Below are positions 1-53,354 of a DNA stretch of 53,354 nucleotides, in pieces. The stretch is from the NCBI GenBank assembly GCA_017540825.1, contig JAFYAH010000007.1, forward strand, positions 1 through 53,354, in the 5' to 3' direction. The notes beneath the pieces are model-generated. The model was not told the origin of the DNA, did no database searches, and was given only the letters and a program-made list of their open reading frames with translations. This DNA is from Candidatus Methanomethylophilaceae archaeon (GTDB taxonomy: Archaea; Thermoplasmatota; Thermoplasmata; Methanomassiliicoccales; Methanomethylophilaceae). Made by a program: the position numbers and the translations under genes. Position 1 is the first letter of the stretch. Each line of letters begins with the position of its first letter.

Positions 1-95
1 ACGACATGGACGGCACGATCGCGGTCGTGCCGGACGGATGTATCCTTCTAGACAAGGGCACGGGAACCTTCCCAAAGCCCATAGCCAGAGGATAA
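1..95 (+). CDS. 3' end of an unrecognised gene (partial)
   Basis: An open frame enters from the window edge and ends at TAA 93-95, with about 30 residues visible ending KPIARG. The piece is too short for me to name the family. It is followed by an AT-rich 5S rRNA promoter, so it probably ends its transcription unit. It could be a chance frame. Confidence 0.35.
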   Translation, partial: DMDGTIAVVPDGCILLDKGTGTFPKPIARG

Positions 96-170
96 TTCGA
101 CGTTTACCCGTATGGATGGAGAACATCGAATCTACAAGAAGCTCGTCCGGCAAAAGAAATAAAAGATATA

Positions 171-180
171 TTTTTATATA
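171..180 (+). promoter_or_regulatory. TATA box of 5S rRNA copy 1
   Basis: The sequence tttttatata lies about 28 bases upstream of the 5S gene. The identical box stands at the identical distance before the second 5S copy (681-690), while the bases around the boxes differ. Confidence 0.7.
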
Positions 181-199
181 ATAACAATATCACACACTC

Positions 200-325
200 T
201 GGCAAGACGGCCATAGCGGCGGGGCAACACCCGGTCCCATCCCGAACCCGGCAGTAAAGTCCGCCCGCGTACCTGTCTGTACTGTACTGCGCAAGCGTAC
301 GGGAACTCAGGCACGCTGTCTGCCA
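200..325 (+). rRNA. rrf: 5S ribosomal RNA, copy 1
   Basis: The sequence has the conserved 5S core (GGCCATAGCGGCGGGGC, then CCCATCCCGAAC) and ends that pair: TGGCAAGAC at the 5' end with GTCTGCCA at the 3' end. There is no 16S or 23S nearby, as is usual for Thermoplasmata-type archaea, whose rRNA genes are unlinked. It appears identical to copy 2, which lies exactly 510 bases downstream. Ends are estimated from the closing helix and may be off by a few bases. Confidence 0.93.
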
Positions 326-351
326 CTTCTCTCAATTCTTTGATCGGTGGT

Positions 352-666
352 TCACACTTCGGTCAGAAGGAATCCCATGTAATAAGGCAGGGCCAGCTTG
401 TTCCCTGCCCTGCCGACGTTGTTTGCGCCCAGCTTGACGCATGACCTCACGCCGAACACGTCAGGGTTGGACGAAATGTAGTCGGCGGCCTTGGTCTTTC
501 CTGTCCCTGCCTTGACCTCCAACAAGGTCGGCTCCCCTCTGAACCTTATGATGAAATCTATTTCCGATCCGCTGTCGCGACGGCAATAGCACAGCCTCCT
601 GCCCATCTTGACTGATCCGCCTGCCAGGATGCCGTTCCGCTGGAAACATGGAACGGATAATCCCAA
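352..666 (-). pseudogene. C-terminal remnant of a DUF4143-type AAA ATPase
   Basis: About 100 codons remain, of which the last 75 resemble the C-terminal nuclease-like part of DUF4143 ATPases: an RRDSGSEIDF motif, then a LLEVKAG motif, ending in YYMGFLL. The Walker-A AAA domain and most of the DUF4143 domain are missing; an intact member of the same broad family is at 9114-10454. The fragment fills the space between two 5S rRNA genes and has no visible promoter. I infer a leftover of an insertion or recombination between the 5S copies. Confidence 0.65.
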
Positions 667-680
667 TGTCGACAGTTACA

Positions 681-690
681 TTTTTATATA
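681..690 (+). promoter_or_regulatory. TATA box of 5S rRNA copy 2
   Basis: Same tttttatata as at 171-180, again about 28 bases upstream of the 5S start. It suggests the second copy carries its own promoter and is transcribed. Confidence 0.7.
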
Positions 691-709
691 GCAAATATAT
701 GCCCACTTC

Positions 710-835
710 TGGCAAGACGGCCATAGCGGCGGGGCAACACCCGGTCCCATCCCGAACCCGGCAGTAAAGTCCGCCCGCGTACCTGTCTGTACTGTACTGC
801 GCAAGCGTACGGGAACTCAGGCACGCTGTCTGCCA
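710..835 (+). rRNA. rrf: 5S ribosomal RNA, copy 2
   Basis: Reads the same as copy 1 base for base, including a few bases on each side (about 709-840 against 199-330). The bases just before it (CCACTTCT) repeat the 3' end of a 5S gene, which looks like the scar of a tandem 5S junction. The EamA gene converges on it from the opposite strand. Confidence 0.93.
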
Positions 836-852
836 CTTCTTCATCCATCATC

Positions 853-1734
853 TCAGGACGACAGTCTCGATCTTCGCAGGAGCATCAGCATAGTGCCTGC
901 GACTATTCCGGCAAGGCCCAGGGACGCCTTCCTGCTGAGCCTCTCGCCCAGGACCACGTACGAGAACAGGACCGCCACGAGGATGCTGAGCTTGTCTATC
1001 GGCACGACTACGCTCGCAGGGCCCTCCTGGAGAGCCTTGAAGAAGCATAGCCAGGAAGCCCCCGTGGCCAGGCCGGACAGGACTATGAAGCCAGCGTCCC
1101 TCCGGCCGACGGAGCGGACCTCGCGGCGCTTCCCTGTCACCGCGACCATCCCCCAGGACATGGCCAGCACCACGACGGTGCGTATGGCAGTCCCCAGATT
1201 GGAGTCTATGCCTTCCATCCCCGCCTTGCCGAGGATCGACGTCAGCGAGGCGAACACGGCGGAGCCCACGGCGAGCAGGAGCCACCCTGAGCGGGTCTCC
1301 CTCGCCTCCTCCACGTCCTTGCGCTCGATCATCGCCAGCGTCCCGACGGCTATGAGAACGACTCCGACGATGCCAGCCAGCGACAGCCCCTCGCCCAAGA
1401 GGACGACCGCGAGGAGCACGGCCATCGCGGTGCTCGACTTGTCTATCGGTACGACGCGGTTCACGTCGCCCATCTGGATGGCCTTGAAGTAGCACAGCCA
1501 CGACGCACCCGTGGCCAGCCCCGACGATACGAGGAACGCCCACGACTCCGCCGACAGCGACCCCAGACCGGACTGCGCCCCGGCGAGGAACACCAGCGCC
1601 CAGGCGAACAGCAGGACCACGGCGGTGCGGAGGGCGGTCGCCACGGTGGAGTCCACGCCCTTGAGGCCGAGCTTGGCGAGTATCGCCGTTGTCCCTGCGA
1701 AGAACGCGGATGCGGCCGCGAGGAGAATCCACAT
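853..1734 (-). CDS. EamA/DMT-superfamily transporter
   Basis: The 293-residue protein has two repeated halves of about five hydrophobic segments each, the ten-helix EamA (drug/metabolite transporter) plan. Each half starts with a small-residue-rich helix around an AILAKLG or SILGKAG motif and contains a GASWLC-F-KA block, so the internal duplication is visible. It sits in the inner membrane and exports or imports a small metabolite that cannot be deduced. It follows porB after a terminator-like hairpin, so it may be read partly with the por operon. Confidence 0.85.
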   Translation of the reverse strand: MWILLAAASAFFAGTTAILAKLGLKGVDSTVATALRTAVVLLFAWALVFLAGAQSGLGSLSAESWAFLVSSGLATGASWLCYFKAIQMGDVNRVVPIDKSSTAMAVLLAVVLLGEGLSLAGIVGVVLIAVGTLAMIERKDVEEARETRSGWLLLAVGSAVFASLTSILGKAGMEGIDSNLGTAIRTVVVLAMSWGMVAVTGKRREVRSVGRRDAGFIVLSGLATGASWLCFFKALQEGPASVVVPIDKLSILVAVLFSYVVLGERLSRKASLGLAGIVAGTMLMLLRRSRLSS

Positions 1735-1743
1735 AAGATAAGG

Positions 1744-1765
1744 GCCGGGGGAGGTCCCCCGGGTT
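1744..1765 (-). terminator. Hairpin after the por operon
   Basis: The inverted repeat CCGGGGGA..TCCCCCGG lies between the porB stop and the EamA start. On the minus strand it would fold just after porB. There is no strong T tract, so it may attenuate rather than stop transcription. Confidence 0.4.
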
Positions 1766-1773
1766 TGACGTTT

Positions 1774-2721
1774 TCAGAACTTGGAGAGCTTTATGAGCTT
1801 CTCCCAGCGCCTGTCGACCTCGTCCTGGATGGACTCCACGACTGGCTCCCACCTGTCCTGCAGGAGGTGCTTGAACCTGCCCTGGGACTTGATCCAGTCC
1901 AGCACGGGCTTCTTCTCCGCCTTCCCGTCGGCGATCCTGGCGCTCTCGGCGGTCAGGGCGTACTCCCCGTCGACGACCTCGTACAGGGGCCAGATGCAGG
2001 TCTCGACCGCGAGCTTGGCCATGCTGATGGTGTCCTCGGAGGCGAACCTCCATCCCCTGGGGCAGGGGGAGACGGCGTTGATGAAGCTGGGCCCGTCCGC
2101 GGCGAATCCCTTGGACGCCTTGGTCACGGTGTCCCTCCAGTTGTGGGGCGACACCTGCGCGACGTAGGGTATGTTGTGCGCCACGAGGATCGCGGTGAGG
2201 TCCTTGGGGAACTCCTTCTTCCCGGACGCCAGGGAGCCTGCCCAGGATGTCGTGGTGGACGCCCCCATCCCGGTGGCGGAGGACCTCTGGATCCCGGTGT
2301 TCATGTACGCCTCGTTGTTGAGGCACACGTACATCATCTTGTGGCCCCTCTCCATGGCTCCGGAGAGCGCCTGCAGGCCTATGTCGTAGGTGGCTCCGTC
2401 CCCGGCGAAGTTCACGAACTTGATGTTGTCCGCGATCTTCCCCTTCTTCCTGAGCGCCACGTAGGCGGTCTCCACCCCTGCGCAGGTCGCGGCCCCGTTC
2501 CCGAAGGCTGTGTGGATGTACGGGGTGTTCCAGGAGGTGTACGGGAATATGGTCGTGGAGACCTCGAAGCATCCCGTGGACCCGGACACGATGACGGGGT
2601 CCTCGGTCCCCATGAGTATCTGCTTGGCTATTATGGACTCGGCGCACCCGGCGCAGAGCCTGTGCCCGCTGGCGAGCCTCACGGGCATCTTGGTGAGATC
2701 CTTCAGAGACAGAGAGGTCAT
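1774..2721 (-). CDS. porB: Pyruvate:ferredoxin oxidoreductase, beta subunit
   Basis: This 315-residue subunit binds thiamine diphosphate and one [4Fe-4S] cluster in the four-subunit enzyme that interconverts pyruvate with acetyl-CoA, CO2 and reduced ferredoxin. The N-terminal CAGCAE motif and the TPP-binding GDGATYDIG...NNEAY block are visible. The start ATG overlaps the porA stop (ATGA at 2718-2721), which fixes it and shows translational coupling. Longer starts upstream run through porA and are not credible. With ppsA across the divergent promoter region it completes acetyl-CoA to PEP conversion. Confidence 0.95.
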   Translation of the reverse strand: MTSLSLKDLTKMPVRLASGHRLCAGCAESIIAKQILMGTEDPVIVSGSTGCFEVSTTIFPYTSWNTPYIHTAFGNGAATCAGVETAYVALRKKGKIADNIKFVNFAGDGATYDIGLQALSGAMERGHKMMYVCLNNEAYMNTGIQRSSATGMGASTTTSWAGSLASGKKEFPKDLTAILVAHNIPYVAQVSPHNWRDTVTKASKGFAADGPSFINAVSPCPRGWRFASEDTISMAKLAVETCIWPLYEVVDGEYALTAESARIADGKAEKKPVLDWIKSQGRFKHLLQDRWEPVVESIQDEVDRRWEKLIKLSKF

Positions 2722-3881
2722 ATCTTCACCCCCAGATAGGTGATCTTGGGCGCATCGCCGGCGGCGACCTCCCTCATCACCTTGTCGAAGCCGGCCACGG
2801 TGGCGTCCGCGCCTCCCAGGCCGTAAATCACGTTGTGCATCTCGGGCAGCTTGTCGAGGCCGGTGCATGCGGCGGCGACCTCGGGGAACATGGGCCCGTA
2901 GGCCCCGATGCTGAGATGCTTGTCGAACACGACGACGGCCTTCTTACCGGCCAGGGCCTTCGCCAGAGCCTCCTCCGGCCAGGGCCTGAACACGCGGGGC
3001 ATCAGGCATCCCGCCTTTATCCCGGCGTCGCGGAGCTGGTCGACGGTGGCCTTCATGGTCCCGAAGGAGGAGCCGAGGACGATGGCCACGTACTCGGCGT
3101 CGTCGCAGCGGTACTCGTCGAGGAGGTGGTACTCCCTCCCGGTGAGCTCCTTGAACTCGGCGAAGACGTCCTCGCAGACCTTCAAGGCCTTCTCCATGGC
3201 CATCGCGGACTGCACCTTGTGCGGGTAGTAGAAGTCCGGGCCGTCCATGTTCCCGTGGGACACGGGGTGCTTGATGTCGAGCAGCGGATAGAGGGGCTTG
3301 AACTCCCCGACGAACTTCTTGACGTCGGCGGTGTCCACCATTGTCATCCTCTCGATGGCATGGGTCAGGATGAACCCGTCCAGGTTGACCATGCAGGGCA
3401 GCTGCACGTCGTGGTGCTCCGCGATCCTGGGAGCGACGATGGACATGTCGTAGGCCTGCTGGACGTTCTCGGAGAACAGCATGACCCATCCGCAGTCGCG
3501 GGCGGACATGGCGTCACCGTGGTCGTTGTTGATGTTGATGGGCCCGCTGACCGCCCTGTTGGCTACAGCCATTATCAGAGGGGTCCTCATGGCCGCGGTG
3601 ATGGGGAGCATCTCCCACATGTACGCGAGGCCCTGGGAAGCCGTGGCGGTGAAGGTCCTGGCGCCCGCGGACTCGGAAGCGGTGCACAGCGTGAGGGCGG
3701 AGTGCTCGGACTCCACGCAGACGAACTCGGTGGTGACCTCCCCGTTGGCCACGTACTCGGCGAACTTCTCGACGATGATGGTCTGGGGCGTGATGGGGTA
3801 GGCGGCGCAGACGTCGGGGTCGATCTGCTTCCATGCGAGGGCGACCGCGTTGTCGCCGTTTATAGCGATATCCATTGTCAT
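2718..3881 (-). CDS. porA: Pyruvate:ferredoxin oxidoreductase, alpha subunit
   Basis: The 387-residue alpha subunit has the N-terminal YPITPQT motif of the 2-oxoacid:acceptor oxidoreductase alpha family, followed by the transketolase-like core and the C-terminal domain II. Length is normal. The start MTMDIA is chosen because a GGAGG stands eight bases upstream; it begins two bases after the porD stop. It is the third gene of porGDAB and its stop overlaps the porB start. Confidence 0.95.
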   Translation of the reverse strand: MTMDIAINGDNAVALAWKQIDPDVCAAYPITPQTIIVEKFAEYVANGEVTTEFVCVESEHSALTLCTASESAGARTFTATASQGLAYMWEMLPITAAMRTPLIMAVANRAVSGPININNDHGDAMSARDCGWVMLFSENVQQAYDMSIVAPRIAEHHDVQLPCMVNLDGFILTHAIERMTMVDTADVKKFVGEFKPLYPLLDIKHPVSHGNMDGPDFYYPHKVQSAMAMEKALKVCEDVFAEFKELTGREYHLLDEYRCDDAEYVAIVLGSSFGTMKATVDQLRDAGIKAGCLMPRVFRPWPEEALAKALAGKKAVVVFDKHLSIGAYGPMFPEVAAACTGLDKLPEMHNVIYGLGGADATVAGFDKVMREVAAGDAPKITYLGVKI

Positions 3882-3883
3882 CT

Positions 3884-4159
3884 TCACTCCTCCTTCATCG
3901 TGATCGCCTTCTTGGGGCAGACCTTGGAGCATATCCCGCATCCCTTGCAGTGGGTGAGCTTGATGCCCGACATCTTGTTGTCCCTGAACACGATGCTGTT
4001 GTCGGGGCAGTAGATCCAGCAGGTCATGCAGTCGATGCACTTGTCCTGGTCGACTATGGGAACGAAGCTCCTCCAGTCCCCGGTGTAGAACTGCTCGGAC
4101 GAGCCGGGCTTCAGAATGCGTCCTCCGACCACGAGGTCGCTGGGGTTTGCCATTACCAT
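3884..4159 (-). CDS. porD: Pyruvate:ferredoxin oxidoreductase, delta subunit (2[4Fe-4S] ferredoxin-like)
   Basis: The 91-residue protein contains two cluster motifs, CIDCMTCWIYCP and CKGCGICSKVCP, which carry electrons from the catalytic subunits to ferredoxin. The start ATG follows the porG stop directly (TGA then ATG) and has a GGAGGT seven bases before that stop. A second ATG two codons later is possible. Confidence 0.95.
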   Translation of the reverse strand: MVMANPSDLVVGGRILKPGSSEQFYTGDWRSFVPIVDQDKCIDCMTCWIYCPDNSIVFRDNKMSGIKLTHCKGCGICSKVCPKKAITMKEE

Positions 4160-4717
4160 TCACTGCACCTCCGCATATCCCCTCTTGAGAGCAGAGAGGT
4201 TCTTGACTATGACCTTGTCCGAGAGCTTCCCGGTGAACTTGCTGGTGATCTGGTCCTCCAGCATGTCGTAGGGAACTATGGGGCAGACCTTGACGAGCGC
4301 CCCGAGCATGATCGTGTTGACCATGGGCTTCCCGATCTCCTCTATGGAGATCTTGATAGCGTCGAGGGTGTGGCACTCCACGTCGACGCCGAGGGCGTCC
4401 TTGAGCTCTTTGGCCGATCCCGCGTAGTTGGCGAGGATGATCGAGTTCTGCTTGATTCCCTTGGCGACGTCGACCTTGCCGACGAGGGTCCCGTCCATGA
4501 TGACCACGACGTCAGGCTCGTAAACCTGGCTGTGGACCCTGATGGGCTTCTCGGAGATCCTGGTGAACCCCCTGATGGGAGCCCCCATCCTCTCCGGGCC
4601 GAACTCTGGGAACGCCTTGACGTACTTTCCGGCGGCGATGGCGGTCTCGGCGAGGATCTCGTTCGCTGTGACGAGCCCCTGGCCTCCCCTGCCGTGCCAA
4701 CATATCTCCATGTCCAT
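4160..4717 (-). CDS. porG: Pyruvate:ferredoxin oxidoreductase, gamma subunit
   Basis: The protein starts with WHGRGGQG, the hallmark of the gamma (domain III) subunit, and continues with GPERMGAPIRGF and a C-terminal NTIMLGAL block typical of the family. It is the first gene of the operon. ATG 4717 is preferred over the GTG at 4726; ATG 4711 is also possible. A TATA-like TTTAAAAT on the minus strand at about 4750-4758 is a suitable promoter. Confidence 0.94.
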   Translation of the reverse strand: MDMEICWHGRGGQGLVTANEILAETAIAAGKYVKAFPEFGPERMGAPIRGFTRISEKPIRVHSQVYEPDVVVIMDGTLVGKVDVAKGIKQNSIILANYAGSAKELKDALGVDVECHTLDAIKISIEEIGKPMVNTIMLGALVKVCPIVPYDMLEDQITSKFTGKLSDKVIVKNLSALKRGYAEVQ

Positions 4718-4726
4718 GAGTACCAC

Positions 4727-5059
4727 TCTTGTCGACGGGATATGGGGGCATTATTTTAAACCCTTTGCGTAAGTTCGAGAGTTTGCCATCCATAACGTAC
4801 CTTTGACGACGAAAATAGAATTCAAAATAAAGTAATATTACGAATTTCGAAATCATGGATATTGATATCGTAGCATGCCGACCGGAGGCCCCAACGGCTC
4901 CGAAATGGAGGAAAGGAGCCGGGCCCCGAGCCTTCCATGCTGACGTAGAAAAAGAAACCATATAAACAGTGAGCCGATTAGAGTTGACGTAAACGGGCGG
5001 GAGGCGCTTAAAGCCGTCTTCCTCGCGCAAAAACTCTTCCAAGACGCGGGGTCATCCCA
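4727..5059. promoter_or_regulatory. Divergent por/ppsA control region
   Basis: No gene is visible in these 333 bases. Minus strand: TTTAAAAT near 4755 for por. Plus strand: CCATATAAAC at about 4958-4967 for ppsA, which predicts a leader of roughly 70 bases. Between them are an AT-rich block (4808-4856) and an inverted repeat, GGCTCC...GGAGCC, around 4895-4920. Shared control of pyruvate synthesis and PEP synthesis is plausible but no known operator is recognised. Confidence 0.5.
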
Positions 5060-7369
5060 ATGGAAAAGAAGATCGTCGATGTTAACGAGTTACACGTTGA
5101 AGATGTGCCCTTCGTGGGTGGCAAAGGCGCCAACCTCGGAGAGCTGACAAACGCCGGATTCCCCGTTCCGGAGGCTTTCGTCCTCACTACGGTCGCTTAC
5201 GACTATTTCATAGACTCGAGCAGGATTTTCGATGCGATCAACAAAGAGATCGCCGGTATCGACAGGAACTCGGACGACAGCCTCGCCGCCGCGTCCGACA
5301 AGATCAGGGAGCTTTTCGAGAAGTACGAGATCCCCGCCGACCTGAGGGACGAGATCGTCGCCAAGTACAAGGCGCTGTTCCCCAAGGGGAAGACCGGCTT
5401 CGTCGCGGTCAGGTCCAGCGCAACCGCCGAGGACCTTCCCGACGCCAGCTTCGCCGGGCAGCAGGAGACCTACCTCAACGTGAAGGACGAGGCGGACCTC
5501 TTCGACAAGATCAGGAAGTGCTGGTCGTCCCTTTTCACCGCGAGGGCCATCGCGTACCGCGAGAAGCAGGGCTACTCCCACAGCGAGGTCAAGCTGGCCG
5601 TCGTCGTCCAGAGGATGGTCAACTCCGAGTTCTCCGGCATCATGTTCACCAAGAACCCCAACAACGGAGCCGACCAGATCATCATCGAGGGCGGATACGG
5701 GCTCGGGGAGGCCATCGTCGGCGGAGAGGTCACCCCCGACACATACGTCGTGGACAAGGCCAAGAGGAACATCATAAAGAAGATAGTATCCACCCAGACC
5801 TGGAAGTACGTCCGCGGCCCCGAGGGAGGGGTCGTAAAGGAGGACATGCCCGAGGATATGGTGAAGGCCCAGAAGATCCCCGACAAGCGCGTCAGCGAGA
5901 TCGCCGAGATCGGGCGCCAGATCGAGATCCACTACGACAAGCCCATGGACATGGAGTGGTGCATCGAGAACGACAAGGTCTACATAGTCCAGGCCAGGCC
6001 CATCACCGTCACCGGGGACTCCGCCACCAACGAGTCCGTGGAGTCGGTGACCTCCAGCGCGGACATCATCACCAGCGGGCTCGGAGCCAGCCCCGGCCTC
6101 GCCATGGGGAAGGTGGTCATATACAAGGTCGGGATGAGCCTCGACGTCGTCAAGGACGGGGACATCCTCGTCACCGAGATGACCATGCCCGACATGGTCC
6201 CCGCCATGAGCAGGGCCGCCGGGATCGTCACCGACGAGGGCGGGATGACCTGCCACGCCGCCATCATCTCCAGGGAGCTCGGGACCCCCTGCGTCGTCGG
6301 GACCAGCAACGCCACCAAGCTCCTGGCCGACGGCATGGAGATCACCGTCGACGGGACCACCGGGACCGTCTACAAGGGAATAATAAAGAAGAACGAGGAG
6401 GCCAAGGCCGCCGCGCCCGCAGCCGTCGGGGAGTACGTGCCCATCACCGGGACCAAGGTCATGGTCAACATGTCCATGCCCGCGAAGGCCGAGGAGATCG
6501 CCCAGCTCCCGTGCGACGGGGTCGGGCTGATGAGGATAGAGTTCCTCTTCACCAACTACATAGGGGAGCACCCCTGCGCGGTCATCGAGGAGGGAAGGAC
6601 CCAGGAGCTCATCGACAAGCTCGTGGACGGCATCTCCATGGTCGCCAAGGCGTTCTACCCCAGGCCCATCACCCTCAGGACCTCCGACTTCAAGACCAAC
6701 GAGTACCACGACATGAAGGGAGGAGCGGACTACGAGCCCGACGAGGACAACCCCATGATCGGATGGAGAGGGTGCTCCAGGTACGTCTCCGAAAGCTACC
6801 GCGAGGCGTTCATGTGCGAGCTCAAGGCCATCAAGAAGGTCAGGGACGAGCTCGGGTTCAGGAACCTCAACATGATGCTGCCCTTCGTCAGGACCGTCGA
6901 CGAGGTGCAGGAGATCACCGAGATGATGAGGTCCGTCGGGCTCAGGAGGAGCAAGGACTTCAAGCTCTACTTCATGGCTGAGGTCCCCGTGAACATCTTC
7001 ATGGCGGACGAGTTCTGCAAATACTGCGATGCGTTCTCCATCGGGTCCAACGACCTGACCCAGCTCACCATGGGCTGCGACAGGGACTCCGACATACTCG
7101 GGCGCATGGGATACTTCGACGAGAGGAACGAAGGGGTCAAGAGGGCCATCGCCCACCTGATCAAGGTCGCCCACGAGAACGGCAAGTTCGTGAGCATCTG
7201 CGGCCAGGGCCCTTCGGTCTATCCGGAGTTCACCGAGTTCCTGGTGGAGCAGGGGATCGACTGCATCTCCCTAAACCCCGACACGTTCGTCAAGACCAAG
7301 AGGATCATCGCCTCCGCCGAGCAGAAGATCATCCTCAGGGACCTGAGGAACCTGAGGAACAAGCTCTGA
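5060..7369 (+). CDS. ppsA: Phosphoenolpyruvate synthase
   Basis: The 769-residue enzyme makes PEP from pyruvate, ATP and water, the entry to gluconeogenesis. Domains in order: N-terminal ATP-grasp-like domain beginning VGGKGANLGEL; phosphohistidine swivel domain with GGMTCHAAIISRELG, where the phosphorylated His is about residue 399; and the C-terminal PEP/pyruvate TIM barrel with NDLTQ and SICGQGPS carrying the catalytic Cys. Length is normal. It is divergent from porGDAB, which supplies its pyruvate. Codon choice is strongly biased to C/G third positions, consistent with high expression. Confidence 0.97.
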   Translation: MEKKIVDVNELHVEDVPFVGGKGANLGELTNAGFPVPEAFVLTTVAYDYFIDSSRIFDAINKEIAGIDRNSDDSLAAASDKIRELFEKYEIPADLRDEIVAKYKALFPKGKTGFVAVRSSATAEDLPDASFAGQQETYLNVKDEADLFDKIRKCWSSLFTARAIAYREKQGYSHSEVKLAVVVQRMVNSEFSGIMFTKNPNNGADQIIIEGGYGLGEAIVGGEVTPDTYVVDKAKRNIIKKIVSTQTWKYVRGPEGGVVKEDMPEDMVKAQKIPDKRVSEIAEIGRQIEIHYDKPMDMEWCIENDKVYIVQARPITVTGDSATNESVESVTSSADIITSGLGASPGLAMGKVVIYKVGMSLDVVKDGDILVTEMTMPDMVPAMSRAAGIVTDEGGMTCHAAIISRELGTPCVVGTSNATKLLADGMEITVDGTTGTVYKGIIKKNEEAKAAAPAAVGEYVPITGTKVMVNMSMPAKAEEIAQLPCDGVGLMRIEFLFTNYIGEHPCAVIEEGRTQELIDKLVDGISMVAKAFYPRPITLRTSDFKTNEYHDMKGGADYEPDEDNPMIGWRGCSRYVSESYREAFMCELKAIKKVRDELGFRNLNMMLPFVRTVDEVQEITEMMRSVGLRRSKDFKLYFMAEVPVNIFMADEFCKYCDAFSIGSNDLTQLTMGCDRDSDILGRMGYFDERNEGVKRAIAHLIKVAHENGKFVSICGQGPSVYPEFTEFLVEQGIDCISLNPDTFVKTKRIIASAEQKIILRDLRNLRNKL

Positions 7370-7376
7370 AACCTTC

Positions 7377-7402
7377 CAGGAGGGGACCACCCTCCTTTTA
7401 CT
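7377..7402 (+). terminator. Terminator after ppsA
   Basis: AGGAGGG-GACCA-CCCTCCT is followed directly by TTTTACTCTTCTCTTC, a hairpin plus T-rich tail just after the ppsA stop. Confidence 0.65.
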
Positions 7403-7488
7403 CTTCTCTTCTACGACTTCCGGACGCGCCCGCGCTCCGCCGACGGCCTCCACTGCCGATTTTATATGCGAGGATGCGATGCGCAGCC

Positions 7489-8268
7489 ATGGGTCGCTCG
7501 CTGATGGAGGCTTTGGATGCGGGGGAATGGATAGGCCCCGAGCTGAATGGGGAATACATGGAGAAGATCATCGACTGCACGGTGAAGATCCAGAAGTACA
7601 ACACGACCGCGATGACGTCCAGAGAGGAAATGGTGTCGGCCTTCGAGGACGTCACCGGACGTAAGACTATAGGTAGCACTATAGTCGTCTTTCCGTTCAG
7701 GTGCGACTTCGGGTTCAACATATTCCTTGGAAAGGACGTCCTCGTGAACTACAACTGCACCTTCCTGGACAGCGCGTGTATCACTATAGGGGACTACACC
7801 AAGATAGGTCCCGACTGCCACCTGGTGACCGCGATTCATCCGATGGACCACATGGAGAGGCGGACGCGCATCGTGAGAGGCGAGCCGATAACAATCGGAG
7901 ACGACTGCTGGATAGGGGCCAACGTAACTGTTCTCCCCGGAGTCACCATAGGCGACAGGTGCGTCATAGGGGCAGGATCCGTCGTGACGAAGGACGTACC
8001 GGACGATTCCGTATACGCAGGGAACCCCGCTCGCAGTATAAGACGACGAAAGTTCTCGATCTATACTCGAAATCACGATCGACCAAACGCTGACACGGAT
8101 ATGATTCGAATGGGGAAAAGATCGTGGAGATACTCGTATCAGAAGGACCTAGCAAGCCTATTATCTCAGATCGAAAGGCCTCAGAACAGAGGGCGTATTC
8201 CTTCGCCGTGGACCTTCTTCGGTACAGTCCACCGAAACGCAGCTAAACCGCTTGATACGATCCCCTAG
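7489..8268 (+). CDS. Maltose/galactoside-type O-acetyltransferase with an aberrant C-terminus
   Basis: Residues to about 185 form an N-terminal Mac-type helical cap and a left-handed beta-helix of hexapeptide repeats ending CVIGAGSVVTKDV and YAGNPAR, as in acetyl-CoA dependent sugar O-acetyltransferases. The family normally ends shortly after NPAR. Here the frame runs 70 residues further through DNA that belongs, in other frames, to the broken regulator downstream, stopping at TAG 8266-8268. The tail is therefore probably debris from a junction near 8045. The start is set by the TATA box tttatat at 7461-7467, which would give a leaderless ATG at 7489. Confidence 0.8.
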   Translation: MGRSLMEALDAGEWIGPELNGEYMEKIIDCTVKIQKYNTTAMTSREEMVSAFEDVTGRKTIGSTIVVFPFRCDFGFNIFLGKDVLVNYNCTFLDSACITIGDYTKIGPDCHLVTAIHPMDHMERRTRIVRGEPITIGDDCWIGANVTVLPGVTIGDRCVIGAGSVVTKDVPDDSVYAGNPARSIRRRKFSIYTRNHDRPNADTDMIRMGKRSWRYSYQKDLASLLSQIERPQNRGRIPSPWTFFGTVHRNAAKPLDTIP

Positions 8269-9076
8269 ATCGACAGCATACGAATCCCTGCCATCTCTAG
8301 AACAGGACCTGGCCTTCGACGATGTTCATAAGAGCATACTGGGGCTTATGGCAGATTCCGAGTATACCAATCTTGGATACCTGCTTTCGGACCAATGCGA
8401 CTATCAGATAAAGGCGGCGTCGTTCTCAGAAGGGCGGGGATCTGCATTCCTGGACCGCCAGGAGATATCTGGATCGCTGCTGAGACAGTTCGAAGAGAGC
8501 ATGCATTTCATAAGCAGGAACATGACGGTCTCGTCCAGAATAGATGGCGTATACCGCAAGGACTCTTGTGATCATCCAGAAGAAGCCGTCAGGGAGACTG
8601 TCCACGACGCCATAGTCCACCGCGACTACAGCTCTTCAGGAACCACGCTGATTTCTTTTTTCGACGATTCGATAGAAGTGGTCTCTACAGAAGCCCTGAT
8701 AGAGGACCTGACGATATCGAACCTAGAAAAAAGGGTGTCGTTCTCCAGGAACAAGCGTCTTTCCGAGCTCTTCTACAGGCTCGGTCTGGTGGAGGCATAC
8801 GGGACGGACATACCCCGCATCATGAGACCCTACGAAAAGGCCTCGAAAAAGCCGGTGTTCGAAGCATCCAACTCCACATTCCGCGTCACGTTATTCAAGC
8901 TATCGGACGATCCGCTGGTAGGGCACGGCAAGTCTAGCTCCTTCACCAGAGCAGAATACGAGAAGAAGACGGGTCTGAGCAGATCAAAAGCGATAGTGGA
9001 ACTCAACAGGCTGGTATCCGAAAGGGGCCTTGATACGTGAAGGCACTGGAAAGAGCACCGTGTATCGCAAGGTGGC
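8109..9076 (+). pseudogene. Frameshifted AlbA_2/HATPase_c_4-type regulator (COG2865-like)
   Basis: Three frames together spell one protein. 8109-8158 gives KIVEILVSEGPSKP; a lost base then moves the frame to YYLRSKGLRTEGVFLRRG, the end of an AlbA_2 (Schlafen-type) domain. The long frame 8159-9040 carries the linker, the HATPase_c_4 block (AIVHRDYSSSG) and a winged-helix end. An extra base near 9031 then hides the normal tail LIREGTGKSTVYRK. The first part of the AlbA_2 domain is missing. With two frameshifts and a lost N-terminus it is very likely inactive. Confidence 0.8.
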
Positions 9077-9113
9077 GGAACCCGGGACGCGTCGAGACGA
9101 TTCCGAATCCGTG

Positions 9114-10454
9114 TCACAGCAGGGAGGCCATGTAGATCGGTAAGTACACCAGGTCTCCGCACACCTCCAGATCCCTGTTGCATACCACATACGCCGTTCC
9201 TGTCCTGTCTCCGAACTTGTCCATGTAGCGATCCAAGGACTTGTGCATCTTCGGCCTCTTTCCCGATTTCACCTCTATGACGACAGTGGACCTTCCTCTG
9301 ACTGTCACGAAATCCACTTCCTGCAGCTTTTCCGAGTCCTCATGAGGAAATTTGCTGAAGAATAGCTTGTGACCGGACATCACCAGCTCCTGAGCTACCA
9401 TGTTCTCGAAATACATCCCTTGATTGATTCCCATCTCGCCGTTCAATATGCTCCGATAGACCTCATCCGAGTCGAGCTTCAGAGCGTTGAAGGACTGCGT
9501 GAACAGAAGCCCCGTGTCGCACAGATACATCTTGAGATCGTCGTGGTCGCAATGGTTCTCCTGATCCACAGCCGGCTCGGTGATGCGACAGCATATATTC
9601 ACCATCATCGAGTCCTGCAGCTCCGATATCGCGCGCCTGTAGTCGCGGAAAGCGGAATCCTTCTTCACCGAACCAGGGGAGAACGCCTTGTCATGCCTCT
9701 CCAGATTCGATGGCAGAGCGCGCAAGACCGCGGTCGCCCTGCTCGAGCCTGTGTCTGCATCGAGCTTGGCTGCATCTTTGACGTACAGGTTGAGTATGGA
9801 CCTTTTGACGTCCTCCGCGGCTGCGAAAGAATTCCTCTCCACAAATCTGGCCACTGCCTTTGGCATCCCGCCCACCACCATGTAGGTGCGGTAAAGGTCC
9901 ATCATATGGCCGTGCAAACCGTCGCCAAGAGGAGTGAGCGTCTCGAAGCTATCGCGTATCAGGAGCATCGACATCTCGTCTCCCATGGCCCAGAGAAACT
10001 CTTCGAAATCCATCGGATGCATCTGGATAGTGTCTTCCTCGGAAGGAATCAGGATGTCCTTGACGTTCTTCCGGATGGATATGAGCGATCCTGTCTCGTA
10101 ATAGTCGTAGCGACCGTCGTTCACCAGTGTCTTGATCGCCTGCCTTGCCAGAGGATGAAGCTGCACCTCGTCGAACACGATAGCACTCATGCGCTCGTAG
10201 AGACGGACATGGAAATACTGCTGAAGGAGCAAAAAAAAGCGATTCAGATTGAAGAGATTACCGAACAACGCCTTAATTTCGTCATTGACTGCCTCGAATC
10301 TTATAAAAATATAGGTTTTATACTCATTTTTCACAAATTCTTCGAGGATAGTGCTTTTACCAACCCTTCTGGGACCCTCGATCATCAGCGCATGTTCTCC
10401 GGCTTTGGTGTCTTTCCAGGCTTTCAGCTCTTGATAGATCTTCCTGGCGAACAT
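9114..10454 (-). CDS. AAA ATPase with C-terminal nuclease-like domain (DUF4143 family)
   Basis: The 446-residue protein has a Walker A GPRRVGKST at about residues 27-35, a Walker B-type AIVFDEVQ near residue 95, and the C-terminal VDFVTVRGRSTVVIEVKSGK block (PD-(D/E)XK-like). These ATPases are common in archaeal and gut genomes, often in many copies, with no settled function. A TATA-like TTATAAAT at about 10473-10482 on the minus strand puts transcription start near the ATG. The first codons abut the 33-bp repeat array. A remnant of a relative lies between the 5S genes. Confidence 0.88.
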   Translation of the reverse strand: MFARKIYQELKAWKDTKAGEHALMIEGPRRVGKSTILEEFVKNEYKTYIFIRFEAVNDEIKALFGNLFNLNRFFLLLQQYFHVRLYERMSAIVFDEVQLHPLARQAIKTLVNDGRYDYYETGSLISIRKNVKDILIPSEEDTIQMHPMDFEEFLWAMGDEMSMLLIRDSFETLTPLGDGLHGHMMDLYRTYMVVGGMPKAVARFVERNSFAAAEDVKRSILNLYVKDAAKLDADTGSSRATAVLRALPSNLERHDKAFSPGSVKKDSAFRDYRRAISELQDSMMVNICCRITEPAVDQENHCDHDDLKMYLCDTGLLFTQSFNALKLDSDEVYRSILNGEMGINQGMYFENMVAQELVMSGHKLFFSKFPHEDSEKLQEVDFVTVRGRSTVVIEVKSGKRPKMHKSLDRYMDKFGDRTGTAYVVCNRDLEVCGDLVYLPIYMASLL

Positions 10455-10498
10455 ATGCGCAAATCACATGGCATTTATTTATAATTTAATAACCAATG

Positions 10499-10597
10499 CA
10501 TGAATGGCAATTTCGTCTGAGGCGTGATTTACATGAATGGCAATTTCGTCTGAGGCGTGATTTACATGAATGGCAATTTCGTCTGAGGCGTGATCTT
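10499..10597 (+). repeat. Three tandem 33-bp repeats
   Basis: The unit starts CATGAATGGCAATTTCGTCT and is present at 10499, 10532 and 10565, the third copy changing in its last bases. The period is a multiple of three and one frame would encode HEWQFRLRRDL three times, but no recognisable protein follows in that frame. There are no spacers, so it is not CRISPR. It sits just upstream of the ATPase promoter. Confidence 0.85.
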
Positions 10598-10635
10598 ATG
10601 CAAGAATCAATGCAAAGACTAAAGACGGAAGGGAT

Positions 10636-10731
10636 ATGTCCGTCCTCTCTTCGATGCTGGACGAGTCGATCAAGACAATAGTCGGAAGCAAGGAACAATC
10701 GAATCTCGAAGCTTTCATCAAAGGCGAATGA
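10636..10731 (+). pseudogene. Small C-terminal-like fragment before the DUF4391 gene
   Basis: A 31-codon frame (MSVLSSMLDESIKTIVG...) ends in TGA just ahead of the DUF4391 gene. It looks like the tail of a longer protein whose body has been lost. DUF4391 genes often follow helicase or methylase genes, so a helicase tail is my guess, but 31 residues cannot prove it. Confidence 0.3.
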
Positions 10732-10759
10732 CGACTTCTCCACGCTCAAGACAGGAGGA

Positions 10760-11335
10760 ATGGACGACTTCGAGCTCATATGCTTCCTGGCGATAGAGAA
10801 GAGCAAGCTTCTCGACATGCTGGGGATTACAGGAAAAGAACGCTCGAGATTCGTCAGCCAGGTCCACAGCGTCACCATGGTGGCCGCGATCTCCCCAGAA
10901 ACGGTGAACCTGAGAAGAGGGGAAAGGGTAGGTTCCATATCCGTGTTCGAAATCCAGCTCAATGTCCAAGAACCGGATCGCATAATCTTCGACATCTTGG
11001 GAAAAATAGGCCAGAGGTCTGTGTTTCTGGTCAGATACGGAAGCAGATGCAGGCTTGTCGCTATTGAGAAAGAGCCGTTCTCGACTGAATGGGTGCTTGA
11101 AGAGTCCCTGAAGCTGTCCCTGGACGGCCTTGACCTCGACGACGCGTGGAAAGGGATCGTCAGGCCCATTGCAGGCATTCCCGACAGCGGATGCTTTGAC
11201 TAGCAGATCGATGCGGAGATCCGCAACAGGACGATCCGCAAATAGATCGAGACCTTGGAATCCAAGATGTCCAAAGAGCGGCAGAACCACGTCCGCAAGG
11301 AGCTCCACGAGAGAATCAAAGATCTCAAGGCCTAG
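10760..11335 (+). pseudogene. DUF4391-family protein interrupted by two in-frame TAG codons
   Basis: The first 147 codons show the DUF4391 core: SPETVNL, GSISVFEIQL and a late LSLDGLDLDDAW-IVRPIAG block. TAG at 11201-11203 ends this frame, but the typical charged C-terminal helix continues in the same frame through a second TAG (11243-11245): IETLESKMSKERQNHVRKEL, ending at TAG 11333-11335. No frameshift is needed. Either it is a gene decayed by two amber mutations, or the ambers are decoded. The final TAG at the expected end argues that TAG was a stop for this gene. The N-terminus is short, which favours decay. Confidence 0.65.
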
Positions 11336-11346
11336 ATCTTGCGAGG

Positions 11347-12198
11347 TCAGTTGTTCTCGCTCTCCATCAGCCTCTGGTTTATCCCGTCGGCCTGCTCGCT
11401 GGGAAGCAGCATCGTCGCCGCCTCCATGAACGGATGCTTGGCGTCGTTCTTGATGATCACGTCGTCCAGGGACTTCAGCCCCCAGCGCTCGGCGGTCTTC
11501 TCCAGGCCGAGCTTGACGTCCAGGTCGTTAGGCACCAGCACCGTGGCCCTCAGCTCCTTGTACCCCAGCTCCTTGGCCGCCATGACCCTGTGGTGGCCGT
11601 CCACCAGGAGGTAACCGTTGCGGCGCTTTATCATGATCAGAGGCTCGTTGAGTCCCCTCTTGAGCTCGTACTGCCTCCCGGCCAGCTCGTCCAGGTAGAC
11701 CTCCTTCTGGGTGGGTATGACCTCCTCTATAGGGACCTTGGCTATCCCCGGCATCACCCTGATCTTCACGTCGTTGTACTTCTCCAGGAACGCCTTGACC
11801 GAGTCCACCTTGCTCTGGCGGGTCTTCTCTATGTGCGACCTGACGACGTCTATGTTGGAGATGATGCCCACCACCTTCTTCGTGCTCTCGTCGACCACGG
11901 GCAGGTTCCTGATGCCGTAGCGGAACAGTATGCGGGTCGCGTCGCTTATCGACATGGAAGGAGTGGCGCAGAACGACCCGCTCCTGATGACGTTCCTGAT
12001 CTTCTCGTTCGGCTTGTCGATGTACCTCAGGAGATCCTTCGCAGTCACGAACCCCAGGAGGTAGTCGTTCTCCACTATGGGGAATCCGTGGAAGCTCGAG
12101 TTTATGAGCGCCTGCCTGACGTCTTCGACGGTCATATCCGGCGTCACGAAACGAACCTTCTCTCTCGGGACCATGTAATCTTTGACTGCGTCTGCCAT
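11347..12198 (-). CDS. CBS-domain pair fused to a ParB-like domain
   Basis: The 283-residue protein begins with two CBS domains (about residues 7-60 and 75-130, ending VVGIISNIDVV), which usually bind adenine nucleotides, followed by a ParB/sulfiredoxin-like segment with the LLVDGHHRVMAAKELG motif. This architecture is conserved in methanogens and its role is unknown. ATG 12198 (MADAVKDYM) is chosen over longer starts since it opens the first CBS domain and a TTTAATT lies about 20 bases upstream. It diverges from the Mrp ATPase gene. Confidence 0.85.
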   Translation of the reverse strand: MADAVKDYMVPREKVRFVTPDMTVEDVRQALINSSFHGFPIVENDYLLGFVTAKDLLRYIDKPNEKIRNVIRSGSFCATPSMSISDATRILFRYGIRNLPVVDESTKKVVGIISNIDVVRSHIEKTRQSKVDSVKAFLEKYNDVKIRVMPGIAKVPIEEVIPTQKEVYLDELAGRQYELKRGLNEPLIMIKRRNGYLLVDGHHRVMAAKELGYKELRATVLVPNDLDVKLGLEKTAERWGLKSLDDVIIKNDAKHPFMEAATMLLPSEQADGINQRLMESENN

Positions 12199-12330
12199 CG
12201 ACCCCGAATCGTCCCAAGGCGAATTAAACGTTGTGACTGCAGTTCGGAGCAAGGACGCTGGCTGCGACGAAGGGTTCATTCGACAAGCTTAAACGTTACC
12301 GCTGGACATTAGGGGTCTGAGGTAAGCGAA

Positions 12331-13161
12331 ATGGCCGGACCCCTACTAACGGAAGAGAGCATCCAGGAAGAGACTGCGCTCCAGGACACGCTCAGGAACA
12401 TCAAACATGTCATAATCGTGATGAGCGGCAAAGGAGGGGTCGGCAAGAGCACGGTGTCCTCCAACCTCGCCATGTCCCTCTCGATGAAAGGGTTCAAGAC
12501 AGGAGTGATGGACATAGACATCACCGGCCCCAACATCCCCAAGATGTTCGCCGTGGAGGACAGGCAGCTGATGGTCGAGAACGAGAAGCTCATCCCCGTG
12601 TCCATCCCCCCTTCCCTGAAGCTCATGTCGATGGCGTTCCTCCTCCAGTCCAAGGACACCCCCGTCCTCTGGCGCGGGCCGGTCAAGATGGGAGCCATCA
12701 AGCAGTTCATAGAGGACGTCAACTGGGGAGACCTCGACTACCTCGTCATAGACATGCCTCCCGGGACCGGGGACGAGGCCCTGTCCATCGTCCAGCTGAT
12801 ACCCAAAGCCGACGGCATGGTCATAGTCACCACGCCCCAGGACGTCGCGCTGCTGGACAGCAGGAAGTCCCTGGTGTTCGGCGCCGAGGCACACGTCCCC
12901 ATCATCGGGATAATCGAAAACATGAGCGGGTTCGTCTGCCCCCACTGCGGAGAGGTCACCAACATCTTCAAGTCCGGAGGAGGGGAGGCCACCGCCAAGG
13001 AGATGAACGTCCAGTTCCTCGGGCGCATCCCGATCGAGCCCGGGATCGTCGACGCGGGCGACTCCGGGATCCCCATAGTCCTGGGACACCCCGACTCCGC
13101 GTCCGCGAAGGCCATCGGCGGCATCGTCGACAGGATCGTCAAGACGGTCGATAACCTATGA
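12331..13161 (+). CDS. mrp: Mrp/NBP35-family iron-sulfur carrier ATPase
   Basis: The 276-residue protein has the deviant Walker A GKGGVGKST at residues 33-41, the DMPPGTGDE motif, and CPHCG near residue 207, the CXXC that holds a bridging Fe-S cluster in a dimer. The family loads Fe-S clusters onto target proteins in the cytoplasm. The last codons overlap the start of the NifX-like gene (ATGA at 13158-13161), a pairing frequent in archaea and consistent with Fe-S work. Confidence 0.94.
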   Translation: MAGPLLTEESIQEETALQDTLRNIKHVIIVMSGKGGVGKSTVSSNLAMSLSMKGFKTGVMDIDITGPNIPKMFAVEDRQLMVENEKLIPVSIPPSLKLMSMAFLLQSKDTPVLWRGPVKMGAIKQFIEDVNWGDLDYLVIDMPPGTGDEALSIVQLIPKADGMVIVTTPQDVALLDSRKSLVFGAEAHVPIIGIIENMSGFVCPHCGEVTNIFKSGGGEATAKEMNVQFLGRIPIEPGIVDAGDSGIPIVLGHPDSASAKAIGGIVDRIVKTVDNL

Positions 13162-13511
13162 AGATCCTCGCCGTGTCGGAAGGGGAGTCGCTGGACTCGT
13201 ACATTGCCGACGACTTCGGCCATGCCCCCTTCTTCCTGCTGGTGGACTCCGAGACGCTGGACTACCACGTGATATCTAACGAGTACGCCGACTCGCTCTC
13301 CGGGGCGGGAGTAGCCGTGGCGGAGGCCATAGTCTCCCTAGGGAGCGTGGACGCCGTCCTGACCGGCGGGATAGGGATGCACGGCTCCGACATACTGTCC
13401 AAGGCCGGGATCGAGATATCCTCGGACGAGGACGGGACCGTCGAGGACTGCATAAGGGACTTCATGAGAAGATACGAGCGCAGGAAGTCCTTCGAATCGC
13501 AGAAGACGTGA
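13158..13511 (+). CDS. NifX/NifB-type cluster-binding domain protein
   Basis: The 117-residue protein belongs to the dinitrogenase iron-molybdenum cofactor biosynthesis domain family (NifX-like): MKILAVSEG..., DDFGHAPFF and the DAVLTGGIGMHG loop. There is no nitrogenase nearby; in methanogens such proteins are common and are thought to carry or bind Fe-S or Fe-Mo type clusters. It is translationally coupled to mrp. Confidence 0.88.
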   Translation: MKILAVSEGESLDSYIADDFGHAPFFLLVDSETLDYHVISNEYADSLSGAGVAVAEAIVSLGSVDAVLTGGIGMHGSDILSKAGIEISSDEDGTVEDCIRDFMRRYERRKSFESQKT

Positions 13512-14327
13512 TCAAACAGGGCCTTCCTCCGAGGGCCCTCCTTTCGCTTTTGTGAACTGCGGATATAAGCACATTACAGCAGACGGTTCATCGATCCTTG
13601 CATTTCGGAGGAATGCGATGAACAGATGCCCGCCCAGATTCACGATATCCTCTAAAGCCGCCAGAATACAGAGACGACCGTGTAGATGTCCGTGAAGACC
13701 TCGCACGGCCCTGCGGTCGCCCCAGATTATCTTGTGGAGCTGCGGAAGCACCCTGGCGTCCAGCCCCGAGTCCAGCACGCGGGAGACCAGCCAGTCCAGC
13801 TTTCCCGTCCCTCCCACAGGCCCGAATATTATGTTCGTGTCCACAGGGTTCTCATCCAAGAACCTGACAGCGTAGTCGAAATCGGCGTCGTCCGCCACTA
13901 TGAGCTTGAGCTGGTCCTTGCGGGAGAGGAGCCTGAGGTTCCCCTTGAGCATCCTGTCCGCCATGCCCGAAGAGGGGCACTTGATGTCCATGCTTATCAT
14001 CACCAGCGGGTCGTCGGGAACCTGGGACAGGTCCGTGGCGCCGTTGGTCTCCAGGACCACCTGCTTCCCTGCGGACACCAGCATGCGGAGAAGCTCCGGC
14101 ATGTCCGGCTGTATCATCGGCTCCCCTCCGGTGACGCACACGCGAGGGCTGTCGCCTACGGCGCCCATGATCTCCTCCAGGGACATCTCCGTCCCTCCCT
14201 CCATGGAGTACCTGGTGTCGCACCATGAGCACGAGAGGTTGCATCCCACCGTCCTGACGAAGAACGTCGGGACCCCCATCATCAGGCCCTCGCCCTGGAT
14301 GGACTTGAAGCACTCGCAGATCCTCAT
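13512..14327 (-). CDS. queE: 7-carboxy-7-deazaguanine synthase, probably with a stop-loss tail
   Basis: A radical-SAM enzyme that makes 7-carboxy-7-deazaguanine in the preQ0 pathway, which in archaea feeds archaeosine in tRNA. The cluster motif CNLSCSWC has Cys at 29, 33 and 36; CVTGGEP and the MSMDIKCPSSG block follow. The familiar end, LPQLHKIIWGDRRAV, falls at residue 208, where the next codon is CGA (13701-13703). The remaining 63 residues resemble nothing and run through a terminator of the opposite operon, so I suspect a TGA-to-CGA stop loss. It follows queC by one base. Confidence 0.93.
   Translation of the reverse strand: MRICECFKSIQGEGLMMGVPTFFVRTVGCNLSCSWCDTRYSMEGGTEMSLEEIMGAVGDSPRVCVTGGEPMIQPDMPELLRMLVSAGKQVVLETNGATDLSQVPDDPLVMISMDIKCPSSGMADRMLKGNLRLLSRKDQLKLIVADDADFDYAVRFLDENPVDTNIIFGPVGGTGKLDWLVSRVLDSGLDARVLPQLHKIIWGDRRAVRGLHGHLHGRLCILAALEDIVNLGGHLFIAFLRNARIDEPSAVMCLYPQFTKAKGGPSEEGPV
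13517..13552 (+). terminator. Terminator after mrp-nifX-like operon
   Basis: AGGGCC-TTCCTCCGA-GGGCCCT is followed by CCTTTCGCTTTT. The annotated C-terminal tail of QueE on the other strand passes straight through it, one reason to doubt that tail. Confidence 0.55.
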
Positions 14328-14328
14328 G

Positions 14329-14994
14329 TCACTCGTACTCGATCTCGTCCTTGTACCCGGCCTCTTCGAACCCCTTGAGCCTCAGCCTGCAGGAGTCGCA
14401 GTGCCCGCACGCCTTCTCCCCGCCGTTGTAGCACGACCAGGTCAGGTGCAGCGGCGCCCCGAGGGCCTTCCCGCGTCTGACTATGTCCGCCTTGGAGTCG
14501 TTGAGGATCGGGGTCATTATCCTTATCGGGCGCCCTTCCACGCCGGCCTTCGTCCCGACGCCTATCATGCGCTCGTAGGCCTCGAAGAACTCCGGGCGGC
14601 AGTCCGGGTATCCCGAGTAGTCGACCGCGTTCGCGCCGATGTAGATCCTGTCCGCGTCGATCGACTCGCAGAGGCCGGCGGCTATGCTCAGGAATATTAT
14701 GTTCCTGGCAGGGACGTAGGTGTCGGGGATCTTCTCGTCCAGCCTCCCCTCGCGGTCCATGGGGACGTCTATGTCCTTGCGGGTGAGGGCGGAGCGGAAG
14801 GTGCCCAGGTCCAGGTCGTACACCACATGGTCTATCCCGTAGTGCCTGCAGACGTCCTCGGCCGACCTCAGCTCCCTGGTGTGCCTCTGGCCGTACCTGA
14901 AACTGACCGCGGTGACCTCGCACCCGTCGGCGATGGCCTGGGCAAGGGTCGTGGTGGAGTCCAGCCCTCCGGACAGAAGGGCGACCGCCTTCAT
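14329..14994 (-). CDS. queC: 7-cyano-7-deazaguanine (preQ0) synthase
   Basis: The 221-residue PP-loop enzyme converts carboxydeazaguanine to preQ0 with ATP and ammonia. The PP-loop is ALLSGGLDSTT at residues 5-15, and the C-terminal zinc site is CYNGGEKACGHCDSC. ATG 14994 overlaps the queD stop (ATGA), which fixes the start; longer frames are read-through of queD. It is the middle gene of queD-queC-queE. Confidence 0.96.
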   Translation of the reverse strand: MKAVALLSGGLDSTTTLAQAIADGCEVTAVSFRYGQRHTRELRSAEDVCRHYGIDHVVYDLDLGTFRSALTRKDIDVPMDREGRLDEKIPDTYVPARNIIFLSIAAGLCESIDADRIYIGANAVDYSGYPDCRPEFFEAYERMIGVGTKAGVEGRPIRIMTPILNDSKADIVRRGKALGAPLHLTWSCYNGGEKACGHCDSCRLRLKGFEEAGYKDEIEYE

Positions 14995-15467
14995 CCGAGG
15001 ACCTCCGTGTGCCAGGCCGTCTGGCCGCGCTCCTCGTCGAGCCCGATGGATATGGACCTGACGTTCGGAGGGAACTCGATGTCGGCGAGCATGCGCAGGG
15101 CCATCATCTTGGACATCTCCTCGGCAGTGGTCGTCGGGACGTCCAGCAGGGCCACGTCCTCCCTGGGGAACACGTACCTCTTGCATCCGGTGACGACCTC
15201 CACGGAGTCCTCCACTATCGCCAGGGCGACCTCGGACGACTTGAGCGGGAGCAGCGTCCTGTGGTCGACCTCCTCTATAATCTCCCTGAGGGCCTTCTTG
15301 AGCACCACGAAGTCCATTATCATCCCGTCCTGGCCGATGTCCCCTTCCAGGCGGAGGCGGACTATGTACGAGTGCCCGTGCAGCCTGGAGCACTTCTCGT
15401 GCCTGGGAATGAAGTGGCAGGCCGAGAACCTCAAACCGGAATATCCTCCGTCAATCTCTAGAAGCAT
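14991..15467 (-). CDS. queD: 6-carboxytetrahydropterin synthase
   Basis: The 158-residue QueD/PTPS-family enzyme converts dihydroneopterin triphosphate to carboxytetrahydropterin. The zinc ligands are seen in ACHFIPRHEKC and LHGHSY, together with the catalytic Cys and the late DHRTLLP motif. It starts at MLLEIDGGYSG, two bases after the Mmp4 stop, so the four genes mmp4-queD-queC-queE form one tight operon. Confidence 0.94.
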   Translation of the reverse strand: MLLEIDGGYSGLRFSACHFIPRHEKCSRLHGHSYIVRLRLEGDIGQDGMIMDFVVLKKALREIIEEVDHRTLLPLKSSEVALAIVEDSVEVVTGCKRYVFPREDVALLDVPTTTAEEMSKMMALRMLADIEFPPNVRSISIGLDEERGQTAWHTEVLG

Positions 15468-15469
15468 TG

Positions 15470-16213
15470 TCAATCCTCCGTTAGCATCATCGCGAGAGCC
15501 AGGGAGTCCCTGTAGTCGGTCTTCGCGCGAGACGTGTCTATGAACACCTTGTCCGTGTTTATCACCGGCGCTCCGAGGGCAGCCACCCCTCCGATGAAAT
15601 GCAGGGACCTGAATATTATGTTCCCCGTGATCCCCTCCGGGGCTATGATGATGTCGGCCTCCCTGACCGCGTCCTCTATGAGTATCTGCGAGTGGTAGGC
15701 GTCGTATCCCTCGCCGCACAGCTTCTTTGCCAGGTTGCGGGCGCTGTCTATGGACTTGTCGACGACCTTGCATCTGCCCACGTCCTCGCATCTGCCTCCC
15801 GACATGATGGCGATCTTCGAGCCCATCCCGACCCTCTTGGCCAGAGCGGCCGAGCGAACCGCCAAGTCGTGCTTCTGGCGCTCGGTCCAGCCCTCGTCTA
15901 TCCCGACGGGGGCCAGGATGAACATCTTCCTCCCCGGGGGCTCCATGAACACGGCCCTCTCCAAGGACTTGAGGCCGATGCCCGACTTGATCATCGGCAG
16001 AAGCACGGACGAGGACATGTCTCCGCGGACGGCCGCGTCTATCTTCCCCGAAGCGAAGTCGCTGGCGAGCTCGTGCGGGTCGTCATAGATCACGATGTCG
16101 TGGCCCTCCATGGCGAGGACGCTCCTCTCGACGTTGCCGCTGGCGGTTCCGCGGCCTATGCCGACACGGACGTCGGGCAGGTCCGAACTCAGGAGCGTCT
16201 CCGTAGTGAACAT
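15470..16213 (-). CDS. mmp4: Methanogenesis marker protein 4 (MtxX family)
   Basis: The 247-residue protein matches the methanogen-specific family named marker 4 / MtxX, distantly related to phosphate acyltransferases. Recognisable blocks are GIGRGTASGN near the start, the C-terminal DIIIAPEGITGNIIFRSLHF and NTDKVFIDTSRAK. Its molecular role is unknown, but its presence marks the genome as a methanogen. MFTTET is chosen as start: a TATA (TTTTTATATTT, minus strand at about 16234-16244) lies 25 bases upstream, too close for the longer start at 16228. Confidence 0.88.
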   Translation of the reverse strand: MFTTETLLSSDLPDVRVGIGRGTASGNVERSVLAMEGHDIVIYDDPHELASDFASGKIDAAVRGDMSSSVLLPMIKSGIGLKSLERAVFMEPPGRKMFILAPVGIDEGWTERQKHDLAVRSAALAKRVGMGSKIAIMSGGRCEDVGRCKVVDKSIDSARNLAKKLCGEGYDAYHSQILIEDAVREADIIIAPEGITGNIIFRSLHFIGGVAALGAPVINTDKVFIDTSRAKTDYRDSLALAMMLTED

Positions 16214-16290
16214 GGGTCGCCCATGCATTATCAAATATAAAAACAAGTCAACACCGGGATTCCGCCTGGCAACAGCCGTCGGCAAGGCAT

Positions 16291-17277
16291 TCAGTCAGAG
16301 CGTATCTGGTCGAAGGCGTATCCGTCCCAGGTCCTCTCCCCGAGCACGATCTCCGCCTCCGGTATCGTGAGCATAGGGCGGTCGTACCTCGCGGAGTCGT
16401 CCATGGCTATGCGGGGGCATGCGGTGCAGACGAAGGCGTCGACCCTGTACGCCATCAGGGACGCCGGAGTGACCTCCTCCATAATGACCTTGAAAGCGGC
16501 CTTCCCATGCTCGCGGAGGAGCCTGACCATGCGGTCCGCCTCCACGGATCTGTTCTGGCCGACCTTGGAGCACTGTATCACCATGAAGGAGCTCGCGCCC
16601 GACGCCCTCTGGATAGCGGCGAACCTCTTCCTTAGGATCCTGTCCCTCGTCTCGGACATGTCGCGGACCTCTCCGGTCACCGGATTAAGGACCAGGACGG
16701 GCTTCCGCATGCCGAAGGCGGCCGCCAAGGGATGAAAGTCGCCCTCGCCGATGAACAAGAAGGCGTCGACGTCCTCCGATATGGACTCGGCCGCGGTGCA
16801 GTTGCATCCCAGCACCTGCCCGGGGTGGCATATGCGCCTGTCCCCTCTCCCGACGAAGACCTTCCTGCCGGACGCCTCCAGCATCTCCCTGACCGCAGGG
16901 ATCAGGCCGAGGTACTGCACCGTGGCAAGGAGCCCGACGCGCTCCGGGAGGGGATCCAACAGGCCCATGGCGACCGGATCGACGGACGCGTCGGAACGGG
17001 ACTCGACATAGAGGACGCTCGGGTCATCTCCCATGGAAGGTATGGGGGAATGGCCGAAATGCACCAAGGCATCGGCGACGCCCTTGTAATCGAAGAGGTC
17101 GCATGCGCCGTAGCACGGGAGCCCCGACACGATTATCTCGGCGCCGGTAGAAGAATGAAGAAAATCGGAGATCTCGGCCGCCCTGACCTTCAGGCCCTCG
17201 GGCAGCTGGAGGACGACGGAGGAGAAGCCCCCGTCGTTTATCCACGCTGTGACGCGGTCCAGCTCGAAATCGAACAT
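16291..17277 (-). CDS. dph2: Diphthamide synthase subunit Dph2
   Basis: The 328-residue enzyme transfers the 3-amino-3-carboxypropyl group of SAM to a histidine of elongation factor 2, the first diphthamide step. The three cluster cysteines sit where expected for archaeal Dph2: C59 (LPCYGACD), C158/C160 (GQVLGCNC) and C284/C287 (FVCTACPRIA). Its stop is close to the mmp4 promoter, and its start follows the L10e stop directly, so it is probably cotranscribed with the ribosomal gene. Confidence 0.95.
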   Translation of the reverse strand: MFDFELDRVTAWINDGGFSSVVLQLPEGLKVRAAEISDFLHSSTGAEIIVSGLPCYGACDLFDYKGVADALVHFGHSPIPSMGDDPSVLYVESRSDASVDPVAMGLLDPLPERVGLLATVQYLGLIPAVREMLEASGRKVFVGRGDRRICHPGQVLGCNCTAAESISEDVDAFLFIGEGDFHPLAAAFGMRKPVLVLNPVTGEVRDMSETRDRILRKRFAAIQRASGASSFMVIQCSKVGQNRSVEADRMVRLLREHGKAAFKVIMEEVTPASLMAYRVDAFVCTACPRIAMDDSARYDRPMLTIPEAEIVLGERTWDGYAFDQIRSD

Positions 17278-17796
17278 TTACCTTATGAGCTCGGCTCCCT
17301 TCTCTACGTCGATGTAGCAGGGGGAGGGGAACTTCATGGAAGCTCTCCAGAGGGCGTCCTTGGCTATGGCCGCTTTATCGGCGGAGATGCGGACGGTCAG
17401 GATAGCCTGGTCGCGCTCCAGCCTCGCAGCGGTCCCCACAGTCTTGCCGAACCCCTGACGCATTCCGCTGGACACACGGTCCGCTCCTGCGCCGGTGGCG
17501 AGCTTGTTCTCCCTGAGCACGACGTGGGGGAAGGCCCTCACGGTCATGTGGTAGTTGGCCGTTCCAGCCTGTCCGTTCAGGACCTTGTTGGCGGCGATAC
17601 GGCCGGCCTCGATGGAGATGTGCCTGACCTGGACGCGGTTCTTCACCCTGAGGGTGAGGACGACGGGGAAGTCCTGCTTGAGGTTGCCCATCTCGTACTG
17701 GCTAACCCTGCTTGCGGGAACTCCGCCCATGTACTCGCGGCGAGTGTAGGCCTGTCCTTTGATCTGTCTGTACATTGATGCGGGCTTTCTTACCAT
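17278..17796 (-). CDS. rpl10e: Large-subunit ribosomal protein L10e (uL16)
   Basis: The 172-residue protein starts MVRKPASMYR and contains the GRIAANKVLN and RVSSGMRQGFGK motifs of archaeal L10e/uL16, which lies near the tRNA elbow in the large subunit. A TATA (CTTATATGG) on the minus strand near 17888-17898 predicts a leader of about 70 bases. Dph2, which modifies EF2, is the next gene, a translation-related pairing. Confidence 0.96.
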   Translation of the reverse strand: MVRKPASMYRQIKGQAYTRREYMGGVPASRVSQYEMGNLKQDFPVVLTLRVKNRVQVRHISIEAGRIAANKVLNGQAGTANYHMTVRAFPHVVLRENKLATGAGADRVSSGMRQGFGKTVGTAARLERDQAILTVRISADKAAIAKDALWRASMKFPSPCYIDVEKGAELIR

Positions 17797-18004
17797 TTAA
17801 ACCACCTTGATCGGAATGCGATGAGGGCAGGCGGTTCATGGGACGTAGAACTGCTACCCTGTCTGACAAAACTGCTCATTATCAACCCCCATATAAGAGT
17901 TTCGTTATTATTCCGTCGCAGGACGCTAGATGTTCGACCGGAATTCCCGCTGAAAGGGCAGCTGACCGCCAACGATAATTAGTGCTACGACTATCGGGGT
18001 GGTG

Positions 18005-19003
18005 ATGAAACCTTTCGGCTTCAACGTGGTCTCTGAGAACAGAGAGGAAGGAGTCCCTGTAGCGACGGCAGGGCAGATCATGGTTGACATCCAGAACCTT
18101 CTCACTGACATAGGCAAGTGCATGCTGAGGACCGAGATGAGCCTGCAGAACAGCATACCCGACAGCCTTGCGGACAAGTTCACCCTGAGGATCGGAGGCT
18201 CTTCCGACAAAGGGGTGGGCTCCAAGGTGAGCGACGGGTCCGAGGAGCTGTTCGAGGAGGCCCTGGGGATGCTCTTCAAGACCCTGACGTTCTTCGGCCA
18301 GGGAAGGGTGGGCATATGGATGGAGGACAAGTTCCCGGACCCGTTCGAGCGCATAAACATAGCCAAAGACCTGGTCGCCCTCAACGACCATCTGTCCGGA
18401 ACCGTGCTGATCTTCGGGCCTGCCTCCGACAAGAGGGAGTTCCGCAGGCTGGACCGCGAGAAGCTCCTGCAGTACGTCAGGAACGGAGCGGAGAGGTGCA
18501 GAGTCATCGGAAAGGTATCTGCGGACCCAAGGTTCAAAGGCCACTGGACGTTCTCCAACTCCGCATACCAGGCGACCATCAGCCCCTCCAAGATGATGCC
18601 CAAGGAAACGCTCGACAACGCCGCGAAGAGCGGCATAGTGGCCGTCCTGGGGAACATAAGCAAGTCTGTGGACGGCAGGGTGGTGTCCGTGAACAACGCG
18701 GAGGAATGCATTGAGCACAGCACCATAGCGTTCAGGAGGATGATCTCCTCCAAGAGGGACGTCCGGCTCAGCGCCACGCTCTACGCCGACATCGGCTACG
18801 CGGCGGACAGGAAGCTGTGGGTGATGTCCTACAAGCCCCTGAACATAATAGTGAGCAAGCCGTCCTGGGACGAGTGCGTCATCGCGTTCCACGAGGAGTT
18901 CATCCTGCAGTACGAGATATACACCGAGGAGTCGAAGACCTTCGAAGGGGAAGAGAAGAAGGCCCAGGCCCTGCTGATGACGTTCGTCCCTCCCAAGATC
19001 TGA
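18005..19003 (+). CDS. Conserved-looking protein of unknown function
   Basis: I do not recognise this 332-residue protein. It is soluble with no signal peptide, mixed alpha/beta, without Cys-rich or nucleotide-binding motifs, and ends in a basic AQALLMTFVPPKI. Features include SLADKFTLRIGGS and a DKREFRRLDREKLLQYVRNG stretch. Codon use matches the core genes, so it is probably native. The TATA-like GATAATTA near 17973-17980 would give a leaderless start at ATG 18005; two GTGs just upstream are less likely. It lies between ribosome and RNase P genes. Confidence 0.8.
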   Translation: MKPFGFNVVSENREEGVPVATAGQIMVDIQNLLTDIGKCMLRTEMSLQNSIPDSLADKFTLRIGGSSDKGVGSKVSDGSEELFEEALGMLFKTLTFFGQGRVGIWMEDKFPDPFERINIAKDLVALNDHLSGTVLIFGPASDKREFRRLDREKLLQYVRNGAERCRVIGKVSADPRFKGHWTFSNSAYQATISPSKMMPKETLDNAAKSGIVAVLGNISKSVDGRVVSVNNAEECIEHSTIAFRRMISSKRDVRLSATLYADIGYAADRKLWVMSYKPLNIIVSKPSWDECVIAFHEEFILQYEIYTEESKTFEGEEKKAQALLMTFVPPKI

Positions 19004-19105
19004 CTCTGCGCGGCCCTGTCCCCGAGGCGGACGGCCCGAGACGCCCTATAGGATCCCATAGTCAGAGTTTTTATAGATTATCCACTGTCGGCAGTCTAAG
19101 TAACC

Positions 19106-19426
19106 ATGTCGAAGAGACATCTCTCTCAGAAGACGGTGTCCGAGATAGGCAGGACGCGCATATCGCGCCTCATGGACCTGTCGGAGGAGGCCGTCCGCTC
19201 GGGCAGGCACGACAGGGCCCGCAGATACGTGGAGATAGCCCGCAGGATCGGCATGAAGACCCGCTTGAACATCCCGAAGGACAGGCCGTACTGCAAGGCG
19301 TGCCTGATCCCCCTGCTGCCTGGCGTCAGCTGCACGGTCAGGCTGTCGGACCACAAGGTCGTGACGACGTGCGGGATGTGCGGAACGGTGCGGCGCAGAC
19401 CGTATCTAAGGGAGCAGAGGAAATGA
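19106..19426 (+). CDS. rnp4: Ribonuclease P protein component 4 (Rpp21)
   Basis: The 106-residue zinc-ribbon protein has CKAC and CGMC pairs and the basic N-terminal helices (ARRYVEIARRIGMKTRL) of archaeal Rpp21, which pairs with Rpp29 on the RNase P RNA for 5' tRNA maturation. A TATA (TTTTTATAG) at about 19066-19074 lies 30 bases upstream. Its stop overlaps the start of the YhbY gene. Confidence 0.93.
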   Translation: MSKRHLSQKTVSEIGRTRISRLMDLSEEAVRSGRHDRARRYVEIARRIGMKTRLNIPKDRPYCKACLIPLLPGVSCTVRLSDHKVVTTCGMCGTVRRRPYLREQRK

Positions 19427-19716
19427 CGGAGAAGGAAGCGAAGAAGGAGCTCATGAGGAGAGCCAACGAGCTCAGCCCTACTGTCCATGTCGGGAAGGAA
19501 GGCCTGAGCGACGGCGTCTTCGAAGAGATAAACAACCAGCTCAAGAAGAACCGCCTGATAAAGCTCAAGGTCCTGTCCAACTCCGAGGACGGAGCTAAGG
19601 ACGCCGCCTCAGCCATAGCCGAGGCCACGGGATCCGTGGTGGTAGACGTGCGCGGAGGGGTCATAGTCCTGACGGACAAACGTACCTGGACCTCCCTGTG
19701 CCAGAAGAAATTCTGA
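19423..19716 (+). CDS. YhbY/CRS1-CRM domain RNA-binding protein
   Basis: The 97-residue single CRM-domain protein has the LSPTVHVGKEGLSDGV motif and a GXXG-type loop (RGGVIVL). In bacteria the family works in ribosome assembly; in archaea it is found beside RNase P or ribosome genes, as here. ATGA overlap with rnp4 fixes the start. Confidence 0.92.
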   Translation: MTEKEAKKELMRRANELSPTVHVGKEGLSDGVFEEINNQLKKNRLIKLKVLSNSEDGAKDAASAIAEATGSVVVDVRGGVIVLTDKRTWTSLCQKKF

Positions 19717-19726
19717 AGGTGCTCAT

Positions 19727-20998
19727 ATGCTCGACGTGAACGTGATTAGATCGAACCCTGAGATGATCAGGAAGATGCTTCAGAACAGGAACAAGGACAC
19801 CGCCATACTGGACAGGTTCCTGGCCGCCGACGAGGAGTGGAGAACCCTCACCGGAGAGAACAACAGCCTCAGAAAGGTCAGGAACGAGGTGTCCCTCCAG
19901 ATATCCAAGATGCCCAAGGGAGAGGATAAGGACGCCAAGATAGCCGAGATGCGCGAGGTGTCCGAGAAGATCAAGTCGAACGACGAGAGGATGGCCGAGC
20001 TCGAGGGCATCAGGCAGGACTGCGTCCTCAACATACCCAACATCCCCCACGAGTCCGTCCCCATCGGGAAGGACGAGAACGACAACGTGGTCGTGTACGA
20101 GGCAGGGACCAAGAGGAAGTTCGACTTCAAGCCCAAGGAGCACTGGGAGATCGCGGAGGACCTGGACATCATTGACTTCGAGCGCGGCGCTAAGGTCGCC
20201 GGAAGCGGGTTCTACTGCCTGAAGGGCGACGGAGCCAGGCTGGAGAGGGCCCTGATCAACTACTTCCTGGACACCCACCAGGACCAGGGCTACACCGAGC
20301 TGTTCACCCCTGTGGTCGTCAACAAGAACGCCGTGATCGGGACCGGCCAGTACCCCAACCTGAAGGACGACATGTACTACCTGGAGAGGGACGACATGTT
20401 CCTCAACCCCACGGCGGAGGTCCCTGTGACCAACCTGCTGCAGGACGAGATCCTGGAGAAGTCGCAGCTGCCCATCTACTACACCGCATACCTGCCTTCC
20501 TTCAGGCGCGAGGTCGGGAAGCACGCCGACACCAAGGGGATCATCAGGGTCCACGAGTTCAACAAGGTCGAGATGGTCAACTTCGTCCTGCCTGAGAACT
20601 CCTACGCCAGGCTGGAGGAGCTGAGGAAGAACGCGGAGGACCTCATAACCGGCCTCGGGCTCCCCTACAGGGTGCTGCTGCTGTGCACCGGCGACATGAG
20701 CTTCTCCTGCTCCAAATGCTACGACCTGGAGCTCTACGCGCCGGGGAAGGACGCCTGGCTCGAAGCCTCGTCCTGCTCCAACTTCACCGACTTCCAGGCC
20801 AGGAGGGCCAGGATCAAGTACAGGCCTGAGCCTCACCTGAAGAGCGAGTTCGTCCACACCCTCAACGGGTCCGGGCTGGCGCTCCCCAGGACCATGGTGG
20901 CCGTTCTGGAGAACTACCAGAACAAGGACGGCACCGTGACCATACCCGAGGTCCTTAGGCCGTACATGAGGGGCCAGGAGACCATCGGCAGGCGCTGA
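19727..20998 (+). CDS. serS: Seryl-tRNA synthetase (bacterial/eukaryotic type)
   Basis: The 423-residue class II synthetase has the N-terminal coiled-coil arm (about residues 30-105), motif 2 (SFRREVGKHADTKG...HEF) and motif 3 (NGSGLALPRTMVAVLENYQ). It is the common SerRS, not the rare type of some methanogens. It follows the YhbY gene by ten bases and is the last gene of the rnp4-yhbY-serS run. Confidence 0.96.
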   Translation: MLDVNVIRSNPEMIRKMLQNRNKDTAILDRFLAADEEWRTLTGENNSLRKVRNEVSLQISKMPKGEDKDAKIAEMREVSEKIKSNDERMAELEGIRQDCVLNIPNIPHESVPIGKDENDNVVVYEAGTKRKFDFKPKEHWEIAEDLDIIDFERGAKVAGSGFYCLKGDGARLERALINYFLDTHQDQGYTELFTPVVVNKNAVIGTGQYPNLKDDMYYLERDDMFLNPTAEVPVTNLLQDEILEKSQLPIYYTAYLPSFRREVGKHADTKGIIRVHEFNKVEMVNFVLPENSYARLEELRKNAEDLITGLGLPYRVLLLCTGDMSFSCSKCYDLELYAPGKDAWLEASSCSNFTDFQARRARIKYRPEPHLKSEFVHTLNGSGLALPRTMVAVLENYQNKDGTVTIPEVLRPYMRGQETIGRR

Positions 20999-20999
20999 G

Positions 21000-22136
21000 T
21001 CAGATCTCGAGGCCGTCCAGGCCTTCCACCAAACCCTTTACATCGAAACCCTTTCTCGAGAGCAGCTTCTCCCTGACGGCCTTCTCCCCCTCCGTGAGGG
21101 AGTGGGACGTGACTCCGTAGCGGCGGGAGATCATCGCCTCCATGTACGCCGCCAGCATGTCGCAGGTCTTTATCTGGTACCCCTTGCGCCTGCCGAACCC
21201 GCCGTCCTCGTCCGAGAACGGGTCGAAGACCATGAAGCGGAACTCGTCCCTGAACTCAGGGCTCAGGAGGGGCATTATGGTGGCCTCCATCTGGTCGTGC
21301 TCGTACTCCGCCAGTATCCCCTCTAGCCCGTCTATGCTCGTCTTGATCGGGGAGATCACGTCCTTCGTCAGGACCTCGGGGAGGTCGTGGAACAAGGCTG
21401 TGTAGAAGTCGTTGTAGACGGTCCTGTCGTCCTCGCAGTCGTCTATGTCCGCGAGGTACACGGCGTCGGCCACCATCAGGGAGTGCCCCAGCACGGTGGT
21501 CCGAGGTATGCGGGGGGTCCTCGCCCAGCGCTGCTGGAAGCGGAGCTGCCCCACGAGGTCTATGAAGTCGAACGCCCCGCCTGCGGCCATGATCTCGCTC
21601 ACTCCCCTCAGGTGGATGTACTGCCCTATCTGCTCGGCAATCTCCCTGCGGGTGCGGTCTATGCCGTACAGCGAGCGGTTGGACTCGTATATCAGCTCGA
21701 ACTCCCAGCGAGTCGCCAGGTAGTGCGCGGCGCGGACTATGTCGTCCTCCAGCGAGCCGTCGTCCGATTCGAGGTACTTCCTGAAGCGTTCGAGGAGGGC
21801 GGGATGGAAGTCCGGGACCAGGCGCGCGACCTCCGAGAGCACGAACTCGTTGACCTGCTCCGCCCTCTCCGAGGTTATCCTGTAGAACACCTGGGGCTTC
21901 AGGTCCGTGAGCACCGACCTCTGGATGAACGAGAACATCGTGTGCTCGATGACGGCCCTCCAGTCGACCTTCCTGCCCGCGCGCTCCTCCGACTTGCCTA
22001 GAAGCCACGCTATGGCCGCCTTGTGGGCCTGCTTGTCCAGCTCGGTGAGGTCCACCGGGCGGATGTGGTCGTTCCACCTGTGCATGTTGGCCGACTCGAA
22101 GAAGAGGGACAGGATATGGGGGTTGAGGGCCGGCAA
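21000..22136 (-). CDS. HD-domain phosphohydrolase-like protein
   Basis: The 378-residue protein contains the HD pattern: H of VLGHSLMVAD, then FHDLPEVLTKDVISP, and a later DMLAAYMEA, as in the YfbR/HDDC2-like nucleotidase group. The N-terminal 150 residues are unassigned. It starts with TTG at 22136, supported by an AGGTGAT five bases upstream that overlaps the stop of the small membrane gene, so the two are coupled. Substrate unknown. Its stop nearly touches that of serS, which converges on it. Confidence 0.85.
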   Translation of the reverse strand: MPALNPHILSLFFESANMHRWNDHIRPVDLTELDKQAHKAAIAWLLGKSEERAGRKVDWRAVIEHTMFSFIQRSVLTDLKPQVFYRITSERAEQVNEFVLSEVARLVPDFHPALLERFRKYLESDDGSLEDDIVRAAHYLATRWEFELIYESNRSLYGIDRTRREIAEQIGQYIHLRGVSEIMAAGGAFDFIDLVGQLRFQQRWARTPRIPRTTVLGHSLMVADAVYLADIDDCEDDRTVYNDFYTALFHDLPEVLTKDVISPIKTSIDGLEGILAEYEHDQMEATIMPLLSPEFRDEFRFMVFDPFSDEDGGFGRRKGYQIKTCDMLAAYMEAMISRRYGVTSHSLTEGEKAVREKLLSRKGFDVKGLVEGLDGLEI

Positions 22137-22142
22137 ATCGGA

Positions 22143-22349
22143 TCACCTGCGCCTGCCGCTAGCGGATTCCCCAGCATCGGATTCCTTGGCCGCCTTTATG
22201 GTCAGGACATAGCCAGCGATCATGGCGGCCAGGCCGGCGATGAATATGTACGTGTCGTAGCCGCTCACGTTGAGGACGTAGTCGCACGTAGCCGCCAGCA
22301 TTGCCGCGAAGCCTGCGACGGCCAGGACCAAAGGCAGGATGTTGCGCAT
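22143..22349 (-). CDS. Small membrane protein, two transmembrane segments
   Basis: The 68-residue protein has two hydrophobic helices (about residues 4-24 and 32-51) and a basic C-terminus SGRRR. ATG 22349 is preferred because TTTTAAAT lies about 26 bases upstream; ATG 22364 is in frame as well. Function unknown; it is cotranscribed with the HD protein. Confidence 0.65.
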   Translation of the reverse strand: MRNILPLVLAVAGFAAMLAATCDYVLNVSGYDTYIFIAGLAAMIAGYVLTIKAAKESDAGESASGRRR

Positions 22350-22403
22350 GGACCGCCATCGCATAACTATGATTTAAAAGAGGGGATGAACCCCTCGGAA
22401 GTT

Positions 22404-23954
22404 TCAGGAGCTGGCCTGGACCAGCCTGTTGATGACGAACTTGCGGTCCATGCTGGACAGGAAGAATCCCAGCCTGGGGCCGACGCTCTTCCCGATGAAG
22501 ATCCTGTAGAGGGACTTGTAGGCCCCCTTGGTGCCGAGCGGGCTCTCCTTCGCGATGTCGGCTATGATCCCGTTGATCTCGTCCGCGTTCCAGTTGCAGT
22601 CGTTCATCCTCCTGACCAGGGCCTGGAAGAAGACCTTCTCGTTCATGGACAGGTCCAGATTGTCGGGGATCGTGTTGAGGACCGAGAACTTGACGTTGTC
22701 GGGAGCGAAGCCGTTGAGCCAGTACCTGACGCACTCGCATCTGCGCCACAGCCTCTTCAGCTCGTCGTCGGTGGCGCCGGTGAAGTCGATGTTCCTGGAC
22801 AGGATCTCCAGCACCTCCTTGTAGTTGGAAGCCATCTGGACTATGCTCACGAGATGCCTGTAGGGGACCTGTATGGGCAGCTTGGCCGGGACGTGGTTGT
22901 GCTGGGCGATGACGTACGCGTCGACCAGGTTCATCTCGGATTCGGTGTACTCCTTGGTGAAGTACTTCTGCTCCACCCTGTCGTATTCGTCCGCGATGTC
23001 GAGGATCCCCATCCCGGAGTCGTAGTCTATGCTCCTGGACGGCTGGACCCTGAGGAAGAGGTAGTTCAAGACCTCCGGAGGCGTCATGTTTATCGCGTCC
23101 AGGCCCGTGACTGGGCAGCCCAGCGACTTGTGCATCTGCCCGACGCCCTTGAGCTGCACGAACTCGTAGGGGATGGGTATGGGCGCCTTTCCGCCGTAGA
23201 TCTCGGACACTATCCTCTTGCCGGAATCGTATGATCCGCCTGCGGCCGCATGGTCCTTCCCGAAAGGCTCCGCGGAGGTCCCGAATATCATCCACTTGGC
23301 AGGCCACTCCATCCTCCAGGTCAGCTTCCCCTCCCCGGACCTGATGTCGCAGACGCCGTGGTACCCGCACTGGCACTCGTACTCGACGGTAGGGAAGCTG
23401 TAGGTGTCGAACAGGGGCTTGGCGAACCTGCCGCAGTGCTCGCATACTGGGTTGTAGGGCGCATAGTTGGGGTCCGCGTCCTTCCCGGTGACCTCGTGCA
23501 GGATCTCTATGACCTCCTTCCTCTTCGTGAAGGCCTTGTCGATGCATTCGGTGAACGCCCCCTTGGCATAGAGGTCGTGGGTCCAGATGACCTCGCAGTT
23601 GACCTCCAGGCTGCCTACGGCGTCGAGGAAGGGCTGAACGAAGTGATGAGCGTAGTTATGATGCTTCCCGCAGGGGCAAGGAATCCGGGATATGGGCATG
23701 CCGACATACTTCTCGAACTCTTTGGGCAGGAAATCGTATCTTTTCCTTAGCGGATCGAAGGAATCTATGAGGTAGATGAGCCTGACCTCTTTGCCTTTGG
23801 CCTCCACGGCGCTGCGGACCGATTCCCCGGTGATGGCTTCCCTCAGGCTTCCCACATGGATGATGCCAGTGGGGCTGATGCCGGTCGCGATCAGCGGATG
23901 GTCGCAGCTATCGACGATTTCCTTTGCCACAACATCTGCCCAGTGCATGTGCAT
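22404..23954 (-). CDS. lysS: Lysyl-tRNA synthetase, class I
   Basis: The 516-residue archaeal-type LysRS has the Rossmann-fold signature (SPTGIIHVGSLREA), a zinc-ribbon-like CEHCGRF...CQCGYHG insertion and GQMHKSLG at the KMSKS position. Length is normal. A TATA (TTTTATAAT, minus strand near 23982-23990) lies about 30 bases upstream of the ATG. It diverges from sec61-beta. Confidence 0.95.
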   Translation of the reverse strand: MHMHWADVVAKEIVDSCDHPLIATGISPTGIIHVGSLREAITGESVRSAVEAKGKEVRLIYLIDSFDPLRKRYDFLPKEFEKYVGMPISRIPCPCGKHHNYAHHFVQPFLDAVGSLEVNCEVIWTHDLYAKGAFTECIDKAFTKRKEVIEILHEVTGKDADPNYAPYNPVCEHCGRFAKPLFDTYSFPTVEYECQCGYHGVCDIRSGEGKLTWRMEWPAKWMIFGTSAEPFGKDHAAAGGSYDSGKRIVSEIYGGKAPIPIPYEFVQLKGVGQMHKSLGCPVTGLDAINMTPPEVLNYLFLRVQPSRSIDYDSGMGILDIADEYDRVEQKYFTKEYTESEMNLVDAYVIAQHNHVPAKLPIQVPYRHLVSIVQMASNYKEVLEILSRNIDFTGATDDELKRLWRRCECVRYWLNGFAPDNVKFSVLNTIPDNLDLSMNEKVFFQALVRRMNDCNWNADEINGIIADIAKESPLGTKGAYKSLYRIFIGKSVGPRLGFFLSSMDRKFVINRLVQASS

Positions 23955-24088
23955 TCTAACCTCTTGGGGGCTATCTGCACATTATAAAAGACGTTTTCGG
24001 TGAAGTAATCGAGAAATGCTGGCAGCCGGCCCGATACCCCGGTTCTGCCGCAACAAAACATTATATAAGCATCATAGAATGCAGTGCT

Positions 24089-24253
24089 ATGGCAAAGAAA
24101 AACGACACGGGCTTCCAGTCCTCCGCAGGACTCATGAGGTACTTCGACACCGAGGACGACAAGGGGCTCAAGGTCAGCCCGAGGACTGTAATAGGCCTCG
24201 CCATCGCGATCACGGTCATCGTGCTCCTCGCCAACACCCTGGCTCCTCTCTGA
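24089..24253 (+). CDS. Preprotein translocase subunit Sec61-beta
   Basis: The 54-residue protein starts MAKKNDTGFQSSAGLMRYFD and ends in one transmembrane helix, the typical archaeal Sec-beta: GLMRYFD then LKVSPRTV before the helix. It sits beside SecYE in the membrane. The TATA TTATATAA at 24061-24068 is 21-28 bases from the ATG, so the transcript is likely leaderless. The gene is small and easily missed. Confidence 0.92.
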   Translation: MAKKNDTGFQSSAGLMRYFDTEDDKGLKVSPRTVIGLAIAITVIVLLANTLAPL

Positions 24254-24375
24254 GCTCAAACTGGAAGCATCGGGCGCTGCCCGTCTTTCTTCTTCCTTTC
24301 TTTTTCACGTTCCGGTTCCGCGCCCGACGTTCCGGCCTGGATGCCGCGACTCGGACACCGCTGTGGCAAAAAAAT

Positions 24376-24402
24376 GAAACGGAGGGGAGCCCCCCCCTCC
24401 GA
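24376..24402. terminator. GC-rich hairpin between sec61-beta and the antiporter
   Basis: CGGAGGGGAGCCCCCCCCTCCG folds into a stem of seven to eight pairs between two convergent genes. It can serve either strand. The rest of 24254-24412 shows nothing else. Confidence 0.45.
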
Positions 24403-24412
24403 TGTTTGGTCC

Positions 24413-25708
24413 TCACATCCGGTCTTCGCCGAGGATGACGTACTCTTCCTGGTACTTCTTCCTGAACAGCTTGGAGAGGATCGGAGGCGCTATTATCGTC
24501 GTGGCCACGGACATCAGGACGACCACCGCGTAAAGCTCCGCGGACATCGCTCCGCTGGCTAGGCCTATCGAGGCGACGATTATCCCCACCTCGCCCCTGG
24601 GCATCATCCCCACACCGATGATGTTCATACCCTGCTTGTCGAGGGCCTTGTCGCCGATCTTGGCTCCGAACCCGCATCCTATGTACTTGGTTATGAGGGC
24701 GACCACTATTATCAGCGCGGCCAGCATGATCACGGTCGTGTCCGTGAGCGTGGAGATGTCCACCTGCAGACCTACGTTGATGAAGAAGAAGGAGATGAAG
24801 AACGTCGTTATCGACTCGATCTTGTGCTCCAGGTCCCACTCCCATGCGTACTCGGCGAACAGCATGCCTGCGAGGAAGGCCCCTATGATCCCCGCCAGGC
24901 CGATGAACTCCGCGAAGGCAGCCATGGACAGGCAGACGATTATCGCCAGAACGAGCTTGTTCGCGGAATGGGGGATCTTGCCTGCGTTGACGGCGGCGTC
25001 GTGCCTCGCCTGGAAGTAGCCGTACAGCCTGGGTATGACGTGCTTGCAGATCAGGATGACGGCCACGACGAACACGACCGCTTGGAGGGTGATCGAGACT
25101 ATGTCCACGATGGAGATCTCTCCGGTCCCTCCAGCCACTCCGTTGACGATCGCGAGGACTATCATGCCGAGGACGTCGTCTATGACCGCGGCGGCGATGA
25201 TGATGCGGGCCTCGCGGGTGTCCATCAGCTTCATGTCCTTGATTATGCGGGCGGTGATTCCGACGGAGGTCGCGACCATCGCCGCGCCCAGGAACAGGGC
25301 GTGGTTCATGTTCCCGTCCGCTACCAGTATGATGGCGAGGCCGGCGACGAACGGAAGCAGGACTCCGAGCACGGCCGCGATGAGAGCCGCCTTTCCCGAT
25401 CCCAGAAGGTCCTTCACCTTGGTCTCGAGCCCTACGGAGAACAGGAGGAATATGACCCCCAGCTCGGCGAAGGCCTCTATCACGTCGTACGTCCCGCTGC
25501 CTTCATGCGACCCCGACCCAGGTTCCGGGACGGCGATGTCGAGGATGGACATCAGCGACCAGTCGCCGAACGACAGATTGGCGATGACTATGCCTATGAC
25601 GATCTCGCCTATCAGCCCCGGCAATCCGAACCTGCTGACGACGATGGAGCCGATACGCGAGAGAACGAACAGCACCGCCATCGTAAACAGCAGCTGCAAC
25701 ATTTCCAT
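24413..25708 (-). CDS. Monovalent cation/H+ antiporter, CPA2 (Kef) type
   Basis: The 431-residue integral membrane protein has about 12 hydrophobic segments, including GLPGLIGEIVIGI, a central AVIDDVLGM with paired Asp residues in the antiport site, and AFLAGMLFAEYAWE. There is no C-terminal TrkA-N domain, so it is the transport domain alone. It exchanges Na+ or K+ for protons across the inner membrane. ATG 25708 is supported by GATAAGATATTC 25-30 bases upstream; the longer frame has no support. Confidence 0.93.
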   Translation of the reverse strand: MEMLQLLFTMAVLFVLSRIGSIVVSRFGLPGLIGEIVIGIVIANLSFGDWSLMSILDIAVPEPGSGSHEGSGTYDVIEAFAELGVIFLLFSVGLETKVKDLLGSGKAALIAAVLGVLLPFVAGLAIILVADGNMNHALFLGAAMVATSVGITARIIKDMKLMDTREARIIIAAAVIDDVLGMIVLAIVNGVAGGTGEISIVDIVSITLQAVVFVVAVILICKHVIPRLYGYFQARHDAAVNAGKIPHSANKLVLAIIVCLSMAAFAEFIGLAGIIGAFLAGMLFAEYAWEWDLEHKIESITTFFISFFFINVGLQVDISTLTDTTVIMLAALIIVVALITKYIGCGFGAKIGDKALDKQGMNIIGVGMMPRGEVGIIVASIGLASGAMSAELYAVVVLMSVATTIIAPPILSKLFRKKYQEEYVILGEDRM

Positions 25709-25878
25709 AGACCCACGTATCGTGCCTAGGTAGAATATCTTATCGGATGCTCGGACTTTGGCGCACAGGGAGCAGCAGGACCGCGGAATGCGGTAGAGCG
25801 ATGCGTGCTCGGCTCCTCTGCCGCCGCATAATGGAAGAAAAGCGGGCACCGCCTCAGCGGACGGGCCCGATTTGGCCT

Positions 25879-27543
25879 TCAGCGTCCGAAGTTGAAGAAG
25901 ACGCCGTCGTCGCCGTAGCCGTCCCCTCCGAAGAGGAACACGACCTGGCATTCGTCCTTAATGCTGGCGTACACGGACTCCTCGATCCCGTCGGCGGGAA
26001 TGGCTTCCACGTCCTCCTCGACCGGATCGTCGTCGATCAGATCGGGGATGGTGAGGCGCATGACGCCCTCGACCTCGTCAACTATCTGGATCGGCTCCAG
26101 GACGAACCTGCGGACCCTGGGGACCACCTTCGCGGAGGACTTGACCGAGTTGGCCATGATGCTGTTGAGGGAGGGCCCGGCCTCCTTCTTGCCTTCCTCC
26201 GCTTCCTTGGTCACCGTGTAGCCGGGAACGTCCCTCTTCTTCTGGAGGGGCTTCCTCTTCGGGGCCGGCTCGACGGGAACGCTCACGAGGTTTCCGCCGG
26301 TGAACCTGAGAGGCCTGCTGACGGTCGGATTGCTTATGCTCGAATAGCTGTCGTCCAGCAGGACGGGCTTCCTCTTGGATTCGGAGGTAGGCAAGCCCTT
26401 GGGCATGGAGACCGTGGCGGTCATGTCCCCGGTCACGGTCTTCGACCCGGCGGCCCCCATCATGCCGATACCGGGCGGAACGGCGCCGCCCACGGCTGGG
26501 ACGTCTTCGTCGGCGGGCAGGGCGTCGAGAGCCCCTTCCGGAATGTCGACGGCCGACGGCTTGGTCAGCGATTCTACGACGGCCGCGTTGTCTATCCTGG
26601 CAGTGACTATGGGCTCTGGCTTCGCGACGGCGACGTCGTCCGCCATGGCCTGCTGGGGAGCCGCATCCGCGTCCCTCGCGATGTCCGCGATGGCTCTGGA
26701 GATCACGACGTCCTTGCCGTTCGTCAGCTCCATGACGATTCCGCGCTCAGGGACGTCGTACAGCTCGGCATGCACGGCCTCCGGGACGACGACGATCGCA
26801 CGTTCCATCGGAATGACCTGTTCCAGCTCATCGTCCGAGGGCTCGTCCGGTACGATCGCTTTCGGCAGCTTCTTGACGACGGTCTCGTCCCAGTTAGGAA
26901 CGCCCGGCTCGGACGCACCTATGCCTTTTATGGACTGGCCGGCTGTCGGGCGAGCGGTCCGGCCTGCTGTCAGGGCCTCGCCCGCATAGATTGCGGAGAC
27001 GCCCGTCTTCCGAGAAGGCGAAGAGGCCTTCGTCACGGTGACAGGAGCTTTCTTCACTTCGACAGGCTCTGAATCCTTGACCTCTGTCGTTCCCATGCCG
27101 AAACAGTCGAAGCCGGTGTCTATCATGACGTCGTCGACGTCGATGCCGTCTGCGGCGACCTCTTCCAGATTCGTCTGGGCCCCGGTGCCGCTAAAGCCAC
27201 CGGCGGTGCCGTAGCCTTCCCCGAGGTCCTTCAGCGGCCCGGAATGCTCCGAGCTGGACGGCTCCTCGGCCGGATCGTAGTCCTCGCCCGCGACAGGAAC
27301 GGGAACAAATTTGTTGCCGTTGTTGTCGACGGACGTCTCGCTTTTTGTCACGTTGGGAATCTGAGGCTCGTACTTTGTATTGCAGCAGTACGCCTCGTCT
27401 ATGCCCGGAGCCACGAAAATCTTGACGCCGCCGGACTCGATGACCTCGTAGTCCTCCTCGTTACCGAGATCGCGACCGCTAGGGCTTCCCGACGAGATAC
27501 GAATACGCTTTATGCTGTCCACTACAGAGCTAATGCCCCGCAT
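25879..27543 (-). CDS. Large acidic, probably disordered protein of unknown function
   Basis: The 554-residue frame is rich in Asp, Glu, Val, Pro and Ser, with no membrane helix, signal peptide or enzyme motif I can name. The central 300 residues look disordered. Short hydrophobic strands of the type RFVLEPIQIV occur near the C-terminus, which ends GDGYGDDGVFFNFGR. The two adjacent Cys near residue 54 stand out. Codon use resembles the core genes. It stands alone between the antiporter and the nickel-type regulator. I infer a lineage-specific protein. Confidence 0.7.
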   Translation of the reverse strand: MRGISSVVDSIKRIRISSGSPSGRDLGNEEDYEVIESGGVKIFVAPGIDEAYCCNTKYEPQIPNVTKSETSVDNNGNKFVPVPVAGEDYDPAEEPSSSEHSGPLKDLGEGYGTAGGFSGTGAQTNLEEVAADGIDVDDVMIDTGFDCFGMGTTEVKDSEPVEVKKAPVTVTKASSPSRKTGVSAIYAGEALTAGRTARPTAGQSIKGIGASEPGVPNWDETVVKKLPKAIVPDEPSDDELEQVIPMERAIVVVPEAVHAELYDVPERGIVMELTNGKDVVISRAIADIARDADAAPQQAMADDVAVAKPEPIVTARIDNAAVVESLTKPSAVDIPEGALDALPADEDVPAVGGAVPPGIGMMGAAGSKTVTGDMTATVSMPKGLPTSESKRKPVLLDDSYSSISNPTVSRPLRFTGGNLVSVPVEPAPKRKPLQKKRDVPGYTVTKEAEEGKKEAGPSLNSIMANSVKSSAKVVPRVRRFVLEPIQIVDEVEGVMRLTIPDLIDDDPVEEDVEAIPADGIEESVYASIKDECQVVFLFGGDGYGDDGVFFNFGR

Positions 27544-27659
27544 CAGACGGCTGTCTGCATCCCCCTTCTGTTTCGTGATATCCCTTCCCGGCTAGCCTAT
27601 CGTCCTTATTATTATTAAAATGTCCGACTGCTTTCCTGAGGTCTCCTGATGCGACAAGG

Positions 27660-28043
27660 TCAGCCGCGCACGAATCTCATGTAGTCGGCCTTGCCCTCGG
27701 CTCTGACGTCGTTCAGCATCTCGCGCAGCTCCGGCGCCTCGCAGGAGACGATCATCACCTCGAGGCACTTGTGGTTCCTGAGATGCGTGTGCATCTGGGT
27801 CTTGATGGAAGTCTCGTGCTTGGCCTGCAGGCGTATCATCCACGGATCGTCGTGGTTGCCGCGGACTATTATGAGCACCCCCTCGACCAGGCCTTCGAAC
27901 GACTCCTCCTCCTTGATGTCCGACATGGCGGCGTTCAGCGATGCGCGGATCGCCTCCGACCTTCCGCTGAGCCCGTATGTCTTCTGTATCTTTGCCAAAG
28001 CCTGCATGTTGTCGTCGTTCAACGACACGCTCACTATCCCCAT
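27660..28043 (-). CDS. NikR-like metal-responsive ribbon-helix-helix regulator
   Basis: The 127-residue protein joins an N-terminal ribbon-helix-helix (SVSLNDDN...GLSGRSEAIRASL) to an ACT-like metal domain. The NikR nickel ligands can be placed: H of AKHETS, the two H of MHTH, and C of NHKC. It therefore very likely senses Ni or a similar divalent metal. It faces a ZIP transporter gene across a 93-base spacer holding repeated sites, so control of that transporter is the obvious inference. Confidence 0.86.
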   Translation of the reverse strand: MGIVSVSLNDDNMQALAKIQKTYGLSGRSEAIRASLNAAMSDIKEEESFEGLVEGVLIIVRGNHDDPWMIRLQAKHETSIKTQMHTHLRNHKCLEVMIVSCEAPELREMLNDVRAEGKADYMRFVRG

Positions 28044-28136
28044 GGTCGCACCTTATTAACATTCGCGCCTGAATCCGTCATTATTTATTAACCATTCTGC
28101 AATATTTTAATAATAAAACCGCTAAACCAGTGAATC
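28044..28136. promoter_or_regulatory. Divergent nikR-like/ZIP promoter with direct repeats
   Basis: TTATTAACATTC (28053-28064) and TTATTAACCATTC (28085-28097) are near-identical sites 32 bases apart, one close to each gene. AATATTTTAATAATAAAA at 28101-28118 is the TATA region for the ZIP gene, about 25 bases before its ATG. The repeats are candidate operators for the regulator; the classic NikR GTATGA palindrome is not seen. Confidence 0.5.
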
Positions 28137-28895
28137 ATGGACTCAACAGTAATATTCTTGGCTTATGCGGTCATCCTGCTCTCATGTTCTATGGCAGGGG
28201 CGCTCCTGCCGAGAGTAGGACATCTCGGCGAAAGGCATGCGCATCTGCTGGTGGCGCTCAGCTCGGGGATATTCCTGGGGCTTCTCTTCCTGATGCTGCT
28301 CCCGGAAGCCGTGGAAGAGACCGAGCATGGGGGCTTCGACACCCATTATGCGATGTACGCGCTCCTCGGAGGGTTCGTGCTGATCCTCTGCGTCGACTTC
28401 TTCGTCAAGGGCGACTGCGCCGAAGGGCATTCCCACGGCATAGCGTCGTTCTCGTCGCTGGCAGGACTTTCGGTGCACGCGGTCTGCGACGGCATGGCCC
28501 TGGCCGCGACGTTCCTGGCGGGCGAGGAGGTAGGGCTCATGGCGACAGCCGGGATGTGCATCCACAAGTTCGTCGTCCTGTTCTCCCTGTCCTCGAGCAT
28601 GCTCATGATCGAAGACAACAAATCCAGGATCCTCAAGAAGCTATTCGGCTTCTCTCTGATCACCCCCATAGCCGGCCTCGTGTTCATGCTGTTCCTGGAC
28701 GGCATCGACATAGACCAGTATTCGGGGCTGCCCCTCTCGTTCGCCGCCGGAACCTTCATGTACGTGGCCATAGCGCACATGCTGCCTGACGCCCTCCACG
28801 AGGGAAGGGACGCGAAGACCATAGCCGCGATAATCGCCGGGATCCTCCTGATGCTGGCGATCTCGCTCGTGTTCCCGCACGAGCACCTGGCCTGA
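28137..28895 (+). CDS. ZIP-family divalent metal transporter
   Basis: The 252-residue protein has about eight transmembrane segments with the ZIP metal-site helices: SVHAVCDGMALAA (HxxxDG in place of the usual HNxxDG) and CIHKFVVLFSL (HK in place of HE). A His/Asp-bearing loop (GDCAEGHSHG) lies before helix IV. It moves Zn, Fe, Ni or similar ions into the cytoplasm. The substituted metal-site residues may shift metal choice. The divergent NikR-like gene suggests nickel. Confidence 0.9.
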   Translation: MDSTVIFLAYAVILLSCSMAGALLPRVGHLGERHAHLLVALSSGIFLGLLFLMLLPEAVEETEHGGFDTHYAMYALLGGFVLILCVDFFVKGDCAEGHSHGIASFSSLAGLSVHAVCDGMALAATFLAGEEVGLMATAGMCIHKFVVLFSLSSSMLMIEDNKSRILKKLFGFSLITPIAGLVFMLFLDGIDIDQYSGLPLSFAAGTFMYVAIAHMLPDALHEGRDAKTIAAIIAGILLMLAISLVFPHEHLA

Positions 28896-28989
28896 CGCCA
28901 GGGGACCGGACGGCGCTGCCAGAGTCGGCTATCGACCGAAAGCGACGGCGCCAGTCACGGATAAATACCGGCCATACACATGACGCGGC

Positions 28990-29970
28990 ATGGACCTTCT
29001 CCGGGACGAGATAGAGTCTCTCCGCAGGAAATGCATCGGCTGCGGAAAATGCTCCAAGGTGTGCCCTTCGCTCAAGCATGGGGGATGCGACCCGATGGAG
29101 ATAATGGTGGGCAACGACGAGGGCGTAGTGCACTGCATAGGCTGCGGGAACTGCTCCAGGGTGTGCCGCAGGAGCGACCCTTTCACCGTCATGAGGGACC
29201 TGCAGTGCCTGGTCAGAGGAGTCCACGTCTCCGACGCCTTCAGGAAGACCGGGTACGCCATGCTGCCGCCGGATCCCCCGTCTTGCGACGACCTCGTCCC
29301 GGAATGGACGGGGGACGGAGCCCTCGTCATGCCGGGCTGCATAGTCAAGTGCAAGGCGCCGTACGTCGAATACGCCACCGCGGCGGCCATGAAGGCCATG
29401 GGGATGGGATGCTCGGAGCTGCCCGGGAACACGTGCTGCATGCACCCCGTCCAGTTCCGCGAGATGACCGAGCTGGACCGCCGCGAGTACAAGCTCTCCA
29501 TGGGAAGCGCGGCCGAGGGCAGGGACCTGGTGACCCTGTGCGCGGGATGCAGCGAGGAGCTCCAGTCTTCGGGAGTGGACGCGACCCACATCATCCCGTT
29601 CCTCCATCGCCACAAAGGCTCCCTTCCGAAGCTCGACAGGCCCCTGAAGGTCGCGCTGGAGCCGGGCTGCTCCGCCGCAGTCTTCGCCAAGGAGATGAGG
29701 GAGGTGGCGGAAGCGCTCGGATGCGAGGTGGTCAACCGCAAGCACGGATGCTGCGGGAAGTACTCGGACGTCTCGGACAGCCTGATGGAAGAGCGGGAGT
29801 CGGAATGCAAGGGCGCGGACGTCATCGTTGTGGGATGCCCTATGTGCCTGGTGAGGTACGACGACCGCCCCGGAGGGCTGCCCACGATCCACGTGTCGGA
29901 GCTGGTGGCCTTGGCCTCGGGGGACACCTCCACGCTGGAGCGCCACAAAATCGTTCTCAAGACGCAGTGA
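28990..29970 (+). CDS. Ferredoxin/CCG-domain redox protein (HdrD/GlpC-like)
   Basis: The 326-residue protein starts with two [4Fe-4S] motifs (CIGCGKCSKVCP and CIGCGNCSRVC), followed by two cysteine-rich CCG domains with MPGCIVK...GNTCCMHP and LEPGCSA...KHGCCGKYSD, ending with a GCPMC. This is the architecture of the HdrD/HdrB and GlpC families, which bind noncubane 4Fe-4S clusters. It lacks a membrane subunit or Hdr partner next to it, so the electron donor and substrate are unknown. TATA GATAAATAC lies about 25 bases upstream. Confidence 0.85.
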   Translation: MDLLRDEIESLRRKCIGCGKCSKVCPSLKHGGCDPMEIMVGNDEGVVHCIGCGNCSRVCRRSDPFTVMRDLQCLVRGVHVSDAFRKTGYAMLPPDPPSCDDLVPEWTGDGALVMPGCIVKCKAPYVEYATAAAMKAMGMGCSELPGNTCCMHPVQFREMTELDRREYKLSMGSAAEGRDLVTLCAGCSEELQSSGVDATHIIPFLHRHKGSLPKLDRPLKVALEPGCSAAVFAKEMREVAEALGCEVVNRKHGCCGKYSDVSDSLMEERESECKGADVIVVGCPMCLVRYDDRPGGLPTIHVSELVALASGDTSTLERHKIVLKTQ

Positions 29971-30035
29971 GACGCGGGCCTTCGTTCCGGATGAATGGAA
30001 ATCATTAAATATTAAAACTCAATCTCACGTTTGTT

Positions 30036-30108
30036 GCTCATGTGGTGTAGCGGCCAATCATGAAGCCCTCTCGAGGCTTCAACACGGGTTCGAATCCCGT
30101 CGTGAGCA
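30036..30108 (+). tRNA. tRNA-Glu (CTC)
   Basis: The acceptor GCTCATG pairs with CGTGAGC, the D arm is TGTAGCGGCCAATCA, the anticodon stem AAGCC/GGCTT encloses CTCTCGA, giving anticodon CTC, and the T arm is CGGGTTCGAATCCCG. CCA is encoded next (30109-30111). An AATATTAAAA promoter element is upstream near 30008. Confidence 0.93.
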
Positions 30109-30210
30109 CCATTCTTCCTTTATTTTGATTCGTGTTATTCTGTCATGACAGCCAATGCTCTCTGGCGTGGCATACGACATATGATATCCCCGCATGCAAT
30201 CCGCTGCGGC

Positions 30211-30465
30211 ATGAAGATCGTGCTGTACATGAAGGACCTCGAGTGCCAGGAATGCGCCGACAAGATCGAGGCCCACATCCAGAGGTTCCCGGGGGTCAAC
30301 GGGGCCTGCCTCATGATGGTGACCAAGAGGTTCATCATAGACTGCGAGGACGACAGGGTGGACGAGGTGGTCGCCGAGGTCGAGAGGAGCGCCGCCAAGG
30401 CCCAAGGGAACGTGACCGTCAAGAGGATCCAGCGAGGTTCACACCCCTTCAAATCCGCCGACTGA
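30211..30465 (+). CDS. HMA-like metal-binding protein
   Basis: The 84-residue protein has the ferredoxin-like heavy-metal-associated fold with the metal loop DLECQECADKIE (CxxC) near residue 12 and ends with a basic tail. It likely carries a soft metal such as Cu or a similar ion. ATG 30211 is the start at the first strand; a longer in-frame start overlaps the promoter (CATATGATAT near 30177). Confidence 0.75.
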   Translation: MKIVLYMKDLECQECADKIEAHIQRFPGVNGACLMMVTKRFIIDCEDDRVDEVVAEVERSAAKAQGNVTVKRIQRGSHPFKSAD

Positions 30466-30511
30466 GCGATGCATTTATATCGTCAGGCCCGAGGATGGCC
30501 CCTGCGATAAC

Positions 30512-30886
30512 ATGAAGATAGCTGTGGCTTACGACAACGGAGAGGTCTTCCAGCACTTCGGGAGGACGGAGAGCTTCAAGATATACGACGTCGAGGACGG
30601 CAAGGTCGTCTCCTCGAAAGTGGTCGGGAACGGGGGGCAGTCCCACGGCGGACTCGTCCAGGTGCTCCTGGAGAACAAGGTGGACACCTTCATCTGCGGG
30701 GGGATCGGAGGAGGCGCCAGGCAGATGATCGAAAGCTACGGGATAAGGCTGCTCCCCGGCGCCAACGGAAGCGCGGACGCATGCGTGGACGCCCTCCTGA
30801 ACGGCAGCCTGGACTACGACCCCGAAACGGAATGCCACCATCACGAGGGCGGAAGCCACTCCTGCAGCTGCGGCCGCCACGACTGA
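30512..30886 (+). CDS. NifX/NifB-type cluster-binding protein with His/Cys tail
   Basis: The 124-residue protein is a second member of the dinitrogenase cofactor domain family (MKIAVAYDNG, QHFGRTESFKIY, DTFICGGIGGGA). Its tail CHHHEGGSHSCSCGRHD is a probable metal-binding extension, missing from the member at 13158. TATA GCATTTATATC at about 30470-30480. The HMA-like protein upstream suggests a metal-handling pair. Confidence 0.88.
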   Translation: MKIAVAYDNGEVFQHFGRTESFKIYDVEDGKVVSSKVVGNGGQSHGGLVQVLLENKVDTFICGGIGGGARQMIESYGIRLLPGANGSADACVDALLNGSLDYDPETECHHHEGGSHSCSCGRHD

Positions 30887-30887
30887 G

Positions 30888-31673
30888 TCAGAACTCGTCT
30901 GGGCGAACCGGCTGGAGCCTCTTGTGCTCCATCGACTCGACCTGCGCGCGGATTCCTGCGACGACGTCCTTCGGGATCCCCGTGTCCGCCTCTATCTGCG
31001 CGTCGGTCCTGTCCTGCTCCATCGAATACAGTATCCTATCCAGGTCTGCGTATTTTATCCCCATGTCAGACTCGTCCGTCTGGCCCTCCCAGAGCCCTGC
31101 GGACGGGGGCTTGGCGATTATGGCCTCCGGGATCCCTATCATGGCGGCGATCTGGCGGACCTCCGTCTTGTACATGTTGGCCAAGGGGGTCACGTCGCAG
31201 GCCCCGTCGCCGAATTTAGTGAAGTACCCCATCATTATCTCGCTCTGGTTGGACGTCCCCATCACGATGCTGTTCCTCTTCTTGGCGAGGTTGTAGAGGA
31301 CGATCATCCTGCACCTGGCAGAGACGTTGCCTCTCTCGAGAGGGGTCTCCTTCCCGCTCAGGAGGACCGCCATGAGGGCGTCCACGGCCGGCTGGATGTC
31401 AATGACCTTGTACTCCGTCCCGAAGGCGCTGCAGAGCTCCGCTGTGGTCTTGTAGTCCTCGGCAGGCGTCACGCGGGAGGGCATGAACACGTTCAAGACC
31501 TTCCCCGGGCCGATGGCGTCGACGCAGAGCTTGGTCACCACGGCGGAGTCGATACCCCCGCTTATGCCTATGACGACCCCGTCGCAGCCGATCCTCTTCA
31601 CGGTCTCCCTGATGAAATCCAGTATCCCTTGGACGTCCTCCGCGGTTATGTTTGGTATGCTGACTCCTGCCAT
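30888..31673 (-). CDS. nadE: NH3-dependent NAD+ synthetase
   Basis: The 261-residue enzyme makes NAD from deamido-NAD, ATP and ammonia. The PP-loop GISGGIDSAVVTKL, the MGTSNQSE block and the C-terminal KPPSAGLWEGQTDE motif are all present. No glutaminase domain is fused; a nitrilase-superfamily gene diverges from it just upstream but is not of the NadE glutaminase class. A TATA CTTATATGA on the minus strand at about 31696-31705 suggests a leaderless transcript. Confidence 0.95.
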   Translation of the reverse strand: MAGVSIPNITAEDVQGILDFIRETVKRIGCDGVVIGISGGIDSAVVTKLCVDAIGPGKVLNVFMPSRVTPAEDYKTTAELCSAFGTEYKVIDIQPAVDALMAVLLSGKETPLERGNVSARCRMIVLYNLAKKRNSIVMGTSNQSEIMMGYFTKFGDGACDVTPLANMYKTEVRQIAAMIGIPEAIIAKPPSAGLWEGQTDESDMGIKYADLDRILYSMEQDRTDAQIEADTGIPKDVVAGIRAQVESMEHKRLQPVRPDEF

Positions 31674-31748
31674 CGCACCGTTATCGGAACACGGTCATAT
31701 AAGATGTCCGCAGGAGCGGGATTTATACCGCCCGGACGATTCCCGGCC

Positions 31749-32615
31749 ATGATTATGAGACTTGGCGTCTGCCAGCTGGCGCCGGCCGCGGGAGACCCCT
31801 CCAGGAACGCTGAGACCGTCTGCCGGCTGCTGGACGAGTGCGATGCCGAGGTCCTGGTGTTCCCCGAATCCTTCATGACCGGGTACGGGGCGGACCTCGC
31901 CGGGATCAGGGAGGAGACGGAGAACGCAATCTCGATGGTCTCCGACAAGTGCCGCGAGACCGGGAAGGCCGTGTCGGTGGGGTCCCCACGCTGGTCCGGC
32001 GATTCCGTCCGCAACAGCATGTTGTTCCTCTCTCCGGACGGGGACTCGTTCTACGACAAGTCCCATCTGGCCAGGTTCGGGGTGTATTCGGAGGACGGCT
32101 TCGAGGAGGGTCAGGGCCCGGGCATGGGCACGTACCGCGGGATCCTGTTCGGCATGTGCGTCTGCTACGACGTGTTCTTCCCCGAGATCCTGCACGGATG
32201 CTCCCTGAGGGGGGCGTCGGTGAACATATGCTGCGCCGCGTCGGCAGTGCAGTCCAAGCCTTTCTTGGACGCCGTGCTTCCCGCCAGGGCGCTGGAGAAC
32301 GTCTCGTACCTGGTGTATTCGAACAACGTGGGCCGCATGAACGGGCTGGAGATGCACGGATGCTCGAGGATCCTGGACCCGTTCGGGAGGACCGTCGCCG
32401 AGTGCGGGACCGGGGAAACGGTGGCGACAGCCGAGATCGACACGGACTTCCTGGCCGAATGCCGCAGGACCCGCCGCCATCTGGAGGACTACCGCTCCGA
32501 CGTGGAGTGGCTCGGAAGACGACGCGGGAGAACCGGATTGCTGGGCGATCGACAAAAAAGTATTAATGCGATGACCAAATCCCCCATTCGAAGCCGAGGT
32601 GGTCCAGCCCGGTAA
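31749..32615 (+). CDS. Carbon-nitrogen hydrolase (nitrilase superfamily)
   Basis: The catalytic Glu is in VLVFPESFMTGYG, Lys in YDKSHLARFG, and Cys in FGMCVCYDVFFPE. The family is cytoplasmic and hydrolyses an amide or nitrile; the substrate is unknown. TATA ATTTATAC at 31721-31728 gives a leaderless ATG at 31749. The last 20 codons run over the promoter and first 23 bases of tRNA-Ser, ending at TAA 32613-32615 inside the D arm, so the native end may lie earlier or the genes truly overlap. Confidence 0.9.
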   Translation: MIMRLGVCQLAPAAGDPSRNAETVCRLLDECDAEVLVFPESFMTGYGADLAGIREETENAISMVSDKCRETGKAVSVGSPRWSGDSVRNSMLFLSPDGDSFYDKSHLARFGVYSEDGFEEGQGPGMGTYRGILFGMCVCYDVFFPEILHGCSLRGASVNICCAASAVQSKPFLDAVLPARALENVSYLVYSNNVGRMNGLEMHGCSRILDPFGRTVAECGTGETVATAEIDTDFLAECRRTRRHLEDYRSDVEWLGRRRGRTGLLGDRQKSINAMTKSPIRSRGGPAR

Positions 32616-32677
32616 GGCGCGAGCCTGGAAAGCTCGTGGGAAATTTTCCCTCGGGAGTTCAAATCTCCCCCTCGGCG
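32593..32677 (+). tRNA. tRNA-Ser (GGA)
   Basis: Acceptor GCCGAGG pairs with CCTCGGC. The anticodon stem CGAGC/GCTCG encloses CTGGAAA with anticodon GGA, a long variable arm (TGGGAAATTTTCCCTC) marks a serine tRNA, and the T arm GGGAGTTCAAATCTCCC is intact. CCA is not encoded. It overlaps the 3' end of the nitrilase-family reading frame. Confidence 0.93.
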
Positions 32678-32749
32678 CTTCTTTATCCAACTGTCGATGG
32701 CACAGATTATTAACATAATAGCCAATCGGGTGCCATATCGGTGCTAAGC

Positions 32750-33244
32750 ATGATCGTCAACGCTGAACTGTTCGTCAAAGACCTGCCTGGCCAGCTGGTC
32801 GGGTCCCTCGAGCCGATCTCCCTGCTGGACGGGAACATAGTCGAGGTAGTCCACAATCGCGAGAGGATCATCAACCACAGGATATGCATCAACGTCACGT
32901 TCGAGATGGAGGACAAGGAGCAGCTATGCCGGCTGAAGGACGTGTGGAAGTCCAAGGACATCATAATCTCGCAGCTCGGCTCAGTCTATCAGACCTACTC
33001 CATGGAGTACATGCTCATCGGAAGCTTCGACGGCGGCATGATAGAGGACATGATGAAGGAGGCGGGGCGGACGATCAGCCTGGACGCCACGGACATAAGG
33101 TACTCCTCCAAGGCCGGGGCTTCGGTCAACCGCACGGCGATGATAGCCGTCAAGACCCGCAGCGAGGAGGACCTCGACATGCTGGACAGGTTCCTCGACC
33201 AGAAATGCAGGACGTCCGGCATAACCTACGTCAGGGGGGTCTGA
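32750..33244 (+). CDS. ACT-domain protein upstream of homoserine dehydrogenase
   Basis: The 164-residue protein begins with an ACT-like segment (AELFVKDLPGQLVGSLEPIS) and a second alpha/beta half with DGGMIEDMMKEAG. It directly precedes hom (the stop is one base before the TTG start), a conserved arrangement in archaea, so it likely senses an amino acid for the threonine/methionine branch. ATG 32750 is preferred to GTG 32741. Confidence 0.82.
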   Translation: MIVNAELFVKDLPGQLVGSLEPISLLDGNIVEVVHNRERIINHRICINVTFEMEDKEQLCRLKDVWKSKDIIISQLGSVYQTYSMEYMLIGSFDGGMIEDMMKEAGRTISLDATDIRYSSKAGASVNRTAMIAVKTRSEEDLDMLDRFLDQKCRTSGITYVRGV

Positions 33245-33245
33245 A

Positions 33246-34280
33246 TTGAAGATATTCGTCTGCGGCTTCGGGACCGTAGGGCAAGGGTTCGCGGAGGTCC
33301 TCCACGACAGGGGCGCGATGCTCCGCGACATGTTCGAGGAGGAGGCGGCCATAGTCGGAGCCATGGACTCCAGGAGCTACGCCTACGACCCGTCTGGCCT
33401 CGACCCCATGGCCCTCGTGTCCAGGAAGAAGGAGTCCGGAAAGGTAGGAGGCTCCGGATATTCGGATTCTGCCGAGGTGCTCTCGTCCTGCGACTACGAC
33501 GTGCTGGTGGAGGTCAGCCCCACCGACGTGAAGACGGGCGGCGTAGGGCTGAAGAACATCAGATGCGCCCTCGGCTACGGAAAGGACGTCATAACGGTGA
33601 ACAAAGGGCCCCTCGCCCTGAGGTACAGGGAGCTGGTGGACCTTGCGGACGAGAAGGGGTGCATCATGCGGTTCGAGGGCTCCGTGGGAGGGGCGATGCC
33701 GATCATAAACCTCTGCACCGAGGACCTCGTAGGAGAGAGGATAACGTCCATCCGCGGCATATTCAACGGGACCTGCAACTACATCCTCAGCAAGATGGAC
33801 AAAGGGCAGCCGTTCGACCAGGCCCTCAAGGAGGCCCAGCAGCTCGGATACGCCGAGACCGACCCCACCAACGACATAGAGGGGTACGACAGCGCATGCA
33901 AGGTCGCCATACTGGCCAACGCCGTCTTCGGCAGGGACGTCACGTTCAACGACGTCAAGATCACCGGGATAACGTCGATCACCGACGAAGCCGTCGCGAT
34001 GGCGTCCTCCCGCAACATGGTCATCAGGCTCATAGGGGAGGTCACGGACACGAAGCTGGAGGTCGGCCCCAGGCTCATACCGAAGGGGCATCCCCTGAGC
34101 ATCTCCGGGACCCTCAACACGGCGCAGATCCTCACCGACCTTGCCGGGCCGGTGACGGTGTCAGGGCGCGGAGCCGGCCGCACGGAGACCGCCTCGGCCA
34201 TACTGAGCGACCTCATGGCCATAATGGACAAGAGGTGCCGGAGCCGATGGGCAGGGTCTTCCTCTACGATACCACGCTGA
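33246..34280 (+). CDS. hom: Homoserine dehydrogenase
   Basis: The 344-residue enzyme reduces aspartate semialdehyde to homoserine. NAD(P)-binding GFGTVGQGF is at residues 7-15; the catalytic region shows NKGPLA, GGAMPII and GTCNYILSKM, with the substrate-site KVAILANAVFG later. It starts with TTG, coupled to the preceding ACT gene, and its last 11 codons overlap the start of cimA. It has no C-terminal ACT domain, so the separate upstream ACT protein may replace it. Confidence 0.95.
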   Translation: MKIFVCGFGTVGQGFAEVLHDRGAMLRDMFEEEAAIVGAMDSRSYAYDPSGLDPMALVSRKKESGKVGGSGYSDSAEVLSSCDYDVLVEVSPTDVKTGGVGLKNIRCALGYGKDVITVNKGPLALRYRELVDLADEKGCIMRFEGSVGGAMPIINLCTEDLVGERITSIRGIFNGTCNYILSKMDKGQPFDQALKEAQQLGYAETDPTNDIEGYDSACKVAILANAVFGRDVTFNDVKITGITSITDEAVAMASSRNMVIRLIGEVTDTKLEVGPRLIPKGHPLSISGTLNTAQILTDLAGPVTVSGRGAGRTETASAILSDLMAIMDKRCRSRWAGSSSTIPR

Positions 34281-35809
34281 GGGACGGCGCCCAGACCGAG
34301 GGCGTGCTGTTCCTGTGCAAGGACAAGATCGAGCTGCTCAAGAGGCTGGACGCCTTCGGGATGGACTTCGTGGAGGGAGGATGGCCGGGCTCGAACCCTT
34401 GCGACGACGAGTTCTTCAAGACGTCCGCGGAGATGGAGCTGAAGAACTCCAAGCTTGTGGCGTTCGGGAGCACCTCGAGGCACGGGACGCCCGCGGACGA
34501 GGACCCCGGCCTGAAGACCCTGGCGTCCTGCTCGGCTGAATGGTGCTGCATATTCGGGAAGGCGTGGGACCTCCATGTGGTCGACGCCCTGGGGATCACC
34601 TTAGAGGACAACCTGAAGCTCGTAAGGGACAGCGTGTCATTCCTGAGGAGGTCCGGGAAGAGGGTGATCTTCGACGCGGAGCACTTCTTCGACGGCTTCG
34701 CCTTCAACATGGGCTACGCCCTGGACACGATAAGGGCGGCCGCCGAGGCTGGAGCGGAATGGGTGGTCCTGTGCGACACCAACGGCGGCTCCCTTCCCGA
34801 CGCCGTCGAGGAGGCGGTCCGCGAGGCCAGGAAGGCCGTGGACGTCCCCCTCGGCATCCACTGCCACAACGACTCGGACCTGGCCACGTCCTGCACCCTG
34901 GCGGCCGTCCGCGCCGGATGCACGATGGTCCAGGGAACGGTCAACGGGATCGGGGAGAGGTGCGGCAACGCGAACCTGTGCACGGTGGCCCCCAACCTTT
35001 CCCTGAAGATGGGGATGGACCTGGGGAGGGCCGACCTGGCGTCCATGACGGACCTGTCCAGGTTCGTGGGGGAGGTCGCCAACATGGTCCCCAACCCCGG
35101 CATGCCCTACGTCGGGAGCCGCGCGTTCGCGCACAAGAGCGGGATGCACATATCGGCCATATCCAAGAACCCGCGCACGTACGAGCACGTGGAGCCGTCC
35201 TCTGTCGGGAACGACCGCCGCGTCCTGGTATCCAACATGGCCGGAAGGACCAGCATATCGGAGAAGCTGCGCGAGCTGGGGCTGGAGGGAGGCGACGACG
35301 ACAGCGAGATCAGGGACATGGTCAAGAGGCTGGAGTCCAGAGGATACCAGTTCGAGGGGGCGGACGCCAGCTTCGAGCTCCTAGTGAGGAGGCTCAGGGG
35401 CGAGCTGGAGCCGAAGTTCGAGATCGCCGGCTTCAGGATCTACACCGACGACCGGGAAGGAGGGACCCGCTCGGAGGCCAGCATAAAGGTCTCCGACCGC
35501 AAGGGGCACGTGGCCCACACCGCCGCCGACGGGAACGGGCCCGTGAACGCCCTGGACAACGCCCTCAGGAAGGGGCTGGCATGCTTCTTCCCCGAGCTGG
35601 ACGACGTGAAGCTCGTAGACTACAAGGTCCGCGTGCTCGACGAAGGGGAGGGGACCGAAACGGGAGTCCGCGTCCTAATACGCTCCACCGACGGAAGGGA
35701 GGACTGGACGACGGTAGGGGTGTCCGTGAATATCATACAGGCGAGCCTCACAGCGCTGGAAGAGTCTATACAGTACGCGCTCATGAGGCGGCCGAGAACT
35801 GACAGGTGA
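34247..35809 (+). CDS. cimA: (R)-Citramalate synthase
   Basis: The 520-residue enzyme condenses pyruvate and acetyl-CoA to citramalate, the threonine-independent route to isoleucine. The HMGL-like TIM barrel starts YDTTLRDGAQTEG, with metal ligands in GIHCHNDSDLA and the GNANL motif; the C-terminal regulatory LeuA dimer domain follows from about residue 385. The long linker and length match the TIGR00977 type rather than short CimA. ATG 34247 overlaps hom by 34 bases. The pyruvate and acetyl-CoA it uses are the pair interconverted by Por. Confidence 0.93.
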   Translation: MGRVFLYDTTLRDGAQTEGVLFLCKDKIELLKRLDAFGMDFVEGGWPGSNPCDDEFFKTSAEMELKNSKLVAFGSTSRHGTPADEDPGLKTLASCSAEWCCIFGKAWDLHVVDALGITLEDNLKLVRDSVSFLRRSGKRVIFDAEHFFDGFAFNMGYALDTIRAAAEAGAEWVVLCDTNGGSLPDAVEEAVREARKAVDVPLGIHCHNDSDLATSCTLAAVRAGCTMVQGTVNGIGERCGNANLCTVAPNLSLKMGMDLGRADLASMTDLSRFVGEVANMVPNPGMPYVGSRAFAHKSGMHISAISKNPRTYEHVEPSSVGNDRRVLVSNMAGRTSISEKLRELGLEGGDDDSEIRDMVKRLESRGYQFEGADASFELLVRRLRGELEPKFEIAGFRIYTDDREGGTRSEASIKVSDRKGHVAHTAADGNGPVNALDNALRKGLACFFPELDDVKLVDYKVRVLDEGEGTETGVRVLIRSTDGREDWTTVGVSVNIIQASLTALEESIQYALMRRPRTDR

Positions 35810-35814
35810 TGGCA

Positions 35815-36087
35815 ATGAACAGAGTAATAGTGACGCTCGTAGGCAAGGACAGGGTGGGGCTGATAGCCTCCGTCTGCACGTTCTTCGCGAACAACAACAT
35901 AAACATACTGGACATCAAGCAGACCACCGTCCAGGAGTTCATCAACATGATGATGATCGTCGACATGGACGGCTACGGCGGCACCTTCGAGTCCATGGAG
36001 AAGGGCCTGGAGAAGGTCGGCCGGGACATAGGCTGCACCATCAAGGCCCAGCGCGAGGACATCTTCAACATGATGTACAGGATCTGA
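35815..36087 (+). CDS. ACT-domain protein, UPF0237 family
   Basis: The 90-residue single ACT domain has VIVTLVGKDRVGLIASV and INILDIKQTTVQ, the UPF0237 signature. It probably binds an amino acid as a dimer. Start ATG 35815 is chosen because AGGTGAT sits a few bases upstream; ATG 35809 is in frame. It is nearly always beside UPF0210, as here, and both follow cimA closely. Confidence 0.9.
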   Translation: MNRVIVTLVGKDRVGLIASVCTFFANNNINILDIKQTTVQEFINMMMIVDMDGYGGTFESMEKGLEKVGRDIGCTIKAQREDIFNMMYRI

Positions 36088-36096
36088 GGTGCCCCG

Positions 36097-37617
36097 ATGA
36101 TCGAGCTGAATGAGGTCTTCGAGACCAACGAGATGGTCCTGCACGAGAACCTCGACGTCAGGACCATAACCATGGGCATAAGCCTCCTCGACTGCATAGA
36201 CCCGGACCTGGACAGGCTCTGCGAGAAGGTCTACGGGAAAATAACCCGCTATGCCGAGAGGCTGGTGTCCGTAGGCGACGACATAGGCCTCGAGTACGGG
36301 GTCCCCGTCATCAACAAGAGAATATCGATCTCGCCCGCCGCCCTCATAGGAGGCGCCGCGTGCAGGGGCCCGGAGGACTTCGTCAGGATAGCGGAGACCC
36401 TGGACTCGGCCGCCAAGGACGTTGGCGTCAACTTCATCGGCGGGTTCTCCGCGCTCGTCCAGAAAGGGATGACCCCTGCGGACAGGGACCTGATCGCGTC
36501 CATCCCCGAGGCTCTTGCGCGCACGGAGAGGGTATGCTCCTCCGTCAGCCTGGGATCCACGAAGGCCGGGATCAACATGGACGCCGTGAGGCTCATGGGG
36601 GATGTCGTCAAGGAGACCGCGGAGCGCACCAAGGAGCACGACTCCCTGGGATGCGCCAAGCTGGTGGTGTTCTGCAACCCCGCCGACGACAACCCGTTCA
36701 TGGCCGGGGCATTCCACGGGGTCACCGAAGCCGACTGCGTCCTGAACGTGGGGGTCAGCGGCCCCGGGGTCGTCAAGACCGCGCTCTCCAAGGTCAGAGG
36801 GGAGAGCTTCGAGGTGCTGTGCGAGACTATCAAGAAGACCGCGTTCAAGATCACCAGGATAGGCCAGCTGTACGCCAAGGAGGCGTCCAGGAGGCTCGGC
36901 GTCCCGTTCGGGATCGTGGACCTCTCCCTCGCGCCCACCCCTGCGGTCGGCGACAGCATCGCGGACATAATCTGCGAGATGGGCATGGAGTACGCCGGGG
37001 CTCCCGGCACCACCGCCGCTCTGGCCATACTCAACGACCAGGTGAAGAAGGGCGGCATCATGGCATCCTCCTACGTGGGAGGGCTCAGCGGGGCGTTCAT
37101 ACCTGTGAGCGAGGACAGGTCCATGGCGGAGGCCGCCCAGATAGGGGCGCTGACATTGGAGAAGCTGGAGGCCATGACCTGCGTGTGCTCCGTCGGGCTC
37201 GACATGATAGCGATCCCGGGGGACACCCCTGCGACCACCATTTCCGGCATAATAGCGGACGAGATGGCCATAGGGATGATCAACCAGAAGACCACCGCCG
37301 TCAGGGTCATCCCCGTGGTCGGCAAAGGCGTGGGCGACACCGCCGAGTTCGGAGGCCTCCTGGGGGATGCCCGCATCATGCCCGTGAACAAGTACGGATG
37401 CTCCGATTTCGTGAACCGCGGCGGAAGGATCCCCGCCCCTGTGCACAGCTTCAAAAACCGAGGGGGCCGCCCCTCTCCTTATTATTTTTCTATCGGTAGC
37501 GCAGAGATCGCGACAGATGCAGGCCGACGTGTGCTTGCAATTGCACAGAACAGAACGAGAAAAAAGGAAAAAGGTTGTCGGCACACGAAGTGCCAAAGAC
37601 AGCACAAAGATGCGTAG
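36097..37617 (+). CDS. UPF0210 (DUF711) protein with a probable stop-loss extension
   Basis: Residues 1-454 are a normal UPF0210 protein (PFL-like fold family of unknown function), including [13 protein letters not shown] and [14 protein letters not shown], and reach the usual C-terminus [11 protein letters not shown]. There the next codon is CGA (37459-37461), not a stop, and the terminator hairpin begins one base later. The frame continues 52 residues through the hairpin and its T tract to TAG 37615-37617, against the tRNA-Trp gene. A TGA-to-CGA change would explain this. Partner of the UPF0237 gene. Confidence 0.92.
37460..37490 (+). terminator. Terminator of the hom-cimA-UPF0210 run
   Basis: GAGGGG-GCCG-CCCCTC (37460-37475) followed by TCCTTATTATTTTTC. 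It overlaps the position where the UPF0210 stop is expected. Confidence 0.7.
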
Positions 37618-37618
37618 G

Positions 37619-37790
37619 TGGGGGCAGAGGGATTTGAACCCTCGTCAGCGGGTTTCCACTACGGGGGGAGCTACCCCCCGCGGAATTAAATGAGTCATCG
37701 CTCCAGTTATTCATCAACTGTCAGCAAACCCATTTACAATCACTCTCAATAACTGGAGCCCACCAGTCTGCCAGGTTAGCCTATACCCCC
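37619..37790 (-). tRNA. tRNA-Trp (CCA) with a 99-base intron
   Basis: Minus strand: acceptor GGGGGTA pairs with TGCCCCC, the T arm is GAGGGTTCAAATCCCTC, and the anticodon stem GTGGG/CCCGC encloses CTCCAG|intron|A. The intron occupies 37654-37752, between positions 37 and 38, the standard archaeal site. The D stem is weak as I draw it. The intron contains box C/D-like elements and a 12-base stretch (37700-37711) complementary to the anticodon-loop region (37748-37759). Intron-bearing tRNA-Trp that carries a methylation guide is known from haloarchaea. Confidence 0.88.
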
Positions 37791-37813
37791 TTGAGTGTGA
37801 TAGCGAGTCGCGA

Positions 37814-37921
37814 TCACTTCTTACGCATCTTCGCTGCTCTCTTTCTTCTTCTCATTTTCTTCTTGCGCCATTTCCAACGCTGGTTGCCGCGTTTCTTCCA
37901 GGCGCGTGAGCCTCTCTTCAT
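37814..37921 (-). CDS. rpl41e: Ribosomal protein eL41
   Basis: A 35-residue, extremely basic peptide: MKRGSRAWKKRGNQRWKWRK, then a run of Lys/Arg, ending AAKMRKK. Composition, size and the WKWRKKKMRRRKR core fit eL41, the smallest ribosomal protein, a single helix at the subunit interface. GGAAGG stands before the ATG. A longer in-frame ATG is at 37948. It lies between two tRNA genes on the same strand, fitting a translation cluster. It is too short for usual gene finders. Confidence 0.75.
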   Translation of the reverse strand: MKRGSRAWKKRGNQRWKWRKKKMRRRKRAAKMRKK

Positions 37922-37971
37922 GTGACCTTCCTTCCTTGAATGCTTCATCACTCGGGGTGATGCATCCTTGG

Positions 37972-38046
37972 CGGGCCCGTCGGGATTCGAACCCGAGGCG
38001 TCTGGCTTAGAAGGCCAGCGCTATATCCTGGCTAAGCCACGAGCCC
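37972..38046 (-). tRNA. tRNA-Arg (TCT)
   Basis: Minus strand: acceptor GGGCTCG with CGGGCCC, D arm GCTTAGCCAGGATATAGC, anticodon stem CTGGC/GCCAG around CTTCTAA (anticodon TCT), T arm CTCGGGTTCGAATCCCGA. CCA is encoded at 37969-37971. No intron. Confidence 0.93.
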
Positions 38047-38075
38047 ACTCTAACCCCGCCATTATCTCCTATGAT

Positions 38076-38714
38076 TTAAAGGTTTACTTCAAGAACGTCC
38101 TTCGCCTTGCTCAGATCCAAGTAATCGAATATCGAGCCGTAGCCCAGGAACATGAGCCCGGCCTCGGCGATGCAGACGATCCCGAGGACGAACAGTATCG
38201 GCCAGCAGTTCAGAAGCTTCCCGAAGAACTTGACTATGGCTTCGGCGAACCTGCATATCCCGTAGACTATGGCCCCTGCTACGAAGGATATGATCAGACG
38301 GGCCCATCCCTGGGACAGCGGGGTCAGGTCCACCTGCCCGAACAGGGTCGCGCCGTCGAAGCTTGCCAGCCATATGTACACGAACGCCATGATCATGATG
38401 GCGGCGATTATAGAGAAGTTCACGTCGCGGAACGGACGGATCAGGAGCGTGAACGCCGTCAGGGCTATCAGTATGGACGTCACGGAGCGCCATGTGGCGT
38501 GCATGGTCAGCGCTTCATACAGCATCGCGACGCCGAAGAGGAACCCGACGGCCATCAGCGCCTTGTACTTCCCGCCGTCCTTGTCCTTGGCATAAGCGAT
38601 CGCGACGCACATGGCGATCAGTCCTCCCACCAGGAGGATGGTCTGAGGAAGATTGTCGCTTATCCAGCCCACGATCTGTTCCGTTTCCATCGGCTTGTAA
38701 TCTGCAGACTGCAT
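38076..38714 (-). CDS. Membrane protein of unknown function
   Basis: The 212-residue protein has six or seven hydrophobic segments, starting NLPQTILLVGGLIAMCVAIAYA, with a conserved-looking GWARLIISFVAGAIVYG and a C-terminal WPILFVLGIVCIAEAGL. There is no transport or enzyme motif. ATG 38714 is preferred; the in-frame ATG 38690 is possible. The TATA-like TTTTAATATAATAA (about 38760-38775, minus strand) would give a leader of 25-45 bases. Confidence 0.75.
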   Translation of the reverse strand: MQSADYKPMETEQIVGWISDNLPQTILLVGGLIAMCVAIAYAKDKDGGKYKALMAVGFLFGVAMLYEALTMHATWRSVTSILIALTAFTLLIRPFRDVNFSIIAAIMIMAFVYIWLASFDGATLFGQVDLTPLSQGWARLIISFVAGAIVYGICRFAEAIVKFFGKLLNCWPILFVLGIVCIAEAGLMFLGYGSIFDYLDLSKAKDVLEVNL

Positions 38715-38756
38715 AGATAAGGATTGTCGAAACCTTGAGCATGGCCTTGACACCGA

Positions 38757-38919
38757 TGGATTATTATATTAAAATGAATTAATCCATATTTAAAAAAACC
38801 ATTATTAAACGCTTTCTAAACATAGATAATATAAAACATGTCTTGTTTGCGTACTGTCTAAATTAATAACCTTATTCTATCTGTAATCATGTTAAATTAT
38901 AATTCGTACTCGGACAAGC
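38757..38919. promoter_or_regulatory. AT-rich divergent intergenic region
   Basis: These 163 bases are about three quarters A/T, sharply unlike their surroundings. They hold the minus-strand promoter of the membrane protein and a plus-strand TATA (TTAAATTATAATTCG near 38891-38905) 25 bases ahead of the HATPase-type regulator. The composition suggests recent arrival together with that regulator. Confidence 0.45.
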
Positions 38920-39876
38920 ATGGCAAACACGTTTGACAAAGAAGAATCTCCGATGCAAGACATTTCGTTCAAATATCTGGACGAGGCCGTATGGAACAGG
39001 CTCCGCATAAGCTACACCGGCCTGGAAGGGACCCGCACCGACGACGGGAGCTACACCAACCTCGGCCTCATGCTCTCCGACGAGTGCCCCTGGAAGACCG
39101 AGGTCCTGACCTCGAAAGGGAACGCCCTGGTTCTGGACGGCCCGATAATCAAGCAGTACTACGACGCGCTGGAGATCCTCAAATGCTTCGGAGGATCCAT
39201 GCCCGACAAGAAGTACATGGTGGAGAAGTACCCGGCGAAGATACTCAGAGAGGCCCTGGTGAACGCCTTCGTCCACCGCGACTACTCCGACGGCGCTCCT
39301 GTGACCATCAGCGCCGGAAGGGACACCGTGGAGATATCGTCCCCGGGAGGGATATGGGTCCCGGAAACGTGCACCCACGAGGACCTGTACAACATTCGGA
39401 ACAGCGAGGTGGCGAGATTCTTCCGCGCCATGGAGGGGTTCGGCTTCCGCGGGAACGGCATCACCACCATCAAGCAGTACTACAAGCTGACGCCGCAGGT
39501 CCCCACCGTGAGCTTCGACGACAGCTCGTTCACCATGCGCCTGCCTGCGATCAGCGCCATCTCCAACAAGTACGAGGTCAGGACGGAGAAGGTGGCCAGC
39601 ATCATACGTACATTCCGCGGGGCGTCCGTGAGGACCATAGCCGACAACACCCTGTTCTCCACCCAGTACGTGAGGCGCCTGCTGAAGCGCATGGAGGCCG
39701 ACGGGATCGTGTTCAGCACCGGATGCGGGAAGAAGAACATCTATTACCTGTACGACTACGGGGACTGCTCCGGGTCCAAACAGACCACACTGTTTGACCG
39801 ATGGCGCATGGATAACAGTTTAAACGCCACCCCCTATTATGAGCCGATATCATGCGTTCCGGACATTCGGGAATAA
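38920..39876 (+). CDS. HATPase_c_4 / winged-helix regulator lacking an AlbA_2 domain
   Basis: The 318-residue protein corresponds to the C-terminal two-thirds of COG2865-type regulators: the linker (YTNLGLMLSDECPWKTEV), the ATPase-like block (REALVNAFVHRDYSDG, GFGFRGNGITTI), then a winged helix (TIADNTLFSTQYVRRLLKRM). The usual N-terminal AlbA_2 domain is absent, yet the gene has its own promoter and no frameshift, so this may be a working short form. It is related to the broken gene at 8109. Regulatory target unknown. Confidence 0.78.
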   Translation: MANTFDKEESPMQDISFKYLDEAVWNRLRISYTGLEGTRTDDGSYTNLGLMLSDECPWKTEVLTSKGNALVLDGPIIKQYYDALEILKCFGGSMPDKKYMVEKYPAKILREALVNAFVHRDYSDGAPVTISAGRDTVEISSPGGIWVPETCTHEDLYNIRNSEVARFFRAMEGFGFRGNGITTIKQYYKLTPQVPTVSFDDSSFTMRLPAISAISNKYEVRTEKVASIIRTFRGASVRTIADNTLFSTQYVRRLLKRMEADGIVFSTGCGKKNIYYLYDYGDCSGSKQTTLFDRWRMDNSLNATPYYEPISCVPDIRE

Positions 39877-39898
39877 ACGGGGGCACGGAGGTGCTGCC

Positions 39899-40699
39899 TT
39901 GAGCAACGTTAGGGTCGGGCTCCTCGGAGCCTGCGGAAGGATGGGCAGCCTGATCATACGCCGCGTCCTGGCTACTGAAGGGATGGAGCTCGCCTCCGCC
40001 TTCGACATCGTGAACATCGGGAAGGACGTCGGCGAGGTCATAGGCGTCGGAGCCTTGGGCGTGCCCGTGTCCGACTCCAAGAACCTGGTTGATGTGCTGA
40101 AGAGCTCGAAGACGGACGTCCTGGTGGACTTCACCATCGCCGCGGCGACCGCCGTCAATGCGCCTGCCGCAGCCTCGGCAGGGGTCAACCTGATCATAGG
40201 GACCACAGGGCTGTCCGCGGAGCAGAAGACGAACATAACCGAGGCCGTGGCCAAGAACAAGGTGGCCGCGGTCATATCGTCCAACTACTCCATAGGCGTA
40301 GGGGTCTTCTTCAAGCTGATCAAGAACGCCGCGGAGTACCTCGGGAACGACTACGACGTGGAGATCATAGAGGCTCACCACAACCAGAAGAAGGACGCCC
40401 CTAGCGGGACGGCCATGACCGCCGCCGAGATAATCAGCAAGGCGATGGGCGGAAAGGAGCTGGTCTGCGGAAGGGAGGGCGTCTGCCCCCGCGGAAAGGA
40501 GATCGGCATCCATGCGATAAGGGGCGGGGACATCGTCGGGGACCACACCGTCATGTTCATCGGGAACTCCGAGCGCATCGAGATCCGCCACCAGGCCCAT
40601 TCCAGAGAGATCTTCGTCGGAGGGGCGGTGCTGGCCGCCAAGTGGGTCGTGTCCCAGAAGAAGGGCGTGGTCTACGAGATGTCCGACGTCCTGAGCTGA
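39899..40699 (+). CDS. dapB: 4-Hydroxy-tetrahydrodipicolinate reductase
   Basis: The 266-residue enzyme of lysine synthesis has the N-terminal GACGRMG dinucleotide motif, the VDFT segment, and the signature EIIEAHHNQKKDAPSGTA with the catalytic His pair and substrate Lys. Start TTG 39899 is supported by GGAGGTG five bases upstream; the longer ATG frame would begin inside the previous gene. No other dap gene is nearby. Confidence 0.95.
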   Translation: MSNVRVGLLGACGRMGSLIIRRVLATEGMELASAFDIVNIGKDVGEVIGVGALGVPVSDSKNLVDVLKSSKTDVLVDFTIAAATAVNAPAAASAGVNLIIGTTGLSAEQKTNITEAVAKNKVAAVISSNYSIGVGVFFKLIKNAAEYLGNDYDVEIIEAHHNQKKDAPSGTAMTAAEIISKAMGGKELVCGREGVCPRGKEIGIHAIRGGDIVGDHTVMFIGNSERIEIRHQAHSREIFVGGAVLAAKWVVSQKKGVVYEMSDVLS

Positions 40700-40705
40700 A
40701 ACTTC

Positions 40706-40740
40706 AACAGGGGGCGACCCCTGCATACTTCTTTCTTCCT
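40706..40740 (+). terminator. Terminator after dapB
   Basis: CAGGGG-GCGA-CCCCTG followed by CATACTTCTTTCTTCCT just after the dapB stop. It marks the boundary of the accessory cluster that follows. Confidence 0.6.
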
Positions 40741-40880
40741 ATCGGCAGCCCGCCGACCGGCTGGAACCGCGCCTGCGCTCATGCCATTTTTGTTCTGCAT
40801 AGGGTTAATAAACAGTATGCGATGTTAGCCAGGCTGGTCGAGGAACACGTTCCAGCACATCTGACACAGGGGAGCGAGCG

Positions 40881-42536
40881 ATGGATTACGGGAAGAAGAG
40901 GGCAGTCGGCAAGTTTAACATCTCGAGCATCGACTTTATCGAGAAGGACGGAAAGGCCAGGGTGGTGTGCAAGCTCAAAAGGACCGTCGTGAAGAAGAAC
41001 GAGACGGAGGCCGACGAGAAGAGCCTCTTCTTCGAAGTGCCCGGCGAATACGGGAAGTACCTGGTGTGGGAGAGGTGCGACGCCTTCGTAGTGCTCCTGC
41101 TGCACACCGCGCTGAGCGAGGGCTACGACATCACCTCCAGCATCCCCATGTCCTCGGACCTGTACTACAACATCACGGAGTACCTGCTCCCCCCGTTCAT
41201 CAAGAACGGAAAGTACGATATCAAGATAGACGTCGACGTCGCCGACCCTCTTCCCCCCGGCGAAGGCGTAGGGACGGGGCTGTCCTGCGGGGTGGACTCC
41301 CTCCATGCGGTCCATGCCTACGTGGACTACCCCATCGAAGACTACAGGCTGACGCACCTCTGCATCAACAACGTCGGCGCGTTCGGGAACCACCTGTACT
41401 GGAAGGTGGGCGGCGAGAACGTCCGCAGGAACTCCTACGAGCGCGCCAGGAAAGCCGCTGCCGACATCGGCCTGCCGCTGATCGAGACCGAGTCCAACGT
41501 CGCCAAGGCGCTCCGCCTCAACCACATCTTCACCCATTCGTTCTCGTCGTCATTCGCCATCCTCTGCATGAGGAAGCTGTGGAGATGCTACTACTACGCC
41601 TCAGCCGGCGAGGACTTCGTGACGGACTTCTCGATAAGAGGATGGTACGAGAACAAGCCCGCCACCTACGAGCCTTTCCTCCTGAGGGTGCTGAGCACCC
41701 CCGGGCTGAGGTTCTACTCCGTCGGAGAGATAGAGTCCAGGCTCGACAAGATATCGGACATCGCGGACTACGACATCGCCAGGAAGCACCTCTACTCGTG
41801 CACATGGGACATCGAAAACTGCGGGGTCTGCAGGAAGTGCATAAGGAACCTCACCTCGCTGGACGCCCTCGGGAAGCTGGACAACTTCTCCGAGGTGTAC
41901 GACCTGAAGCACTACAGGGAGCACAAGGCGTACCACATGTGGAAAGTCTACGAGAACAAGGACGAATGGTTCTTCACGAAGGTCTTCGAGAAGCTCATGG
42001 AGAACGAGGACCCGGTCCTGAAGGAGGTCGTCGAGATCGCCGGCGCGATGGAGAGGTTCGACGAGCTGTGGGAGAGGGAGGACCCCGAGTCGGACAAGGA
42101 GGCGGTGCGGATAGCCATGCCGTACCTGAACCGCGCCAAGGGGCCGAACATCCGCATGGCCAAGGCCTACGAGTCCGGAAGAGGGGTGAAGAAGAGCCAT
42201 GACAAGGCTATGCAGTGCCTCGAGTACTGCCTCCAGTCCTACAGAGAGGACGTCGCGGCCGGGTTCTAGTCCAGGTACAAGCTCTTCGACATGCTCTGGA
42301 AGATGAGGAAGGACGACGAGCTCATGGAGACGATAATGCCGATGGTCGAGTACGACAGGCCGGAGGCGAAGGTCCGCCTCGGCAGGATGTACGCGTACGG
42401 GAGAGGAGTGGGCAAGGACGTCGAGAAAGGCAAGGCGCTCATGGCAGAGGCCGCCAAGAAGAAATCCGTATACAAGGCCGACTACAACAAGCTCGTCGCG
42501 AAGACGAAGAAAAAGCCCAAGAAAGCCGGCTCCTGA
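40881..42536 (+). CDS. QueC-like PP-loop protein with Sel1 repeats and an in-frame TAG
   Basis: The N-terminal 380 residues hold a PP-loop ATPase domain: GTGLSCGVDSLHAVH, and late CGVCRKC as in QueC zinc sites. Two Sel1-like repeats follow. The frame meets TAG at 42267-42269 after ...YREDVAAGF, then goes on without shift for 88 codons: KLFDMLWKMRKDD, a second repeat (LGRMYAYGRGVGKDVEKGKA) and TGA at 42534-42536. The LicD protein of the same cluster has the matching [13 protein letters not shown] spacing, so the part after TAG belongs to this protein. Readthrough (possibly pyrrolysine) or a recent amber truncation at residue 462. Confidence 0.75.
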
Positions 42537-42598
42537 CTCGTCTCCCAGGATACAAATAGTCAAATATACCACATGAGCGTTGACAGGCTGGTTGTGTC

Positions 42599-43024
42599 AT
42601 GTTAATAGGCTATACCGCAGGCGTCTACGACCTGTTCCATATCGGACATCTGAACCTTCTGAAGAACGCCAAAGGGATGTGCGACAAGCTCGTGGTCGGG
42701 GTCACGACGGACGACCTTGTGACGTACAAAGGCAAGCGCGCGCTGATCCCCTTCGAAGACCGCATCGAGATAGTCCGTTCGATAAAGTACGTCGATGCCG
42801 CCGTCCCGCAGTACGACATGGACAAGCTAACAGCCTGCAAGAAGCTGGGCGCCCAGATCCTGTTCGTCGGCGACGACTGGTACGGGACCGAGAAATGGGC
42901 CGACTATGAGAAGGAGTTCAACGAGAATGGGATAAGGATCGTGTACTTCCCGTACACCAAAGGGGTATCGTCCACGATAATATCCAAGACGCTCGGAGTG
43001 GTCAGGGATTGCGATGACAGCTGA
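42599..43024 (+). CDS. Cytidylyltransferase-family nucleotidyltransferase
   Basis: The 141-residue protein has the GVYDLFHIGHL motif (HxGH) at residues 8-18, the RIEIVRSIKYVD segment and KGVSSTIISKTL in place of the RTxGISTT loop. These enzymes activate glycerol-3-phosphate, phosphocholine or similar groups as CDP-esters; in archaea some are FAD synthetases. Next to a LicD-type transferase, a CDP-activated phospho-alcohol for surface glycans is the better guess. Its end overlaps the next gene by 11 bases. Confidence 0.88.
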   Translation: MLIGYTAGVYDLFHIGHLNLLKNAKGMCDKLVVGVTTDDLVTYKGKRALIPFEDRIEIVRSIKYVDAAVPQYDMDKLTACKKLGAQILFVGDDWYGTEKWADYEKEFNENGIRIVYFPYTKGVSSTIISKTLGVVRDCDDS

Positions 43025-44054
43025 CAAGAGATACTGCATGAGTTCTTACCTGGCGTTCCGCTTCATAGAGAACGACGATGCGGACTTCAAGGACGGCATG
43101 CACCATACTCATATCACCCCCGTCCCTGACGAATCCCGGACTCCTGTGCGCTCTGCGGAAGAAATGGATGCGTTCATGGACCGCTACATAAAGGACGTGA
43201 CAAAGGGCAAGCGGCCCGGCGTGCTGCTGTCAGGAGGCATGGACTCGGCGATAGTGGCGTCCTACCTTCCAGGAGCCGATGCGTATACGTTCAGGTTCCT
43301 AGGAGGCGAATTCCAGAATGCGGAGCTGAAGAGGGCGGAGACTTTCGCCGACCATTACGACATGAGGCTGCATTACGTCGATATAAGCTGGGAAACGGTC
43401 GAGAAATATGTGGACAAGGTCATGGAGCGGAAATGCGCCCCTGTCCACTCCATCGAGCCTCAGATACTGTCCGCAGCCCTTCAGGCAAAGGCTGATGGCA
43501 TCAATCTGATGGGGATAGGCGAATCCAGCGACCTTGTGTTCGGCGGGATGGACCAGCTTCTCTCTAGGGACTGGACGGTTGAAGAGTTTCAGCAGAGGTA
43601 TATGTTCACCGATCCATCGAAGGCCCTCAAGGACCCTGTCGACCTTTCTTATGTCTTCGAGCGCTACAGAAACGGCGACAGGATGGATTTCCTCAGATTC
43701 ATGAACGAGGTCTTCTCCATAGAGTCGTCCAGCTCCTACATGAATTCGTTCAATACTGCCGGCATGGAGTACTTCGACCCTTATGCGCATATGAAGATGG
43801 CCGAACCTTTAGACCTGGCGAGAATCCGCAGCGGAGACAGCAAGTACCTGGTGAGAGCCCTGTTCAGAATCAGATACCCCGACCTGGAGGTCCCGGAGAA
43901 GGTCCCGATGCCGCGGCCGGTAGACAGCTATTTCAAGAGCTGGAAAGGGCCTGCCAGGCCGGAATTCCTGGAGGATCTGGACATGGGAACGTTCACTGGA
44001 AATCAGAAGTGGCAGCTGTATTGTCTAGAGCGCTTCCTGGATCGCTTCATGTGA
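43014..44054 (+). CDS. Asparagine-synthase-like PP-loop protein without glutaminase domain
   Basis: The 346-residue protein shows the AsnB synthetase PP-loop (GVLLSGGMDSAIVASYL near residue 70) and the following ETFADHYDMRLHYVDI, then a GIGESSDLVFGGMD block. The N-terminal Ntn glutaminase domain is absent. It may adenylate a carboxylate or amide for an unknown acceptor. It overlaps the nucleotidyltransferase gene and converges on the LicD gene with 11 bases between stops. A later ATG (43038) is possible. Confidence 0.82.
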   Translation: MTADKRYCMSSYLAFRFIENDDADFKDGMHHTHITPVPDESRTPVRSAEEMDAFMDRYIKDVTKGKRPGVLLSGGMDSAIVASYLPGADAYTFRFLGGEFQNAELKRAETFADHYDMRLHYVDISWETVEKYVDKVMERKCAPVHSIEPQILSAALQAKADGINLMGIGESSDLVFGGMDQLLSRDWTVEEFQQRYMFTDPSKALKDPVDLSYVFERYRNGDRMDFLRFMNEVFSIESSSSYMNSFNTAGMEYFDPYAHMKMAEPLDLARIRSGDSKYLVRALFRIRYPDLEVPEKVPMPRPVDSYFKSWKGPARPEFLEDLDMGTFTGNQKWQLYCLERFLDRFM

Positions 44055-44065
44055 GGGCCAAAGCC

Positions 44066-46288
44066 TCATGGGAGCTGCCTGAGCTCTTCCTCTGCCCATT
44101 GGACCTTCTTGGCGACCGCCTTCCTGTACCATATCCTGGATTTGCCCAAGTCCCTGTCGACCCCTCTGCCGTCGCGATACGCTCTTCCCAGCCTGCCCAT
44201 TGCGCCCCCATTGCCGGCATTAGCGTACTTCCTGGCCACTTCGATCATCTCTGAATCGGCTTCCGGCGTGCCGATCTCCCATAGTATGTCGAAGAGCTTG
44301 TTAGGAGCGAGCTTAATCTTGTTCTTTACCGCGAGCCTCATACATTTCGCCGCTTGGTCGAGGTCCTTATCCACGCCGATGCCGTCGCGATACATGCGGG
44401 CCTCGATGACGGACATTGCCGCTCTGGGCCTTCCCTTCAACGAGCGGATGTATTCTAGCGCCTTTTCGTTGCTCTCGGGCGTGTCCATCTCCAGCAATAT
44501 TTCGACGTACTCGGCTCTCGAAGTCTTAGGCCCGCGCCTGATGCTGTTCCTCATAAGCTCTGCGGCCTTAGGCATATCCTTCTCCACGCCTTTCCCCTGA
44601 CGGTACGCTCTGGCCATGCCAGCAGTCAGATATGGATCCCTGGACATGACCCCCGCTTCTCCGAGCCTGACCATGGACTCTAACGACTCGACAGTGCCTA
44701 TATCCCAAAGAATCGCGAAATACTCCCGTCCTGCCCAGTCCAACCCTAGATCTGCAGCCTTCTTCATACACTCGGCAGCCATCTCAAGACTGGGATCGAC
44801 GCCTATGCCGTCGCGATACGCCCTGCCCAGATAGCCGTAGCGGTATGAGCTGTTGGTGTAAAGGCACGAGCAGACTGCAAAGAACGCCGAGGGCGAACGG
44901 CTTCTGTAGGACCATAAGAGGCCATAAAACAAAGCTGCGATATTGCGTATTGAAGTCACCTCGCAGATGCGATCTATGTCTATGCGCGGCCTGCAATGGA
45001 TCCCGTATATCTCGAAGATGAGCTTGTACGCCGACGCCTTCCTGAATCCTGACTCTGCCATCTTGCAGCAGCATCCGTACGAATTCAGCACATCAGCCAA
45101 GTCCACGTCTTTCATGACATCGTCCACGAGAGCCACAGCTTTGCTATAATCAGTCAAAAGCAGCTCATCCAAGACCGCCATATATTCGACGTTGTCCTTC
45201 CGTCTTACAGCCGACCTTCCTTTCCTCAGCAGGACGCCAGGATCGGAGGAATCGGAACGTGCCAGCAACTCGTCAGCCCTCTCGCAGTTCTTGCCTCCGA
45301 GATCGCACAAGATATCGTACATGGTGTTGAGATAGAACGGATCGCTAGACACCATGTCGAACCTTTCCTCCAGCCTTTTCAGCGCCATGCCGGAGTTCTT
45401 CTTGACGCCTATGCCCCTGAACTCCATCAGCATAGCGATCATCTCGTAATGAAGGCCTTCGTTAGAGGTGACGTGCTTGTAGAGCAGGGACATAGATCTG
45501 TCGTATTCGGCCTCCATGCTCACCTTGTTCTTCCTGATTATGTCGATTCCTTTGGCCGTACAATATCTTACAGCCTCGTTATGGCTGACATGGGAGCCTC
45601 TCCTGAAAAGAGGGATGTCGTAGGAGCTGCCGAACTGGAGGCTCAACACGTATTCAGGATCGTTCGGTATGTATGCGTCGACATCGCCCAGCCTGACCTT
45701 CTTCAGCGGGTATATGCGATCATAAGGGATTCCGGATAGACCGTAATTCCCGTCATAGGGATTGCAAATTTTCGTCGATATGTACCTGTTGACCCCTCCT
45801 GGCTGATTGTACGACTTGAAGAGCACCGCCTCCATCGTCTTGCTCAGCTGGGTCTTATGATAAGCCAGGCCGACCTCGCGCATTATGAAGAACTGCCTTC
45901 TGCATTGAACCTCGTCCAGGTTGCTGCGGGTCTCTATGGCAGGAAGTATGTCTATGAGAGCAGGAACTCCCGATTTCCTGAACTTATGGAGCCATTTGGG
46001 CACAGTGACAGAATACTTGCTGCCGGAAATGACGTCCTCCAGTTTCTTAAGATCCTCAGACGTCATCACTATGTCTATATCGTCGTCCCAAGGGATGTAG
46101 CCGCCGTGCCTCACCGCTCCGATGAGACACCCTCCGTAAAGAAAATACGAAATTCCCTCTTTCTCGCATATTTCGTTCAGCTCCCCGAGCAAAGCTGATA
46201 CCAGCTTCTGCGCCGCGTAGGTGCCTTGATCCTGTTTCAAAGGATGAGCATCGAAGAAACTCCTGATTATGGGCAGACGGTCGTTCAT
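44066..46288 (-). CDS. LicD-family transferase with C-terminal Sel1-like repeats
   Basis: The 740-residue protein opens with a LicD nucleotidyltransferase-fold domain: [20 protein letters not shown] with DIDIVM, whose Asp residues bind metal. LicD enzymes attach phosphocholine or similar phospho-groups to glycans. From about residue 280 the rest is alpha-helical with several Sel1-type units ([20 protein letters not shown] and relatives). The GC content is lower and codon use is looser than in neighbours, a sign of transfer. [12 protein letters not shown] is chosen as start; longer starts pass through the promoter. Confidence 0.88.
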
Positions 46289-46358
46289 GATTCCAAGCTT
46301 CCCTGATGAAACCTCCGAACGACTGAGACAGGACGCTCGGCTCCGCCTTGCACATAGT

Positions 46359-47505
46359 TTAGTTTTCTTTAATCTTTTCATGATGACCGCCAGAGTCCGG
46401 ACCATGGGCTTGCGGCTTTTGTCTCTTCTTGCGGCGCTTCCTGCGACCGGAAGCCTTTGCCTTCGGCGCGGCGTTGACTGCGACAGAGGATCCTGAGACC
46501 GGATCTTTCGCTTCCAGCTCGGCGATGCGCCTCTGGGCCGCATGATGCTCCTCCAAAAGGGCGGTGAACATCTCCAGCATGTGGCCCGGCACCGAGTCCA
46601 GGGCGTCGAGCCTGTCCACCAGGAACTCCACTGCAGGGAAGAAGGTCTTCCAGTCCATCGCTTTATGAGGCTCTGGAGACGGGGCGTTATAGACCCAGGT
46701 CACCAGGTTGGAGCGATGCGTTATCCCGTACATCGGGTCTATCGACAGATGCCTGCACAGCCTGATGAAATAGCGGTTGTAGTCGACGGCGCTGGCGACG
46801 TTCTCCATTATGACGTACCTGTTCTCCTTATGCTCCTTGATTATGTCCAGGATGTAGTCGGGGTCCTTGAGGAGCGGAGAGAGGTACCCTTTCCTCATAT
46901 AGCCTGGATATCTGGTCGAGAGGGTGAGGCAGAGCTGAGGATTGATGGCCACGACCGTGCAGCCGATCCCGATGGCGGACGAAGCCAATATGGAAGCGGT
47001 CCCGCCGGACGATGACGAATAGAATACGATGTCGGGTTCTTCGATCCCCGATGCCGAGCAGACGGCTAGAATCAGCTTCCCCAGGGACTCCCACATGGGC
47101 GAGCCGTCTGTCCCCCCCCCCCGCTTTCCCGCCGAACCAGCCGTATCTTATGCCGTACAGGTAGGCCATTGGGTCGTCCACGCACAGGACGCTGGAATCC
47201 GTCTCGTCAGTGTACTTCCACCTGCTGAAGCGCGGACCCTCGTTGCGACCGTTGCCGTATGCCCCGGGAGTGAGCGAGACCAGGATCCTCCTGCTTCCTG
47301 ATCCGGACTTGTGGAAGCACATGTGGAAGTCGATGCCGTCGAAGCTGGAAACATATGCCCCGGTGCAAATCGGGCTCTTCCCGTCCCATTCCTGCTCTGC
47401 GCACCCCTTTAACCAGACGGCTTCGGATGCCTGAAGCAGCGGAACGGAGCTCTTCGCTGTCTTTCCCAATACGACGCTCGGCCTGCTCATAGACGCCTGG
47501 GCCAT
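46359..47505 (-). pseudogene. Alpha/beta-hydrolase-like gene, out of frame at an 11-base C tract (possibly phase-variable)
   Basis: Two overlapping frames make one protein. 47505 down to the tract gives MAQASMSRPSVV... to MAYLYGIRYGWFGGKAG; after it the other frame gives TDGSPMWESLGKLILAV, then IVFYSSSSGGTA, a nucleophile elbow, and VVAINPQ. The join is a run of 11 C (11 G in the coding strand) at 47112-47122; 10 or 13 would restore a product of about 381 residues. The C-terminus is a coiled coil and a Lys/Arg-rich tail. It is either a slipped-strand ON/OFF switch (read OFF here) or a homopolymer sequencing error. It precedes licD on the same strand. Confidence 0.75.
47112..47122. repeat. Homopolymer tract C11
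   Basis: Eleven consecutive C bases inside the hydrolase-like gene, exactly where its frame is lost. Tracts of this length are prone to slippage in replication and also to sequencing error. Confidence 0.9.
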
Positions 47506-47587
47506 ATTGTTCAATGAAATAACCGTTTTGATTAGCCGAAGCGCCTGCAGCATCACGGATATAACCTCGGACCATGATTCCTGCGCG

Positions 47588-48838
47588 ATGACAGACGATT
47601 CCGAATCCGTCGGAGAAGGCATCGCATCCCTGGCCGCGGACATGCTGTGCCTGGACATGCGCTTCCTGGCCTCCGTCGTCCTGTCGCTGAAGATAGAAGT
47701 AGCTCCTGGAGACGGACCTCCTTCCTGCGACGGCCGGACGATGCTGTTCCGCGAGGACCGTATCGTGTCCGATTACAGGGCCTGCCGCAGCCTTCCTGCG
47801 AGGCAGATGGCCCACAGCGCCTTCCATCTGCTCCTGGGGCACTGCGGGGAGCAGATATCGGATTCCCTGTCCCTCGCCGAAGACATGGTCGTGGAGTACG
47901 TATTGGACTCATTGGACACCCCGCACACGTCCGTTCCTGGACGGGACGACCGCATGTACTCCTGCGAGAGGATCTTCAAACTGGCCGGCTCCCCCATGCC
48001 CAGGTTGATGGAGGAGCACGTCCTGTCCATGTCCGGCTGGAAGCGCGCGATGCACGAGGACATGTACCGCAGGGACGACCCTCGCATACGCGCCCCGGAA
48101 GACCTCGGGAGATGGGCGGAGACGGCCCAGCAGGCGATGACGGAGATGGAAGGGTTCGTCAGAAAGGCCGGGAACGGGTCGGACGCGCTGCTCTCCGTCC
48201 TGAGGATAAGGAACCGGAGGAGGTACGACTACCGCGCGTTCCTGAGGAAGTTCATGGTCCGCAAAGGGACCGTCAGGGAGGATCCGGACGAGTTCGACCC
48301 TATATACTATTCGTACGGGCTCGCTACCTACGGGAACGTCCCCCTGGTGGATTCGCTGGAGTCGTCGGAACGCCCCATGCTCGACGAGTTCGTGATAGCC
48401 ATAGACACCTCCGGATCGACCATGAGAGGACAGATCGTGAGGTTCCTGGAGGAGGCCTTCTCCGCCCTCCGGCAGTCCGGAAGCGGGGAGAGGAGCCGCA
48501 TCCACGTGATCCAATGCGACGAGATGATCCGCAGGGACGACGTGATCGGGTCGGAGGCGGACATGAGCGCTCTGGCAAGGGACTTCAGGCTGGAAGGCGG
48601 CGGAGGGACCGACTTCCGCCCGGTCTTCCGCTATGTAGACGAGCTGGTCAGGAGCGGGGAGCTTCGCGGCCTGAAGGGCCTGATGTACTTCACCGACGGG
48701 ATCGGAACGTATCCCGAGAAGCGTCCCGGGTACGACACGGCCTTCGTCTTCTGCGACGACCGCTGCAGAGAGCGCGAGATACCGCCGTGGGCGATGCGGC
48801 TGGACATACAGACGGAAGACCTCGCCAAGGAGGGATGA
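47588..48838 (+). CDS. VWA-like protein (DUF2201 type) partnered with a MoxR ATPase
   Basis: The 416-residue protein has an N-terminal peptidase-like helix in which the zinc motif is broken (HSAFHLLLGH, no HExxH Glu) and a C-terminal von Willebrand A domain with a full MIDAS: IDTSGSTM, then the GGGGTDF and FTDG loops. Such VWA/MoxR pairs act as ATP-driven chaperones that mature or load metal on a partner. TATA GGATATAAC near 47557-47565 gives a leaderless ATG 47588. It is first in a three-gene operon. Confidence 0.85.
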   Translation: MTDDSESVGEGIASLAADMLCLDMRFLASVVLSLKIEVAPGDGPPSCDGRTMLFREDRIVSDYRACRSLPARQMAHSAFHLLLGHCGEQISDSLSLAEDMVVEYVLDSLDTPHTSVPGRDDRMYSCERIFKLAGSPMPRLMEEHVLSMSGWKRAMHEDMYRRDDPRIRAPEDLGRWAETAQQAMTEMEGFVRKAGNGSDALLSVLRIRNRRRYDYRAFLRKFMVRKGTVREDPDEFDPIYYSYGLATYGNVPLVDSLESSERPMLDEFVIAIDTSGSTMRGQIVRFLEEAFSALRQSGSGERSRIHVIQCDEMIRRDDVIGSEADMSALARDFRLEGGGGTDFRPVFRYVDELVRSGELRGLKGLMYFTDGIGTYPEKRPGYDTAFVFCDDRCREREIPPWAMRLDIQTEDLAKEG

Positions 48839-48842
48839 GGGC

Positions 48843-50240
48843 ATGAACATACAGGAAGCCAAGGACTGCGTGATGGACGCCGTGTCGTCGTATCTCAGCA
48901 AGGACGCCAGCGGGGCGTACGCCATACCGAGGTCCAAGCAGAGGCCGCTCGTGATAATGGGCCCCCCTGGCCTGGGGAAGACGGCGATAATGTCCCAGAT
49001 AGCGTCCGAGCTGGGGATAGGGTACGTGGGGTACGCCATGACCCATCACACGCGCCAGTCCGCTATCGGCCTCCCCATGATAGAGAAAGCCGTCTACGGC
49101 GGAACCGAGGCGACTGTGACCCGCTACACCATGAGCGAGATCGTGGCCTCGGTCTACGACGAGATGGAGAGGAGCGGGAAGAAAGAGGGGATCCTGTTCA
49201 TCGACGAGGTGAACTGCGTGTCCGAGACCCTCTCCGCCGCCATGCTGGACCTCCTGCAGAACAAGAAGCTGGGCCCCCACAGGATACCGGACGGATGGGT
49301 CCTGGCCGCTGCGGGGAACCCTCCCGAGTACAACTCGTCCGCCAGAGAGTTCGACGTCGCCACCTCCGACAGGATAAGGCTGATCGAGGTGGAGCCTGAT
49401 GCGGACGCATGGCTGAGGTACGCCGCCAGCTCCGGAGTGCACGACGCCATACGGTACTACCTTGGCGTGAAGCCGGGGAGGCTCATGTCCATGGAGAACA
49501 CCCCGGAAGGCCCCAGGTTCGCCACCCCGCGCTCCTGGGAGGACCTCTCGACGGTCATGAAGGAGCACGACAGGCTGGGGCTCCCCACGGACCTCAACCT
49601 CATATCCCAGTACATCAGGGACCCGGAGATCGCGGCGGAGTTCAAGAGGTACATGGACTTCCATAAGAGATACAGCGAGGAGCACGACATCGACTCCATC
49701 ATGGAAGGGACCAGCAGAGGGTCGTCCATGGAGTCGGCCGATGCGGAGGAGAAGCTCTCCGTCATGTCCGTCATCGTGGGAAGGCTGAACTCCGAGGCCG
49801 AGGAAGGCATGATGCTGGAGGATGCTTTCCATGCCCTGTCGAGCATAGACCCGGATGATGTCGAGGGGTCAATCTCGTCCATCTACAGCTCCATAGAGTC
49901 AGACGCCGTCGGAGGGGAGCTGTCCAGGTCCGCGTCGTTCTGCCTGAACGCCTTGAAAGCTGTGAGGGAGAGCCCCGACGAGGCTAGGGCAGCCGCGGAC
50001 GAGGCCGGAAGGAAGAGCCGGTCCCACCAGGCCGCGTTCGACCGGCATCTGGAGAACGCCATGTCCTTCGCGAAAGCGTCCGGAAGCCACGGAGCGGTGC
50101 CTCTCCTGTCGAGCCTCATAAGCTGCTGCGCTGTGGTGATGTACTCCAAGCCAGACGGGCCGCTGTACAGGTACAACAGCGAGCTCCTGTCCGAGGGCGG
50201 CGACAAGAGGATCGAGAAGGCTCTGGAGGGTCTGCGATGA
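48843..50240 (+). CDS. MoxR-type AAA+ ATPase
   Basis: The 465-residue protein has Walker A GPPGLGKTA near residue 40, Walker B ILFIDEVN, and the sensor-1 Asn of AAAGNPPEYN. The C-terminal 180 residues are helical and family-specific. It starts four bases after the VWA stop, and its stop overlaps the start of the LRR protein (ATGA at 50237-50240). It is probably the motor of a VWA-dependent remodelling system with an unknown client. Confidence 0.9.
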   Translation: MNIQEAKDCVMDAVSSYLSKDASGAYAIPRSKQRPLVIMGPPGLGKTAIMSQIASELGIGYVGYAMTHHTRQSAIGLPMIEKAVYGGTEATVTRYTMSEIVASVYDEMERSGKKEGILFIDEVNCVSETLSAAMLDLLQNKKLGPHRIPDGWVLAAAGNPPEYNSSAREFDVATSDRIRLIEVEPDADAWLRYAASSGVHDAIRYYLGVKPGRLMSMENTPEGPRFATPRSWEDLSTVMKEHDRLGLPTDLNLISQYIRDPEIAAEFKRYMDFHKRYSEEHDIDSIMEGTSRGSSMESADAEEKLSVMSVIVGRLNSEAEEGMMLEDAFHALSSIDPDDVEGSISSIYSSIESDAVGGELSRSASFCLNALKAVRESPDEARAAADEAGRKSRSHQAAFDRHLENAMSFAKASGSHGAVPLLSSLISCCAVVMYSKPDGPLYRYNSELLSEGGDKRIEKALEGLR

Positions 50241-50911
50241 CGCTCAGGATAGACCACGAGCCTTGTGGCGACGGCCTGAGGATAACCTCCATAGCGTCCG
50301 CAGACAAGATTGTAGAGGTGCCCAGCGAGATATCCGGGACGCCTGTTGTTTCTTTGGGCCCCCGCCTTCTGTTCGGCTCCCCAGGGGTGCAGGGAAGGAC
50401 GCTGAAGATACCTTCCTCGGTCACCGACATCGACAGCGACGCTCTGGACGGGGCAGCAGGGCTGACGAGGATAGAGTACGGGAACGGCGTCGCCATGTTC
50501 TCGAGCTTCGGCCTCGCCTCTCCCGGCGACTGCACCGCGGTCTTCGGGGACGGCTTCTCGTTCGAGTTCAAGGGCGGAGCGCCCATGGGATTCCCGGCGT
50601 ACGACAAGGCCATGCTGGGCTTCGGCTCAGGCCTCACCATGGAGGCTGCCGTCCAGAGGCTGAGCAACCCTGTTTGCCTTTCGGACGAGGACAGAGATGG
50701 ATATGGGCGCTTCGTGTCCGAGAGGATCGTTCCCAGAGCGGAGCGCGCCGTCGCGTCCGGAGACGTAAAAGCCGTCAAAGAGCTCCTATCAACCGGTATG
50801 ATCGGAGACGACGACCTCAGGCGTCTGCTGTAGAGGTCGGCGCGCTCGGGGAAGGTGGCCGTGACCAGCCTGCTGATGACGGAGACGTCGGCCAGATATC
50901 TGAAGGGATGA
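50237..50911 (+). CDS. LRR_5 (BspA-like) protein with an in-frame TAG
   Basis: The first 110 residues resemble the bacterial-surface LRR_5 fold (LKIPSSVTDIDSDALDGA), followed by helices ending DDDLRRLL at TAG 50831-50833. The same frame continues RSARSGKVAVTSLLMTETSA to TGA 50909-50911. That continuation has the form of the helical tail common after such domains (A...GK.E.TALLLE). The product is therefore 198 residues if TAG stops, or 224 if it is read. There is no signal peptide. It is the third gene of the VWA-MoxR operon and may be its adaptor or client. Confidence 0.65.
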
Positions 50912-50943
50912 TTCGTATTAAAGCCGGAACGAGGAGCTCGCCC

Positions 50944-51363
50944 CTACTCGAGCAGCCCTCTGACGTACTCCGTGTACATGAGGAGGACGTCTTCTGCAGG
51001 CCCCGCGCGCTCCTTCTCCCTGGCGCGGCTGCGCAAAGCTCCCCCGACGTTCGGCCTGAACAGTCCTGACGCGGTGTCTGCGAGGCCGACCTTGTGCTCG
51101 TCGTCGGTAGGGTACGTGATCAGCACCACGCCTTTCTTGTTGGGATACACCATTATGCAGAACTTCGGGGTTCCTGGGAGGACGATGTACCTCCCTATTA
51201 TCGGCCTGCTGTCGAACTCCTTGGGAAGGACGCTCACGCTCTCGTCCCAGCGGTCGCGGAGGAATCTCAGCAGCTCGTCGAATTCCCAGCTCTTCTCTGT
51301 GGCGATGACCTGCCTCCCTTTCATGACATCAGGAGAAGATTGTCGGTAGATAATGGTCGTCAT
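50944..51363 (-). CDS. Hypothetical protein
   Basis: A 139-residue soluble protein starting MTTIIYRQSSPD, rich in charged residues, with a beta-rich middle (GRYIVLPGTPKFCIMVYPNK). No family is recognised. ATG 51363 is used; a longer in-frame start exists at 51435 and a shorter one at MKGRQV. It is downstream of the HEPN gene on the same strand. Confidence 0.55.
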   Translation of the reverse strand: MTTIIYRQSSPDVMKGRQVIATEKSWEFDELLRFLRDRWDESVSVLPKEFDSRPIIGRYIVLPGTPKFCIMVYPNKKGVVLITYPTDDEHKVGLADTASGLFRPNVGGALRSRAREKERAGPAEDVLLMYTEYVRGLLE

Positions 51364-51467
51364 GGAGGGGATGGATTCCGAAGAAGCCGAACAGTAATCA
51401 TCGGAGATGCGCTCAGGTGACGCCCGACCTGGCATATTCTCCGAAAGCTATGATCAATGAAGGAGAA

Positions 51468-52043
51468 TCACCGAACTATGCAAAAAGGATCTTGGATTTC
51501 CCAGCAGATTCTTTCTTCTGGCCGAGCTTCGCGAGGGTCCGGGTCGCTGTCGCGATGTCGTTTACGATGAGGGATCCTCCAACGGCGTGCTTTTCTGCGG
51601 AGGTTGTCGTTGAAGACGAACTCGTTGTTGGGGTCCTCGATGGCCTCCAGGGCCGCTTGGCATCCCCGCTTGATGTCCTCGATTCCTTCCCGGATGTCCC
51701 TCCAAAGTATTTCGTTCCTGTATTCGTGAGTGCCATAGATGTGGGCTATCGAGTCCCTGGCCCTGTGGACATTGGCCATCGACTCGTTCTGCTGGAGGCT
51801 CTTGTCCAGTCTTCCGAGTTCGTTGCCGATTACTACCACGCTGATGGCACAACGGTCGACCACGGCCCACTCCTTGACGAAGGCCTCGGCGGTTAGCCCC
51901 TCTATGAGTTCCTCAACAAGGTCCGCACGCTAGATGCAGATGCACATGCCCTCCCTTATCTCAGCGACGCTCTTATATTGGCTGATCGAGCGTGCGGCGG
52001 CCCTTCCATCAGCATTGCCCGAGACGGTCTTCGTGCGCTTCAT
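51468..52043 (-). CDS. HEPN (DUF86/HepT-like) protein with an in-frame TAG at codon 38
   Basis: Starting at ATG 52043, one base after the MNT stop, the frame gives a first helix (SISQYKSVAEIREGMCICI), then TAG 51930-51932, then the DUF86 helices: LVEELIEGLTAEAFVKEW, VVIGNELGRL and RARDSIAHIYGTHEY, which holds the HepT RNase motif R-x5-H. No shift is needed. Without TAG readthrough only a late GTG (51863) could start a protein lacking the first helices. Beyond about residue 130 the tail is Arg-rich and probably not native. HepT toxins are RNases or tRNA-targeting factors neutralised by MNT partners. Confidence 0.65.
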
Positions 52044-52044
52044 T

Positions 52045-52356
52045 TCATAGCGCATGAATGACCCTCGAATGTTTGAGCGCATAGTCCGTCTGCTTGGTGC
52101 CAGGGTGGGCTATGGTCAGCCTCACGTAGAAGCCCAGGGCGTCGTGGCACTCTTGAATGAGCGCGCTGGGCCATCTGACCCCCTCCTCGACCATTATAGA
52201 GGGGATGTCCCCCCATTCGGCGATCCCGATGTAGTAATCGCCGTAGAGCCACGCCCTGTCGACGCCATGTGAGCGAAGGAGGGGTGCGACAGCGCTCGCT
52301 ATCCTGTCCATCATCTCGTCCTGGGTCATAGGCTTCGTCTTGCGCCTGCCGAACAT
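52045..52356 (-). CDS. Degenerate minimal nucleotidyltransferase (MNT-like)
   Basis: The 103-residue protein has the MNT layout, with the helix before LYGDYYIGIAEWGDIPSIMV. In active MntA antitoxins this is GS-x10-DxD; here Ser is Asp, and the DxD pair is DIP, so AMP transfer should be lost. It precedes the HEPN gene with a one-base gap, the normal antitoxin-toxin order. It may neutralise by binding, or be decaying. Confidence 0.6.
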   Translation of the reverse strand: MFGRRKTKPMTQDEMMDRIASAVAPLLRSHGVDRAWLYGDYYIGIAEWGDIPSIMVEEGVRWPSALIQECHDALGFYVRLTIAHPGTKQTDYALKHSRVIHAL

Positions 52357-52381
52357 CTTACGGACATCCCCTTGCTGGTAT

Positions 52382-52522
52382 TCATGCCTTCGCGGGTGCC
52401 CTCATAATCTTCATCCAGCCGCCAGATTCGTAGACAGCGAGCCCCCTCTTGGCCAGGGCGGTCTCGAAGTCCTTCCAGCCGATGACCTCGACCTTCGTGT
52501 TGGTGCCCTTCGTAATCTGCAC
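52382..52522 (-). CDS. Small hypothetical protein upstream of the MNT-HEPN pair
   Basis: A 46-residue frame starting at GTG 52522: VQITKGTNTKVEVIGWKDFE, later LAKRGLAVYESGGWMKIM, stop TGA 52382-52384. It is compact and protein-like, and 25 bases upstream of the MNT start. A TTG start at 52549 would lengthen it. TATA-like TAATTAAT is on the minus strand near 52557-52565. No family recognised. Confidence 0.4.
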   Translation of the reverse strand: MQITKGTNTKVEVIGWKDFETALAKRGLAVYESGGWMKIMRAPAKA

Positions 52523-52556
52523 GCACAGCGGATTATGAAACGGCTCCAAGTATCAG

Positions 52557-52864
52557 AATTAATTAGAAGTGGTGGACAGGGCGAGACCCACCAAGGGTCT
52601 TAGCCAGCACCTATCGCCGTAACCTATCAAATCCGGAAAAAACCATAATTCGACTACCTCCGATAGTCACTCATTTACAATGTAATCTGTTGCAAGATAC
52701 AGGTTAGATTGGCGGTGAATGACGTTTCATTTTATCATCCTGTTTTGACAACTATCGTTGCTGTTTCTACAATGTAACTCGCTCTTCAAACCCATTCTAA
52801 ACCCTCTTTTAAACCCCTTTGAAAACCGCTTAGCAAACCATTTCGGAAACTGGAGAGAAACAAC
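52557..52864. promoter_or_regulatory. AT-rich control or origin-like region
   Basis: No gene is seen in 308 bases. It holds a perfect hairpin AGACCC-ACCAA-GGGTCT (52584-52600); two copies of TACAATGTAA (52676-52685 and 52768-52777), the first part of the palindrome TTACAATGTAA; and six AAAC motifs, mostly AAACC, at 52788, 52799, 52811, 52822, 52835 and 52847, spaced 11 to 13 bases. GGAGAG before 52865 is the ribosome site of the next gene. Confidence 0.55.
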
Positions 52865-53257
52865 ATGGCAGAAACTGCACAGAATCAGAAGAGCTTAGCA
52901 AACAACATCAAGTCCCAGTTCGGGCAGGCCGCCCAGGCCGGATCGGCCGTTCCCACGGACGGCACCACCAAGACCAACATCCTCGACTTCAGGGGAGGCC
53001 AGGTCTACATCGCCCTCAAGGCCGTGACCGCGGTCGACGAGGCCACCGGCCAGACCAGGGACCTCACGCCCCAGCTGCTCTGCATGTTCGGGGGCCACTA
53101 CGTGGACCTCCCGATCAACGGCAGGTGGTGGAAGGAGTTCGCCGACTTCGCCACCAGGCTCGCGGACACCTTCGAGGGCGTCTCGCTGGAGAACATCAGG
53201 ACGAACGGCGACGCGGCCAACGCCAAGCGCCTCATGTCCAAGTTCAGGTCCGCATGA
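52865..53257 (+). CDS. Unrecognised protein, possibly of an integrated element
   Basis: The 130-residue protein has a Gln/Ala-rich N-terminus (NNIKSQFGQAAQAG), a beta-rich middle (NILDFRGGQVYIALKAV) and a DLPINGRWWKEFADFATRL helix. I recognise no family. It follows a long AT-rich region of repeated sites and overlaps the next gene by four bases (ATGA). Codon use is GC-rich like the host. Confidence 0.6.
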   Translation: MAETAQNQKSLANNIKSQFGQAAQAGSAVPTDGTTKTNILDFRGGQVYIALKAVTAVDEATGQTRDLTPQLLCMFGGHYVDLPINGRWWKEFADFATRLADTFEGVSLENIRTNGDAANAKRLMSKFRSA

Positions 53258-53354
53258 CCGAGGACAAGCCGTTCGCGGTTGAGCGCTGGCACTTCGCCGG
53301 CCACGCCCAGGTCCGCGTGTCACGCTGCAGGGCGTCGACGCTCGACGAGGCCGT
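53254..53354 (+). CDS. 5' part of an unrecognised gene (runs off the window)
   Basis: ATG 53254 overlaps the stop of the preceding gene and opens a frame of at least 33 codons (MTEDKPFAVERWHFAGHAQV...). Coupling suggests one operon. Too little is visible to name it. Confidence 0.5.
   Translation, partial: MTEDKPFAVERWHFAGHAQVRVSRCRASTLDEA

Follow-up and report, generated by a model that had tools for sequence, protein, structure and literature searches.

A TAG within the reading frame of a PP-loop/Sel1 protein from a Candidatus Methanomethylophilaceae archaeon is most probably decoded as pyrrolysine (Pyl) at codon 463 (we put the probability at roughly 0.87), with production of a full-length protein carrying a QueC-like PP-loop domain and Sel1 repeats. 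The gene lies in a stretch of 53,354 nucleotides, referred to here as the window. The observations behind this reading are the frame itself and its homology, a TAG at the same site in a second species, the coding bias and selective constraint of the codons that follow it, the host's genes for Pyl use, and other conserved host genes interrupted by TAG.

Results

The reading frame continues through the TAG

Translation of positions 40881-42536 gives 462 codons, the TAG, 88 further codons and a TGA; the 551-codon frame contains no stop or frameshift other than the TAG at codon 463. The claim of an earlier note on this DNA that the same frame stays open for 88 codons after the TAG at 42267-42269 is therefore confirmed by translation. 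The features of the gene are as follows.

40881..42536, plus strand: PP-loop/Sel1 protein, full frame of 551 codons with TAG as codon 463, ending in TGA; has full-length homologues
41262..41888, plus strand: QueC-like PP-loop ATPase domain, about residues 128-336, from structure comparison
41283..41300, plus strand: SCGVDS (residues 135-140), a variant of the SGGxDS PP-loop motif, from the sequence
41799..41840, plus strand: C307-x6-C-xx-C-xx-C320, QueC-like zinc-site cysteines, from the sequence
42153..42224, plus strand: weak Sel1 match (residues 425-448) ahead of the TAG, from a Pfam search
42267..42269, plus strand: in-frame TAG, codon 463, probably decoded as pyrrolysine, in a loop between predicted helices 440-459 and 465-474
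42270..42533, plus strand: coding region after the TAG, 88 codons, predicted to fold as the terminal helices of the Sel1 solenoid
42360..42461, plus strand: post-TAG Sel1 repeat unit, matching positions 1-34 of 36 at 27.8 bits
42534..42536, plus strand: TGA terminator of the read-through frame, from translation

The length of the open run is by itself weak evidence, since a run of 88 codons arises by chance in about 4% of shuffles of the same stretch and in 9% of shuffled window pieces. The codon bias of the region was also scored; the 88 codons after the TAG score 63 bits and the 88 that precede it 55 bits, and none of 20,000 shuffles attained the 63-bit score.

A Sel1 unit had been proposed to follow the TAG, and it was recovered at 42360-42461. 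The Sel1 score of the protein is 36.8 bits when the TAG is read through, as against 15.3 and 26.9 bits for the separate pieces, so that the gathering score of the Pfam family (PF08238, 30.7 bits) is passed by the read-through protein and by neither TAG-split piece alone. The likeness of the post-TAG region to the nearby LicD/Sel1 protein (44066-46543, minus strand), to which attention had been drawn earlier, also proved real, with 37% identity over 65 amino acids and a pairwise E of 3e-8. As a separate observation, a TAG also interrupts two other Sel1 units of the host (C30:8894-9001 and C10:9595-9699, both on the minus strand).

Selection on either side of the TAG was estimated as dN/dS by Nei-Gojobori counting on pairwise alignments of the window gene with four homologues. 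The values after the TAG are 0.64, 0.44, 0.42 and 0.50, and those for the preceding 88 codons 0.44, 0.48, 0.60 and 0.53, each being rough because only about 80 codons contribute to it. The two sets are similar, and the part after the TAG is therefore constrained as protein.

Homologues span the site

In an order-wide search the PP-loop/Sel1 protein was matched in 13 of 147 genomes. Codon 463 is crossed by all 15 homologues that were aligned, each of them full-length or close to it. The earlier note had held the post-TAG region to be homologous protein and had suggested a search of the translation against relatives; full-length homologues with a sense codon at the site were found, and the claim stands. 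It had also named the opposite pattern, homologues that end at the TAG position with the downstream part as a separate gene, and this was seen in none of the 15. The residues at the site are Q, Q, S, N, S, R, D, T, T, T, T, G, T and P, with one further TAG, and the sense codons include CAG, AGG and ACG. Glutamine (CAG) is the residue of the two nearest CAG homologues, one a paralogue on contig C32 of the host itself and the other a gene of SIG7 (G093), while the more distant homologues have Arg, Ser, Asn, Asp, Thr, Gly or Pro.

The one homologue with TAG at the identical aligned codon comes from a second species, RGIG8197 (G002), a water-buffalo rumen MAG assigned to 'Candidatus Methanomethylophilaceae'. 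Its protein is 61% identical and its frame downstream of the TAG is intact. PylS was not seen in this genome, which is about 61% complete; an mtmB with an in-frame TAG is present. In the tree the RGIG8197 copy branches outside the window gene and the two CAG genes and, because of this branching, shared descent and double origin of the same-codon TAG each need two changes. By synteny the RGIG8197 copy corresponds to the CAG genes, and the window gene is located elsewhere. In-frame TAGs at other positions occur in some remoter members of the family. Another pair of same-site TAGs was noted in orthologues from G098 and G096 (L022 and L034), where the TAG has the context RM-TAG-DLKLRDLVR and lies downstream of the matched stretch.

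A QueC-like PP-loop domain and a Sel1 solenoid

A structure model of the read-through protein was built from seven sequences with the TAG modelled as Lys (mean pLDDT 86). In this model codon 463 sits in a loop with helices 440-459 and 465-474 on either side; a stop there would, on the model, delete solenoid helices 465-543 and leave the whole PP-loop domain. The predicted fold of the N-terminal part matches Cap9 with Z 15.3, QueC 3bl5 with Z 14.2 (rmsd 3.2 over 179 residues), which places it within the QueC fold, and QatC with Z 12.4 over 305 residues; Foldseek alone listed mainly Sel1/TPR proteins.

QueC proteins carry the motifs SGGxDS and C(x)8CxxCxxC (PMC13329287). The window protein resembles the QueC family (QueC, QatC and Cap9) in its predicted PP-loop fold and in a four-cysteine zinc motif of the CxxCxxC type. 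It differs from QueC in that the SGGxDS loop is absent, with SCGVDS in its place, in having C(x)6CxxCxxC instead of C(x)8CxxCxxC, and in its extra Sel1 repeats. The SCGVDS motif is invariant in a seven-sequence alignment and all four zinc-site cysteines are invariant in 12 sequences. The Pfam QueC model (PF06508) gave no match over its cut-off in the window protein, and one of seven homologues matched at E 0.12; NCBIfam yielded no family for the PP-loop/Sel1 protein. PADLOC called no system for it, and we therefore claim no defence role, although its fold is like those of QatC and Cap9. As a guess, the chemistry could be a QueC-like ATP-dependent ligation or adenylation.

Genomes from one genus of rumen Methanomethylophilaceae relatives carry several copies each of the PP-loop and Sel1 fusion (the window gene and loci L018-L043), whose PP-loop part is missed by Pfam, NCBIfam and PADLOC. 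On a contig binned as Ruminococcus (L084, CADBQZ010000098.1) a relative is encoded that consists of the PP-loop domain only, at 35% identity; either gene transfer or mis-binning would account for this.

The host encodes pyrrolysine machinery

The host is a Pyl-encoding relative of Methanomethylophilaceae within the order Methanomassiliicoccales, and its genome comprises 2.37 Mb in 73 contigs and is 95.6% complete. PylS is encoded (E 4e-76), and a tRNA-Pyl with a CUA anticodon lies directly upstream of its gene. Downstream of pylS are frames resembling pylB, pylC and pylD in the order pylBCD, an assignment made from sequence and order and not from model scores. The host has two MtmB genes, each with one in-frame TAG, and one full aRF1 was found. 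The suggestion made earlier, that a UAG in a Methanomassiliicoccales host could be pyrrolysine, is thus supported by PylS, tRNA-Pyl and the TAG-containing mtmB genes, from which we infer the residue itself. A PYLIS-like structure was not found after the TAG (fold z-score 0.22, and Rfam gave nothing beyond chance); it is an optional enhancer, and Pyl insertion does not depend on it (PMC4153887).

TAG across the host genome

Over 442 kb of the host, a coding-like continuation was seen after about 23 of 32 gene-like frames ended by TAG as against about 51 of 200 ended by TAA or TGA (Fisher p 6e-7; counts derived from rounded fractions). Only the 25 codons directly after each stop were scored, because TGA often separates neighbouring genes in the same frame and raw counts of coding signal on both sides are then misleading. 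Since the 442 kb included a few stretches chosen for pyl genes or TAG-bearing Sel1 units, the test was redone on the 17 stretches (340 kb) that had not been picked for TAG; here 15 of 21 TAG frames and 37 of 145 TAA/TGA frames continue as coding-like sequence (p 6e-5), or 71% of the testable cases for TAG and 24-26% for TAA and TGA. In about 24 of 42 TAG-ended frames a coding extension is not clear, and TAG may still terminate some host genes.

Several individual host frames with TAG were located.

L064 639-2003 (host contig C26:20696-21871), minus strand: citrate synthase with TAG
L054 14151-14813, minus strand: PHP/RNase P p30-like protein, TAG at codon 105, further Pyl candidate
L052 6630-9521, minus strand: HAD hydrolase-like protein, TAG at codon 165, further Pyl candidate
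L061 8923-14544 (contig C36), plus strand: endonuclease III-like frame followed by Schlafen/AlbA_2 and LRR protein

The citrate synthase is the only one found in the host; its TAG, at codon 61, falls within the domain (E 4e-118), and none of five orthologues from the same genus has a stop. At L061 four TAGs fall within 20 codons between the endonuclease III-like and the Schlafen-like frames, with no TAA or TGA between them; either TAG terminates there or the two frames are fused.

Discussion

The scheme that best explains these results is that PylS would charge tRNA-Pyl(CUA) with pyrrolysine, the tRNA would insert it at codon 463 and the ribosome would continue to the TGA at 42534-42536. Decoding would proceed through the usual PylS and tRNA-Pyl, with no dedicated RNA signal, and the predicted product of 551 residues runs from a QueC-like PP-loop domain at its N-terminus to a Sel1 solenoid at its C-terminus. 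The TAG most likely originated in a nearly neutral CAG-to-TAG change (Gln to Pyl), permitted by a cell that decodes Pyl constitutively, as far as the neutrality of the site can be judged from the homologues. Because these hold many different residues at the site, Pyl at codon 463 is probably tolerated and neither catalytic nor needed. A more far-reaching version, in which UAG is an ordinary Pyl sense codon throughout the lineage, Pyl is needed by conserved enzymes such as the host's sole citrate synthase, and the UAG shared between PP-loop/Sel1 genes marks an ancient Pyl position that has been kept and has its own role, seems to us improbable.

It is possible, although we consider it unlikely, that UAG is ambiguous here, the release factor competing with tRNA-Pyl to give products of 462 and 551 amino acids in a ratio set by the supply of Pyl or methylamine. 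This overlaps with decoding as pyrrolysine, in that Pyl would still be inserted, only not every time. One full aRF1 and the TAG-ended genes whose extension looks non-coding suggest that TAG may terminate in places, and a truncated form would retain the entire PP-loop domain; however, constraint is equal before and after the TAG, and truncation would drop solenoid helices 465-543.

That the TAG is instead a recent nonsense mutation, leaving a pseudogene or a truncated protein only, is very unlikely. The change from CAG is a single transition, the two closest CAG homologues probably represent the former state and the TAG-free paralogue on C32 could cover the function, but purifying selection persists after the TAG, none of the 551 codons holds another stop or frameshift, the second species has the same-codon TAG with an intact downstream frame, and the mtmB genes of the host require UAG to be decoded. 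The region after the TAG could also be imagined as a separate small gene of 81 amino acids starting at the ATG at 42291, 21 bases past the TAG. We regard this as scarcely credible; no Shine-Dalgarno-like sequence is present at the proper distance before that ATG, a start there would cut through the conserved helix KLFDMLW, and no homologue is split at the site. Least probable of all is an error of sequencing or assembly with CAG as the true codon: the genome is a draft in 73 contigs and relatives have CAG, yet the same TAG appears in an independently assembled genome and many other conserved host genes have an in-frame TAG. Decoding as pyrrolysine remains the preferred reading.

Comparison with known systems

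Borrel et al. (2014; Table 7) listed 16 predicted Pyl proteins beyond the methylamine methyltransferases in 'Ca. Methanomethylophilus alvus', one of them a 389-residue Sel1 protein (AGI86303.1), and attributed them to mutations that are stable because the cell suppresses TAG; TAG stops are very rare in that organism, at 1.6% (PMC4153887). The present case resembles that set in belonging to the same order, in having TAG-split halves that match one homologue, and in the proposed constitutive decoding of Pyl; it differs in concerning another protein, a 551-residue fusion of a QueC-like PP-loop domain and Sel1 repeats, and in the same-codon TAG in another species. With MtmB, MtbB and MttB the window gene shares an in-frame UAG within a Pyl-encoding archaeon. 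In those enzymes, however, Pyl is catalytic and the UAG conserved, whereas the site in the window gene varies among homologues. An archaeal 'Pyl code' in which all TAG codons of Pyl archaea are read as Pyl has reportedly been described, in about 2025, and the likeness to it would be in the genome-wide use of TAG as a sense codon, though some TAGs of the host may still terminate.

Gene callers that take TAG as a stop will shorten proteins of this kind in Pyl-encoding archaea, and sense decoding of UAG beyond the methylamine enzymes becomes directly testable by proteomics. Pyl proteins outside the methyltransferases had already been predicted in this group, of which the window gene is a well-supported new example; what it adds to them is the occurrence of TAG at one and the same codon in two species, together with a broad signal of TAG read-through in the host, extending to citrate synthase.

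Follow-up and report, generated by a model that had tools for sequence, protein, structure and literature searches.

The window, by which we mean the whole stretch of 53,354 nucleotides analysed here, comes from a methanogen, probably of the order Methanomassiliicoccales, whose genome encodes McrA and PylS, which bears out the archaeal host assumed in an earlier sequence-only reading of this DNA. Its longest homopolymer is a run of 11 C at 47112..47122, which that reading had singled out and which stands as G11, a slippage-prone site, on the coding (minus) strand of the gene that it divides; the second-longest G/C run in the window is a C8 at 24390. The N-terminal half of this glycan-associated gene (47123..47505, minus strand, frame A, 127 aa) ends in GIRYGWFGGK, and frame A stays open up to the tract, then continues through about 90 codons of unrelated sequence to a stop. 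The C-terminal half (46359..47111, minus strand, frame B) contains a YSSSSGGTA motif and a Lys/Arg-rich tail, and its listed open reading frame begins at an internal ATG at 47096. Inspection of the frames showed that the two halves do lie in different frames and that 10 or 13 bases would unite them, as had been proposed; read in frame, the tract would encode glycines in a loop.

Both halves align contiguously to one uninterrupted protein, L037 of the congener G029, with 45% identity for the N-terminal and 42% for the C-terminal half, and the position of the tract in this alignment is the loop between a shared GWFGG motif and the next helix. The differences from L037 are concentrated at third codon positions in the N-terminal half (0.40/0.37/0.65 at positions 1/2/3) as well as in the C-terminal one (0.49/0.32/0.66), indicating that both evolved as coding sequence. 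A contingency locus is recognised by a gene that is otherwise intact in its OFF state, by a repeat in a coding or control region that is able to slip and so alter expression, by a repeat length that is variable among cells or strains, and by a phenotype that changes reversibly. In the window gene both halves are conserved, and the search for other inactivating mutations, which the sequence-only reading had named as a sign against a switch, yielded no further stop or frameshift in 1.15 kb; the G11 is intragenic, and a change of one base shifts the frame. Judged by its assembled sequence, the window gene is in the OFF state.

Chance was ruled out as the origin of the tract by the run-length distribution and by Markov expectations, the expected number of G/C runs of at least 11 in the window being about 0.0008, 0.036 and 0.10 under fifth-, third- and first-order models, respectively. 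The genome of the window has 10 G/C runs of at least 9 and only 3 of exactly 8. Genome-wide, the first-order model gives about 4.4 runs of at least 11 versus 6 observed, and this model fits poorly, given the scarcity of runs of 7-8.

The next gene on the same strand, 70 nt downstream, encodes a protein with a LicD-family phosphotransferase domain and Sel1 repeats (44066..46288, minus strand; PF04991, E 7e-23, 82.3 bits against a curated cut-off of 22.6; PF08238, E 1e-21), so that the reported adjacency to LicD was found to be correct. In G029, a first domain resembling the window gene is fused to LicD in a single protein (LicD E 3e-28). Two further genes lie on the plus strand: that of an asparagine-synthase-like protein (43014..44054; PF00733, E 1e-12) and that of a TagD-like cytidylyltransferase (42599..43024; PF01467, E 4e-20), whose TIGR01518 score of 92.9 bits is below the cut-off of 165.4. 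The C-terminal half of the window gene has local similarity, around its SSSSGG motif, to the XcbB/CpsF family, with a score against XcbB_CpsF_sero (NF033892) of 20.9 bits (E 2e-4), the curated cut-off being 125 bits. The homologues L037 and L039 score 18.9 and 23.8 bits, also below this cut-off, and L038 gave no NF033892 match. The window protein appears to be related to the XcbB/CpsF family rather than to be a member of it. A structure model of L037 was weak (mean pLDDT 56; best PDB match E 1.7e-3; matches of the alpha/beta-hydrolase-like kind only) and was left aside as evidence of function. From the LicD linkage and fusion, the TagD-like neighbour and the sub-threshold XcbB/CpsF match, we infer a plausible role in a phosphate-containing surface glycan; the designation as a surface-glycan gene, a weaker point of the sequence-only reading, has its basis in this match and in the LicD and TagD-like neighbours. 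The gene is rare, being found in 2 of 99 other relatives, and a wider homologue scan of genome contigs, a single run with a two-sequence alignment, returned one locus, in a Clostridiales MAG (26% identity).

G tracts and mismatch repair in the genus

Neither MutS (PF00488) nor NucS (PF01939) was found in any of the 31 genomes of the genus; the controls were positive in 11 of 14 and 7 of 14 cases, respectively. Long G runs are present in 55 of the 60 relatives searched, with a range of 0 to 26 per genome. Of the 130 tracts listed in 11 genomes, 128 were analysed, two at contig ends of G010 being left out, and genome G024, with its 26 runs, is outside this sample. The commonest length in the sample is 11 (49 tracts), followed by 10 (31), 12 (22), 9 (17) and 13 (6), and lengths of 14, 18 and 23 occur once each; the G23 run (L073:3002, G027) is located, out of frame, within the gene of a probably secreted protein. 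Between genomes G019 and G030, a G9 in the former versus a G11 in the latter is the sole difference across 811 aligned columns, and at a second locus the same two genomes differ by two bases (lengths of 13 and 11) at 97.3% identity; G003 (locus L067) and G013 differ by one base (lengths of 11 and 12) at 99.5% identity. The lack of MutS and NucS, the many G runs and these length differences between near-identical sequences together make slippage credible. Length variation between genomes is thus seen at other tracts of the genus. The sequence-only reading had advised looking for the tract in relatives, and the outcome was divided: many similar tracts occur in the genus, but the closest homologue has none, as the L037 domain contains no G or C run longer than 4, and an argument from a conserved switch is therefore lacking for the window gene.

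A custom script with hand-chosen thresholds classified the 128 tracts as intergenic (70), leader (28), coding or within a called gene (28), or edge (2). The script mistook the window tract for an intergenic one and L079 for a frameshift within a coding region, although L079 occupies a promoter position ahead of an ABC-ATPase gene; among its 28 leader calls, L167 has no secretion-like start, and L192 and L195 are 64-65 nt from the start codon. Of the 10 tracts in the genome of the window (G000), the script assigned 7 to intergenic DNA, the window tract wrongly included, and inspection by eye gave 6. Tracts directly upstream of a TATA-like box were observed in four species (C10-C12; L079:3002, L098:3000, L172:955 and L178:2498), and the genes behind these boxes seem to be versions of a single ABC-transporter ATPase gene.

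Among the coding tracts, those in three N6/N4 DNA methyltransferase genes of congeners (L160:2502, L168:2498 and L169:5492), in the gene of an LRR_5 surface protein (L074) and in an AAA-ATPase-like gene with a PD-(D/E)XK end (L194) are out of frame, and that in the gene of a congener's Dam-type methyltransferase (L071:3002) is in frame. Three tandem PKD genes of G021 (L162:2502, 3826 and 5136; the first was scanned by Pfam) each have a G11-12 that immediately precedes the C-terminal membrane anchor; it is in frame in the third gene and out of frame in the other two, as if toggling anchored and released forms. The targets of the congener coding tracts, methyltransferases and surface proteins, are classic contingency classes. 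In the genome of the window, a G11 (L029:5944, G000:C8) is found in an AAA-ATPase-like/PDDEXK_9 gene, a shortened relative of the L194 gene, that has its middle part missing and stands beside a longer copy; since this gene looks degraded and most tracts of the genome are intergenic, neutral expansion seems to be common there. A GMP-synthase-like gene of the same genome has a C9 at its 3' end (L028:3221, G000:C2), which apparently lengthens the C terminus.

A leader element before surface-protein genes of congeners

In five congeners, 26 distinct leaders follow one plan, consisting of an AT-rich stretch, G9-14, 35-52 nt with a C-rich stretch and a complementary Shine-Dalgarno sequence, and then the ATG (L097:3934-15749; L096:2997 and 3285; L143-L153; L072, L075, L081 and L082). 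The set was obtained with a separate pattern and includes L082, an edge case of the classifier. By eye, a secretion-like N-terminus was recognised in all 26 open reading frames, and 20 of the 21 that are complete in the retrieved DNA share one type of terminal membrane anchor; only an ORF of 94 aa departs from this. The strand preference of leader tracts in the 128-tract set is 28 G-sense versus 1 C-sense. A loose G-sense pattern matched in 7 of the 31 genus genomes, among them G004, whose match has no C-rich partner and was left out of the leader set, and its C-sense control matched in 4 of 31, at 4 separate places. A stricter pattern was found in 11 of 102 family genomes; five of these lie outside the genus, and among the five only G046 has the full plan by eye. 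The genome of the window has no such leader.

According to folding calculations, the mean unpaired probability of the Shine-Dalgarno sequence rises from 0.10 at G9 to 0.45 at G14 in a model without G-quadruplexes. Its exposure rose by more than 0.3 in 11 of 25 leaders, and not in the remaining 14, compared with 1 of 34 ordinary leaders fitted with an artificial tract, which gives some support to the hypothesis that the leader may act as a sensor of tract length. Under this folding model, translation would be low for tracts of up to about 11 and rise for those of about 13 or longer. An inverted repeat upstream of the leader tracts was considered and rejected: stems of at least 6 occur in 3 of 25, and shuffles gave a mean of 1.0 and a maximum of 5. 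An Rfam search at five of the loci matched only tRNAs and no other family.

Interpretation of the window tract

From these results, we lean somewhat towards the hypothesis that the window tract is a contingency (phase-variation) site in a glycan-modification gene, assembled in its OFF state. Replication slippage on G11 would add or remove one base, the change would stay unrepaired without MutS or NucS, and the population would become a mix of ON cells, with an in-frame tract, and OFF cells with the G11 as assembled. In-frame lengths would yield the whole protein and other lengths an early stop, and the glycine loop encoded by the tract would tolerate one codon more or less. The ON product would be an alpha/beta-hydrolase-like, XcbB/CpsF-related protein that acts on a surface glycan in concert with the neighbouring LicD phosphotransferase. 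The switching of the window tract itself, the glycan action of the protein and the selection for switching are what we infer. The switch proposed in the sequence-only reading thereby retains its main supports, namely halves that can be joined, a gene free of other inactivating mutations, linkage to LicD, an archaeal host from a genus without known mismatch repair and length-variable tracts elsewhere in that genus, but the tract-free closest homologue counts against it.

Since most tracts of the genome of the window are intergenic, the main rival is neutral slippage, by which G runs expand wherever they are tolerated in cells without mismatch repair, and a dispensable, perhaps recently acquired gene has started to decay with no selected switch. 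The absence of MutS and NucS, the share of intergenic tracts (70 of the 128 sampled, and 6-7 of 10 in G000), the rarity of the window gene and the loss of the middle part from the AAA-ATPase-like tract gene of G000 all agree with such decay. Against it stand the 1.15 kb without other damage and the equal conservation of both halves, the concentration of congener coding tracts on methyltransferases and surface proteins, and the leader tracts, whose strand bias and tie to one type of surface protein are not expected from neutral drift. On this evidence we regard neutral slippage as possible but rather unlikely.

Two other explanations seem to us improbable, the second marginally more so. The true tract may be in frame and the gene ON, the assembled length being a consensus error; homopolymers are error-prone and the genome of the window is a draft of 73 contigs, but tracts of the same size occur in the single-contig congeners G007, G014 and G030, no other length is as frequent in the sample as G11, and a corrected tract would still be a slippage-prone run near 10. 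Alternatively, slippage of the transcript or the ribosome on G11 might yield a constant in-frame fraction, making the tract a recoding site instead of a genetic switch, which could coexist with the other explanations. Long homopolymers favour transcriptional slippage as well. In the available part of a frameshift survey, recoding efficiency correlates with the length of poly-A runs in a gene cluster with archaeal members (PMC3711429). Against such recoding stand the homologue L037, which has no slippery run at the position of the tract, and the tract lengths in the genus, which vary and include in-frame cases (L071, the third gene of L162, and L086).

Slippage-based phase variation is known from bacteria. 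In Haemophilus influenzae, the phase-variable lic1 locus contains licD, and its tetranucleotide repeats lie in licA, which is accompanied by the licBCD genes. The parallel with lic1 drawn in the sequence-only reading holds as a functional analogy through the linkage to licD, but not for the repeat, which is a homopolymer here, in a gene neighbouring licD and not in licD, and in an archaeon rather than a bacterium; the window locus is thus not of the lic1 type. The poly-G/C contingency loci of Campylobacter are closer, as, in the portions of the reports available, they are numerous in each genome, intragenic as well as intergenic, and have surface structures among their targets (PMC8355987, PMC6321876). 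The present case differs from them in its archaeal host, in that switching is inferred and in the genus-wide absence of both known mismatch-repair nucleases, and the congeners add a leader in which C-rich and Shine-Dalgarno partners separate the tract from the start codon. In Helicobacter pylori, as far as the accessible text describes it, a variable G-repeat in the mRNA leader of tlpB-hp0102 and the RNA RepG provide graded control of a surface-glycan gene (PMC8295292). This repeat resembles the leader element of the congeners, not the window tract, and the congener leaders differ in carrying C-rich partners of their own.

For archaea, Orsi et al. in 2010 analysed the homopolymeric tracts that coding genes contain in 18 archaea and 81 bacteria, and the signal in the available sections is mostly one of short poly-A/T of up to 7 bases (PMC2831843). 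The consulted part of a 2025 review leaves the archaeal distribution of phase variation to be charted by a future extension of surveys (PMC11868660), and that of a 2026 review of methyltransferases describes phase-variable enzymes with bacterial examples (PMC13076061). The available portions of two Methanomassiliicoccales genome papers (PMC5011839, PMC7883539) deal with adhesins and, in one of them, with methyltransferase genes on a mobile element, and make no mention of homopolymers. In a non-exhaustive search of the open-access literature, with subscription papers outside its scope, no account of an archaeon with phase variation by slippage came up.

We are evenly divided on the wider hypothesis that a genus in which the two known mismatch-repair systems are missing maintains a repertoire of poly-G contingency loci across the genome. 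Frame switches would lie in DNA methyltransferases, in the membrane anchors of surface proteins, in AAA-ATPase-like genes and in the glycan gene of the window, and the repertoire would also include a dedicated 5'-leader in which the length of the G tract would vie with the Shine-Dalgarno sequence for the C-rich segments, thereby setting the translation of a family of large surface proteins. If true, it would represent archaeal slippage-based phase variation with a length sensor at the RNA level. The many G runs in surface-protein and DNA-methylation genes of related archaea suggest that random on/off switching, as in bacteria, may occur in them. The question of archaeal phase variation would become testable in a methanogen genus that has many G tracts on such genes. 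Poly-G switching could account for surface variation among methane producers, and, if it does take place, some apparent pseudogenes of methanogens would be genes that are switched off.
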